Source: Bacillota bacterium (GTDB taxonomy: Bacteria > Bacillota > Sulfobacillia > RBS10-35 > JAJYVN01). From it: a stretch of DNA of 47,063 bases. The notes under the pieces are model-generated. The model did not search any database. It saw only the letters and a program-made list of their open reading frames with translations, and was not told where the DNA came from. The translations under genes and the position numbers were made by a program. Of this stretch, positions 1-47,063 are shown one piece after another; the stretch's first letter is position 1; each line of letters opens with the position of its first letter. Location of the stretch: contig JAJZXK010000014.1 of NCBI GenBank assembly GCA_021806565.1, positions 1 through 47,063 on the forward strand, in the 5' to 3' direction.

Positions 1-9
1 GTATAGCAC

Positions 10-26
10 GTTCGCTGCATGCGAAC
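10..26. repeat. short inverted repeat next to the palindromic element
   Basis: GTTCGC (10-15) pairs with GCGAAC (21-26) across a 5-nt loop. It lies outside the 50-bp element at 50-99, on the side of that element's hairpin end, so it may be flanking DNA or part of a longer insertion-sequence end cut by the window edge. It could equally be chance. Confidence 0.35.
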
Positions 27-49
27 AAGGGAGCGAGGCGCGCCCCTGT

Positions 50-99
50 CCCACGGCTGAAGCCGGGGGCATCTACGGGTCGCGCCGGGATTTGGGTGA
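50..99 (-). mobile_element. palindromic IS200/IS605-end-like element, copy A
   Basis: These 50 bases are identical, in reverse complement, to 40086-40135. The left part (about 50-70) is a hairpin, CCC-A-CGGCT / AGCCG-GGG, with one bulged base. It resembles the right-end hairpin that follows tnpB-type genes in IS200/IS605 elements. No transposase is visible; one could lie beyond the left edge, or this could be a transposase-less derivative. The flanks differ from those of the other copies, which makes 50-99 the best estimate of the mobile unit. Confidence 0.7.
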
Positions 100-376
100 G
101 CAGCCTGGCGCCGGGACGGGTATCCGGGACCTGAATCCGGCGGCAGAGCCCGCAGCGAACGCCGCCAGACCCGCGTGCCGCGGACTCCCGGTGAGAGGGC
201 GTTGCGGCGGGCCGCTGCGCCGAACCTGCGGAGGGCGGAACCGCGCCTGCCCGCGCGCCTGGGAAGGCAGGCGCAACACAGGCACATGGTGGCGGCGGCT
301 GGTCCAATCGCCGCGGCCCCGGGTGCGCTACACTGCGGCACGTGGTCCGAAGACCGGCTCCACACGGAGGGACAGG
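100..376. other. intergenic leader of the MFS gene
   Basis: No convincing gene. The MFS reading frame stays open upstream of 377, but the residues are Arg/Pro/Gly-rich and unlike an MFS N-terminus. The only promoter-like sequence is TACACT at 329-334, with no good -35 box. Confidence 0.5.
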
Positions 377-1582
377 GTGCGCACGGCGGCCGCGGAAGCG
401 TTGGATACGGGGGTGCAGACACGGCGCGGTCCGGTGTGGGTGGCTGCGGCGATCGCTCTCTATTGGTTGAGCCTGTATCTGTTCGTGCCCGTACTGGCAC
501 CCGAGGCACACCGCCTGGGTGCGGGGGTGGGCGGGGTCGGACTCGTCCTGGCGGCGTACGGGCTGGTGCAGTTTCTGCTGCGCATCCCGGTCGGGCTTTG
601 GTCGGACCGCATCGGCCGCCGCAGGCCGTTTCTGCTGGCGGCCGTGGCCGCGGCCGGGGTGGGCGCGCTCGGGATGGGTGCGGCACTCAATCCGTGGATG
701 CTGGGCATGTTTCGCGGCGTCTCCGGCCTGGCCGCCTGCGGATGGGTCGCGATCACGCTGCTTTTTGCCGAGTCGTTCGGGCCAGAGCGCACCGCCTGGG
801 CCATGGGAGTCGTCGGCTTCCTGGCCACCGGCTCGCAACTGGTCGGGACGTTCCTCGGCGGACTCGTCGCCCAGGCCGCGGGTTTCCGCGCACCCTTCCT
901 GGCGGCCGCCGCGGTGGCGGGGGCCGCGCTCCTGACCGCCCTGGCGACCCGCGAAGCGCAGGCGCCGACCGCGGCGGCTGGCGCCGTGCAGGGTCTGCGC
1001 CAGCGGCTGCAGGTGGGCCGGCGGCGCGGAGTGTTGACCGCCTCAGTCCTCTCGATCGCATCCCACTACGTGACGTTCACCACGGTGTATGGGTTCGTGC
1101 CCCTGCTGGCCGCGGAACGCTTCGGGGCCGGCGGGGCGGCCCTTGGGACGTTGTCCGTCTGCGCGGGCGTCCCGTCCGCCCTGGCATCTCTGCTCAGCGG
1201 CCGCCTGGCGGCACGCTGGTCTGGCGGCCGCCTGGCCGCGGGCGGCTTTATCCTCGCGGCGGCGGGCACCGCCCTCCTGCCGGTCGTTCCATCACTGGCG
1301 GCACTGGCCGGGGCCGGCGCCGCAGTCGGCGCCGGTCTGGGGCTGATCGGCCCGACCCTGATGACGGCCGCGCTACGGGACGTGCCTGCGGGCGCCCGGG
1401 GCACGGCGATGGGCTTTTATCAGAGCATCTATGCGATCGGCATGGCCGGTGGGCCAGCGCTGGCCGGATGGGTGGGCGGCCGCCTCGGCATGAACAGCCT
1501 GTTCTGGACAACGGCGGGGCTGGCCATCGCGGCGGCCGTCCTGGCCCCCACATTGCTCGCAGACCGTCCAGCCCGGGCGTAG
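377..1582 (+). CDS. MFS transporter (12-TM, drug/sugar-efflux type)
   Basis: A 401-residue major facilitator superfamily protein with about 12 hydrophobic segments. The loop between segments 2 and 3 carries the family signature (motif A) as GLWSDRIGRRRP at residues 73-84, and the second half repeats the pattern less strictly. These are inner-membrane proton-linked transporters; the substrate cannot be read from sequence. The GTG at 377 was chosen because GGAGGG lies 6-8 nt upstream and the first transmembrane segment begins about 20 residues later. The gene is monocistronic, convergent with the flippase-like gene, and 280 bases from palindromic copy A. Confidence 0.85.
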   Translation: MRTAAAEALDTGVQTRRGPVWVAAAIALYWLSLYLFVPVLAPEAHRLGAGVGGVGLVLAAYGLVQFLLRIPVGLWSDRIGRRRPFLLAAVAAAGVGALGMGAALNPWMLGMFRGVSGLAACGWVAITLLFAESFGPERTAWAMGVVGFLATGSQLVGTFLGGLVAQAAGFRAPFLAAAAVAGAALLTALATREAQAPTAAAGAVQGLRQRLQVGRRRGVLTASVLSIASHYVTFTTVYGFVPLLAAERFGAGGAALGTLSVCAGVPSALASLLSGRLAARWSGGRLAAGGFILAAAGTALLPVVPSLAALAGAGAAVGAGLGLIGPTLMTAALRDVPAGARGTAMGFYQSIYAIGMAGGPALAGWVGGRLGMNSLFWTTAGLAIAAAVLAPTLLADRPARA

Positions 1583-1614
1583 GCGCGAACCGAGGCGGGC
1601 CGGATCCGCGCGGG

Positions 1615-2598
1615 TTAGGACCGCAACTGCGGGTCCGGCCCGCCCCGCGGCCCGGTGGCGCAAGCGCGGGCACGATCGGCCCCCGCCTGCGCGCTCCCGA
1701 GAGCGACCAGACCGATCCCCAGCCCCAGCCAGAGGGTCGCAAAGCGCATGACCAGCGTCGCCAACACGGCCAAGGGCAACGGCACGCGCAACCACATCAG
1801 GAGGGCGATCATCACGCCCTCCGCGGCACCGATCCCACCAGGCAGGGCCGACACGGTCCCGGCGATCGCGGCCGTGGCCACCACCAAGACGGAGGCGGCC
1901 AGCGAAAACGGCCAGTGGAAGGCGGTGAGCACGAAATACACAATCAGACCTTCAAGCCCCCACCCGACGATCCCCAGCCCGAGGGCCGCCAAGAAAGGCA
2001 GCGGCAACAGCAAGGTGCGCGCGCTATCCAATAGCACCACGACCTTGTCGCGCAGGGGCGCCAGGCGGCCCACCCGCCCGACGATGCGGACGGCGAGCAT
2101 CGCCGCGCGGCGACTCTGGACCAGCACCACGATCACCGCCGCCGCCGCCATCAGGGCGTACGGCGCAGGCCCGCGCCCCAGCCACGCCGCTCCGGCGGTG
2201 GCAAGCACCAGCATGGCGCAACCGTCCGTCAGGCGGTCGGCGAACACCATCGGTGCCGTACGGGCTGCCGGGACCCCGTAGCGGTCCCAAAGGAACCAGG
2301 ATTTGACGAGCTCCCCCACCTTGCCCGGGGTGATGGTCAGCCCGAAACCCGCCAGGAAGATGGTAAGGCTGCCGCGCCAGGGCACCTGGTGCAGACCCAG
2401 GCGGCGCCCGTACATCTGCCACTTGGCAAAGCGTAGCGCGTAGTTGAGCGGGGCCATCAGCAGCACAAGCGCCAGCCACAACGGGTGGCGCAGCGGCGGC
2501 AACGACTGGCCGGTCAGCCGCCCGCCGTCGAGCACCACTCCCGCCAGGGCGTATATGCCCACGCCGGCCATCGCCGCCCAGATGGCGGTGCGTCGCAA
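1615..2598 (-). CDS. LPG-synthase-TM / UPF0104 family membrane protein (flippase-like)
   Basis: A hydrophobic protein of 327 residues with about eight membrane segments. Typical signatures of the lysylphosphatidylglycerol synthase transmembrane family are present: NYALRFAKW near the N-terminus, FGLTITPGKVGELVKSW mid-protein, and ALPGGIGAAEG near the C-terminus. Stand-alone members are often found beside glycosyltransferases and are thought to act on lipid-linked substrates; the precise role is unknown. Here it follows a sugar epimerase on the same strand. The frame is open to a TTG at 2748, but that extension would span a perfect 14-bp hairpin (2634-2675) and read as low-complexity sequence. 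TTG at 2598 gives the usual family length. The start is uncertain because neither site has a strong ribosome binding site. Confidence 0.8.
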   Translation of the reverse strand: MRRTAIWAAMAGVGIYALAGVVLDGGRLTGQSLPPLRHPLWLALVLLMAPLNYALRFAKWQMYGRRLGLHQVPWRGSLTIFLAGFGLTITPGKVGELVKSWFLWDRYGVPAARTAPMVFADRLTDGCAMLVLATAGAAWLGRGPAPYALMAAAAVIVVLVQSRRAAMLAVRIVGRVGRLAPLRDKVVVLLDSARTLLLPLPFLAALGLGIVGWGLEGLIVYFVLTAFHWPFSLAASVLVVATAAIAGTVSALPGGIGAAEGVMIALLMWLRVPLPLAVLATLVMRFATLWLGLGIGLVALGSAQAGADRARACATGPRGGPDPQLRS

Positions 2599-2633
2599 AC
2601 GGGGCAGCCGTTGCTTCCAGTCGATTTGGCCTT

Positions 2634-2675
2634 CCCTGGCGCTCTCGCGAGGGACGCCCGCCGAGAGCGCCAGGG
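2634..2675. terminator. 14-bp perfect stem between epimerase and flippase-like gene
   Basis: CCCTGGCGCTCTCG (2634-2647) pairs perfectly with CGAGAGCGCCAGGG (2662-2675) over a 14-nt loop. There is no U tract on either strand. It lies downstream of the epimerase stop and may terminate or attenuate read-through into the flippase-like gene. If that gene really starts at 2748, this would be a structured coding segment instead. Confidence 0.5.
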
Positions 2676-2763
2676 ATTCTCCCCTTTCGGCCCGGGAATC
2701 ACCCCAGCTAGGGGCTGCGGGCGTGAGGCGGAACGGAACCGGCCGCAACGGCCGGTGGCGGCC

Positions 2764-3801
2764 TCAGAAAAACCAGCGCACCACTTTCAGGAGCTTTTGA
2801 TCCCAGGCCACGCGGTGCGTCAGTCCGACCTTGCCCAGATACTGCTGGTAGTGGGCGATGTACCAATCATAGGTCTGGATCAGCACCTCGGCGTTGCTCA
2901 ACTGCGGTTGCCAGCCCAGCACGCGCTTGGCCTTGTCAACCGAGACGAAGCTGTCCTTGGCGGCGGTGCGGTAGTGCCACTCCACCAGCGGTGACAGATG
3001 GGCCAACTCCATGCCGCGCAGCACGAACTGCGCCAGACCCGACGGTACCGAAACCAGACGGGAACCGGTGCCCGCGTGGCGGCAGAGCGCCTCGAGATCT
3101 TCGCGTACCGTCCCAAAGCGGTCGGCCCCGATGTTGAACAACTCGTTGGACGCCGCGTCCTGCGTGGCGATCCGCCACAGCGCGTCGACCAGATCGGTGA
3201 CCGCCAGCAACTGGTAGCGGTTGTCGCCGGGACCCAGAATCGGAATCTTCTTGCCATGTTGTATCCAGTCGAAGAGGATCTGAAACAGTCCGAGGCGTCC
3301 GGTGCCGATGAACGTCTTGGGCCGAACGATGGTGACGTCCAGACCCTTGTCGCGGTACTGCAGACAGGCCTGTTCGAGCTGGTACTTGGATTCGCCATAC
3401 AGCCCCAGCGGTGCCAGGGCGCTGTCCTCAAATAACGGATGGATCTCGGGGATGCCGTACAGCGCCGTGGACGAGATGGCCACAAACCGGTGGACGCCGG
3501 CGGCGAGGCTGCCCTCGAGCGCGTTGCGCGAGCCCTGCACGTTGACCGCTTCGATCACCGCGCGGCTGCCCTGGATCGGCAGAGCGGCCGCGGCATGCAC
3601 CACGATGTCGACGTCCTTGCAGGCCCGGGCCATCGCCTCGGCGTCGCGCACATCCGCCTGCACCGCCTCGGCCCGGCCGATCAGGTCGGGTTCGTCCAGC
3701 GGCAACAGGTCGACTAGGCGCGCCTCCCAGCCCTCCTGCAGGAACCTGCGGGCGATGTGACAACCAAGGAATCCGGTGCCGCCCGTGATCATGATGCGCA
3801 C
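2764..3801 (-). CDS. NAD-dependent sugar epimerase/dehydratase (extended SDR)
   Basis: A 345-residue extended short-chain dehydrogenase. The Rossmann nucleotide loop is TGGTGFLG at the N-terminus. The catalytic Ser/Thr is in ISSTALYG, and the Tyr-x3-Lys pair is in LYGESKYQLE. These enzymes epimerise, dehydrate or reduce nucleotide sugars; the substrate is not predictable here. GTG at 3801 has GGAGGGG about 10 nt upstream; an ATG three codons later is the alternative. It is divergent from the UppP-like/GT-C operon and upstream of the flippase-like gene, which suggests a role in making an activated sugar for a surface glycan or glycolipid. Confidence 0.85.
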   Translation of the reverse strand: MRIMITGGTGFLGCHIARRFLQEGWEARLVDLLPLDEPDLIGRAEAVQADVRDAEAMARACKDVDIVVHAAAALPIQGSRAVIEAVNVQGSRNALEGSLAAGVHRFVAISSTALYGIPEIHPLFEDSALAPLGLYGESKYQLEQACLQYRDKGLDVTIVRPKTFIGTGRLGLFQILFDWIQHGKKIPILGPGDNRYQLLAVTDLVDALWRIATQDAASNELFNIGADRFGTVREDLEALCRHAGTGSRLVSVPSGLAQFVLRGMELAHLSPLVEWHYRTAAKDSFVSVDKAKRVLGWQPQLSNAEVLIQTYDWYIAHYQQYLGKVGLTHRVAWDQKLLKVVRWFF

Positions 3802-4073
3802 CTGCAGACCGCCCCTCCCGACGCGCACCGACCCGGCCTCGCGCCGACCGGCGGTGTTCGGTGCGCCGCAAGCGAATCCCTCCCCTCGCCTCCGGGCTGG
3901 AGACCCGTGCCATCGACCAACCAACACGTTCAACTCGTGGGATCCCCTGGGCACGGGCAGGGCCCGGCCGGCGGGCAGCGAATGCTGGCGACCCGGGTCG
4001 ACCCTGGGAGCGAGTGCAACGGTCCAGAGCGCAACACCGCGCGTCGGCTGGCGCGTGACAGGGTGGTGGCAGG

Positions 4074-4991
4074 TTGCTGCCGGTGGACGCATCCTGGCTT
4101 GCCGTCTACAATCCGTCGCCGCGGGTGGTGCTGCGCGAGGTCGCCCAGGTCACCCACGGCCTGCTCGCCGCCGTCTTCTGGCGCAATCCGCTGAGGCCGG
4201 CGCATCGGGTGGCCTTCGAGGCGGCGAGCCTGTCCGGGCTGGCGACGGGTCTGGGCCGCGGCCTCGCCGTCGGCGCGCTGCCGCTCGCCTTCGTCCTGGC
4301 CTATCTGGTGCACGGCCTGCCGCCCATCCTCGCGCACGGAACACCCGCCCTCTGGGCCGGGGCGCAACTGGGCGCCGCGGTCGGCCTCGTGCTGGCGCTG
4401 CCCTCCGACTGGAACGCGATGCGCCGCAACGGTCGGGACGCCGGCGGCCTCACGGCCCTGGCCGCAGCCGCCGTCCCTGCGGCACTCTTGCGGTTTTGGC
4501 TCCACCACCTGACCGGTCAACTGGAGTCCGCCGCCACGGTGGGCCTGCTGCTCGTCGGCACGGGGGGCCTGCTGGCGTCCGCCCGGCGGGCGGGTCCCCG
4601 CGCCGCCGATGGCGCACCACCCGCGATGCCCCCGTGGCTTGCCGGGCTCGGCGGCGTTGCGGCGGGTGCCGCGGCGCTACCCGGCATCTCCATGGTCGGC
4701 GTGTTCTGGGCCGCCGCGCTCGCCGGACGGCTGCCGCGGGCCGAGGCGTTGCGCTTCGCCCTGATGGCGGCCGCCCCGGCCGCGGCCATCGGCGGCCTGC
4801 TCTGGCTGCCCGCGGCCGCCGCCCACGGGGCCGCGGCGATCCTGCCGGCGGCCCTGGGGGCGTGCGTGGGCGCATGGGGCGGGGGCCGGCTGCTCACGCA
4901 TTGGCTGCGGCGCGACGACGGTTCCGGCTGGATCGGCCTCTGCTCAACCCTGGGTGCGGTGTTGGTGCTCCTGGGGGTGTTCGCCTCGTGA
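4074..4991 (+). CDS. divergent UppP-like (undecaprenyl-diphosphatase family) membrane protein
   Basis: A 305-residue Ala/Leu/Gly-rich membrane protein. Near residues 195-240 it has GVAAGAAALPGISMVG followed by a helix with LRFALMAAAPA. This matches the second conserved block of undecaprenyl-diphosphatase UppP/BacA (GxxQxLALIPGISRSG, then RFSFLLxxP). The first block, with the ExxxPVSSSGH catalytic sequence, is not recognisable: the N-terminus has only QVTHGLLAA. It is therefore either a strongly diverged phosphatase or an inactive relative. The stop overlaps the next gene's start (GTGA), so the two are translationally coupled. TTG at 4074 or GTG at 4083 may be the start. Confidence 0.65.
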   Translation: MLPVDASWLAVYNPSPRVVLREVAQVTHGLLAAVFWRNPLRPAHRVAFEAASLSGLATGLGRGLAVGALPLAFVLAYLVHGLPPILAHGTPALWAGAQLGAAVGLVLALPSDWNAMRRNGRDAGGLTALAAAAVPAALLRFWLHHLTGQLESAATVGLLLVGTGGLLASARRAGPRAADGAPPAMPPWLAGLGGVAAGAAALPGISMVGVFWAAALAGRLPRAEALRFALMAAAPAAAIGGLLWLPAAAAHGAAAILPAALGACVGAWGGGRLLTHWLRRDDGSGWIGLCSTLGAVLVLLGVFAS

Positions 4992-7336
4992 GGCGAGCCG
5001 TCACCGCCGGGTACCTGCGCGAGCGCCTGACGGCAGGTCGGGCCGCGGTGAGCGATGCGGCGGCCGCACTGGCCTCTCGGCCACTGCGCTTGATCTGGAC
5101 GCTGCTGATCAGCCTCGCCTACATCGCCGCGGCCCACCCCCTGCTGGCGTACGACCACGCCTTCTGGCTCCACGCCAGCACCTGGTTTCACGCCAACTAC
5201 CAGGTGGACTACGGCGAAGGGCCGCTGTTCAACCAAGAGGTCATGCTGCTGCACGGCCGTAGCTTCTACAGCCTCGACCAGCGGCCGCCCTTCATCGTCG
5301 GCAACTACCCGCCAGTCTTCCCCGCCGTCGCGGCGCTGTTCATGCGCTTTTACGGTCCGACCTTCACGGCGGGCCGCCTGGTGTCCTCACTGGCGATCGC
5401 CGGCTCGGCCATCCTGGTCGGGCTCATCGTCTGGCAGGCGACCGGCCAGGCCATCGCCGCCTGGATCGCCGGCGGGCTGCTGCCGACGATGCCGGGCATC
5501 TACTCCTGGGGACCGTTCAACCGCGTCGATTCACTGGCGCTCTTTTTCTCGCTGCTGACCGTCTGGGTGGTGTTGCGCTACGCCGGCACCCGCCGGGTCT
5601 GGTGGGCGGTTCCCTGCGCCCTGCTGACGGTCTACACCCGCCAGTCCATGGTCGACGGCATCTTCGCCGCCTACGTCTACCTGCTTTGGCGGGACTGGCG
5701 GCGGGGCCTCTCGGTCGGCCTGGCGACGGCGGCCGGTATCTTCGCCGCCTTTGTCGGCCTGCAGGTGTGGACACACGGCGCCTTCTACGTCAACGCCGTG
5801 GTCGACAACGAAAACGCATGGAACTTCGGCACGGTCGTCGGCAACTGGCATGGTTGGATGGGCGGCAGTGGGCGTTTCATGGTTCGCCTCGGTCTGGGCG
5901 GCGCCGCCCTCGGTCTGGCGGGGGCGGGCGGCCTGCTTTGGCCGGTTTGGCTCGCCGCGTCCGTAGCGGTGTTTGCGACCATCGGCAAGGTTGGAGCGGC
6001 CATCAACTACTTTTTCCCGCTGTATGCGGCGGCGGCGGCGTGCCTGGGCGTGCTGGTCGGCCGCGTGCGACGCCTCACGGACCGCGCCCCGTGGCCCCTA
6101 TGGCCGCTGGAACTCCTCTTACCGGCAATGCTGTTCGTCTTCATCCATGGCCAGCCACCGCGCTGGGCCCGCCATGTCCCGTTCGCCGGACAGGCCCTGG
6201 CGCGGATGGGTCCATTTACGCTGCGCCAGTCGCCGACGGCCGCCGGCGGCCGCGCCAACGACCTCGGGCCCCACAACCCCGGCAACGTGGCCATGGCGCA
6301 CGCCCTGGCCGCCATCCACGGCCCGGTCCTCGGCCTGGACTTCCCATGGGGCGTCGCGGTCCAGGCGGGTCACACGATGCAGTGGCAGCCCTTCGAACTC
6401 GGCACGGTACACACCGACGGGCATTGGAACGCCGCGCCCTTCCTGCGGTCCATCGACGGCGACTACTATGCCGCCGTCTTCTTCCGCAACCTGGGACAGG
6501 TCAACGGCTACCTCGGCGGCCCGCTCGGCACGCAGGTCCAGTCGGCGGTCCGGGCCCACTACCATTTCAGCCGCTCGGTCGCCGGCTTCCAGATCTGGCG
6601 GCCGGACCTTCCGGGCGGCGTCGGCCATTTCACCCCGGCGCGCACCGCGCCGGCGCCGCGACCACTGGCGCAACTTGGGGCGTTCTTGACCGGCGGCCTC
6701 TGGACCAGCGCCTGGCACGCCCTCTTGAGCCTGCACATCCCGATCGGCTCAGGCGCACCCGTTGCGCAAAGCGTCGGTCCATACCGCGAGATCTCCCTGT
6801 ACCGGCAGTTCAACGTGGCGGCGATCGGCAGCCCCGGCGCCGCCCAGCAACGCGGCTACGACGGGGGAGGCAACACCTTCCCGCCGTCCCTGCTGCCGGC
6901 GCCTGGGTCGCATACCTTCCACGCCGGAATCTGGCAGGTGCCGTTCCTTCTTCCCCGAGGCGGCTCGGATCGCCGCTCGGCACTCGGCCTGGCCGCCGGG
7001 GCCCGCATCGCGCTGCCGGCGCAGCGTGATCGCGCGGTGTGGTTGCTTGAAAGCGGCGTCAACGGCCCGCAGCGGGTGGGCGTGAGCCTGGTTTATGCGG
7101 GCGGCCAGCGGGTGCGCCGCACGGTGACCTTCAGCGACTGGTGCATGCCCCCCACGCCGCCGCAGGTTCGGGTGCTGACGGCCCGTTACCGTCTGGGTCC
7201 GGCGGGACAGCGCACGTCGCCCGCCTGCGGGCTGGATGCCCTGCGCCTTACGGCCAACCAGCGCCAGGTCCTCTCCGCGCTGGACTTCGCGGCCAGTCCG
7301 AACGCGAGGGTCGTGGCGATCACGCTGCAGCGCTGA
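4988..7336 (+). CDS. GT-C fold membrane glycosyltransferase with C-terminal extracellular beta domain
   Basis: A 782-residue protein. The first two-thirds carry about ten membrane segments. The first external loop contains the acidic VDYGEGPLFNQE, as in GT-C enzymes that use polyprenyl-phosphate sugars. The last roughly 160 residues form a soluble domain with RGYDGGGNTFP, IALPAQRDRAVWLL and TFSDWC. That pattern is known from jelly-roll domains of secreted glycoside hydrolases. The likely role is to transfer a lipid-linked sugar to an extracytoplasmic acceptor, with the tail binding carbohydrate (inference). The start GTG at 4988 overlaps the UppP-like stop by 4 nt. The frame is open far upstream to 3776, but that part is antisense shadow of the epimerase gene. 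Confidence 0.8.
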   Translation: MRRAVTAGYLRERLTAGRAAVSDAAAALASRPLRLIWTLLISLAYIAAAHPLLAYDHAFWLHASTWFHANYQVDYGEGPLFNQEVMLLHGRSFYSLDQRPPFIVGNYPPVFPAVAALFMRFYGPTFTAGRLVSSLAIAGSAILVGLIVWQATGQAIAAWIAGGLLPTMPGIYSWGPFNRVDSLALFFSLLTVWVVLRYAGTRRVWWAVPCALLTVYTRQSMVDGIFAAYVYLLWRDWRRGLSVGLATAAGIFAAFVGLQVWTHGAFYVNAVVDNENAWNFGTVVGNWHGWMGGSGRFMVRLGLGGAALGLAGAGGLLWPVWLAASVAVFATIGKVGAAINYFFPLYAAAAACLGVLVGRVRRLTDRAPWPLWPLELLLPAMLFVFIHGQPPRWARHVPFAGQALARMGPFTLRQSPTAAGGRANDLGPHNPGNVAMAHALAAIHGPVLGLDFPWGVAVQAGHTMQWQPFELGTVHTDGHWNAAPFLRSIDGDYYAAVFFRNLGQVNGYLGGPLGTQVQSAVRAHYHFSRSVAGFQIWRPDLPGGVGHFTPARTAPAPRPLAQLGAFLTGGLWTSAWHALLSLHIPIGSGAPVAQSVGPYREISLYRQFNVAAIGSPGAAQQRGYDGGGNTFPPSLLPAPGSHTFHAGIWQVPFLLPRGGSDRRSALGLAAGARIALPAQRDRAVWLLESGVNGPQRVGVSLVYAGGQRVRRTVTFSDWCMPPTPPQVRVLTARYRLGPAGQRTSPACGLDALRLTANQRQVLSALDFAASPNARVVAITLQR

Positions 7337-7377
7337 CCCGAGGCCCGGCCGGGCGGTCCACCGGGCGCGTGTCCACC

Positions 7378-7386
7378 TGCTACAAT
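7378..7386 (+). promoter_or_regulatory. extended -10 promoter of the first aldo/keto reductase
   Basis: TGCTACAAT (7378-7386) is a TGn-extended -10 box about 87 nt ahead of the reductase start. The -35 region (around 7358) is poor, as expected for extended -10 promoters. Confidence 0.45.
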
Positions 7387-7472
7387 GGATCGCGGGGTAG
7401 CGGCCGGGTCCCCTGGCCCGGCGGCCGGCCTCGGGTGGTTGGTGGAAGTCCCGGCAAGGGAAGGGATCGGGG

Positions 7473-8489
7473 TTGCGCTACCGCACGTTCGCCGGTACCG
7501 GGATCCGCGCATCGGAGATCGGCTTCGGGGTGTGGTCCGTGGCGACCACCTGGTGGGGGGTGCGCGACAGCGGCCTCGCCAAGAACCTGCTCGCGGAGGC
7601 CCTTGACCTCGGCATCACCTTTTTCGATACGGCCGACGTCTACGGCGAAGGACAGGGCGAAACCCTGCTGGCCGAAGTCTTCGCCGGCCGGCGCGACCGC
7701 ATCGTGCTGGCCGGCAAATTCGGCTACGACATCTATAGCCACCCCGGACCGCGCAAGGGCCATGGCGAACTGCCGCAGGACTTTTCGCCCGCCTTCCTGC
7801 GCCGCGCCGTCGAAGGCAGCCTCCGGCGCCTCAACACCGACTGGATCGACATCTACCAGTTGCACAACCCGCGGCTGGAGGCCATCCAGGACGATCGCCT
7901 CTGGGACGAACTCGACCGCCTCCGGCGCGAGGGCAAGATCCGCGCCACGGGTGTGGCGCTGGGACCGGATATCGGCTGGCGGGATGAAGGCCTGGCCGCC
8001 CTGCGCGGCCGTGCGGAGCTGGCCCAGGTCATCTACAACGCCATCGAGCGCGACCCGGCGGACGAACTGATCGCGGAGGCCCAGCGCCTCGGTCGCTCGG
8101 TGGCCGCCCGCGTACCCCACGCCTCTGGAATCCTGGACGGGAGCTACGATCCCGCCCGCCACTTCGACCGCTCCGACCACCGCAGCCACCGGCCCCGGTC
8201 CTGGATGCAGGCGGGCCTGCAGGTGCGCGACGCCCTGCCGCTGGCCGGCGGAGGGCGCACCATCGGCCAGGCCGCACTCCTGTTCGCGCTGGCGCCGGCG
8301 GCCGTGACGTCCGTCCTGCCGAACATCACGAGCGCGGAGAATCTGCGTGAGTTCGCGGCGGCCGGCGACCTGTCGGGATTGACCGACGAGGAACTCGCGG
8401 CCCTTGGTTCCGTCTGGCAGGAACACCGGGAGGAACTGGCGCAGCCCATGTCCGACAGTCTCAGCAAACCGACGCCGGTCGCCGGCTGA
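7473..8489 (+). CDS. aldo/keto reductase
   Basis: A 338-residue TIM-barrel NAD(P)H oxidoreductase with the complete catalytic tetrad: D52 and Y57 in FFDTADVYGEG, K82 in LAGKFG, and H131 in YQLHNP. It reduces or oxidises carbonyl groups of sugars or aldehydes; members of this subgroup are common in carbohydrate clusters and in L-fucose, rhamnose and galactose oxidation. TTG at 7473 follows AAGGGA at a fair distance, and the sequence begins with the usual YRTFAGTGIRASEIGFG. It appears monocistronic under the extended -10 promoter at 7378. Confidence 0.88.
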   Translation: MRYRTFAGTGIRASEIGFGVWSVATTWWGVRDSGLAKNLLAEALDLGITFFDTADVYGEGQGETLLAEVFAGRRDRIVLAGKFGYDIYSHPGPRKGHGELPQDFSPAFLRRAVEGSLRRLNTDWIDIYQLHNPRLEAIQDDRLWDELDRLRREGKIRATGVALGPDIGWRDEGLAALRGRAELAQVIYNAIERDPADELIAEAQRLGRSVAARVPHASGILDGSYDPARHFDRSDHRSHRPRSWMQAGLQVRDALPLAGGGRTIGQAALLFALAPAAVTSVLPNITSAENLREFAAAGDLSGLTDEELAALGSVWQEHREELAQPMSDSLSKPTPVAG

Positions 8490-8596
8490 CCACAGGCGTC
8501 GCCGCGCACGCCCCTGGATCCGGCCACGGCAAGAAGCACCGGGAACCCTCGGGGCGCATGCCATGGGGACCAGGACGAGTTCGGGGGAGGATCGCG

Positions 8597-8863
8597 ATGG
8601 GCGAGCTGCACCGCCTGGCCACATGCCGCCGCTGCCGGCGGGTGTTCGTCGCGGGCCCGCGGGAGACCATCTGCCCGGACTGCCGCCGCCAGCGGTCCCG
8701 TCCGCACCGGCGCGGCGGCGCGAGCGGGTGGTCAGCGGTCGGCGTCTTCGCCCTGGGCAGCGTCGGTCTCGGCGTGGTGCTCGGAACGGTCCAGCCGGCC
8801 TGGACCGGACCCGGTGCCTGGCTCGGCGGGTTGGTCGCCCTCGTCTACCTCGCCCGCCTTTGA
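8597..8863 (+). CDS. small zinc-ribbon membrane protein
   Basis: An 88-residue protein with a CRRC...CPDC zinc ribbon at residues 10-30, an Arg-rich linker, and two hydrophobic helices ending at the C-terminus. GGGGGAGG at 8583-8590 gives a strong ribosome binding site six bases before ATG 8597. The function is unknown; the layout (cytoplasmic metal-binding head on a membrane hairpin) is common in small adaptor or stress proteins. The next small gene follows after 55 bases, so they may be co-transcribed. Confidence 0.7.
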   Translation: MGELHRLATCRRCRRVFVAGPRETICPDCRRQRSRPHRRGGASGWSAVGVFALGSVGLGVVLGTVQPAWTGPGAWLGGLVALVYLARL

Positions 8864-8918
8864 GACGGCATACGCGGCGCCGCCACCGTGCAGCATAGAC
8901 ACGGAAGGAGGCGAAGCG

Positions 8919-9170
8919 ATGGCCACCCGGGCAAGGCCCAACCAAACGGCGGCACAACGGCGCACCCAGCGCGACCCGGCGACGGGCAGCGCCTCGCGCG
9001 GGCAGATCGGGGAAACCGGCGGGCGCGGCTTGGAGGCACCCGGCGCGGGGCGCGCCGGCACGGACCGGCGCGGCACACCCACCTACGGACCGGAACAGGC
9101 CGGGTTCGCCGGAGCGGCCCGTGGCAGCGGGCCGCTCCAGATCGGTACCCGCCGTTACGGACCCTATTAA
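8919..9170 (+). CDS. small basic, disordered hypothetical protein
   Basis: An 83-residue, highly hydrophilic protein rich in Arg, Gly, Thr and Gln, with no hydrophobic segment and no recognised domain. It ends in TRRYGPY. AAGGAGG seven bases before ATG 8919 is close to ideal, which is the main reason to call it real. The composition suggests a nucleic-acid-binding or intrinsically disordered protein, but this is a guess. Its stop overlaps the stop of the convergent GH57 gene by 3 nt. Confidence 0.6.
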   Translation: MATRARPNQTAAQRRTQRDPATGSASRGQIGETGGRGLEAPGAGRAGTDRRGTPTYGPEQAGFAGAARGSGPLQIGTRRYGPY

Positions 9171-10441
9171 CCTTTGGCGGCGGCCGCCGGCGGCTTCATA
9201 CCCGGCGGCCGCTTGATCAGGCGGCCGATGTGCGCCACCGCCGCCGGATCACACGCCTGAATGAACCGCTTGTAGACCTCCTGCACCTCCCAGACGATAC
9301 CGTCCGGCCCAAGCCCCCACCATTCCCTGGGCGTAAAGTAGGCTGAGACCGCGGCCTGGTCGTCCGAACGGCCAAACCACTGCGTCAGGTGCAGGACGTC
9401 GGACTGGGTCAACTGCGCCGCCAGCCGCACCAGGTGTGGGTCGCCGCTGAGTTGCGCCTTGTTGTACGCATGGTGCATCAACTGGAAGAGGGCCTGCTGC
9501 ACAGGGTTCCCGAGGAAAAAGCCCATGCCGCCGTCCCCGGCCCAGGTGGAGGCGAAAGCCGGCAGCGGCAGTTCGTGGGCGCGGTCCGCATGGCGGCCGA
9601 TGGCCTCACTGACGGTGAGGCACTCGACGCCGCGGCGCTCAAGCTCCCGCGGCAGGGCGGCCAGGAACTCGAAGATCCCGCTGGATGCCCAATGGTGCTC
9701 GCCGAAGGTCTCGAAATCCCAGCCGACGCAAACGAAGTCACCGTCCGCTCGCGCGATCCATTCCGCGTAGCGGTCGGCCATGAGCGGAAAGCCGGCCCAG
9801 TGCCGGTCGGAGAAGCGGTAACCGACGTCGTCGCTCAACTCCGTGTGGCGGCAAAGCAGGTGCAGCGGTAGCCCGTGGTGGTAGAGGTGGGTGCTGCGGC
9901 GCCACTGCATCACCCAGGGCCGCCCATCCATGAGACCGCCCCGGAAGCCGGCGCGGGCCAGGGCGAAATAGAGGTCGTCGCTCATGCACATCTCGGTCGT
10001 GTCGGCGACGGCGACGGGAACCTCGAATCCCTCCTGCAGCCGCTGGCGGAAGGCGCGCATGCCGCGCACGAAGCGGCGGATGTCGAAGTAAAAGATGAAA
10101 CTGTGGTCTGGTTCCACCGCCACGAGTTCGACCGCCGGCTGGCGCACCAACTGCCGGAAGCCGTCCAGCAACGGACGGTCCCAACGCGCCAACTGATCGA
10201 GCAGACTCTCGGAAAAGCCGATGCTCATCTTGAGTCCCCGCTGGACGAGTTCGGCAAACAGAGCGGTCGCCGGCCGGTAGCACTTCACGGCCACCTGTTC
10301 GAGGTAGCGCCGGTCCATGGCGCGGTCGAAGAGGCAATGCTCGATGTCGGCGGCCGCTGCCCCCGTGGGCATCGGCTGCGCCGGCAGCTTCAGCCGGTGC
10401 GGCTGGTGTGCCACCGTGTAGATGACGAGGAATTTGGCTAT
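9167..10441 (-). CDS. glycoside hydrolase family 57 protein
   Basis: A roughly 424-residue GH57 (beta/alpha)7-barrel protein. It opens with the family's first motif as AHQPHRLKLP. The acid/base region is GWDFETFGEHHW, and the nucleophile motif should lie in between. GH57 enzymes cleave or transfer alpha-1,4/1,6-glucans. It follows a GT4 gene on the same strand, a frequent pairing for glycogen-like polymer metabolism. The start is odd: GGAAGGGG (about 10460-10453) precedes the family N-terminus, but no ATG, GTG or TTG lies between. The call uses ATA at 10441. Alternatives are an internal GTG at about 10420, which clips the first strand, or upstream codons overlapping the GT4 gene. Confidence 0.8.
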   Translation of the reverse strand: MAKFLVIYTVAHQPHRLKLPAQPMPTGAAAADIEHCLFDRAMDRRYLEQVAVKCYRPATALFAELVQRGLKMSIGFSESLLDQLARWDRPLLDGFRQLVRQPAVELVAVEPDHSFIFYFDIRRFVRGMRAFRQRLQEGFEVPVAVADTTEMCMSDDLYFALARAGFRGGLMDGRPWVMQWRRSTHLYHHGLPLHLLCRHTELSDDVGYRFSDRHWAGFPLMADRYAEWIARADGDFVCVGWDFETFGEHHWASSGIFEFLAALPRELERRGVECLTVSEAIGRHADRAHELPLPAFASTWAGDGGMGFFLGNPVQQALFQLMHHAYNKAQLSGDPHLVRLAAQLTQSDVLHLTQWFGRSDDQAAVSAYFTPREWWGLGPDGIVWEVQEVYKRFIQACDPAAVAHIGRLIKRPPGMKPPAAAAKG

Positions 10442-10472
10442 GGTATGCGCAACCCCTTCCCGCCGCGGCCGC

Positions 10473-11765
10473 TCAGCGCGAGCTGGCGGCCGCCAGGTAG
10501 TCCATGCGGTGCAACAGCACGTCGACGATCTCTGGCCAGGCATACTCCCGCGCGGTGGCCACGGCACCGGCGCGCAGTCGGGCGGTGAGCGCATCCTCGC
10601 CCTGCAGTTGCAACCAGTAGCGCGCGATCTCGCCCGCGTCGTCGGTCTCGAGCACTACCGCGTTTTGCAGCGGCCGCGCGTAATCCTCCCCCGTCGCTCC
10701 AGTAAAGACGATCGCCCCCGCGGCCATCGCCTCCAACCCGACCAACCCGAAAGGCTCCATGCCGCTGTTGGCGAGCACGCTGTCTGCGGCCCGGTAGAGC
10801 ACCTGCAGCAACTCTGCCGGTAAGAAGCCGCGGACATTGACGATATCCGCGTCGCGCGCCCCGGAAAGGGCCTGCGAGAGACCGGCGACGCTCGCCTGGG
10901 CCGGTACGACCGCTTCCCCCACACTCAGTCCGAGCCGGGCGGCGAGGCCGAAAACCTCCGCCTGATGTGCCTCAACACCGCCTTTGGCGACCAGCCGCGC
11001 CGGCACACCGGCGCGCCGCAACTCGGCGACGGCATGGACCGCCATCACCCAGCGCTTGTCGGGGTCCCAGCGCGCCACCTTCACGAAGACGGGCGCGTCC
11101 GACGATGTTCGCAGGGCCGAGCGCACATCCGATACGGCCACCGGGTCGGGTTCGGCCAGCAGCGTCTCCGGGATGCCGTTGGGGATGACGGTCGGGTTCT
11201 GGCCAAGCGACCACATGTAGTGCTTCATGTAGCGGCTGACCGTCGTCAGGTTCGAGGTGAACCCGAGGCGGCCCCAGTTGACGCGCTCGAATCCCATCGG
11301 GTTGTTGGCGTTCCACACCAGGGTGGCCCGATCCCGCAAACCCGCATACCACAGGGCGTCCGAGACCCGGCCCATCGCCTCGGCCGTGTGCCAGTCCTCA
11401 CCCAAGACAAACAGGCGCTTGCCCGCGGCCGCGGCGGGTTTGGCCACCCCCTCCAAGAGGTCGCCCGGCACCGTCTCGTTGAAGTCGTATAGCTTCTCAT
11501 TCTCTCCGTGGTAGACACCCGCCGGGTAGTACCGGCTCACCCACTGCGACCAGCGGTGCAGAACGAGCCGGCCGTCGCAACGCCGCTCCACGCCGGAAAG
11601 CGACGGATCGCCGACGAAGTACAGGTGCGTCTGCGCCCCCGCCCCGGCCAGAGCCGCCGTCAGGCCGGCGATCCGGGACCCGAGCCCACCGGCGAGGGAA
11701 TACGGATCCGGCCCCTCAAAGCAAAGCACCGCGAACACCGCGTCGGCCGCCTGCAGGCGCACCAT
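10473..11765 (-). CDS. GT4-family glycosyltransferase (glycogen-synthase-like)
   Basis: A 430-residue GT-B fold glycosyltransferase. The N-terminal domain has the glycine-rich YSLAGGLGSRI. The C-terminal nucleotide-sugar site has the GT4 signature MEPFGLVGLEAMAAGA (E-x7-E). The sequence TTVSRYMKHYMW followed by VIPNGI is typical of ADP- or UDP-glucose-using synthases. ATG at 11765 is preceded by GGAAGGGG; the frame stays open to 12002 but that part is low-complexity. Probably co-transcribed with the GH57 gene 31 bases downstream, to make or remodel an alpha-glucan. Confidence 0.85.
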   Translation of the reverse strand: MVRLQAADAVFAVLCFEGPDPYSLAGGLGSRIAGLTAALAGAGAQTHLYFVGDPSLSGVERRCDGRLVLHRWSQWVSRYYPAGVYHGENEKLYDFNETVPGDLLEGVAKPAAAAGKRLFVLGEDWHTAEAMGRVSDALWYAGLRDRATLVWNANNPMGFERVNWGRLGFTSNLTTVSRYMKHYMWSLGQNPTVIPNGIPETLLAEPDPVAVSDVRSALRTSSDAPVFVKVARWDPDKRWVMAVHAVAELRRAGVPARLVAKGGVEAHQAEVFGLAARLGLSVGEAVVPAQASVAGLSQALSGARDADIVNVRGFLPAELLQVLYRAADSVLANSGMEPFGLVGLEAMAAGAIVFTGATGEDYARPLQNAVVLETDDAGEIARYWLQLQGEDALTARLRAGAVATAREYAWPEIVDVLLHRMDYLAAASSR

Positions 11766-12308
11766 ACCACCCCTTCCCGCGGGCCCGTGCGTAACCTCCG
11801 CCGTCGCGACGGTCGTCCCGGGGTCGGCTGCTTTCGGCGCACTGGGCCCGGAACCTGCACCCAGAGCCTCCGCGCCCGGGCTGGATGCGCGCCGCAGCGG
11901 CGCCCTGCGCGCCGGCGCCGGCGGCTGCGCCGCGCTCACTCCCCGGAGGCCCGATCTTCCCGGCATCGGCGTCCCGTCCCCTTCCCCGCGCTCTCCCCGC
12001 ATGTGCGTTCTCCAACCTTCCCCTGCGTCGCGCCCGCCATGCCGTTCCGAAGGTCTGGTTCACCGCCGCCGCTTGTACGGCTCTTCTTGTAGGGCCGTTG
12101 CGAAGGCGGCGTGAACCCGTCGGGCCCTGGGCCGGGCGCGTCAGAGCGCCGTCGCTGCGAACCCGCGTGGAAATGGCGCCAAGCGGGAAAGCTTCGCGGC
12201 CGCCGTCCTCCGGGGCGCTCACCGTGGGGAGAAGGTCCATAGGGGACGGCGACCAGTGCGGCGAAGAACCCGTGGGCCGGCCACTTGCCGGCGACTGGGG
12301 GCGGGCGC
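11766..12308. other. divergent intergenic region (GT4 / M14 genes)
   Basis: 543 bases between divergent genes with no convincing CDS. The GT4 frame stays open to 12002 but encodes Ala/Pro/Arg/Gly-rich sequence without homologous character. The region holds the nested inverted repeat at 12058-12116. I see no clear -35/-10 pair for either gene. Confidence 0.5.
12058..12116. repeat. nested inverted repeat in the GT4 / M14 intergenic region
   Basis: Outer arms GTTCACCGCCGCC (12058-12070) and GGCGGCGTGAAC (12105-12116) match with one missing base. Inner arms ACGGCTC (12077-12083) and GGGCCGT (12092-12098) form a second stem with an 8-nt loop. It lies about 190 bases ahead of the M14 start. It could be a leader RNA, a terminator against antisense transcription, or an operator. 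Confidence 0.5.
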
Positions 12309-14564
12309 GTGGCGGCTCCCGTGGTCGGTCCGCCGTCGCCGCGTGACTTTTTCGGCTTTCTTCCCGGTAAGGGGCGGCTCGCCGGTTGGGACGGCCTGTG
12401 CGCCTATTACGAGGCCCTGGCGGCATCCAGCCCGTGGGTCCGCCTGTTCCCGGTAGGATCGAGCGTCGAGGGCCGCTCGCTTCAGGCGTTGGCCTTTGGA
12501 GCCGAACGCGACCTGCAGGATGTGGAGCGTGCGTTCGCCGAAGCGGACGGCCGCCTGGAACCGGTGGCGGGCCGCGCCGTGCTGGTGCAGACCTGCGGTG
12601 TGCACGCCGCCGAGGCGGCGGCGCCGCAACTCAGCGCGCGCCTGGCCCACGCCCTGGCCAAGCCGGGCGGACCCGCGGCGCCATTCCGCGGCCGATTGCT
12701 GTTCGTGCTGGTGCCGGCGGTGGACCCCGACGGACTCGAGCGGGTCCGCGCCTGGCACGAGCAGGCCCCGGCCGGCGCCGCCTCCCAGGAGCCGCCCGGC
12801 CTGGTCCGCCGATACGCCGGCCACGACATCAACCGTGACTGGATCATGCAGACCCAGCCCGAGGTCGCGGCCGTTGCCGCACTGCATCGGCGGCTGCGAA
12901 CGCACGTCGTCCTGGATATGCACGAGATGTGGTCGGACGGTCCGCGGATGTTTCTCCCGCCGTACGCGCCGCCGGCGGACGCGGCCGCCGACCCTGCCAC
13001 CAGCCGCCGGGCCGCGTCCCTCGGCCGGGCGATGGCGGCACGGCTCGACGCCGCGGGATTGAGCGGCATCGCCACCGGCGTCGTGTTCGACGGCCACTCG
13101 CCTGCCCGCGTCTACCCCCACCATCATGCGGCGGTGCGGCTCCTTTGCGAGGTGGCCGGAGCGGGACTGGCGGGCAGCGTACACATACCGCCGACCCGAC
13201 TGCGGACGGTGGCGGGCTTCGACCCCCGGATCGCCTCACCGGCGCAGCCCCGGCCGTGGCCGGGCGGCACTTGGTCCAGCGCCGATGTGGCCCGCTACCA
13301 ATGGGCAGCGACGTGGGCCTGCCTGACACTGGTCGCACAGACGGCTCCGCTCTGGGTCCGCTGGCAGCGGCGGCTACAGCGGCGGGCGACCGACCCCGCC
13401 CGGCGGCCGGGCTGCTACGTCCTGCCCCGCGCCCAACGCGACCCGGAGGCCGCGCGCGAACTGGAACGGGTCCTGCGCGCCGGGGACCTGCAGTCGCGGG
13501 AGCTGCCCAGCGGCGACCTGGTGATCCCCCGCGCGCAACCCTGCGGCACCTGGGCCGACGCCCTGCTCACCCCCCAACCCTACCCTGAAGGCGGACCCGC
13601 GCCCTATGACGTGACAGCGCACCTGCTGCCGCCCCTGATGGGCGTCGACTGCCGACGGATGGAGGTGCTCCCCGCCCGGATGGGCGCCCGGCCGGCGGCC
13701 TCCACGCGGCCCTGCGCCGCGGCGGCGTGGCCCGCCGCGGACAGCGCCACCTACCGCAAGGTGTTCACGGCCCTGGCGGCTGGCACTGCGATCTGCTTCA
13801 TCGCCGAAGGCGACGGGGTACCCGCGGGGGGCGCCTTCCTGCGGACGAAAGACCTACCCGCCGCCTGGCGGGGCGGAGCGGTCGGAGTCGCCCCGCCGCG
13901 GGTCGGGGTCTACGGTTCCTGGCGGCCGACCAGTGATGAGGGCTGGCTGCGCTACGTTTTGGACCGGTTCGGGCAGGGGCACACCCTCCTGAGGGACGCC
14001 GACATGCTGAACGGCGAGCTCCACCGCTTCACGCACTTGGTGCTGCCCGCGCTGCGCGGCCGCGACCTCGTACACGGCCTGGGTTCGGACCGCTACCCCG
14101 CGGCATGGGCGGGAGGGCTTGGCGACCGCGGCCGCCGCCGCCTGGCGGCCTACGTGCAGGGCGGCGGCCAACTGCTGGCGGTGGAAGGCGCCGCCGCCTG
14201 GGCCCAGGCGGCTCTGGACCTACCCCTGCGGGACCGCACCGCATCCGGGGAACCGCCGCCCAGCGCCGGAGCGGTCGTGGAATTGGATGTGGCGCCTGGA
14301 CCGCTGGGCAGCGGCCTGCCGGCCCGCACGGCGGTGCTCTACCGCGGCGGGCCCGCCTTCGAGGCGGCCCCACAGGCGGCGGCGCGCTTCGCCCCCACCG
14401 CCCCCCTGTGCGGGCTGAGCCCACCGGTCGCCCTGGCGGGGGCCGCGGCGGTCCTGCGCTGGCCCCGCGGCCGGGGCGCCTGCGTCCTGTATGGGTTCAG
14501 CCCATACTTCCGCGCCCAGACTTGGGCCGGCTTCCGCTGGCTGTTCAACGCCCTGCTGCTGTAG
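12309..14564 (+). CDS. M14-family zinc carboxypeptidase-like protein with C-terminal GATase-like domain
   Basis: A 751-residue protein. The N-terminal domain has the M14 zinc site: H99 and E102 in TCGVHAAEAA, the substrate-binding NR pair in GHDINRDW (residues 171-178), and the third ligand H205 in VLDMHEMW. A catalytic Glu may lie in RLLCEVAGAG, although its spacing is unusual. The C-terminal part (from about residue 530) has VGVYGSWRPTSDEGW and a THLVLPALRG block, like class I glutamine-amidotransferase-type domains next to such peptidases. There is no signal peptide, so it is probably cytoplasmic. GTG at 12309 follows GGGGG by 7-8 nt; TTG at 12285 is an alternative. A sulfatase follows after 123 bases. 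Confidence 0.75.
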   Translation: MAAPVVGPPSPRDFFGFLPGKGRLAGWDGLCAYYEALAASSPWVRLFPVGSSVEGRSLQALAFGAERDLQDVERAFAEADGRLEPVAGRAVLVQTCGVHAAEAAAPQLSARLAHALAKPGGPAAPFRGRLLFVLVPAVDPDGLERVRAWHEQAPAGAASQEPPGLVRRYAGHDINRDWIMQTQPEVAAVAALHRRLRTHVVLDMHEMWSDGPRMFLPPYAPPADAAADPATSRRAASLGRAMAARLDAAGLSGIATGVVFDGHSPARVYPHHHAAVRLLCEVAGAGLAGSVHIPPTRLRTVAGFDPRIASPAQPRPWPGGTWSSADVARYQWAATWACLTLVAQTAPLWVRWQRRLQRRATDPARRPGCYVLPRAQRDPEAARELERVLRAGDLQSRELPSGDLVIPRAQPCGTWADALLTPQPYPEGGPAPYDVTAHLLPPLMGVDCRRMEVLPARMGARPAASTRPCAAAAWPAADSATYRKVFTALAAGTAICFIAEGDGVPAGGAFLRTKDLPAAWRGGAVGVAPPRVGVYGSWRPTSDEGWLRYVLDRFGQGHTLLRDADMLNGELHRFTHLVLPALRGRDLVHGLGSDRYPAAWAGGLGDRGRRRLAAYVQGGGQLLAVEGAAAWAQAALDLPLRDRTASGEPPPSAGAVVELDVAPGPLGSGLPARTAVLYRGGPAFEAAPQAAARFAPTAPLCGLSPPVALAGAAAVLRWPRGRGACVLYGFSPYFRAQTWAGFRWLFNALLL

Positions 14565-14687
14565 CTGCGGCTGGCCGGCTCCGCGGGCCGGGACCATGGC
14601 GGGCGCGGCGCGGCAGGACCGCCGCCGCCCGGGGCGAAGGCGGTCGTAGGGGCCCGGCCCCGCACTCCTGCAGGCAGGTGAAGCGCG

Positions 14688-16301
14688 TTGACCGCCCCAG
14701 AGCCCCGCCGCCCCAACATCCTCTGGATCTCGCTCGAAGACACCTCTCCCCGCTTCGGCTGCTATGGCGACCCGCTGGCGCGCACCCCGCACATCGACCG
14801 CCTCGCGGCCGAAGGGCGCCGCTACCCGCTGGCCTTTTCGGTGGCCGGCGTGTGCGCGCCGAGCCGGTCTGCCATCATCACCGGCATGTATCCGACGTCG
14901 ATCGGCGCCCACCACATGCGCACCAGCCACCGCAACGCGCAGGCGCCGCTGGCCTCGCCGCCCTACTCCGTGGTGCCTCCGCCCTACGTGCGCGCCTTCC
15001 CGGAATACCTGCGGGCGGCCGGCTACTTTTGCACCAACAACGCCAAGACCGACTACCAGTTCACCCCGCCGCTGACGGCCTGGGACGTGTGCGGCCAGGA
15101 GGCCCACTTCCGCCAGCGCGGGCCGGACCAGCCCTTCTTTGCCGTCTTCAACTTCACCAACACCCACGAAAGCGGCATGTGGCCGCGGGAGGACCGCCCG
15201 CTACGCACCGACCCGGATCAGGTGCGCCTGCCCCCGTACCTTCCGGACACACCCAAGGCCCGGGCCGCCCTGGCAAGGCAGTATGACAACCTCGAGACGG
15301 TCGACGCCCGCGTGGGCCAAGTGCTGGCCGAGTTGGAGGCCGACGGCTTGGCGCGCGAAACCATCGTTTTTCTGTGGAGCGACCACGGAGAGGGGCTGCC
15401 GCGCGGCAAGCGCTGGCCGTACGACGCGGGCATCCACATCCCGCTGATCGTGCGCTGGCCCGGCGCGCTGGAGGCCGGCGGCACCGCCTCCGAACTGGTC
15501 AGCCTGATCGACCTCGGGCCCACCGTCCTGTCGCTGGCCGGCGTTCCGGTGCCGCGCCATCTGCAGGGCCAAGTGTTCGTCGGCCCGCAGGCGAGCCCCC
15601 GCACCTACGCCTATGCGAGCCGTGACCGCCACGACGAGGCATACGACATGGTCCGCGCCGTGCGCGACCGCCGCTTCAAGTACCTGCGCAACTACTACCC
15701 CGACCGCCCGTACCTGCCCTGGATCGCCTACCGCAACCGCCACCCGGCGATGCAGGAACTGTGGCGGCTGCACGCCGCCGACGCCCTGGAGGGCCCACAG
15801 CGCCTGCTGATGCAGCCGTCGCGGCCGGCCGAAGAGCTCTACGATTGCGAGGCGGACCCGTACGAGTTGCAAAACCTGGCCTCCGACCCCGCGCACCGGG
15901 CCACCTTGGAACGCCTGCGCGCCGCGATGGACGACTGGCGTGCCCGCTATGGCGATCTGGGCGACGTGCCGGAGGAACGCATGGTGCGCCAGATGTGGCC
16001 GGACGGCGTGCAGCCGCAGACCCAGCCGCCGGTCTTCGCCGTCCTCGGAGACGGCGAGCCGGGCACGGCGCCCTCGGAAGGTGGCGCCTACCGCGGCCCG
16101 CTGCTATTGCAACTGCACTGCCCCACGCAGGGTGCGTCCATCGCCTACCGCCTGGAAGGCGACCCGGGCGACCGCTGGCGCCTCTACAGCTCCCCGCTAC
16201 GCCTAGCGGCGGGCCGCACCACCCTGTGCGCCCGCGCCGTCCGCATCGGCTACGCCGACAGCGAGGAGCGGGCCGCTACCTTCACCGTCGAGGGGGGATA
16301 G
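14688..16301 (+). CDS. sulfatase (formylglycine type, sulfamidase-like branch) with C-terminal CHB_HEX-like domain
   Basis: A 537-residue alkaline-phosphatase-superfamily sulfatase. The N-terminus is NILWISLEDTSP; the modified Cys is C56 in CAPSRSAIITG, followed by MYPTSIGAHHMR. This block strongly recalls the SGSH/N-sulfoglucosamine sulfohydrolase branch. A second metal site is in LWSDHGEGLPRGK. The last roughly 75 residues resemble the chitobiase/beta-hexosaminidase C-terminal beta domain. There is no signal peptide, so the substrate should be an imported small sulfated sugar. Activity needs a formylglycine-generating enzyme or anSME, neither of which is in the window. TTG at 14688 has a weak ribosome site (CAGGTGAAG). 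Confidence 0.88.
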   Translation: MTAPEPRRPNILWISLEDTSPRFGCYGDPLARTPHIDRLAAEGRRYPLAFSVAGVCAPSRSAIITGMYPTSIGAHHMRTSHRNAQAPLASPPYSVVPPPYVRAFPEYLRAAGYFCTNNAKTDYQFTPPLTAWDVCGQEAHFRQRGPDQPFFAVFNFTNTHESGMWPREDRPLRTDPDQVRLPPYLPDTPKARAALARQYDNLETVDARVGQVLAELEADGLARETIVFLWSDHGEGLPRGKRWPYDAGIHIPLIVRWPGALEAGGTASELVSLIDLGPTVLSLAGVPVPRHLQGQVFVGPQASPRTYAYASRDRHDEAYDMVRAVRDRRFKYLRNYYPDRPYLPWIAYRNRHPAMQELWRLHAADALEGPQRLLMQPSRPAEELYDCEADPYELQNLASDPAHRATLERLRAAMDDWRARYGDLGDVPEERMVRQMWPDGVQPQTQPPVFAVLGDGEPGTAPSEGGAYRGPLLLQLHCPTQGASIAYRLEGDPGDRWRLYSSPLRLAAGRTTLCARAVRIGYADSEERAATFTVEGG

Positions 16302-16415
16302 GCGCCGGCTCGATCGCTGGGACCGTCCACCATCGGGCCACGGCGGGCGGGTCGGCAGGGTGAGATCCACCTGGCCGGCCCGCCGCGGCCGTTGCAGGCC
16401 AAGCCCGGCCCCGGC

Positions 16416-16826
16416 TCACGCCGACGCGCCGGGCGGCACCGCCACTTGGCCCACCAGGCGCCAGACCTCGTCATCCTCGTCCCAGACGTTGACGTGGATC
16501 ACCGTCTCCGCCGGATAGAGCGGTGTGCCGTAAGTCAGGTGAAAGCGCATCCCGGCGACGTCAGCCACCATGAAGCTTTCTTCGGAGAGCAATCGCTCGA
16601 CCGTGCGCCGCGCCAGAGCCTCCGGCCCGTCCGGCGGCGGGGCCGGTCCGTCGTCGCCGCCATGGCGCCAGTTGCGGCGGAAGTATCCGGCCAACGCGGC
16701 GATCACCGCACCCTGGCGGCAGGCAGCCCCCACCGCGGCCGGGATGTCCCCGTGCGCGTCCCACTCGTCCGCATCGGCTCCGTCCGTGTGGATCCAGACC
16801 GCCTCCCAACCCCTGCCGGACCGCAA
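16416..16826 (-). CDS. hypothetical protein, 136 aa
   Basis: An acidic, soluble protein with no signal peptide or membrane segment. A C-terminal segment with THLTYGTPLYPAETVIHV and NVWDEDDEVWRLVGQVAVP looks like paired beta strands. I do not recognise a family. It starts at a TTG (16826) with a modest GAGA-type ribosome site, so the start is uncertain. It lies between a sulfatase (convergent) and the second aldo/keto reductase (same strand). Normal amino acid balance and the lack of a better overlapping frame support it. Confidence 0.5.
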   Translation of the reverse strand: MRSGRGWEAVWIHTDGADADEWDAHGDIPAAVGAACRQGAVIAALAGYFRRNWRHGGDDGPAPPPDGPEALARRTVERLLSEESFMVADVAGMRFHLTYGTPLYPAETVIHVNVWDEDDEVWRLVGQVAVPPGASA

Positions 16827-16990
16827 GTCTCACATAGAGTCCCACAAAGGACCCGAAACCCCTTAACGCTCCACCCCCGGACACCGATACCATCAGTGGA
16901 CGGGGTACGCGGCCCGCCGGCCGCGAGCCCCTCCAAAGGGCCCTAGGGACGGGGCTGTGTTCTGAGCGCCAAGGACGGCGCACACCACCC

Positions 16991-17032
16991 ACACCGGCCC
17001 CCAGCGCGCCAGAACGCCGCGGGGGCCGGTGT
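16991..17032. terminator. 12-bp GC stem after the second aldo/keto reductase
   Basis: ACACCGGCCCCC (16991-17002) pairs perfectly with GGGGGCCGGTGT (17021-17032) over an 18-nt loop, starting 22 bases past the reductase stop (minus strand). On the plus strand it is followed by TTGTTT, so plus-strand transcription would meet a more classical terminator. Confidence 0.6.
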
Positions 17033-17053
17033 TTGTTTCCCGGCCCGCTCCGT

Positions 17054-17953
17054 TCAGGGGCGGACCGCCGCGGCCGCAGCGACGAGTTCCGGCGGCAGAC
17101 CGGCGGAGAAGGCCGCGACGTTGGTCCGCAGGTGCTCCAGGGACTTGCTGCCGGCCAGGATGCTGCACACCCCCGGGTTGCGGCGCACAAACGCCATGGC
17201 CAGCGACGGCAGGCGGTCCAGATCGCCGTCCACCAGATCGATGTACGGCTGGAGGCGCTGACGCATCTCGGGCTTGACGCCGAAACCGTCCCGCGCGCGC
17301 GGGGTCAGCCAGCCGCCTGCCAGGGGACCGCGCAGCACCACACCAACGCCCTGCTCCGCCGCGCGGTCGATCGCCGGCTCCACGCCGCGCTGCAGCAGGT
17401 TGTACTCGAGTTGCAGCACCTGAAAGTCACCGGAGCGCACGCAGCGCTCCGCCAAGCGGTTGGGCGCCGACGCCCCCAGGTAGCGGACCTTGCCGGCCTC
17501 CTGCGCACCGCGCATCGCCCGCACGGTTTCGCCCGCGTCCAGCACGCCCTCGGGGTCGGGCCCGAAGTGGATCTGCATCAGGTCGATGACGTCCGTCCGC
17601 AGCAACTCCAGGCTGCGGTCGATGCTGTCACGGATGGCCTCGTAGCTGAAGTCGTAGTAGGTGCCGGGCTCGCGGTTGTGCTCGCCGCACTTGCTGGCCA
17701 GCACAAACTCCTGCCGCCGCCCCGCGAGGACCTGGCCGATGCGGGCCTCGCTCTGGTGATAGGCGGACGCCGTATCGATCAGGTTGATCCCGGCATCCAG
17801 GACCGCGTGCAGCACCGCCGCGGCCGCTTCCGACCCGGGTCGTTCGCGGGCGCCGGCGTCGCCGATCCCCCAGTTGCGGCCGATCTCCAGGGCGCCGAAT
17901 CCCAACACGGTCACCAGCGGTCCACCCGCGCAAAGGCGGCGGCGTTCCAGCAT
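17054..17953 (-). CDS. aldo/keto reductase (second copy)
   Basis: A 299-residue TIM-barrel oxidoreductase with an intact tetrad: D60 and Y65 in LIDTASAYHQSEARIG, K88 in LASKCGEH, and H129 in MQIHFGP. It is shorter than, and clearly paralogous to, the reductase at 7473. Members with a Cys-rich KCGEH motif include many L-galactose/L-fucose dehydrogenase-like proteins; the exact sugar is unknown. ATG 17953 has GGGAGGA at good spacing. It follows the zinc alcohol dehydrogenase by 42 bases on the same strand, so the pair probably forms an operon oxidising or reducing a sugar. Confidence 0.88.
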   Translation of the reverse strand: MLERRRLCAGGPLVTVLGFGALEIGRNWGIGDAGARERPGSEAAAAVLHAVLDAGINLIDTASAYHQSEARIGQVLAGRRQEFVLASKCGEHNREPGTYYDFSYEAIRDSIDRSLELLRTDVIDLMQIHFGPDPEGVLDAGETVRAMRGAQEAGKVRYLGASAPNRLAERCVRSGDFQVLQLEYNLLQRGVEPAIDRAAEQGVGVVLRGPLAGGWLTPRARDGFGVKPEMRQRLQPYIDLVDGDLDRLPSLAMAFVRRNPGVCSILAGSKSLEHLRTNVAAFSAGLPPELVAAAAAVRP

Positions 17954-17995
17954 GTTCGTCCTCCCGCTTCCTCGTCTTGAACCCGACGGCGGTCT

Positions 17996-19072
17996 CTACG
18001 GGATCAGTTGCACCTTGATGGAGGATCCCTGACCAGCCAACACCAACCGCATGCCTTCGTGGAAACGGTCCAGCGGCAGTTGGTGGGTGACGATGCGCTC
18101 GAGGGGCAGGTGGCCCCGCTGCAGGAGCCCGATCGCCGTCGGGTAACAGAAGGGGCCGAGGTGGCTGCCGCGGATGTCCAATTCCTTGCTGTCGCCGATG
18201 ATCGTCCAGTCCACCGTGACCGGCTCGCGCATGACGCTGAACTCCACAAAGGTACCGAGTTTGCGCAGCAGCCGCAGGCCCTGTCCGACCGCGGACGGGT
18301 GGCCGGACGCCTCCAGGTAGACATCGCAGCCGTAACCTTCGGTCAACCCCATCACCTCGGCCACGACATCGTCGCGCTGGGGATCCAGGGCCAGGTCGGC
18401 GCCGCAGGCCAGGGCCACCTCCAACCGCGCCGGCCGGGTGTCCAGGGCGATCAACCGCCCCGGGCCGCGCAGGCGGGCCGCCGCGATCATACCCAGGCCC
18501 AGGGGCCCGCAGCCAGCGACCACCACCACGTCGCCAAGCCGGATGTCCGCGCGGTCCACGGCGTGCAGCGAGCAGGCCAGCGGCTCCACAAAGGCGCCGG
18601 CCGCCGCCGACAGATCGGCGGGGACGCGGTGGTGGATCTCCCCCTCCGGCAGGCGGACATACTCCGCCATCGCGCCCGGGGTGCGGCGGCGAAAGCCGTA
18701 GATGGCGTTGTCCATGCACATCCAGTACTGTCCGCGGCGGCAGTAGCGACACTGCCAGCACGGCACGATCTGCTCCGAGACCAGGCGGTCCCCCAGTGCC
18801 ACGCCCCGGACCCCGCCACCGAACGCGACAACCTCGCCGACAAACTCGTGGCCCGGGATCACGGGCGCCTGGCAGTACCCGGGGCGGTCCGCATCGCCCC
18901 AGAAAAGGGGTGCGCCCGAAAAGCACTTGGCGTCGCTGGCACAGATCCCGACGGCCTGCACACGCAGCAGCACATCGCCTGGCCCGATCGCGGGTACGTC
19001 CACTTCCTCCTGGCGGTAATCCTCCGGTCCGTGGCAGACCACCGCCCGCATGCGCCGCGGTATCGCGTCCAC
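17996..19072 (-). CDS. zinc-dependent alcohol/polyol dehydrogenase (MDR family)
   Basis: A 358-residue medium-chain dehydrogenase. Catalytic zinc ligands are C44 in GICASD and H75-E76 in PGHEFVGEV. The structural zinc lobe is C105, C108, C111 and C119 in CWQCRYCRRGQYWMC. The Rossmann glycine motif is VAGCGPLGLG. It belongs with threonine/sorbitol-type dehydrogenases and most likely oxidises a secondary hydroxyl of a sugar or polyol with NAD. GTG at 19072 has GGGAGGAA six bases upstream. It is the first gene of a two-gene minus-strand operon with the second aldo/keto reductase and is divergent from the DUF4395 gene. Confidence 0.9.
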   Translation of the reverse strand: MDAIPRRMRAVVCHGPEDYRQEEVDVPAIGPGDVLLRVQAVGICASDAKCFSGAPLFWGDADRPGYCQAPVIPGHEFVGEVVAFGGGVRGVALGDRLVSEQIVPCWQCRYCRRGQYWMCMDNAIYGFRRRTPGAMAEYVRLPEGEIHHRVPADLSAAAGAFVEPLACSLHAVDRADIRLGDVVVVAGCGPLGLGMIAAARLRGPGRLIALDTRPARLEVALACGADLALDPQRDDVVAEVMGLTEGYGCDVYLEASGHPSAVGQGLRLLRKLGTFVEFSVMREPVTVDWTIIGDSKELDIRGSHLGPFCYPTAIGLLQRGHLPLERIVTHQLPLDRFHEGMRLVLAGQGSSIKVQLIP

Positions 19073-19176
19073 CGACGATTCCTCCCCTCGGCCCGCACGC
19101 CATTCCGCGACCGCGCGCGGTTCCCCTCCCGGGCGGGAGGCCGGTGTTCCCGTCCCACCAGGGGTTCGACTGGCCC

Positions 19177-19205
19177 TTGACGGGCTGGGGCGGCTTCGCT
19201 ACACT
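19177..19205 (+). promoter_or_regulatory. sigma-70-type promoter of the DUF4395 gene
   Basis: TTGACG (19177-19182) and TACACT (19200-19205) are separated by exactly 17 bases, one of the best promoter matches in the window. The transcript would start near 19212, about 68 bases before the ATG at 19280. Confidence 0.7.
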
Positions 19206-19226
19206 AAATACCGTATTCCGGGTGGT

Positions 19227-19242
19227 TATATACCTTTAGGTG
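19227..19242. promoter_or_regulatory. possible operator palindrome downstream of the DUF4395 promoter
   Basis: TATACCTTTAGGTGTA is a near-palindrome (ACCT-TT-AGGT core) in an unusually AT-rich patch just downstream of the predicted transcription start. The position would suit a repressor site. Confidence 0.35.
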
Positions 19243-19279
19243 TAGATGCGATGCGGCAGACCACAGGGGGATGCAGCCG

Positions 19280-19693
19280 ATGCGTGAGATCCCGGTCCCA
19301 CTCGTGCGCGCCAACCAGGCCTTCCTCGTGGGCGGAGTCGTGCTGGCCGCCGCGCTCGACCAACCCTTGATCATCGCCGCCCAGCTACTGGTCGTACTGA
19401 TCGGCCTGCGGCTCGGCCCCCGCGTCCATCCGGTGTTCGCGGTCACCCGCGCCATCCTGGGCCGCCGGATCCAGGGGGCCCCGACGGAGGATGCGCGACT
19501 GCAGCGGTTCAACCTCACCCTGGCCGGCATCATGCTCACCGTGGCCACCGGGCTGTTCGCCGCCGGGTGGGCCCTGGCCGGCTGGGTGGTCGCCTTCGTC
19601 CTGGCGGCGGTGGCCGCGGCCGGGCTCGCCGGCTTCTGCCTCGGCTGCCAGCTCTACCGCTACATCGGCCCCTGGATGCGCGCCCAAGCCTGA
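19280..19693 (+). CDS. DUF4395-family membrane protein
   Basis: A 137-residue protein with four hydrophobic segments and the family's conserved end, AGFCLGCQLYRYIG, a CxxC pair at the membrane boundary. Pfam DUF4395 proteins often sit near thioredoxin-like or sulfur-metabolism genes; the CxxC suggests thiol redox or metal binding, but the function is unknown. An earlier ATG (19271) directly abuts the GGGGG ribosome site, so ATG 19280 (9-nt spacing) was chosen. It is driven by the strong promoter at 19177 with a possible operator behind it, and is convergent with a sulfatase only 5 bases away. Confidence 0.8.
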   Translation: MREIPVPLVRANQAFLVGGVVLAAALDQPLIIAAQLLVVLIGLRLGPRVHPVFAVTRAILGRRIQGAPTEDARLQRFNLTLAGIMLTVATGLFAAGWALAGWVVAFVLAAVAAAGLAGFCLGCQLYRYIGPWMRAQA

Positions 19694-19698
19694 TCCAC

Positions 19699-21012
19699 TC
19701 AGCCGCCCGGCACCCCGGCGGCCCCCACGCCCGGGTCCTCGAAACGGCCCGCGTCACCGGTCTCGGCGCGCCAGGCGGCAAGTTCCGCGGCCAACCGCCG
19801 CAGGATCGGGGCGTGGCCCGGATCCCGCGCCAGATCGAACCGCTCGTCCGGGTCGCCCTCCACGTCATACAGTTCATAACCCCACCAGAGGTAATGGCAG
19901 AGCTTCCAGCGGCCGCGGCGCAGACCGCGGATCGGGTTCACCCAGCGCTGCTTGCTCACGTACTCGAAATGCACCGCGGCCCGCCCGGAACCCCCTTCGC
20001 CGCGGCAGACAGGACCAAGGTCGAACCCCTCGGCCTCGGCCGGCGGCGCGACACCGGCGGCGGCGAGCAGCGTGGGCAGCACGTCCAGATGGCTGACCAA
20101 GTCGTCGTGCGCCCCCTGCGGCAACCGGCCCGGCCAGGAGAGCACCAGCGGCACGTGCACCAACGGTTCATACAGGCAGGGTCCCTTGAACGCAAGGCCG
20201 TGGGCACCAGCCAGGTCTCCGTGGTCGGAGGTGTAGGCGACGAGGGTACGCTCCCGCTGACCGGCCGCGTCCAGCGCCGCCAGCACGACTCCCAGTGAGG
20301 CGTCGACCTGCTCGATCTGCTCCGCGTAGCGGCTGCGGTAGCGCAGCCACTCCTGCGGTCCGGCGCCGACCAGCGGCCGTCCCTGATCCTCTTCCAGGTA
20401 GACGCGCTGGGCGGGCGCACGACCTCGCAAATCGCCCGTGTCGCCGGCCGGCGCCGAAAGCCCAGGCCGCACCGGCCCCTCGTGCCGCCAGACGTGGTAG
20501 ATGTCGTGCGGGCGGACAAACGAGACCACGGCTGCCCAGGGACCCGGCCCCGCGCGGCCGCCGATCCACTCCGCCGCGGCGGCCGCGACACGCGCATCCG
20601 ATGCGCCCTGCCCCCCCGGGGCGAACACGTCCTCGAAGCCGAAGTCGGCCGGACCACTGTCCGCCCCGGTCAGGTGCCACTTGCCGAAGTAGCCGGTGCG
20701 GTAACCGGCGGCCTGCAATCTGCTGCCGAGCGTCGGGCTGCCGGGGGCCAGGGGGCGGGCATGGGCCGCGCCGATGTTCGCCTCCACCCCCAACTGATGC
20801 GGGTGGCGCCCGCACAGCAGCGCGGCCCGCGCGGGGGTGCACTGCGGCGCGGCGCAGTATGCCTGGCGGAAGACCGCTCCTGCGGCAGCCAGGGCGTCCT
20901 GGTATGGCGTGCGCAGGGGCGACGGGCCGCCCTGCGGCGTCAGGTGCGCGTGCGCGGTCTCCTGGTCGCTGAACACCAGCAGGAGATTCGGCCGGGGATC
21001 GATCATGCACAC
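19699..21012 (-). CDS. sulfatase (formylglycine type, arylsulfatase/choline-sulfatase-like)
   Basis: A 437-residue sulfatase. The N-terminus is NLLLVFSDQETAH; the formylglycine Cys is C58 in AAPQCTPARAALLCG; GKWHL and YTSDHGDLAGAHGL carry further metal and substrate residues. The C-terminal WKLCHYLWWGYELYDVEGDPDE is typical of the family. It has no signal peptide and is predicted to be cytosolic. It is a different branch from the sulfatases at 14688 and 24476, which suggests different sulfate positions or sugars. It starts at GTG 21012 or ATG 21006, both without a good ribosome site. The histidine kinase gene upstream on the same strand ends 182 bases earlier. Confidence 0.88.
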   Translation of the reverse strand: MCMIDPRPNLLLVFSDQETAHAHLTPQGGPSPLRTPYQDALAAAGAVFRQAYCAAPQCTPARAALLCGRHPHQLGVEANIGAAHARPLAPGSPTLGSRLQAAGYRTGYFGKWHLTGADSGPADFGFEDVFAPGGQGASDARVAAAAAEWIGGRAGPGPWAAVVSFVRPHDIYHVWRHEGPVRPGLSAPAGDTGDLRGRAPAQRVYLEEDQGRPLVGAGPQEWLRYRSRYAEQIEQVDASLGVVLAALDAAGQRERTLVAYTSDHGDLAGAHGLAFKGPCLYEPLVHVPLVLSWPGRLPQGAHDDLVSHLDVLPTLLAAAGVAPPAEAEGFDLGPVCRGEGGSGRAAVHFEYVSKQRWVNPIRGLRRGRWKLCHYLWWGYELYDVEGDPDERFDLARDPGHAPILRRLAAELAAWRAETGDAGRFEDPGVGAAGVPGG

Positions 21013-21193
21013 GTGGCGGAGAGCGCGCCGCCCTTGGCGGCGGCCGCCCCGCCGCTCCCTCCCGTCTGCGGCCCCGACGCGCGGATGGCCTTCCGGCGCC
21101 GACGCACCGCATCCCTGGCCTTCCGCGACCGCCCGGCCCGCCCTGCCGGTCGGCGTACGCGGGCGCGGCGCGGGCGCCCACGGCCGTCCAAAC

Positions 21194-22633
21194 TCAGGCG
21201 GGAGCCGCTGGCGGCAGCCTGAGCCGGAAACAGCTGCCGCGGCCCACGTCGCTGCGGACCTCGATCGCGCCCCCGTGTTCCCGCGCGATCAACTGCGCGA
21301 TCGAGAGGCCGAGGCCGAAGCCGTCGGTGCGGCGCGAGTGGGCAGGATCACCTCTGAAGAACGGCTCGAACAAACGCGGCAGGTCCTCCGGCGGGATGCC
21401 CGGGCCCTCATCTTCGACCTCCAGAGCGGGTTGCTGGCCGTCGACGACCCGGATCCGGACCGGCCGGTCCCCCGGGGTGTATTTGAGGGCGTTGTCGACC
21501 AAGGCGACCACCACCTGCTGCAGACGTTCGCGGTCGCCGGCCACCCACACCGGCCCGGGCACTTCCAGGGCCAGCCGGCCTGGAGAGGCCATGATCTGCA
21601 TGGCCTCGTGCACGTCACCCGCAAGGGCGGCGAGGTCCACCCGTTCCCAGTGGCCGCGCTCCCCCACCTCGCCGCTGGCCAGGATCAACAGCCGGTCGAC
21701 CATGCGCCGCATGCGCGCGGCCTCGTCCCGAATGACGGCGGAGGCGTGCTCGGCCTCGATGTCGTCCCCCGCCTCGCCACGCCCCAGCAGAGCGGCGTAG
21801 CCCTGGATAATGGCAAGCGGGGTACGCAACTCGTGGGAGGAGACGGCGACGAAGCGGCGCTGCGCCTCCACGGCCGCCTGGATCCGCACCAGGGCGGCAT
21901 TGAACACCTCGGCGATCTCGCGGATCTCATCGCGCGGGCCGCGTTCGGGCAGTCGCGCCCCGAGGTTGTCGGCGTCGATGCGGCGGGCGGCGGCGACCAT
22001 CGCCCGCACCGGGGAAAGCGCCTTTCGCGCCAGCAGATAGCCGACTCCGGCCGCGAGGGTGGCACCTGCCAGGTCCGCCCACAGCAGCACCTTGCGCGCG
22101 TCGGCCTGGAACTGGTCGGCGCTGGCCAGCGACTCGGCCACCTGGATGTCGCCGACGACCACGGACCCGTGCTTCAGGGGCTGCGAGACCCAGGCCACGG
22201 ACGGGCCCCCGCCGGGACTGGGCCGCAGGCCCTGGGTGGTCGTCCCCGGAGGGCCCACCGGCAGGTCGTGTCCGTTGAGGTTGCTGGAGCGGTTGACCAC
22301 GTTTCCGGCCGTATCCGTGATCTGGACGAACAGACCCGACTGACTTCCGGTGACGACCAGGGCCGGGCTCTGCAGGTCCAGGCGGACACGGTCCTCGCCC
22401 GAGTCGGACAGCTTCGAGGCGACGCCCGCCACCAGGGCGGCGGTCGCCTGAGCGTGCAAGCGGGCCCCGCGCAGGGCGTCGTGCACCAACAGCGCCCGCA
22501 GGGCCACCAGCACCAGCAGGCTGGTCCCGAGCAACACCGCCAGCGCCGTGAGGGTGTACCAGGCGGTCAGCCGGACCCCGATCCCGGGCCGCCGGCGGCC
22601 ACCGGGCGCGCGGCGGTCGGCGCTGACCGTCAC
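21194..22633 (-). CDS. sensor histidine kinase (HAMP-HisKA-HATPase)
   Basis: A 479-residue sensor. It has an N-terminal transmembrane helix (about 20-45), an extracytoplasmic sensor loop of about 130 residues, a second helix (WADLAGATLAAGVGYLLA), a HAMP domain, the HisKA box SSHELRTPLAII, and ATPase boxes N (DNALKYTP), G1 (DEGPGIP), F (FEPFFRGD) and G2 (GFGLGLSI). It phosphorylates the OmpR-type regulator encoded just upstream; the GTG start overlaps that gene's stop as GTGA, so the two are translationally coupled. The stimulus is unknown. The sensor loop is not a recognised small-molecule domain. Confidence 0.92.
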   Translation of the reverse strand: MTVSADRRAPGGRRRPGIGVRLTAWYTLTALAVLLGTSLLVLVALRALLVHDALRGARLHAQATAALVAGVASKLSDSGEDRVRLDLQSPALVVTGSQSGLFVQITDTAGNVVNRSSNLNGHDLPVGPPGTTTQGLRPSPGGGPSVAWVSQPLKHGSVVVGDIQVAESLASADQFQADARKVLLWADLAGATLAAGVGYLLARKALSPVRAMVAAARRIDADNLGARLPERGPRDEIREIAEVFNAALVRIQAAVEAQRRFVAVSSHELRTPLAIIQGYAALLGRGEAGDDIEAEHASAVIRDEAARMRRMVDRLLILASGEVGERGHWERVDLAALAGDVHEAMQIMASPGRLALEVPGPVWVAGDRERLQQVVVALVDNALKYTPGDRPVRIRVVDGQQPALEVEDEGPGIPPEDLPRLFEPFFRGDPAHSRRTDGFGLGLSIAQLIAREHGGAIEVRSDVGRGSCFRLRLPPAAPA

Positions 22634-23391
22634 GCGGACCCGTCCGGGGGGCGCAGGACGTAGCCGACCCCGCGCACCGTATGGATCAAGGGCTGGCTGG
22701 ACGGCCGCTCGACCTTTTCGCGCAGTTGGCGGATCATCACATCGACGATGTTGCTCGAACCGCTGTAGGCATACCCCCAGACGCGTTCGAGCATCACGTC
22801 CCGCGTCATGACCCAAGGGGAATTCTCCGCCAGGAAGGCGAGCAGGTCGAACTCACGCCGGGTCAGCGACAGCGGCACCCCCGCCCGGGTCGCCGTCCGT
22901 GCCCGCGGATCGAGCCGCAGATCACCGACCTGCAGGACCTCCTCGGTGCGCCCCTCGTGGCGGCGCAGGACGGCGCGCATCCGGGCCAGCAGTTCTTCAA
23001 CGTAGAACGGCTTGGAGACGTAGTCGTCCGCGCCCGCGTCCAGACCGGCGACGCGGTCGCTCACCTCGCCGCGGGCGGTCAGCAGGATCACGGGCAGTTC
23101 GCGCAAGCGGCGGGCGCGCTCCGCGCTGGCATCCTCGCCGTCCCGGCCGAGTTCGCCGCGGCGGATCCGGCGGCACACGGTCACCCCGTCGACCTCGGGC
23201 AGCATGACGTCCAGCACGACAAGGTCCCAATCCGCCGCGGCCAGCCGCTCCAGAGCCTGGCGGCCGTCGCTGGCCAGGCCGACGCGGTAACCGCGTTGAC
23301 CCAACTCAAGGCGGAGCAACTCACCCAGGCGGGCTTCGTCTTCCACCACCAGCACCCGGCTACTCCCGCCGTCGCCACCGTCGCCGGCCAT
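22630..23391 (-). CDS. OmpR/PhoB-family response regulator
   Basis: A 253-residue regulator. The receiver domain has acidic pocket VVEDE, phosphorylation site D61 in VVLDVMLP, Thr in LLTARG and Lys in VSKPF. It is followed by a winged-helix DNA-binding domain with LTRREFDLLAFLAENSPWVMTRDVMLERVWGY and the terminal HTVRGVGYVLR. About 20 extra charged residues (RGELGRDGEDASAERARR) extend the loop between beta3/alpha3 and beta4, more than usual. It is probably the first gene of the two-gene operon with the kinase. No target is evident, but the sulfatases, the DUF4395 gene and the PepSY gene are possible local targets. Confidence 0.93.
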   Translation of the reverse strand: MAGDGGDGGSSRVLVVEDEARLGELLRLELGQRGYRVGLASDGRQALERLAAADWDLVVLDVMLPEVDGVTVCRRIRRGELGRDGEDASAERARRLRELPVILLTARGEVSDRVAGLDAGADDYVSKPFYVEELLARMRAVLRRHEGRTEEVLQVGDLRLDPRARTATRAGVPLSLTRREFDLLAFLAENSPWVMTRDVMLERVWGYAYSGSSNIVDVMIRQLREKVERPSSQPLIHTVRGVGYVLRPPDGSA

Positions 23392-23429
23392 CGGCGTCCC
23401 CCCGTCGGGTCCACGCTCAAGCCGTCTTC

Positions 23430-23458
23430 AGCCTACCACGGGCCGGCCCGGGACGACA
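23430..23458 (-). promoter_or_regulatory. candidate promoter of the two-component operon
   Basis: On the minus strand TGTCGT (23458-23453) and TAGGCT (23435-23430) are 17 bases apart, 39 bases ahead of the regulator ATG. The -10 box is identical to that before the aminotransferase gene (31145). The spacer holds a CGGGCCGGCCCG palindrome that could bind a regulator. Confidence 0.4.
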
Positions 23459-23557
23459 GGCGCGCCCTGCGGCCGGACGCAAGGAATCCACCCCGTCGGG
23501 CGGGAACTGCCCCAAGCATCGCGGACGCCACGGGGTGAAGGCTCGACCTATGCTGCC

Positions 23558-24442
23558 ATGCCGGACGAAGGCCGCGGCGACACCGTCCCGATGAACGACG
23601 AGACGGAAGCGGTGCCGCAGGGCGTTCTGCTCGCCCAAGCAATGGACGTGCTGGCGCGGCTGCCCGACGCCTGCGTCGATCTGATCTACATCGACCCGCC
23701 CTTTGGCACGGGGCAGGTACGCAGCCTGGCCACCATCCGCACCGGCTCGGGCGAGCGCAGCCGCCGGGGCTTCGGTGGACGGCGCTACCACTTCGAAGTC
23801 ACTGCGGTGCACGCCTACCGCGACGACATGCCCCTGGACGCCTATCTGGAGTTCCTCGGCGCCCACCTCGCGCAGGCGCACCGCGTGCTGCGCCCCACCG
23901 GCTCGCTGTACCTGCACCTGGACCACCACGCGGTCCACCACGCCCGGTGCATGCTCGACGGGATCTTCGGCCCGGAACACTTCTTGAACGAGATCATCTG
24001 GGCCTACGACTACGGTGGTCGGCCGCGCGACCGCTGGCCGCGCAAACACGACAACCTGCTGTGGTATGCCCGCTCCGGCCGCTGGACGTTTAACCGCGCC
24101 GACATCGACCGCATCCCGTACATGGCCCCCGGCCTGGTAGGACCGGAAAAGGCCGCCCGCGGCAAGCTGCCGACCGACGTCTGGTGGATGACCATCGTGC
24201 CGACCAACGGGCACGAACGCACCGGATACCCGACCCAGAAGCCGGAACGGCTGCTGGAACGCATCCTGCGGGCCTCGAGCAACAAAGGGGACCTGGTGCT
24301 CGACTTCTTCGCCGGTTCGGGCACCACCGGCGCGGTGGCCGCCCGCCTCGGACGCCGCTTCCTGCTGGTCGATCACAACCCGGAGGCGGTCGCCATCGCG
24401 CGCCGGAGGCTCGGTCTGTCCCCCGAGCCCGGACAGGCGTAG
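23558..24442 (+). CDS. solitary DNA (adenine-N6 or cytosine-N4) methyltransferase, beta class
   Basis: A 294-residue SAM-dependent DNA methyltransferase. The catalytic DPPF motif (residues 46-49 in IYIDPPFGTG) comes before the SAM-binding FAGSGTTG (about residue 250), the order that defines the beta class. TGYPTQKPERLLERIL just before it is typical of type II/III and orphan DNA methylases. No restriction endonuclease lies within 8 kb either side, so it may be a regulatory (CcrM-like) enzyme or a relic of a lost system. ATG 23558 is the first start; ATG 23591 is possible. It is divergent from the two-component operon. Confidence 0.87.
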   Translation: MPDEGRGDTVPMNDETEAVPQGVLLAQAMDVLARLPDACVDLIYIDPPFGTGQVRSLATIRTGSGERSRRGFGGRRYHFEVTAVHAYRDDMPLDAYLEFLGAHLAQAHRVLRPTGSLYLHLDHHAVHHARCMLDGIFGPEHFLNEIIWAYDYGGRPRDRWPRKHDNLLWYARSGRWTFNRADIDRIPYMAPGLVGPEKAARGKLPTDVWWMTIVPTNGHERTGYPTQKPERLLERILRASSNKGDLVLDFFAGSGTTGAVAARLGRRFLLVDHNPEAVAIARRRLGLSPEPGQA

Positions 24443-24475
24443 ACACGGCCGTCGACCGCGTCCACCGCAGGCGGT

Positions 24476-25855
24476 TCACCCCCCGCCGGCCAGGGCCGCG
24501 GCGACCAAGCCCGCCTCGATCGCCGTCAGCGGTCCGGTCAGGCGGCCTTCCTCCTGTTCCCGGCGCAGACGCTCGGCCTGGGCCCGCGGCGGCAGCACGT
24601 GGCCGGCCAGTAGCGGATCCGCCGTCCGCTCCATCCAGTCGGCGACAACCTGGCGCAGGCGGTTGGTGACGTCGGCGCACTCCGGGTCGCCCGCCCGGTT
24701 GCGCCGTTCCTCCGGGTCCGCTTGCAGATCGTAGAGTTCTTCGGGCGCCCGCGTCCGCGCGTAGCAGGCCGCGCGCGTGGCCTCCCCCGACGGCGAGCGG
24801 TAGATGTCCGCGGGCAGGTAGACCTCGGGGGACTCGGGATCGAAGTTGCGCACGTACTTCCAGCGGGTGCCGCGCACCCCGCGCAGGGGGTTGTAGCGGT
24901 CATGCCACGTCAGCTCGAAGTGGATCCGCCGCGCGTCGTCACCCGGGGCCCCGCCGAACTGGGGCAGCAGGCTCACGCCGTCCAGCCCTTGAGGCAGCGG
25001 CACCCCGGCCGACTGCAGCAGGGTCGGCAGCAGATCGACGTTGGACGACAGCGCCCCACAGACGGCGCCCACCGGGATGTGCCCGGGCCAGCGGGCCAGC
25101 AACGCGGTCTCCAAACCCGGGTCGTAACCCATGCCCTTGGCTCGCGGGAAGGCGATGCCGTGATCCGTCGTAAACAACACCAGGGTGTCTTCGGCCAGAC
25201 CAGCGGCGTCCAGGGCGTCCAACAGCGTCCCCACGCCGGCGTCGGCGGCGCGCGCCAGGCCGCCGAAGCCGGCGAGTTCCTGGCGCACCGCGGCGATGTC
25301 CGGCAGATAGCCCGGCACATCGAGGCCGCCTGGATCGTCCGGAGCGTAACCCGGACGGTCGAACGGCCGGTGGGTCTCGGTCACCCCCGCCACCAGGAGA
25401 AACGGGGGCCGCGTGCCGCGACCGGCGCCGGCATGCGCCGCCAGGAAGCGCGCACCTTCCTGCGCCACGGCAGCCATGTGGCGCTCGCGGCCCAACAGTT
25501 GGGCGTAGCCAAGCCGCCCGGGGTCGGAGGGGTCGTGTTCATGCTGGAACCCGCACAGCGCCGTCTCATAGCCCGCCTCGGCCAGATACTGCGCCAGGCA
25601 GCGCTCGTGCGGGTGCAGCCGCCAGCCGGTGTGGGCCAGCCCCATGAGCCCGTTGCGATGCGGGAAGCGGCCGCTGAAGATCGACCCGCGGCTGGGCGAG
25701 CATTGGGGTGCCGTGCAGAAGTACCGGTCGAAGCGCATGCCCTCGCCTGCCAGGCGGTCCAGGCGCGGGGTCTGCACCCGGGCCCCGTAACAACCCAACC
25801 GCCTGCCCGTGTCGTGGGTAATCACCAGCAGGATATTCGGCCGCATCCGCCGCAC
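24476..25855 (-). CDS. sulfatase (formylglycine type, sulfamidase-like)
   Basis: A 459-residue sulfatase. The N-terminus is NILLVITHDTGRRLGCYG, with the formylglycine Cys C52 in TAPQCSPSRGSIFSG and PHRNGLMGLAH after it, a block characteristic of N-sulfoglucosamine-sulfohydrolase-like enzymes. FTTDHGIAFPRAKG carries later metal ligands. It has no signal peptide. GTG at 25855 follows a GGGGG ribosome site; an ATG lies three codons inside. It is convergent with the DNA methyltransferase gene. Together with the sulfatase at 14688 it suggests two related sulfate cleavages, plausibly on amino-sugar or uronic-acid sulfates (inference). Confidence 0.88.
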   Translation of the reverse strand: MRRMRPNILLVITHDTGRRLGCYGARVQTPRLDRLAGEGMRFDRYFCTAPQCSPSRGSIFSGRFPHRNGLMGLAHTGWRLHPHERCLAQYLAEAGYETALCGFQHEHDPSDPGRLGYAQLLGRERHMAAVAQEGARFLAAHAGAGRGTRPPFLLVAGVTETHRPFDRPGYAPDDPGGLDVPGYLPDIAAVRQELAGFGGLARAADAGVGTLLDALDAAGLAEDTLVLFTTDHGIAFPRAKGMGYDPGLETALLARWPGHIPVGAVCGALSSNVDLLPTLLQSAGVPLPQGLDGVSLLPQFGGAPGDDARRIHFELTWHDRYNPLRGVRGTRWKYVRNFDPESPEVYLPADIYRSPSGEATRAACYARTRAPEELYDLQADPEERRNRAGDPECADVTNRLRQVVADWMERTADPLLAGHVLPPRAQAERLRREQEEGRLTGPLTAIEAGLVAAALAGGG

Positions 25856-26055
25856 GTGGATCCCCCCCGCGGGCAGTCGCGCCGCCCTGTCGGGACCTTG
25901 CCCGTCAGGACCGCCGTATCCTGCGGCACACGGCGTGGTGTGCGTTGCAAGTGGGGGGCAGGCCGGGGTGGCGGCGCCGTCGCCCGCAGGACTCCGCAAG
26001 CCGCGCGAGCAATCCTGGGGTGGCCCCCCTACCTCGCCCGAATGGAGGCGATCCC

Positions 26056-26814
26056 GTGTCCACACCGCAAGGCGACGACGCAAGCCCTTTTTTCTCTCGA
26101 CATGCCGCCGCCTACGCCCAATCCCCGGGGCACGCGCGCGGGGAGGATCTCTGGCAGCTGCTGGACGCCCTCGACGCGCGGCCGGGACAGCGGGCGTGCG
26201 ACGTGGCGACGGGCACCGGCCACACCGCCCTGGCGCTCGCCGAGCGCGGGGTCCAGGTCGACGCCGTCGATCCCACCCCGGCGATGTTGGCGGAGGCCGA
26301 GCGCCTCGCCGCCGAACGACGCGTCACCGACCGCGTCCGGCTTGTCCGCGCCGCAGTGGACGACATGCCGCTCACCGCCGGCGCCTACGACATCGTCGCC
26401 TGCCGCCGCGCCTTCCACCACTTCCCCGATCCACCCCGCGCGGTGGGCGCGATGGCCCAACTGCTCGCACCAGGCGGACGGCTCGGCGTCAGCGATATGT
26501 GCCCACCGTCCGACCTGGCGGCAGACATCAACCACCTGGAGCGGCTGCGCGACCCGACCCACCGCGAGGCCCTCACCGAAGACGCGTGGCGCACCCTGCT
26601 CGCGCAGGCCGGCCTGACCGTCCGCTTCTGGCTGCTGCAGGAGGAACGCACGAGTTTCGCCCAATGGCTCGCGCCGGTCAGCCTGGAGGAATCCGCCGGG
26701 CGCTCGGTCCAACAGGCCCTGCAGGCGCTGCCCGCATCGCGCCGCGACCGGCTGCAGGGCGGCCGGGCCGACGGCTGGCTCAAGCGCCGGCTGGTGTTCG
26801 TGGCCCAGCGCTGA
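26056..26814 (+). CDS. class I SAM-dependent methyltransferase
   Basis: A 252-residue soluble methyltransferase of the UbiE/Methyltransf_11 type. SAM motif I is CDVATGTGHTALALAERG, followed by the acidic VDAVDPTPAML strand end and the motif IV region YDIVACRRAFHHFPDP, where the usual HH pair fits UbiE-like enzymes. Substrate unknown; small-molecule or quinone-type substrates are typical. GTG at 26056 has GGAGG eight bases upstream. It is convergent with the GxGYxYP gene, separated by a perfect 13-bp stem. Confidence 0.85.
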   Translation: MSTPQGDDASPFFSRHAAAYAQSPGHARGEDLWQLLDALDARPGQRACDVATGTGHTALALAERGVQVDAVDPTPAMLAEAERLAAERRVTDRVRLVRAAVDDMPLTAGAYDIVACRRAFHHFPDPPRAVGAMAQLLAPGGRLGVSDMCPPSDLAADINHLERLRDPTHREALTEDAWRTLLAQAGLTVRFWLLQEERTSFAQWLAPVSLEESAGRSVQQALQALPASRRDRLQGGRADGWLKRRLVFVAQR

Positions 26815-26821
26815 TCCGGCC

Positions 26822-26863
26822 TCCCACCGGCCCGCACCGACGGCGGCACACGGGCCGGTGGGA
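26822..26863. terminator. 13-bp bidirectional GC stem terminator
   Basis: TCCCACCGGCCCG (26822-26834) pairs perfectly with CGGGCCGGTGGGA (26851-26863) over 16 nt. It sits between the convergent methyltransferase and GxGYxYP genes. There is no U tract on either strand. Confidence 0.7.
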
Positions 26864-26882
26864 CCGGGTACGGCGGCCGGCG

Positions 26883-29354
26883 CTACCCTCCCGCAGCCGG
26901 TGGACGGCCGGTGAGCTTCACCCGGTCCACCGCCAATCCGACGGGCGCGTCCAGGCGCAGGTCCGCCCCGCCGTTCTGACTGCCCTTGAAGTCCGCGCCG
27001 GCAAGCGCCCAGGTCACCGTCTTCCACGTGTGGCTGCCGGTCGTGGTCACCGGGCCCACGGCCGTGTAGGGGGAGGCGGCGTTGTAATCGCATTGCAGCG
27101 CCAGACCGGCCGGCGCGTCGTAGTAGCGCACCTGCAACCACAGGTTCCCCGGCCCGGCCGGAAAGACACCAGAAGCCACACGCAGATAAAAGTACGAGTC
27201 GCCCTTGGGCGCGAAGGGGTTGCGGGTGAAGAGCACGGCAGGCCTCGAACCCGCGCTGCCCAGGCGCCAGCGCCCGTCCGGTGCACTCACGGCGCGAAGG
27301 CCGGTATTGTGCAGGCCCGCTGCGCCGACCGAGACCTCCGCGACCCCCCGCCGCACCGGCCCGGCGCCGCCCCTGTGGCGTTGGTGCTCGGTCACCAGCG
27401 CCAACAGGGTCGGCAGGTCCACCACCTGCACCGGCGGCAGCGGATCCCCGGAGGCGCGCGCCGCAATCCCCTGCGCCACCGCCCGATACCAACTGGGCGT
27501 TTGCAGGATCGCCCGAGCCACCGCGAACTGCACACCGGCATCCGGCTGAAACAGGCCGCGCACACTGGCAGCTGCCTGGCTGGTGGACCCGCCGATGTCG
27601 GTGCTCATCGTCAGCACCGGCATGCCGTCGACCAGGGCTTGCCCCGGCAGCTTCTGCCCCACGATGCCCCCGGGGGAAAAGCTGCTGTATGCCTTGAGAC
27701 CGGACGGCCCCATGCCCGGACTGTCGCCCTCGATGATGAACCCGGTCACCTTGAGGTCCCATTGGCGGTAGAACCGCCGGCAGTGCGCCGCCCACGTCGC
27801 CACGCCCGAGGGGAGCCCGGAGGGGCGCGGTGCCTCCAGGGCCCCGGGGTTGAGGTAGCCGGCCCCCGAGTCCCCGGCCACGAAACTGTCCTGCGCCGTC
27901 GCGGTGGCGCGGGTCCAGGCCATCGCCGGGGCCGCCCGCAGACAGAGGTTGGGATCGAAGGCCCACGAAAGCGGCACGGTCCCGCGCGCCGGATCGGTCC
28001 AGAGGGACGGAGCCATGTGGTACAGCCAGGCCGGCGAATCGAAGTCACCCACGTAGAAGGCGAAATAGCGGCCGGGCTTCACCGAGCCGTCCGCCTGCAG
28101 GAAGCCGCGCTTGCGCAGTGCGGCGGGGTCCGGCGCGGTCCGCTGCGGGTAGCTGGACCGCAGGGGCAGGTGCCGGGTGAAGGACGCGTTGGCGATGCCG
28201 GCGAGGCCGAGCGCATCGGCCTCCATGAACGCGTTGTAGGAGGAGAGCGTCTCGGCATAGGTCCACTCAGTCGCGACCCCGCCGTGTTTGCCGCCGGCCT
28301 TACCGAAATTCGTGTATTTGAAGGCCCAGGGTGGAAAACCGCCGACGTTGATCATCCTGCGGCCACCCGTGCGCCGGTTGGCGCTCTGCAGCAGGGCGGC
28401 CAGCGTCGCGGCGTCGGTCCCCGGCTTCTGCCCGGGATCGTCGACCGGCGCCTCGTCCGGCCACGGGTCGAGATCGAAAAAGAAAGCACGCTGGGACACG
28501 AAGTAGTCGTGGTTGACCAGGGTGTTGTTCCAGATGTTGCCGCCCGCACCGGGGTTGCGCAGCCAGTAGGCGTCCAGGTAGTAGGCCAGATGCGCGGCGG
28601 AGGTGCGGCCGGTGTCCAGGTAGTGCGCCTTCGCCCAGATGTAGGCGTCGTTCTTGGCGCTCCCGGTGGACGGCAGCTTCGTACCTGGGATCGTGCCCTT
28701 GCCGGTGAACAGTGATGTACCGTCCGGATGCACCAGCCGGAGCGCCACCCCCCAGCCTGCCTTGACCAGATCCCCATACAGCGGGGGCGCGCTCTGGGTC
28801 GCCAACCGCTTCCACAGCGGCACCTTGGCGGCACCCGCCGGCGTGAGGCGCTGGGCGACCGGCAGCAGATCGAGCACGCCGGCAAGGGTGGCCGCCACGT
28901 TCTGGGTCGAGGGCACCGCCGGATCCCAGAGCACCAAGCCCCGCGTACGGTGGCCGAACATCCCCAGCAGTTCGTTGAGGTCCTTCGCCTCCGTCGGCCG
29001 CGTCTTGGCCACCGACCAGCCGAGTTCGGCCAGGCGCGCCCACCAGAAGGCGTCCACGTCAAGCTTGCCGGGGCCGGTGACCCCCAGCACATACAGCCGC
29101 GGCGCGTCGCGGTTGACGATCCCCTGCAGAGCGGCAAGCAACGCCATTTCGTCATACGCGCGCTCCAGCGCCGACCCCGGTTGCAGGCTCACGCCGCCGT
29201 AGGGCATGCGGTAGTGGACCAATGCCGGCTCCGGCCGCGTCGACGCCGGCACCAGGGAACGACCGCAGCCAGCGGCCAGCGCCCCTGGCAAGGCCGCCGC
29301 GGCCGCCGTCTTCACCGTGCGCCCCAGGAGCGTCCGCCGCGCAACACCCGGCAT
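26883..29354 (-). CDS. GxGYxYP-family carbohydrate protein, Tat-type lipoprotein
   Basis: An 823-residue secreted protein. The signal region is ARRTLLGRTV followed by a hydrophobic stretch and lipobox LAAGC, suggesting Tat export and lipid anchoring. The central part resembles the GxGYxYP family (Pfam N- and C-terminal domains, putative glycoside hydrolase): YDEMALLAALQGIVNRDAPRLYV near residue 70, then GDSGAGYLNPGAL, the family's namesake block. The C-terminal roughly 150 residues form a jelly-roll-like domain that may bind carbohydrate. Its enzymatic activity is uncharacterised in the family. ATG 29354 has GGGGAG upstream. The FGGY kinase gene lies 213 bases upstream on the same strand. Confidence 0.82.
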   Translation of the reverse strand: MPGVARRTLLGRTVKTAAAAALPGALAAGCGRSLVPASTRPEPALVHYRMPYGGVSLQPGSALERAYDEMALLAALQGIVNRDAPRLYVLGVTGPGKLDVDAFWWARLAELGWSVAKTRPTEAKDLNELLGMFGHRTRGLVLWDPAVPSTQNVAATLAGVLDLLPVAQRLTPAGAAKVPLWKRLATQSAPPLYGDLVKAGWGVALRLVHPDGTSLFTGKGTIPGTKLPSTGSAKNDAYIWAKAHYLDTGRTSAAHLAYYLDAYWLRNPGAGGNIWNNTLVNHDYFVSQRAFFFDLDPWPDEAPVDDPGQKPGTDAATLAALLQSANRRTGGRRMINVGGFPPWAFKYTNFGKAGGKHGGVATEWTYAETLSSYNAFMEADALGLAGIANASFTRHLPLRSSYPQRTAPDPAALRKRGFLQADGSVKPGRYFAFYVGDFDSPAWLYHMAPSLWTDPARGTVPLSWAFDPNLCLRAAPAMAWTRATATAQDSFVAGDSGAGYLNPGALEAPRPSGLPSGVATWAAHCRRFYRQWDLKVTGFIIEGDSPGMGPSGLKAYSSFSPGGIVGQKLPGQALVDGMPVLTMSTDIGGSTSQAAASVRGLFQPDAGVQFAVARAILQTPSWYRAVAQGIAARASGDPLPPVQVVDLPTLLALVTEHQRHRGGAGPVRRGVAEVSVGAAGLHNTGLRAVSAPDGRWRLGSAGSRPAVLFTRNPFAPKGDSYFYLRVASGVFPAGPGNLWLQVRYYDAPAGLALQCDYNAASPYTAVGPVTTTGSHTWKTVTWALAGADFKGSQNGGADLRLDAPVGLAVDRVKLTGRPPAAGG

Positions 29355-29567
29355 GGGACCACCACTCCCCTTCGCTGGACCCCGCCCCCGCCGCGGGCGC
29401 AACCGTGCGCAAAGAAGCACCTCTTACGCGAAGACCCTTTCATGCGGGCGACCGAACGCCGGCTCGGCGGGCGCAGTCGGCCCATACGACGCCGCCCCCG
29501 CCGTCGCCTTGCGGACGGCTCCAGCCAACCTGGATCCGTCCGGAGGAGTCCGCGGGCCAGAAGCAGC
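29355..29567. other. intergenic region between FGGY kinase and GxGYxYP gene
   Basis: No gene or clear promoter found. It carries the ribosome site of the GxGYxYP gene (GGGGAG near 29370). Confidence 0.4.
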
Positions 29568-31070
29568 CTAAACGGCGCCGCCCGCCGGGGCCGACAGGGC
29601 GTGATCGGCCGCGGCCAGCGCGGGCCGCAGCGTCCGATACACCCCATACAACCGGCCGAGCCGGCCACTGGCCACCGACGAAAACGGCACCGTCCGCGCC
29701 GGCGGAGGGGGAAACCCGCCCCAGTCCCTCAGGCCCACTCCGACCGCCGCCAACTGGCAGGCCCCCATCGCCGAAGGCGAGACCAGGCCGCAGAGGTCCA
29801 CCGCCTCGCCGAACGAGTTCGCCAATCGCCGAGCCCAGTCGTCCGCGTGGCGCCCCTCGGCCAGAACGAGCGGCCGGCCGCTCCGCTCCGGCAGCATCCG
29901 CTCCAGCAACTCGCGGTAGGCAAACGCAACCCCGTAGGCGGCGGCACCCGCCATCGCGGCGGCGTCGGTCCGCAGGCCGAGGCCCACCCAGGCGCCCCGC
30001 ACCCCCAGGTCGAACGACGGCAGGCGCTCCCCCGCCAGATGGGGCACAAACACCAGATCGGCCACCTCGTCCGCCGGCGGCAGTGCCACACCGCCAAGCC
30101 GCTCCCGGGCCCAGGCCACGGCAAGGCCCGCCGCCAGCAGCGCCCCGACTGAGATGCCCAGCCCTGAAAGCGGATGACAGAACCGCTGTGCTCCCTCCGG
30201 TCCGGGGTCGCCCGCCGAGCCCACCACGGCGACCTGGCCGGCACTCCCCACATTCAACAGCGGCCGGGTGGCATCGCAGGACCCGGCGGCCAGAACCGCC
30301 GCCGGCAGGTCGCCGGCTCCGGCCACCAGGGGCAATCCCGCCGGCAGGCCCAAGCGCTGCGCGAAGCGCGCGCCCAGGTGGCCCACGACCGCGGACGAGT
30401 CGACCAACGGCGGGCGGATCCGCGGCGGCAGGCCGAAACACAGATCGGGATGCCACGCCCTGCGCCCCACGTCCATCCAGCCGGTGCCGCTGCCGTCGGT
30501 CGGCTCGCTCAGCGGCGGGGCGCCGAGTACCGTGCGCACCCAGTCCTTCGGTTGCAGCACGTACCTGGCGCGCGACACCACCTGCGGCTCATGGCGCGAC
30601 AGCCAAAGCAGCTTGGGCAGCACGTAGTTGGCGGTCGGTACCGACCCAGTCGCGGCCGCGAGGTGCGCCGCGCCGCAGGCCTCCGCCAGCGCGGCCGCTT
30701 CCTCCGTGGCCCGTGCGTCGGCCCACAGCAGGGCGGGTCGCAGCGGCGAACCGACGCCGTCGGTGAGCACCACCCCGTGCATCTGACCGGCGAACCCCAT
30801 CGCCTCGACGTCCGAGAGCGGCATCCCCACCTGCGCGCGCAACGCTTCCATCGCCTCCTGCAAGGCGGCCAGCCAGACCCGCGGCTGCTGCTCGCACCAC
30901 CCCGGCTGCGGGGAGTCCATCGCATAGGGCGACGAACGGGCGGCCACCTCCACGCCGCGCGACTCATCCCATAACAACACCTTCACCGTCGAGGTACCGA
31001 TGTCGCAGCCGAGCAGGCTGGCCGTACCGACCCCTCCCCATCGGGCACACCTGCGGGTATCATCCGCCAT
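29568..31070 (-). CDS. FGGY-family carbohydrate kinase (xylulokinase-like)
   Basis: A 500-residue sugar kinase. The ATP/phosphate loop is LLGCDIGTSTVKVLLWD. GFAGQMHGVVLTD and WADARATEE match xylulokinases, and the catalytic Asp is in AGAGDLPAAVLAAG. It phosphorylates a ketopentose or related sugar in the cytosol. ATG 31070 is chosen; the ribosome site is weak and the family N-terminus begins about 16 residues later, so an internal start is possible. It is divergent from the aminotransferase gene. With the isomerase/epimerase at 32593, the dehydrogenases and the transporters it suggests conversion of an imported sugar into pentose-phosphate intermediates. Confidence 0.88.
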   Translation of the reverse strand: MADDTRRCARWGGVGTASLLGCDIGTSTVKVLLWDESRGVEVAARSSPYAMDSPQPGWCEQQPRVWLAALQEAMEALRAQVGMPLSDVEAMGFAGQMHGVVLTDGVGSPLRPALLWADARATEEAAALAEACGAAHLAAATGSVPTANYVLPKLLWLSRHEPQVVSRARYVLQPKDWVRTVLGAPPLSEPTDGSGTGWMDVGRRAWHPDLCFGLPPRIRPPLVDSSAVVGHLGARFAQRLGLPAGLPLVAGAGDLPAAVLAAGSCDATRPLLNVGSAGQVAVVGSAGDPGPEGAQRFCHPLSGLGISVGALLAAGLAVAWARERLGGVALPPADEVADLVFVPHLAGERLPSFDLGVRGAWVGLGLRTDAAAMAGAAAYGVAFAYRELLERMLPERSGRPLVLAEGRHADDWARRLANSFGEAVDLCGLVSPSAMGACQLAAVGVGLRDWGGFPPPPARTVPFSSVASGRLGRLYGVYRTLRPALAAADHALSAPAGGAV

Positions 31071-31121
31071 GCGGGCACCCACCGCATACCGAGACGGCCG
31101 AAGCGGCCCGGACCGCCGCGC

Positions 31122-31150
31122 TTGAGCCAAGGCCCAGGCGGCGCTAGGCT
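31122..31150 (+). promoter_or_regulatory. sigma-70-type promoter of the aminotransferase gene
   Basis: TTGAGC (31122-31127) and TAGGCT (31145-31150) with a 17-base spacer, 63 bases ahead of ATG 31213. Confidence 0.6.
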
Positions 31151-31212
31151 ACGGAAAGGCGGCTCCGGCGTCCATCGGCGTGCCGTGCGGCGGGGAAGGG
31201 ATGTGCGCTCCC

Positions 31213-32436
31213 ATGGCGACCGTGATCGATGCCGCGCGACTCGACGCCATCCGGGCCGAACTACCGGCGCTGGCGGGCGGGCCCTACCTGAACACGGGCA
31301 CGGCCGGACCGTTACCCCGGCCCGCGGTGACCGCCCTGCAGGAGGCCGTGGCATGGGAATGCGAACACGGGCGCATCGGCCCTGAAGCCCACCAGCGCGG
31401 TCGAGCCGCAGCCACCGCCGTGCGCGCGTCGCTGGCCCGCCTGCTGCAGACGGACCCGGAGCGCGTGGCACTCCAGCACCACACCACCGACGGCCTCAAC
31501 GCGGTGGCACTCGGGTTGCGGCTGCAGCAAAGCGACGCCATCGTGATCACAGACCTGGAGCATGCCGCGGTCCAACTGGTCGCCGGCATGCTCCGGCTGC
31601 GGACGGGGGTCGAGGTGCGGGTGGCACGGCTGGCCTCCGCCTGTGGCGGCGTCGGGCCGGAGGACCGCTCGGCCCGCGCCGCTGCGGTCGATCCGCGAGC
31701 GGCCGGCGCCGTGCTCGAGCCGCTGCTGCGCGACGGACGGGTGCGGGCCGTCTTTTTGTCCCATGTCTCTTATGCCACCGGCGCGGTGCTGCCGCTGGCC
31801 GCGATCGCCAAGGTCGCGCACGCCGCGGGGGCGGCCGTGGTCGTCGACGGCGCCCAGGGAGCGGGGGCCCTGGCGGTCCAGCCGGCCGCCCTCGGCTGCG
31901 ACTTCTACACGGTGTCCGGCCAGAAGTGGCTGTGCGGGCCGGAGGGCACCGGGGCGCTCTGGGTGGCACCCGGCTGGGAAGAACGCCTACTGCCCGCCGT
32001 CACCGGCTACGCGGGGGTCAGCCAGTGGGACGCCAGCGCAGGCCACTTCCTGCCCGCCAGGGCCGCCTGGCGCCTGGAGGTCGGCACCACCTTCCGCCCG
32101 GGCCTGACGGCCTGGGCCGCCGCGCTGGAATGGCTCGAGGGCATCGGCTGGGCAGAGATCCACGCCCGCACGGCCGCCCTGGCGCGCCACTGCCGCCAGG
32201 CCCTGGGCGCCCTCAGCGGCGTGCAACTGCTCACCCCGACCGACCCTGCGGGCCTCGTGGCCTTCCGTGTCGCGGGCCGGTCCGGGGAGGCCGTGGCAGC
32301 CCACCTCGAAGACAGCGGCCTGCGGGCGCGCTCGATTCCAGGCTGGGACGCCGTGCGGGTGAGCCTCGGCTTCTTTTTGGAAGAACGCGAGTTGGACCGG
32401 CTGACCGCGGCCGTCGCGGCACTGAGCCCGCAGTAA
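31213..32436 (+). CDS. class V aminotransferase (cysteine-desulfurase / isopenicillin-epimerase-like)
   Basis: A 407-residue PLP enzyme of fold type I. YLNTGTAGPLPRPA opens the protein as in the isopenicillin N epimerase-like group. D212 (VVVDGAQGAG) should bind the pyridine nitrogen, and the Schiff-base lysine is K238 in TVSGQKWLCGPEGTG. Most members are annotated as cysteine desulfurases or aminotransferases; the substrate is uncertain. The frame is open from GTG 31180 and ATG 31201, but GGGGAAGGG directly abuts 31201, so ATG 31213 was taken. Convergent with the isomerase gene. Confidence 0.87.
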   Translation: MATVIDAARLDAIRAELPALAGGPYLNTGTAGPLPRPAVTALQEAVAWECEHGRIGPEAHQRGRAAATAVRASLARLLQTDPERVALQHHTTDGLNAVALGLRLQQSDAIVITDLEHAAVQLVAGMLRLRTGVEVRVARLASACGGVGPEDRSARAAAVDPRAAGAVLEPLLRDGRVRAVFLSHVSYATGAVLPLAAIAKVAHAAGAAVVVDGAQGAGALAVQPAALGCDFYTVSGQKWLCGPEGTGALWVAPGWEERLLPAVTGYAGVSQWDASAGHFLPARAAWRLEVGTTFRPGLTAWAAALEWLEGIGWAEIHARTAALARHCRQALGALSGVQLLTPTDPAGLVAFRVAGRSGEAVAAHLEDSGLRARSIPGWDAVRVSLGFFLEERELDRLTAAVAALSPQ

Positions 32437-32500
32437 GCGCCCGCACCCGGACGCTCCGTTCGTGGCGGACGCCGACCGGAACCACACCACCGGGGGCAAC

Positions 32501-32537
32501 CCCAGAGGCGGCCGGTCCGGCGGCGACCGCCTCTGGG
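32501..32537. terminator. 11-bp bidirectional GC stem terminator
   Basis: CCCAGAGGCGG (32501-32511) pairs perfectly with CCGCCTCTGGG (32527-32537) between the convergent aminotransferase and isomerase genes; no U tract. Confidence 0.65.
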
Positions 32538-32592
32538 CCGGACACCGACACCGCGCCCGCCCGACACCCATGCCTGGGCGTCTCTCGCGCGA

Positions 32593-33414
32593 TCAGGTCG
32601 GTGCGGCCGCAAGAGCCATGATCCGATCAATGCGCCGGGCCGTCTCCTCCAGCCCTACCCCTCCCACCTCGGAGGTCAGATAGCCGTCGTAGCCGATGGC
32701 GACGAGCGCGGCGACGACGGCCGGCCAATCGACATCGCCGTCCATGAGTTGGCAGAAGCCCCCGAGCTGCCCGGGCCGGCCGCGGAAGTCTTTGAGGTGC
32801 ACGCGCCGCACCCGCGGCCCGAGGATGCGCAGCCACTGCTGCGGATAGCCGAACGCCACCACGTTGCCCACGTCGAAGTAGGCTCCAACCAGAGGGTGGT
32901 CGACCCGGTCGATCAGTTCACGCATCTCCAGCGGACTCAGCAGGAACTTGTTCCAGACGTTCTCGACCGCCAGGCCGACCCCCGTCGCTTCCAGGTCGGG
33001 CCGCAAGGCGCGCAGGGCGTCGACCAGCCACCCGAAGGCGTCGTCGTAGCGCGCATCCGGGCGCAACTGGCCCGGGTGCACCAGGATGGTGTCCGCACCG
33101 AGCCGGGCGGCGATGCGCAGGCCGAGGCGCAGGTTCGAGACGCCCCGCTCGCGAACCGCCGCGTCGGCGGCGACCAGCGGTGCGTCGCGCAGCAGGCCCC
33201 CCCCCATCACACTCGTGGCCTGCAGCCCGTGGGAGGCCACCAGGTGGCGCAGGGCGTCGATGTCGGCTCCCCCGAGCCCCATGGTCAGCGGCCCCTCGCC
33301 CACGGCGGCAAAGGTGAGTTCCACCCCGTCAAAGCCGGCGGCCCGTACCGCCGCCAATCGCTGCGCAGCCCCACCTTCGGCGGGAATACACCCGTAGCAG
33401 ATACCCTTTTTCAT
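32593..33414 (-). CDS. sugar phosphate isomerase/epimerase (xylose-isomerase-like TIM barrel)
   Basis: A 273-residue AP-endonuclease-2/xylose-isomerase-like TIM barrel. VELTF, ILVHPGQ, GLAVENVWN, GAYFDVGN, RVHLKDF and LTSEVGG place metal-binding Glu/Asp/His residues at strand ends as in 3-epimerases and hydroxypyruvate-isomerase-like enzymes. It isomerises or epimerises a sugar in the cytosol. ATG 33414 fits the family start, although no ribosome site is visible. The reading frame continues upstream into the solute-binding-protein remnant, so a read-through product is theoretically possible. It follows that remnant by 147 bases on the same strand and probably was part of the same sugar-use operon. 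Confidence 0.85.
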   Translation of the reverse strand: MKKGICYGCIPAEGGAAQRLAAVRAAGFDGVELTFAAVGEGPLTMGLGGADIDALRHLVASHGLQATSVMGGGLLRDAPLVAADAAVRERGVSNLRLGLRIAARLGADTILVHPGQLRPDARYDDAFGWLVDALRALRPDLEATGVGLAVENVWNKFLLSPLEMRELIDRVDHPLVGAYFDVGNVVAFGYPQQWLRILGPRVRRVHLKDFRGRPGQLGGFCQLMDGDVDWPAVVAALVAIGYDGYLTSEVGGVGLEETARRIDRIMALAAAPT

Positions 33415-33560
33415 CGCCGGCGCGGCGGTCGACCGCGCCACACCTCCCCGCGCACCGTTCGTCGGGACCTTCCATCTCCCAGCGCCACCCACCGACAGGC
33501 CGGCGGGGCGATCCCCCCGGCGGCCCACCCGGCGCCCGTTGGCCGGGGACTCTGTCGCCT

Positions 33561-34275
33561 TCACCCTCGGGAACCGACCGACCTGCCGACCGAAAACATC
33601 GCCTGCAAACGCCCCTCCTGCCGCTCCTGTGCCGCGACGCGCTGGCGAAAGCCGACGTGGGGGGCGTGGGCGGACGAGGCCATCAGGGTATCGATCTGGC
33701 GCGCCGCATCCCGCAGGGCGGTAGATACGGACTGCTGGCGCGTGAAGGCCCGCTGCAGCGCCGCGTTGGCGATGGTCGCAGCCTCCACATCCTGATAGCG
33801 AAAGACCCGACTGGCCACGCCCCAATGGCGGGCCGCCTCGACAAACCAGTGCAGCCCCTTGCCGCGCGCCACGGGCGCCACCGCCTCGACGCGCGCCACA
33901 TACTCCTCCCACAGGGACACCAGGCTGGGCGTGCGCAGCAGATGGCTCATCGCCCAGCGCGACCACCACGGATCCGCGGACAAAAAGCGGATCAACCGCC
34001 AGGCGGCATCCGGATGGCGTGTCCCGGCGTTCACGGCGAGGTAGTCGGTCGCCTCGAAACCGCTGTGCGCTTGATCGACCCGAGGCAAGGGCGCGGCTCA
34101 CCCCACGGCTGAAGCCGGGAGCTTGCGCCGCGATCTCGGTCACCACGGTCGCCGACTGGGCCACCTGGGGCCGAGCGATGCGCCCGCACCCCGCCGCGAC
34201 CGCCGCGCCAGCGGCGGCCCACCAGCGCAAGCACGCCCGACGCACAACGCGGCGCCCGCCACCCGCGTCTGCCAT
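33561..34275 (-). pseudogene. solute-binding lipoprotein remnant with internal deletion at a palindromic element
   Basis: A good ribosome site (GGGGG) and ATG 34275 begin a lipoprotein signal ending in GAAVAAGC, then about 15 residues to RPQVAQSATVV, which aligns with the mature N-terminus of the intact paralogue at 41834. The sequence then enters palindromic copy B and loses frame. A second frame (34090-33561) carries the C-terminal third: GFEATDYLAVNAGTRHPDAAWRLI, matching WSLNRACRHPQEAW in the paralogue. About 270 central codons are missing and the two parts are in different frames, so the gene is broken. It was an ABC-type sugar-binding protein for the operon with the isomerase at 32593. 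Confidence 0.75.
34098..34143 (-). mobile_element. palindromic element, copy B (diverged)
   Basis: On the minus strand this holds the hairpin CCCGGCTTCAGCCGTGGG shared with copies A and C, preceded by a diverged, about 10-nt shorter body (GTGACCGAGATCGCGGCGC against GTCACCCAAATCCCGGCGC in copy C). The 4-base sequence GTGA occurs at both ends (34143-34140 and 34101-34098), 42 bases apart. It lies at the deletion point of the solute-binding-protein gene. Confidence 0.65.
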
Positions 34276-34572
34276 CCGGTTCCCCCCTGACGTCTCGAGC
34301 CCGTTGTCCGCGCACCCACCTCCGCATCAGGTTCGCACCCGCACCCACCCGGCGGTAGAACGTCGGCTTTTTCGGCCCGGTGCGCGCCTCGCCTGCGGAT
34401 CCCGAGCCGAACCTCCCCCGCGGCCGAGGGGACCACCGCAGGCGCTACGGCAGCAAGCCGCGGTGGGCGCGGCCCGGACCAGCAGAGGAAAACGCGGCGG
34501 GACGCCCTCCTGGACGTCCCGCCACCGCTCGCGTTCGCACGATCTACCGTCCGCCCTGGACAGCTGTTCCCC
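34276..34572. other. intergenic region between the binding-protein remnant and the ABC exporter
   Basis: No gene seen. It holds the remnant's ribosome site at its left end and the exporter operon's terminator (34486-34523) at its right end. Confidence 0.5.
34486..34523 (-). terminator. intrinsic terminator of the MacB-like operon
   Basis: On the minus strand GGCGGGACG (34523-34515) pairs with CGTCCCGCC (34504-34496) over 10 nt, followed by GCGTTTTCC. It lies 50 bases past the exporter stop. This is the only stem in the window with a clear U tract in the expected place. Confidence 0.75.
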
Positions 34573-36624
34573 CTACTCCCCCCGTAGCGCCTCGACCGGA
34601 GACAGGCCTGCGGCGCGCCCCGCCGGAACCGCTCCGGCCAACACGGCCACCCCGACGCCGAACGCTAATCCCAATAGTGCCAACCCCGGAGACACCAGGA
34701 CCAGGTGTGGCTGCTTCAGGGCCGCGGCCCCGATGCTCCCCACGCCCCAACCGAGAGCGTCTCCGACCGCGCCACCGGCAAGCCCCAAGAGTCCCGCCTC
34801 GACCACAAAGAGCGTGAAGACATCCCGCCGCCTGGCCCCGATGGCCCGGAGCACACCGATCTCGCGTGTCCGCTCCAGAACGGCCATGCTCATCACGACC
34901 GCGATCATCAGGCCGGCGACCGCCAGCGCGATCCCTCCGACCGCGCCCAGTCCGACTTCGACGACGCGGAACGCCCGGGTCACGGTATGCAGGACGTCCC
35001 CGACCGTCGTCGCCCCGAATCCGAGCGCCCGTACGCGGCGGGCGACGCCGGCCACGTCGGAAGCGCGCCGGGCCAACACCACAATGTCCGGGTACCGCAG
35101 CGCGCTCCCCCGCGCCGCACCCGCCGCGAGCCAGCGCATCAGCACCGATGCGCGCACATACGCCGCCGGACTGCCCAGCACGTTGCTGCTGACGCCGGTG
35201 ACCGTCAACGTCCGCGTCCGGCGGGTGCCGCTGCCGATCGCCCCGACCTGCCCGCCGGGCGCCAGTGTTCCGGTAGGACTCAGGGTGAGGCTGCGCCCGA
35301 CCGCCGCCGCCTCAGAGCCTGGACGCAGGGAAAACAGCGCGTCCGCCATCGACTGGGGGAGGACCACCCCGGAACCGGCGGCGGTAGTAGTGGTGGAAGG
35401 AAGCCGGCCGGCCAACAGGCGCGGCAGAGAGACCGTACCGGTCGGTGACCACAGCCGGGCCGGCGGTAGCGGCCGAACGACCCCGGTGGTGCTGCGCGCG
35501 GCGGCCCGAAGCGTTCCGAACAGGGACGCATCCGGATACGCGGCCCGGACACCGGTCAGCCGCGCCAATTCGCGGACCTGGGCCGGACCGAGTGGTCGGC
35601 CTCCGCCCGTCGCCACCGACGGACCAAAGGAGATACCAGTCGGCGCGGCGGAGGAGGTCACCATCACCGAGGTGAGCGCCGCCTGTGCCAGCACGCTTCC
35701 GACGATCTGCTGCCGCAGGCCAGCCCCGATCGACATCAGCAGCACCATGGCGGTGACGCCGATGGCCACCCCGGTACCGGTCAGAAGCGAGCGGCCAAGA
35801 CGCCGACGCACCGCCGACACGGCCATCCCGAGCAGCGTGGCCGCCGCGGGCCCGCCACCGGCGTGACGCACCGGACCGGCCGGTGCGCACGGCCCCACAT
35901 CCGGAGCGGAGTCCGCCACGACACGCCCGTCGAGCACCCGCACCACACGATCGGCGCGCGCCGCGAACTCCTCGTTGTGTGACACGACCACGACGGTGCG
36001 GCCGTCGCGGTGCGCAAGGTCGACGAGCAGGTCGAAGATCTCCAGTCCGCCCTGGCGATCGAGGTTGCCCGTCGGTTCGTCGGCCAACACGATGCTCGGA
36101 TCGGCGGCCAGCGCACGCGCGATGGCAACGCGCTGCGCCTGCCCCCCGGAAAGCTCCGCCGGCCGGTGGCCCGCCCGGTCCGCAAGCCCCACGCGCGCCA
36201 GGAGTTCCTGGGCACGGCGCCGGCGTTCCCGCGGCGGCACCCCGCCAAGGGCAAGCGGCAGGGCGACGTTCTCCAACGCGGTGCGGTGGGCAAGAAGGTG
36301 GAACGCCTGGAACACGAAACCGACGCACGTCCGCCGCCAGGCCGCGAGTCGATCGGCGGTCAGTTCACTGGTCACCTCGCCGCCGGACAACACCCGGCCA
36401 TGGGTCGGTCGGTCCATCCCGCCCATCAGGTGCAGCAGAGTGGACTTGCCGCACCCTGACGGACCAAGGATCAGGGTCAGTTCTCCGGCCCGGACCGCGA
36501 GGTCCACGTCGTCCAAGGCCGCGACGATCTGACCACCGCGGCCGTAGGTGCGCCGTGCCCCCTGGAGTTCCACGGACACCGGATGCCCGTCGTGTTCCAC
36601 CGCGGCCGCGGCGTTAGACGGCAC
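34573..36624 (-). CDS. MacB-like ABC exporter: fused ATPase and FtsX-type permease
   Basis: A 683-residue protein. The N-terminal ATPase (about 15-240) has Walker A GPSGCGKST, Q-loop FVFQAFHLL, signature LSGGQAQR, Walker B IVLADEPT and His switch VVSHN, of the LolD/MacB class. The C-terminal half has one membrane segment (VAIGVTAMVLLMSIGAGL), a roughly 250-residue extracytoplasmic MacB-type domain, and three more segments with ERTREIGVLRAIGARRRDV, typical of FtsX. Such mechanotransmission pumps export peptides, lipoproteins or drugs. GTG 36624 has GGAGGAAA seven bases upstream and overlaps the preceding gene's stop by 11 bases, so the two are coupled. Confidence 0.9.
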   Translation of the reverse strand: MPSNAAAAVEHDGHPVSVELQGARRTYGRGGQIVAALDDVDLAVRAGELTLILGPSGCGKSTLLHLMGGMDRPTHGRVLSGGEVTSELTADRLAAWRRTCVGFVFQAFHLLAHRTALENVALPLALGGVPPRERRRRAQELLARVGLADRAGHRPAELSGGQAQRVAIARALAADPSIVLADEPTGNLDRQGGLEIFDLLVDLAHRDGRTVVVVSHNEEFAARADRVVRVLDGRVVADSAPDVGPCAPAGPVRHAGGGPAAATLLGMAVSAVRRRLGRSLLTGTGVAIGVTAMVLLMSIGAGLRQQIVGSVLAQAALTSVMVTSSAAPTGISFGPSVATGGGRPLGPAQVRELARLTGVRAAYPDASLFGTLRAAARSTTGVVRPLPPARLWSPTGTVSLPRLLAGRLPSTTTTAAGSGVVLPQSMADALFSLRPGSEAAAVGRSLTLSPTGTLAPGGQVGAIGSGTRRTRTLTVTGVSSNVLGSPAAYVRASVLMRWLAAGAARGSALRYPDIVVLARRASDVAGVARRVRALGFGATTVGDVLHTVTRAFRVVEVGLGAVGGIALAVAGLMIAVVMSMAVLERTREIGVLRAIGARRRDVFTLFVVEAGLLGLAGGAVGDALGWGVGSIGAAALKQPHLVLVSPGLALLGLAFGVGVAVLAGAVPAGRAAGLSPVEALRGE

Positions 36625-37099
36625 GCCTGCTTTCCTCCGTAGCGCGCCCGGTAAGGGAGCCCACCCAGCCGGCCAGCAGACCCAGCAGCACGGCGCCCAG
36701 CACCGCCGCGACCAGCGCGACCAGATGGGCCCCCGTGCTGGTGGCGACCTGGAGCGCCAGGTGGGCCTTCGCCGCGCTCAGGCCGGGATGGCTCTTGCGG
36801 ATCGCCTGCAGGATCCTCGCCGCGGGAGGCGGGAAGAGCAAGGGACCAAGTCCGGCGACCACACCATAGGCCGCACCCGCCAAAGCCGCCTGCCAAGACG
36901 GCCGCCGACCGGCGCGGTGGGCAGCGCGGCCCGTCAACCCCAAGACGACCACCAGGGCGACGTCCAACACCCACCCGGCGACAGCGGCGAGGGCTCCGCC
37001 GAACGGCAGGAACGCTGCGCGCAGCACGGCCAGGACCCCGAGGGCGAAAGCGATTCCGATCCAGGGCAGCATGCCTTTGGGCCGATGTTGACTCTCCAT
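36614..37099 (-). CDS. small four-helix membrane protein coupled to the MacB-like exporter
   Basis: A 161-residue integral membrane protein with about four hydrophobic helices separated by short Arg-rich loops. I do not recognise a family. It has no cysteine and no obvious catalytic residues. ATG 37099 has GGGGAGGG eight bases upstream; upstream codons in frame belong to the promoter. It overlaps the exporter gene by 11 bases, which suggests an accessory subunit of, or immunity function with, that exporter (inference from context only). Confidence 0.7.
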   Translation of the reverse strand: MESQHRPKGMLPWIGIAFALGVLAVLRAAFLPFGGALAAVAGWVLDVALVVVLGLTGRAAHRAGRRPSWQAALAGAAYGVVAGLGPLLFPPPAARILQAIRKSHPGLSAAKAHLALQVATSTGAHLVALVAAVLGAVLLGLLAGWVGSLTGRATEESRRAV

Positions 37100-37521
37100 A
37101 CTGGAAGCCCTCCCCATAGCGGAACACTCGAGGGATGGTATGGGGAGACCAAAACGGCCGTCAACCACGGGTGACCAGCGTTTCGGAAACCGGACGGCGG
37201 CATCCGGCATCCCGCCAGAGGGCTGGTCAGGACTTGAGAACCGTTCCTCTCCTCATAGCCTCTTGTGCCCAGCCGCTTGCGCGGCCAGCCCGTACGCCCC
37301 GCGCCGCGCCCAGTCGGGAACTTGCGTCTCCGGTCGCGAGTGCTTCATGAAGGACACCAGGTGCGGTCGCGCAGCGGCGTAACGGACGTACGTAGGCTGA
37401 GGTTGCGCTTACCTGCGCGGACCTCTGCGGGCGCGGCGCAGCCATATGCGCACCTTTCGCCACGCCCCGCGGCCCGCCTGCGGGAGTTCGCGTGTGGGGC
37501 GCGCGGTGGGGAGGCGGTGTC
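37100..37521. other. divergent intergenic region
   Basis: About 420 bases between divergent genes. The left end holds the exporter operon promoter (37135-37164). A TAGGCT -10-like hexamer occurs at 37393-37398 on the plus strand without a usable -35 box. I see no convincing gene. Confidence 0.5.
37135..37164 (-). promoter_or_regulatory. sigma-70-type promoter of the exporter operon
   Basis: On the minus strand TTGACG (37164-37159) and TACCAT (37140-37135) with an 18-base spacer, 36 bases ahead of ATG 37099. Confidence 0.6.
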
Positions 37522-37938
37522 ATGCGTGCCGAATGGGCCGGACGTTGGGTGGGTGCCGCCTGTGCGGTGGCCGGGTGCACACCGATGCTGTTTGCCGCAG
37601 TGGCGGGTACGGCCGGATCGGTCGGAGCCCAAGGCGTGCGCCTGGTCATGGGAGGGATGGCCGGTGGTATGCGCCCCATGGTCCCCGGCTGGGTGGTGTG
37701 GCTCGGAGCCGCTTCGTGGCCGCTGTTGCTGCTTTCGACCGGGTTGCTGCTCTGGAGCCTGTGGCGGGCGCCCGGCATGGGCCGGCTGCTCGCATACGGC
37801 GGCGTCGCCCTGCTGCTGATCAATCAGTTCCACATGCGCCTCTGGCTTTTTATACCCGCCCTGCTCCTGCTGTTCGGCGGCTTCGCGGCCAGCTTCCTGC
37901 TCAGCGGCCGGAGCGCCCGGACCAGACCAGCCCGGTGA
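37522..37938 (+). CDS. small membrane protein with Met-rich loop
   Basis: A 138-residue protein with about four hydrophobic segments. The loop after the first carries RLVMGGMAGGMRPMVPGW, four methionines in a short stretch, and NQFHM occurs before the last helix. Met/His clusters of this kind can bind Cu(I), but no copper family is recognised, so this is speculation. ATG 37522 has GGGGAGG eight bases upstream. It is convergent with the PepSY gene, with a strong stem between them. Confidence 0.65.
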   Translation: MRAEWAGRWVGAACAVAGCTPMLFAAVAGTAGSVGAQGVRLVMGGMAGGMRPMVPGWVVWLGAASWPLLLLSTGLLLWSLWRAPGMGRLLAYGGVALLLINQFHMRLWLFIPALLLLFGGFAASFLLSGRSARTRPAR

Positions 37939-37946
37939 GCGCGTAA

Positions 37947-37992
37947 CAGGCGCGAGGCGGAATCCGACCACGTCGGCACCGCCCCGCGCCTG
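37947..37992. terminator. 14-bp bidirectional GC stem terminator
   Basis: CAGGCGCGAGGCGG (37947-37960) pairs with CCGCCCCGCGCCTG (37979-37992) with one mismatch, between the convergent Met-rich membrane protein and PepSY genes; no U tract. Confidence 0.65.
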
Positions 37993-38031
37993 GTCTCATC
38001 GTCCGCGGCCCCTTGGAGACGCCTCAGGCGT

Positions 38032-38985
38032 TCAGGACGATACCTGGACCTTGGACCGCACCACAGCACCGTTGGAGGCGGCGAGCCAGATCTTATCCTT
38101 ACCGCCGCCGACCTTGACGGTGAACAACCATCCGGACTTCTTCTGCTTCAACTGGACCCACTTCAACGGCTTTGATCCACCCATGCGGGCGGCGAGGGCG
38201 GCCTGGGCCGTCGCCGCGTCCTGCGCCAGCACCGCCGGGGGCTGGCTGAGCTTGACCCCAAGCGGCACCGCCGAACCGAGGAACAGACCCGTGTGCGCCG
38301 CCTGGGCGGTCTTGGACGCTTCCTTGCCATCCGGCGCCTCTTGCTTGGCTGCCTGGGTACCGGAGTCCTTGGCGTCGGATCCCTTCGCGCTGCCGGTGGT
38401 CGAGGTGCCACCTTGAGTGGACGCGGCATGGGCGTCTCCCGCCAGCCGCTTGGTGAGCACCGACCCGTTGGCCGCCGCGACCTTCACGTCATACGCCGTG
38501 CCCGCGGTGTTGCGCACGTGCACATCCCAGACCGCGGTGCCCCCCTGGTGATCGGCGGACACATGGTAGACCTGGGAACCGGCGCCCACCGCCTGTTGAG
38601 CGATGGTCTGCGCCTGCGCGGCGCTGATGCCGCCCTGAACCGCGGGCGACGATCCACTACCGCTACCACTGCCCGCACCCTGTCCGGACGCTGCATTGGC
38701 ATCTCCCGCCAGGCGCTTGGTCAGCACCGCGCCGTTGGCCTCGACCACCTTCACGTCATACGCGGTACCCGCGGCATTACGCACGTGCACGTCCCAGACG
38801 GCGGTGCTTCCCTGGTGATCGGCGGAGACGTGATAGGCCTGAAAGCCGGCGCCCACCGCCTGTTGGGCGATGGACTCCGCCTGCGCGGCGCTGATGCCGG
38901 ACTGGGCATGGACTACGAGCGGTGATCCCATCGCGAGGGCCGTGGCCACCGCCACGCCACCTAAGAGCCATGCATTTCTACGCAC
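38032..38985 (-). CDS. secreted protein with two tandem PepSY-like repeats
   Basis: A 317-residue exported protein. A signal peptide ends near VVHAQS (about residue 28). Two nearly identical 65-70-residue units follow (31-99 and 120-189), each ISAAQAxxIAQQAVG, YHVSADHQG, AVWDVHVRN, AGTAYDVKV and LTKRLAGD, i.e. PepSY-type peptidase-inhibitor/propeptide domains. A Ser/Gly linker joins them and a Lys/Ala/Ser-rich linker precedes a third, different C-terminal domain (about 240-317). GTG 38985 has GGGGAGG eight bases upstream. PepSY proteins are thought to restrain extracytoplasmic proteases or bind ligands at the surface. No protease is adjacent. Confidence 0.82.
   Translation of the reverse strand: MRRNAWLLGGVAVATALAMGSPLVVHAQSGISAAQAESIAQQAVGAGFQAYHVSADHQGSTAVWDVHVRNAAGTAYDVKVVEANGAVLTKRLAGDANAASGQGAGSGSGSGSSPAVQGGISAAQAQTIAQQAVGAGSQVYHVSADHQGGTAVWDVHVRNTAGTAYDVKVAAANGSVLTKRLAGDAHAASTQGGTSTTGSAKGSDAKDSGTQAAKQEAPDGKEASKTAQAAHTGLFLGSAVPLGVKLSQPPAVLAQDAATAQAALAARMGGSKPLKWVQLKQKKSGWLFTVKVGGGKDKIWLAASNGAVVRSKVQVSS
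38419..38895 (-). repeat. internal tandem duplication within the PepSY gene
   Basis: The segment 38895-38689 (unit 1) recurs at 38628-38419 (unit 2), 267 bases downstream on the coding strand, with near-identical protein over about 65 residues. It looks like a fairly recent intragenic duplication. Confidence 0.75.
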
Positions 38986-39031
38986 TTCATCGCCTCCCCA
39001 GAGCAGGTTAGACCGCAAAGATGGGGGGTGT

Positions 39032-39061
39032 ATGAGGCGGACATGATGATTGGATGAGGCG
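39032..39061. promoter_or_regulatory. direct repeat upstream of the PepSY gene
   Basis: ATGAGGCG occurs at 39032-39039 and 39054-39061, 22 bases apart (two helical turns), 47-76 bases upstream of the PepSY start. The spacing suits a dimeric, direct-repeat-binding regulator such as an OmpR-type protein. No sequence-specific evidence links it to the regulator at 22630. Confidence 0.3.
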
Positions 39062-40411
39062 ACGGGCATGGGCGGCAGCGACAGCCGGGGCCCGTCAACC
39101 GGCAAGACGTTCAAGCTCACCCTCACCGACCCGAAGGTCGTGAAGGCACTCAACTGGATGAACAGTTGGACCAAGACCTACCCGGTGGCAACGATCAGCG
39201 CCGCGACCTCCGCCTACGGCACCAACACTAACGCCCCGCTGATCACGGGCCAGATGCCCATGATCATCAACGGCAACTGGATGCTGGGCGTGTATGCCCA
39301 GTACGCCAAGACCCTTCCCTACGCCGTCGTCCCGGTTCCCGCCCCCGCCGGGCGCAAGCCGACCAGTTGGTGCGGCGGTTTCGGCTATACGGTGCCCAAG
39401 GGTGCCAAACACGTGGCGGAGAGCTGGAAGTTCCTCGAGTACTTTTGCAACGAGTCGAACTCGGTGGAGATGGCCGCCAAGACGACGACCTTTCCGGCAT
39501 GGCTCAGCGGCCTACACAGCAAGCAGATCAGCGGCATCCCCCACATCAAGACCTTCCTCGACCTCGTGCCGGGCGCCCACGGCCGGCCGGTGACCCCCGC
39601 CGCCCAAGTGCTGTGGACCGAACTCACCACCAACGCCACCAACGACGCCTTATACGGCAAGCTCTCCCCGATTCAGGCGCTGGCAAAGGCGCAGAAGAAG
39701 GTCGACGCCGTGACGAAGATCCACTTCGTGCTCTACCTCACGAACACGCTCCACTTTGCGTTACTCAGCACGATCGGGGCCTGCATCTCCGCCCCGGTGG
39801 TCGGGTATGGCTTTTCCAAGTTGGAGTGGCCGGGGAGGGACGCGCTCTTTTTCGCCACACTTGCCCAGCTGATGCTTCCGGGCCAGGTGACCCTGGTACC
39901 CCTCTTCCTGCTTTTCCGGCACTTCGGCTGGGTCGGCACGTACAAACCCCTGATCATTCCCGCCTACTTCGGCAGCCCGTTGTTCATCTTCTTGGCGCGG
40001 CAATTCTACCGGCAGGTGCCCAACGAGATCACGGAAGCAGCCCGTATCGACGGGGCCGGCGAGTTGCGGATCTTCGCCGGCATCGTCACCCAAATCCCGG
40101 CGCGACCCGTAGATGCCCCCGGCTTCAGCCGTGGGGTCATGACTCCGCTGATCCTGCCCGCGATCGCCACGATCGCCCTGTTCCAATTCGTGGGCGCCTG
40201 GGGCGACTTCCTCAGGCCGCTGATCTACATCTCCCGCGCCAGCCTCTACGCGCTTTCGATCGGCCTGACCCGCTTCCAAACAACCTACAGCACCGATTGG
40301 CAGTGGCTGATGGCCGGAGCGACGCTGTTCACCATCCCGATCCTGTTCCTGTACTTCTTCGTGCAGAAGACGTTCATCAAGGGCATCCAATTCTCCGGGC
40401 TGGTGGGCTGA
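39050..40411 (+). pseudogene. fused remnant: solute-binding protein C-half joined in frame to MalG-type permease C-half
   Basis: One open frame of 453 codons. Codons 1-225 match the C-terminal half of a sugar-binding protein (TDPKVVKALNWMNSW, MPMIINGNWMLG, GGFGYTVPKGAKHVAESWKFLEYF). From about codon 226 the sequence becomes a MalG-type permease beginning at its second segment (YLTNTLHFALLSTIGA), with GYGFSKLEWPGRDALFF and EAARIDGAGELRIF. The binding-protein signal peptide and N-lobe, the whole MalF-type permease and the MalG N-terminus are missing, as expected from two large deletions. Palindromic copy C interrupts the EAA loop in frame. The TTG start has no ribosome site. No ATPase is nearby. 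Very probably non-functional, but the open frame is unusually intact. Confidence 0.75.
40086..40135 (+). mobile_element. palindromic IS200/IS605-end-like element, copy C, inserted in frame in a permease
   Basis: Exact 50-base match (opposite strand) to 50-99. The hairpin GGCTTCAGCCG with CCC/GGG arms lies at 40115-40135. GTCA flanks it on both sides (40085-40088 and 40136-40139), 51 bases apart. It adds TQIPARPVDAPGFSRGV to the protein inside the EAA loop, between the conserved Gly and the following hydrophobic Pro-containing segment. Removing 51 or 54 bases restores a normal-looking loop (IFAGIV joined to TPLILPAIATIALF) without changing frame. Confidence 0.8.
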
Positions 40412-40419
40412 TCCCCTCC

Positions 40420-40452
40420 GTGGGGTGGGATGGCGAGCGCCACCCACCCCAC
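40420..40452. terminator. 10-bp bidirectional GC stem terminator
   Basis: GTGGGGTGGG (40420-40429) pairs perfectly with CCCACCCCAC (40443-40452), between the permease remnant and the convergent cupredoxin gene; no U tract. Confidence 0.6.
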
Positions 40453-40476
40453 CGGGGTCAGCGGACGCAACAACCA

Positions 40477-41040
40477 TCAGTGGACGGTGATCTTCCCGAC
40501 CATGCCGCCCTGAACGTGCCCGGGGTAGCTGCAGTAGAAGTAGAACGTGCCCTTGTGCGCGGCGGTGAACTTGACGGTCGTCGTCTTGTTCGTGGGCAGC
40601 GGTACGTTGACGTGCCACGCCGGCAGGGTGAAGGTGTGCGGCAGCGCCGAGTGGTTGGTCACGTGGATATCCACCTTGGTGCCCTTGGTGACGCTGAGCG
40701 TATTCGGCTTGAAATAGAAATCGCCAACCGTCATGGTCAGCGCCTTGCCCGCGCTCAGCGTCGCCGAGCCCTTGGCGGTGTACTGCGCCTTGAGGGTCGC
40801 CACCGGGATGATCGTGCCGTTGGTGGCCGTGGTACCCGCCTTGGTAGCGGTGCCCGTCTTGGTAGTGGTGCCCGTCGTCCCGGTCGTGGTGGACGAACTT
40901 GTACTGGTCGAACTGGTGGACGAGGACGCCGGGGTCGTGATGTTCCCGCATCCTGCGGCCACCACCGCGGCCAATCCGATCGCGCCCATCGCGGCCAACC
41001 GCCGTATCTCCCTGGACCGATCCCTAGACCACTGCAACAT
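40477..41040 (-). CDS. cupredoxin (blue-copper) lipoprotein
   Basis: A 187-residue lipoprotein. The signal ends with lipobox AAGC (C31), then a Ser/Thr-rich linker of about 40 residues, then a cupredoxin domain. Type 1 copper ligands are visible as H135 (LPHTFT), C170, H175 and M180 (FYCSYPGHVQGGM). It is anchored outside the membrane and should carry electrons or bind copper; partners may be terminal oxidases or sulfur/iron oxidation proteins, none of which is in the window. ATG 41040 has GGGAGGG eight bases upstream. The long low-complexity linker is typical of surface redox proteins in acidophilic Gram-positives (inference). Confidence 0.88.
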   Translation of the reverse strand: MLQWSRDRSREIRRLAAMGAIGLAAVVAAGCGNITTPASSSTSSTSTSSSTTTGTTGTTTKTGTATKAGTTATNGTIIPVATLKAQYTAKGSATLSAGKALTMTVGDFYFKPNTLSVTKGTKVDIHVTNHSALPHTFTLPAWHVNVPLPTNKTTTVKFTAAHKGTFYFYCSYPGHVQGGMVGKITVH

Positions 41041-41136
41041 GTCGCAGCCCTCCCGCGCGAGGGCTGTCCACCGCCCCCGCGACGCCATTCGTCTTATCAC
41101 GCGCCGCGACGTTGGTCTACCCACAATCCGTCGCGC

Positions 41137-41148
41137 TTATGATCACAA
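41137..41148. promoter_or_regulatory. AT-rich palindrome upstream of the cupredoxin gene
   Basis: TTATGATCACAA is a near-perfect 12-base palindrome about 97 bases upstream of the cupredoxin ATG, in a locally AT-rich spot. It is a possible regulator site; no family assigned. Confidence 0.3.
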
Positions 41149-41274
41149 TCCCACATTGGCAGGTGCCCGCTCGAACACCCGCCGACGCGGGCCGGACGGG
41201 ACGGTGCCAGAGCGCACCCAGGTCACCGCAGGGGTGGCGGACGGTGCACACATGCTCCGGCGCGTTCCAAAGGC

Positions 41275-41532
41275 TCAGACCGTAAGCCTGCGACAGCGCC
41301 GGCGGACAGAGCCGACCAAGCCGAGCAACACACCATAGACGGGCGCGAGCCAGACCACGCCGGTCATCGCCGGCACACCGACCGCGACGACCACCAGCGT
41401 CAGGATGAGCAGGCGAAACCAGGTCGCATCCCAGAGGGCCGGGGGCTGCCAAGTGCGAAGCAGCCGGCCGCGTAGCGCGACCCCGAGCGGGACACAGGCC
41501 GCCGCGATCAAGAGCGCTGTCCAGGAGACCAC
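41275..41532 (-). CDS. small membrane protein, 85 aa
   Basis: A short protein with three hydrophobic segments (SWTALLIAAACVPLGVAL, WFRLLILTLVVVAVGVPAM, GVVWLAPVYGVLLGLVG) and a basic C-terminus (RRRCRRLTV). No family recognised. GTG 41532 has GGGGGG seven bases upstream; the open frame extends further but that part is Arg/Pro-rich and lacks a ribosome site. It lies between the cupredoxin and the binding-protein genes, oriented like the former. Confidence 0.5.
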   Translation of the reverse strand: MVSWTALLIAAACVPLGVALRGRLLRTWQPPALWDATWFRLLILTLVVVAVGVPAMTGVVWLAPVYGVLLGLVGSVRRRCRRLTV

Positions 41533-41833
41533 ACGCGTCCCCCCGCTTTGCGCCACCCGCGCCCGCCACGGCGGGTCGGCGGAGGCATGCCTTCGGCCGC
41601 AAGACAACCGCATCGCCCGTGACGGCCATGCCCATCCTATGAGTGGCACCCTGCGCATGGCAAGGCAAGGATTGGCATCCAGTCGTTTCGTGTCGTTGCG
41701 GCAACAACGGCGCACCACGGGCGGCAGGGCCGGGCCGCGTCACCACCGTAGCGGGTCGGTGGGCCCCGGCCACGTCGGACGCGGCGGCGGTCGCCGCAGT
41801 GGACCCGAGATCCACAACGGGGGGCAGGCGCCA
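41533..41833. other. divergent intergenic region
   Basis: About 300 bases between the small membrane protein and the binding-protein gene. Frames through it are open but Arg/Gly-rich. I see no gene and no strong promoter. Confidence 0.4.
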
Positions 41834-43273
41834 ATGGAGCGGCGGGCAGGGGCTTCCGGACGATCGCGGTGGGACCGGCGTTCGGCGTTGCGCGGCGCGG
41901 CGGGGGCGCTTCTATCGCCCCTCACGCTCCTGGCCGCCTGCGGCCGCCCGGCCCAGGCCAGGCCCCAGACGGCGGCAGGGACCGTCGTGGTGAACTTCCA
42001 GTTCCATTGGGCCAACGGCGCGCCGTGGAACAGCCACACCACCGCCCTGATCCAACAGTTCCTGGACCAGACGTTCAACCGACGCACCCGCGGCATCCGG
42101 GCCGTGCCTTGGGGCATCTGCTGCGGCAAGTGGAGCCAGATCATCACCTCCTCGCTGGGAGGGGCCGGGTACCCCGACATCATCGGCGAGTGCTGCGTCG
42201 GCTTCGCCTCACTGCGCGACGCCGGCATCCTCACCCCCCTGGACGGCTACCTCCGCCGCGACAACGTCCCGACCAGCCTGTGGTCCCAGGGGCACGTCTC
42301 CGTACTGCAGGCGGGCGGGCAGCAACTCGGATTACCCATGTACGACGGGCCCCAGGTCCTGGGGTACCGTCAGGACATCCTGGATCAACTCGGACTATCC
42401 TACCCCGCGCCGGACTGGAACCTGGGGCAGGCCGCCCGCCTGTGGCAGGGTTGTTCCGGCTCGGTGGGTGGCCGCAGGCGCTACGGTGCGTCGTTGGAAT
42501 GGTATCCGGGCTGGGAGTATCTGCTGCGCGGCTTCGGCGGGACCGAAATGAACCCCGGGGGAACGACGTGCCTGCTCGACTCGCCGGCCTGCGTCGCTGC
42601 CGCCGAGTGGTTCTACCAACTGCTGTTCGCGCAGACCATCACCTACCGCACGGACGTGGCGGGGCTGGCAGACGGTAGCGCGGTGTTTTCCGCCCTGGGC
42701 GGCTGGGACATCTTCAACGAAGCGACGCTGCTCGGCAGCCGCTTCAAGTGGAACCTGATCCCGTTTCCGTCCATGGCCCACGGCCGCTTCACCTATGTGA
42801 ACAAGGATTTCTGGTCCCTGAACCGCGCCTGCCGCCACCCGCAAGAGGCATGGACCGTGCTGCGCTGGCTGGCCGCGGAACCGGAGTGGCAGCGGTTCAT
42901 CATCAAGACGGCGCTCTTGGAGCCGTCGCTCAACAGCCTCTGGGCGGAATGGGAAGCGGCCATCCTCGCCGCCGCCCCACCGCTGCGGACGATCGCGATC
43001 GGCTACTACAAGGAGGCCGCGCAGCGCGGTTACGGCATCCCCGCCCCCTTCTACACCTACGCGCCGGTCGAGGCCCGCGGCGAGATCGCCACGGGCCTCA
43101 CACAGATCGCCACCCACAAGGTCTCGGTCAAGGTCGGCCTCCAGAACATCGCGCGCCAGATCAACGCCCTGGAGCGGTCGTCCGCCGGCGCCGGTCCGGC
43201 GAGCTTCAGCGCCCAACGCAAGGCCCAAGAGGCGCGCAACGCCCGCCTCCTGTCGATGTTCACCGACGGCTGA
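41834..43273 (+). CDS. intact ABC-type sugar solute-binding lipoprotein
   Basis: A 479-residue extracytoplasmic binding protein (SBP family 1). DRRSALRGAAGALLSPLTLLAAC is a twin-Arg-like lipoprotein signal with Cys36. Typical blocks follow: VVVNFQFHWANG, QIITSSLGGAGYPDIIG, TPLDGYL, QLGLPMYDGPQVLGYRQDIL, and a C-terminal RHPQEAWTVLRWLAAEPEW. It should bind an oligosaccharide and deliver it to a membrane permease. No intact permease or ATPase is in the window, so partners must be elsewhere. It is paralogous to the broken copies at 33561 and 39050 and the partial one at 46659. ATG 41834 has a weak GGCAGG site. Confidence 0.88.
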   Translation: MERRAGASGRSRWDRRSALRGAAGALLSPLTLLAACGRPAQARPQTAAGTVVVNFQFHWANGAPWNSHTTALIQQFLDQTFNRRTRGIRAVPWGICCGKWSQIITSSLGGAGYPDIIGECCVGFASLRDAGILTPLDGYLRRDNVPTSLWSQGHVSVLQAGGQQLGLPMYDGPQVLGYRQDILDQLGLSYPAPDWNLGQAARLWQGCSGSVGGRRRYGASLEWYPGWEYLLRGFGGTEMNPGGTTCLLDSPACVAAAEWFYQLLFAQTITYRTDVAGLADGSAVFSALGGWDIFNEATLLGSRFKWNLIPFPSMAHGRFTYVNKDFWSLNRACRHPQEAWTVLRWLAAEPEWQRFIIKTALLEPSLNSLWAEWEAAILAAAPPLRTIAIGYYKEAAQRGYGIPAPFYTYAPVEARGEIATGLTQIATHKVSVKVGLQNIARQINALERSSAGAGPASFSAQRKAQEARNARLLSMFTDG

Positions 43274-43292
43274 GCCACGCCCCGCCGCCGCG

Positions 43293-45188
43293 TCAACCGG
43301 CGCCCTGGGGCGAGAGGGCGCGGGGCAGCGTCAGGTAGACGAAATCCCTCCGGTCCGGGGTCAGGTAGCGGTCGGCGGGGCGCACCATGTTGGGCATCAG
43401 CTTGGTGCCGACCACGGTATTCGCACCAGGAGAAGTCGCGTGGTACAGGTTAAAGGTCACCCAATAGCTGTTGATGTCCAACTGCATCGCCTGGCGGGCG
43501 CCGGCCAGGGCAAACACGCGCGCCAGGGTGTGGGCGGTGACCGGAATGCCGGCGGCGTAGATCAGGTTGCCCGATGCCGTCTGGGCCAGTCCGGACCGCC
43601 AGACGCGCACCGAGTTGCCGACGGTCATGCCCCAGAGCCCGCCCTGAGAGATGTTGGGGCTGATCTGCCCGTGGTTGATCAGCAGCCGCAGGTTTTGCAG
43701 CAGACTCCACGGCGCCGGCGAGGCGGGCAACCGCTGCCCGCCCCACGCGCCGATCACGGCGTGGTGATCTGGATACACCGCCAGGGTCGCCAGGCCGTTC
43801 ACCGGCGTGCGGTACCAGACTCCGGCGGCGCGATAGCCGAACGAACCGTAATGTCCGGCGTACTTCTTGAATCCCCCGTTGAAGGCGGCCACCAGCCGGC
43901 CACGGGCCGACACGGGGATCACCCCCGACCCGCGCACGCCCGAGGCGGCCTTGGGATGGGCCGTTCCGGCGACCAGGTGCAGGTTGAGCAGGCGCGTGTC
44001 CATCCAGACCAGGTCGACGCGCTCATAGGGACGTTGCGGGTCCGGGAGGACGAAGGTCCGCGCCATCACCGCCTGACCGCCGACGCTGGGCCCGGTGGGT
44101 ACCCATACCCCCTCCCCCTGTGCCTGTGGATAACCGCTCGGGATGCGCAGGTTACTCGGCAGATGCGGAGCGGTCGCCCCACCGCCGCCGCTGGAGGGTG
44201 TGCCCTGCCGCGCCGCAGCGCGCGCCGTCGAACTCGCGGGCGGCGCCGAACTCGCGCCACCGCGAGCCGCGGACGCCTGCTGCCCAGTGCTGCCCTGCGC
44301 CGCGGCGCCCGACGCGGCGCCCGCATTCGCCGCGGGCACGCCGTGAACAAGCGCATAGAGATGGCGGCGAACGAAGTCCGTCAGGTGGTACCAGACATCC
44401 TCGGCCAGGGCCACCGGCCTGCCGCCGAACGTGGCGCGCACCCACTCGACCAAGTGAATGAAGGCATTATGCCGCGGCGTGGGCGGTTTCTGCAGCCGCA
44501 ACCGCGTCGAGGTGCTGCGCCAACCGTCACGCCCCTGATAAAGAACCGCCCGCCCCACCGACCCGCCCGTGGCCGTCCAGCGCACGCGCAGCCCAGCGCG
44601 GCGCGCGGAGTCCGCCCGCAGTGCCACGGACCTCGCTGGCGGCCGCAGAGCGAAGACGGCCACCGTCGGGCCGAGGCCGCGCTGGATGCGGACCGCGGAA
44701 ACCTGCCCGCCGCTTCCCAGGGCGATGGCCAGGTATCCACCCGCATCCGCCACATCGGCGACGCCAAGCGACCTGCCGCCGATCACCCGGCGCGGCCCGG
44801 ATGCGGCGGCAGGCGCCCCGCCCTGGGATCCGTGCAGCGGCGCGACATAGAGCGCGCTGGCCCCGGAGGGGCCCGGCACCACGCCGATCGCCTCGCGGGG
44901 CGTGCCCCCGTTGCCCAAGAGTAGCGCATCGCTGGAGCCATGCGTGTCGACCGCGGGATGCAGGCCCGCGTGCCGCAACACCGCGGCCGCCGTCTTGGCA
45001 CCGCCCGGCAGTACCACCAAGGTTGCCGACCGCCCGCCGCCGACGAACAAGGCGGCACCCACCATCGCCGCGCCGGCCACCAGCGCGGCCAGCCTCACCC
45101 GGACGCGGCCGCTGCGTCGCGGCACCAGCCGGCGCCGCCCTCTGCCCGACCGTCGTGCCGCGGCGGCCGGCTCCGATTGCGTTTTCAC
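43293..45188 (-). CDS. secreted/anchored protein with phosphodiester-glycosidase (NAGPA-like) domain
   Basis: A 631-residue protein. A basic N-terminus and one transmembrane helix (LAALVAGAAMVGAALFVGG) make it a signal-anchored protein. A central region of about 270 residues is variable and ends in an Ala/Ser/Gly/Pro-rich linker (about 300-370). The C-terminal roughly 260 residues carry the NAGPA/phosphodiester glycosidase core: VAAFNGGFKKYAGHYGS, RLLINHGQISP and MQLDINSYWV with conserved Asn/Gly/Asp. Family members hydrolyse GlcNAc-1-phosphodiesters of exopolysaccharides or teichoic-acid-like polymers. GTG 45188 has GGGGGCGG upstream. It is divergent from the YpmS-like gene. Confidence 0.8.
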   Translation of the reverse strand: MKTQSEPAAAARRSGRGRRRLVPRRSGRVRVRLAALVAGAAMVGAALFVGGGRSATLVVLPGGAKTAAAVLRHAGLHPAVDTHGSSDALLLGNGGTPREAIGVVPGPSGASALYVAPLHGSQGGAPAAASGPRRVIGGRSLGVADVADAGGYLAIALGSGGQVSAVRIQRGLGPTVAVFALRPPARSVALRADSARRAGLRVRWTATGGSVGRAVLYQGRDGWRSTSTRLRLQKPPTPRHNAFIHLVEWVRATFGGRPVALAEDVWYHLTDFVRRHLYALVHGVPAANAGAASGAAAQGSTGQQASAARGGASSAPPASSTARAAARQGTPSSGGGGATAPHLPSNLRIPSGYPQAQGEGVWVPTGPSVGGQAVMARTFVLPDPQRPYERVDLVWMDTRLLNLHLVAGTAHPKAASGVRGSGVIPVSARGRLVAAFNGGFKKYAGHYGSFGYRAAGVWYRTPVNGLATLAVYPDHHAVIGAWGGQRLPASPAPWSLLQNLRLLINHGQISPNISQGGLWGMTVGNSVRVWRSGLAQTASGNLIYAAGIPVTAHTLARVFALAGARQAMQLDINSYWVTFNLYHATSPGANTVVGTKLMPNMVRPADRYLTPDRRDFVYLTLPRALSPQGAG

Positions 45189-45560
45189 GAATCCGCCCCC
45201 TTCGCCCAGACGGCCGGCGCGCCGCCCGTCTGGGCCAAGTGCTACCCAGACCGTGCCGCATGCAGATGAAATCCGCATGAATACGGCATGATGGCGCGAT
45301 GTCGGCCGCCTGGATCCACCGGTGATTCCAAGGTGGGCATCGGCGCGCCGGGCGCTGGGTAAGAAAGCCCGCGGGAAGGTGGGCCGGCCGCCGCGGCACG
45401 GCAGGGCCGACTTCCACTGCGGCGAATGCTTCCAAACCTTGGTCGTGCCGCCGTTCAGCTGGTTTGCTTGTGGCACCGGACGTGGGCGGGCGATCCCCGG
45501 CCGCGGGCCCAGAGACGGCCCGAGGGGACGCCCGCACCTTCGGAAAGGAACGGTGTCGCG
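45189..45560. other. divergent intergenic region with GCATG repeats
   Basis: About 370 bases between divergent genes. The relatively AT-rich middle holds GCATGCA, GCATGAA and GCATGAT at about 45258, 45275 and 45286, which could be regulator half-sites. No clear -35/-10 pair and no gene were found. Confidence 0.4.
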
Positions 45561-46604
45561 ATGTCGGTACGCCACTGGCTGGTCGCGGCCGCTATCGGTA
45601 TCGTCCTCGTGCCGGCAGGCCTCTGGATAGCCCTGCCGGCGCTGGTCGCACCCTCCGGCCAGGCGCCCGCCGGAGCCGGCGTCTCGACCCTGATCCACCA
45701 CCTGCAACCCGGTCCGGCCGGAAGCGTCGTCGTTGCCCTTCCCGCCGCGGGCCAGCCGCTCTCGCTCGGCGGTCCGTACCACGGATGGAACGCGTGGCTT
45801 ACGTTGCGCGGAGCCCAACTCAGGATACACCTTCAAGGCATACTACCGGACACGCTGCACCTACCGCGCCTGGCGGGCCGGCCCGTGTCCGTGACCGTGG
45901 ACGCCACACCGACCGTACCCAGCCCGGGAACCCTGGCGCTTCAGGTGCGGTCGGTCCATGCCGGCATCCTCCCGCTGACGGCCTTCGTCTCACCGGCCAC
46001 GCTGCTGCGGGCCGTCTCCGGTCGCGTGAACCTTCCCGGGTGGATACGCATCCGGGGCGCCACGGTGGACGTGCGGTCGCAGGGCGCCCCACCGCTGCCG
46101 CTCGGGACGACGCGCGTGCGGCTGGACCCGCAGGCGTTCTTCCCCGGCCGTACCACCGATCGGCTGCGGACCGGCGTGGAGGTTGAAATGCAGTTTCCGA
46201 CGCTGGTCCTGCAACGCGACCTCAGCGCCGCCACGATGCGAGCGGCCCCCGACATCTGGCGGCTGCAGGTTGGACCTGGCGCCGCCGCCCTGCGCATCGT
46301 CCACCCGACGGGGGCGGCGACGGTCTACCGCCTGACGGCCACCGTGCCGCGGCCCGGGGTCGTGACCCTGAGTGTACACGCGGGTGGTGCGGGTCCGGCG
46401 CGAACCCTATGGTGGGCCATCATCGACGCCATGGGACGGCGTCCACCGTGGCTGAGCTCAAGCGGCTCCACCCTCACCATCGATACCAAGCTCGCCGGGG
46501 CGGTGCGTGTGGCGCGCGGGTTGGCGATCCACCCGCTACCCGTCGCGATCCACCTGGGTCAGCAGGGCGTCAACATCTGGCTCACAGGCACGCTTGCGGG
46601 TTGA
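45561..46604 (+). CDS. membrane-anchored hypothetical protein (YpmS/DUF2140-like layout)
   Basis: A 347-residue protein. A single N-terminal helix (WLVAAAIGIVLVPAGLWIALPALV) is followed by an extracytoplasmic beta-rich domain. HAGILPLTAFVSPATLLRAVSG and LPGWIRIRGATVDVRSQ resemble the pattern of Bacillus YpmS (DUF2140), which has the same topology; similarity beyond layout is weak. Role unknown, presumably at the envelope. ATG 45561 has GGAAAGGAA about 10 bases upstream. It is convergent with the partial binding-protein gene, separated by a perfect 13-bp stem. Confidence 0.7.
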   Translation: MSVRHWLVAAAIGIVLVPAGLWIALPALVAPSGQAPAGAGVSTLIHHLQPGPAGSVVVALPAAGQPLSLGGPYHGWNAWLTLRGAQLRIHLQGILPDTLHLPRLAGRPVSVTVDATPTVPSPGTLALQVRSVHAGILPLTAFVSPATLLRAVSGRVNLPGWIRIRGATVDVRSQGAPPLPLGTTRVRLDPQAFFPGRTTDRLRTGVEVEMQFPTLVLQRDLSAATMRAAPDIWRLQVGPGAAALRIVHPTGAATVYRLTATVPRPGVVTLSVHAGGAGPARTLWWAIIDAMGRRPPWLSSSGSTLTIDTKLAGAVRVARGLAIHPLPVAIHLGQQGVNIWLTGTLAG

Positions 46605-46606
46605 AG

Positions 46607-46653
46607 CCGTTGGCGCGGGCGGGCGGGATCACCGCCGGCACCCGCGCCAACGG
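46607..46653. terminator. 13-bp bidirectional GC stem terminator
   Basis: CCGTTGGCGCGGG (46607-46619) pairs perfectly with CCCGCGCCAACGG (46641-46653), between the convergent YpmS-like and partial binding-protein genes; no U tract. Confidence 0.7.
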
Positions 46654-46658
46654 TCCCG

Positions 46659-47063
46659 TCAGAGTCCGGGGGTGACCACGGCGATGGAATGGCCGTCGGT
46701 CGGGTAGTTCTTCTTCATCGTCGCGGCGATCTTGGCGGCGCGCGCCTGCTGGCCGGCCGCGTTCTTTTCCCAGGCGTTGACCTGGCGGGCGATCTGCGCA
46801 AACCCCCGCGACACGCTCAGCTTGTGGTTGGCGATCTGGCTGGCCCCGGCGGCGATGATCTGGTCCGCCTGGGCGGCGCCGTTGAGGAAGAACATGTGCG
46901 GGTAGGCGCGGCCGCTGAGGGCCGCCTCCTTGTAGTGGGTGCGGTGCACTTTTGTGGGATCAAGCGGCGTGAGCAGCGGTTTGGGCACGCGTCGCCTGCG
47001 TACGTCGCCGCTGCGGTTGACGGCGAAAGAACGCCTCCCAATGACCTGGGGAGAGGCGGAGGC
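46659..47063 (-). CDS. ABC-type sugar solute-binding protein, C-terminal part (runs off the window)
   Basis: An open frame of 135 codons reaching the right edge with its stop at 46659. The residues (FAVNRSGDVRR near the edge, SGRAYPHMFFLNGAAQADQII, KLSVSRGFAQIARQVNAWEKNAAGQQARAAKI) match the C-terminal lobe and tail of family-1 sugar-binding proteins, and the QIA-x-HK-S and IARQ-N motifs recur in the protein at 41834. The N-terminal part lies outside the window. It is a further paralogue of the binding-protein group here. Whether it is intact cannot be told. Confidence 0.8.
   Translation of the reverse strand, partial: ASASPQVIGRRSFAVNRSGDVRRRRVPKPLLTPLDPTKVHRTHYKEAALSGRAYPHMFFLNGAAQADQIIAAGASQIANHKLSVSRGFAQIARQVNAWEKNAAGQQARAAKIAATMKKNYPTDGHSIAVVTPGL

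Follow-up and report, generated by a model that had tools for sequence, protein, structure and literature searches.

How does a short repeat come to lie inside a protein-coding frame without closing it? The question is raised by a MalG-type ABC permease frame near one end of a 47,063-nucleotide stretch of DNA from a Bacillota bacterium (assembly GCA_021806565.1, contig JAJZXK010000014.1), here called the window. A preliminary description, made from the letters of the window, saw a palindromic insert in the EAA loop of this permease and took it for a transposase-less, stop-free element of IS200/IS605 descent, one of a family that adds peptides to proteins. We asked what the insert is, where it comes from and why it can be read through.

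The insert and its boundaries

An insert is indeed present inside the permease frame and in the EAA loop, and it adds residues while keeping the frame. The limits first given to it, 50 bases and 17-18 residues, have to be moved by about four bases: it is 54 bp long. In the window TCAC is followed by CCAAATCCCGGCGCGACCCGTAGATGCCCCCGGCTTCAGCCGTGGGGTCATGAC and then by TCCGCTGATC (Table 1). Read as 18 codons, the 54 bp give QIPARPVDAPGFSRGVMT, and the ORF reads GIVT-QIPARPVDAPGFSRGVMT-PLILPA; when the flanks are joined without the insert, GIVT is followed directly by PLILPA. The insertion point in the EAA loop thus falls between EAARIDGAGELRIFAGIVT and P. Homologous permeases were compared by tblastn, namely the genome's own paralogue on contig C97 and others from the same family, order and class; all 16 lack a net 18 residues at the insertion point or a few residues away. 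Their lack of these residues rules out that the insert is a conserved part of the permease family. A genome_contigs scan with the permease gave a single homologue, 44% identical and from a Chthonomonadaceae MAG.

The two GTCA that had been described on either side of the insert are not a duplication. The left GTCA consists of one host base and the TCA of the target TCAC, and the right one lies inside the right end (RE) of an element, GGGGTCATGAC, which rules out a target duplication by way of this pair. The hairpin end is real, although its stability is not remarkable: the folding energy is no stronger than that of shuffles of the same GC-rich sequence (z = -1.0). We therefore dropped stability as evidence and let the copies carry the case. 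At 54 bp the insert has no room for a transposase gene and carries none, as had been said of it. Rfam and tRNA scans over the window gave no matches.

Table 1. Features of the locus, with positions in the window
Feature	Position	Strand	Basis or remark
Further left end (LE) of the same element	50..99	-	Contig start; continues outside the window into tnpB
Host ORF: C-terminal half of a solute-binding protein fused to an N-terminally incomplete MalG-type permease	39050..40411	+	Pfam SBP_bac_8 (positions 148-272 of 279) and BPD_transp_1; comparison with the intact C97 operon
Target tetranucleotide TCAC	40086..40089	+	5' of the element; stands before every left end of this type
Putative 54-bp terminal-only remnant of a tnpB (IS1341-type) element, LE 5' part and RE 3' part	40090..40143	+	LE copies, RE copies, gap in homologous permeases
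LE-only part, through the diagnostic C in GGCTTC	40090..40126	+	Base is C in all LE copies, T in all RE copies
AGCCGTGGG, 9 nt, common to LE and RE, contains the join	40127..40135	+	Comparison of LE and RE copies
GTCATGAC, RE-derived right terminus, contains the second GTCA	40136..40143	+	Invariant in nearly all RE copies; missing from LE at the same place

Two ends of one element

We searched the window's own genome (4.0 Mb in 213 contigs, 70% GC), counting search matches as copies. The left 46-50 bp of the insert are found again, with perfect or near-perfect identity, at 20 further places, and its last 27 bp, with mismatches allowed, at 27 more; recurrence of both parts far exceeds chance. 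The search gave 40 places, 20 of them of one type in which TCAC is followed directly by CCAAATCCCGGCGCGACCCGTAGATGCCCCCGGCTTCAGCCGTGGGACAGGGGCGCGCC.... All 20 of these left ends lie no more than about 300 bp from a contig end and, given enough contig, mostly continue into an ORF, MKQVVQVKLLADPEQTVALLRTMQAFNAACNIVAEVAF.... A search with the pattern of the right end finds 28 places, which are 2 LE-RE hybrids and 26 right ends, 23 of the latter at contig ends. Typically the order is the tnpB stop, GGTGATTGGCAAGCCCCCGGCTTTAGCCGTGGGGTCATGAC and then unrelated flanks, with the end GGGGTCATGAC invariant. Every left end of this type has TCAC on its 5' side and unrelated sequence beyond, and no consensus follows the right end. 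Taken with their positions at contig ends, the two sets represent opposite ends of a single multi-copy element, which interrupts the assembly. One further left end, at C47:164085-164129 of this genome (G000), breaks off mid-hairpin close to the contig end (CTTCAGCC, then CTCATCG...).

Further copies, expected from the outset, were thus found in number (about 20 left and 26 right ends), and descent from the IS200/IS605 family with insertion 3' of a tetranucleotide holds as well. The idea of an independent stop-free family fares otherwise: of the roughly 22 places where this left end occurs, just 2 hold the 54-bp form, and the rest are ends of longer tnpB elements.

What was the longer element? 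Its tnpB begins some 50 bp past the left-end hairpin and closes next to the right end. Among the protein fragments there are matches to TIGR01765, a model of transposase N-termini (E 5e-5), and zinc-ribbon ends of TnpB/Cas12 type, FRCVDCGFGGPADHIAAINIGRRG, match PF07282 (E 2e-4) and guided_TnpB (E 0.002); all of these scores lie below the curated cut-offs, as expected of fragments. No TnpA gene appears to lie between LE and RE, where fragments of tnpB stand instead. Because tnpB comes first after LE and adjoins RE at its other end, the type would be IS1341. The parent, pieced together from fragments of which none is an intact full-length copy, thus appears to be a tnpB-only (IS1341-type) member of the IS200/IS605 family. 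As to a TnpA with matching ends, IS200-type TnpA genes lie at C53:98-451 and C176:8784; their left-end hairpin is almost the same as the one in the tnpB element, and they are a possible source of transposase in trans.

The build of the 54 bp becomes clear when the end hairpins are compared. LE has GCCCCCGGCTTCAGCCGTGGG-ACAG and RE has GCCCCCGGCTTTAGCCGTGGG-GTCATGAC, so that the palindromes near the two termini form a direct repeat, GCCCCCGGCTT[C/T]AGCCGTGGG, with identity at 20 of 21 positions. The one diagnostic base is C in all left ends and T in all right ends. The window copy has C and then, after AGCCGTGGG, the RE terminus; it is therefore LE on its left and RE on its right, with the join inside AGCCGTGGG. 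A second hybrid of the same build lies at C175:37188-37241 on the minus strand. It has CAT in the hairpin in place of CGT, the single base at which the two 54-bp hybrids differ, and its flanks are different.

From these comparisons, the 54 bp are very probably a terminal-only remnant of a tnpB-only IS200/IS605-family element whose core was deleted between the palindromes, a deletion read from the hybrid sequence rather than from a before-and-after pair at the locus. The permease gene would first have received a full-length copy 3' of TCAC. One palindrome and all intervening DNA may then have been lost through replication slippage or strand annealing between the palindromes; a join within a tract common to both ends is the expected outcome of either. 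The product, as its sequence shows, is the 5' part of LE joined to the 3' part of RE; it retains one hairpin and both outer cleavage sites but not the sequence that lies 5' of the hairpin on the RE side. In the two hybrids the join falls in one and the same 9-nt tract, a picture that one deletion followed by later transposition would also give.

The same tnpB element has suffered other internal deletions in this genome. At C147:44394 the middle of tnpB is joined to RE, at C199:34675 the deletion runs between two ACAG, at C127:12282 the loss lies inside tnpB, and C183 holds a decayed copy. Breakpoints differ among the deleted copies on C147, C127 and C199, and one of these is an in-frame loss inside tnpB.

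Host genes and reading frame

The permease is a permease, as first described, though not in an ordinary frame: the ORF is a fusion of two truncated genes. Near 39735 the binding-protein half continues in frame into the MalG-type permease, either by deletion fusion or by an assembly join. On C97 the intact paralogue comes with a MalF gene, and its MalG is longer by roughly 75 N-terminal residues, which include the first membrane segment; compared with that operon, the window permease has no adjoining MalF. ORF 39050-40411 is a probable pseudogene remnant. The absence of the N-terminal part and of the partner subunit speaks against a working permease that tolerates the insert, and because the host is a remnant the locus permits no conclusion on whether EAA loops tolerate insertions.

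A macrodomain ORF (...SLKFT-QIPARPVDAPGFSHGVMT-L, then the stop) carries the second hybrid at its 3' end and finishes one codon past it. This ORF (C175:37184-37720) matches the N-terminal half of DarG, at positions 2-147 of the 329 in the profile, and has no DarT beside it. Annotated homologues have 301-362 residues, and the one in Meiothermus adjoins a DUF4433 gene, which we take to be DarT. The C-terminal half of the DarG-like homologues was not found near the C175 gene by tblastn; the homologue in the related genome G004 is cut by a contig end and does not cover the second insertion site. By these comparisons, both hosts of the 54-bp form are truncated genes, the one an SBP-MalG fusion and the other a DarG-like protein that lacks its C-terminal half.

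Why, then, do both copies read in frame? We computed the phase of TCAC in 234 GC3-typical genes called in 447 kb of the window genome. On the sense strand of these genes 648 of 790 TCAC (82%) stand in phase xTC-ACx. When the 54-mer is placed 3' of TCAC in both orientations, 1490 of 1563 genic sites (95%) keep an open frame, and the commonest product, at 648 of 1563 (41%), is exactly QIPARPVDAPGFSRGV. In-frame reading is thus accounted for, in this computation, by a length of 54 bp and by codon usage that puts most TCAC in xTC-ACx; the sole luck in the open frame is that 54 is a multiple of three. Both copies have the same reading, QIPARPVDAPGFS[R/H]GVMT, which is unsurprising at a chance of 0.17 (0.41 squared). 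The LE sequence and the placement of TCAC in GC-rich codons yield the peptide as a by-product. Copy number and the phase calculation together rule out a separate peptide-adding family. At 70% GC a TCAC target and a 54-bp remnant keep 95% of genic frames open, so that selection is not needed for in-frame readings, and automatic annotation will score the residues encoded by the remnant as protein.

Alternatives and known systems

Could the 54-bp form itself be mobile? It might be a single-hairpin miniature of the PATE kind, moved by an IS200-type TnpA in trans and inserted here at its present length. An intact TnpA of this type stands beside a very similar hairpin on C53, and the two copies here are one base apart. 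A related element occurs in the sister genus G001. There contig C158 carries a short LE/RE hybrid that is built differently, and a 331-bp tnpB-deleted form is present (C100:1813-2143 and C491:2954-3283) whose two closest copies are 96-100% identical in different flanks; two more of its copies are diverged. Such near-identity in different flanks points to movement, in this family, of longer tnpB-less forms that keep both hairpins, and the 331-bp form would be a non-autonomous mobile form. In most other relatives, all those searched being from genera other than that of the window genome, hairpin matches are right ends of related elements or other IS ends. Six strain-specific copies of 52 bp in Haloquadratum also led their authors to suggest mobility (PMC3119063). 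Against this stand the two copies here versus about 20 of the long form, and the single hairpin left to a TnpA dimer that binds one at each end (PMC7290912); the long mobile forms of G001 retain both. We consider insertion as a ready-made 54-bp element unlikely, and slightly less probable still the extended proposal that a single-hairpin form mobile through TnpA in trans would, given the dominant codon phase of TCAC, insert 18 codons in frame almost universally.

In the IS608 model of transposition a TnpA dimer binds a hairpin at each end. On that general model a remnant without the RE-side sequence 5' of its hairpin is probably immobile; the single hairpin and the mere two copies lead us to favour deletion in place over mobility. 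An assembler that passed straight from the LE of a full-length element to its RE could have produced a hybrid too, since the element breaks most contigs and the palindrome is common to both ends. The longest exact match between LE and RE is 11 nt, however, below usual assembly word lengths, and two independent hybrids have different flanks; we regard such an artefact as very improbable. Least probable of all is a peptide-adding element kept in frame by selection, as proposed for Rickettsia palindromic elements. The shared frame of the two copies, one within the permease ORF and one at the 3' end of the macrodomain ORF, would suit it, but the same openness at 95% of genic TCAC sites and the exact peptide at 41% arise without selection, and both host genes are truncated. 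Core deletion in place remains our reading of the 54 bp.

Several known systems bear comparison. Rickettsia palindromic elements, to which the insert had been likened, are about 150 bp long and occur in many copies in many working genes (PMC10969869). They share with it a palindromic repeat read in frame within protein genes, and differ in copy number, size and origin: here there are 54 bp, two copies, truncated hosts and a known parent IS, rather than many in-frame copies in unrelated working genes, and that type is ruled out. GTAG REPs with RAYT transposases likewise have GTAG two bases ahead of a short hairpin, and some lie inside genes (PMC3733652); unlike them, the present sequence is neither abundant nor a separate repeat but the end of a tnpB element. 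The copies are IS ends, and the intact C53 TnpA reaches 146 bits with the IS200 model and 32 bits with the RAYT model, for which the cut-off is 80; this excludes a REP/RAYT pair. Closer is a PATE-like, ends-only IS605 sequence of 271 nt in Halanaerobium hydrogeniformans (PMC7290912). There too IS605 ends occur without a transposase gene, in single or few copies; that sequence retains the complete RE and a portion of tnpB, whereas here both palindromes are merged into one.

The nearest parallel is Haloquadratum walsbyi, in which HqIRS46 and ISHwa23 lost their cores to become terminal-only PATEs (PMC3119063). The tnpB-only ISHwa23, 1500 bp long, gave rise to a 52-bp PATE by deletion between near-terminal palindromes, and occasional movement was suggested (PMC3119063). 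The features of a PATE recur in our insert: its near-terminal palindrome matches the LE and RE copies of an IS605-type element of its own genome; it has neither terminal inverted repeats nor a target duplication, homologues continuing plainly across the site; and the diagnostic base, the RE terminus and the join in AGCCGTGGG indicate outer termini joined by deletion between palindromes. As in Haloquadratum (PMC3119063), a tnpB-only IS605-type core would have been lost between near-terminal palindromes acting as direct repeats, leaving a remnant of 52-54 bp with its outer termini, 3' of a short oligonucleotide and without target duplication. Unlike those PATEs (PMC3119063), ours lies in a bacterium of 70% GC, in two copies only, with palindromes identical at 20 of 21 positions rather than fully, and in frame inside an ORF. 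Loss of the core, as described for haloarchaeal IS605-type elements, thus has a counterpart in a bacterium, one that illustrates how a tnpB element may shrink to a short readable scar. The insert adds a new instance to a known type of genomic scar; it does not represent a new protein-adding element.
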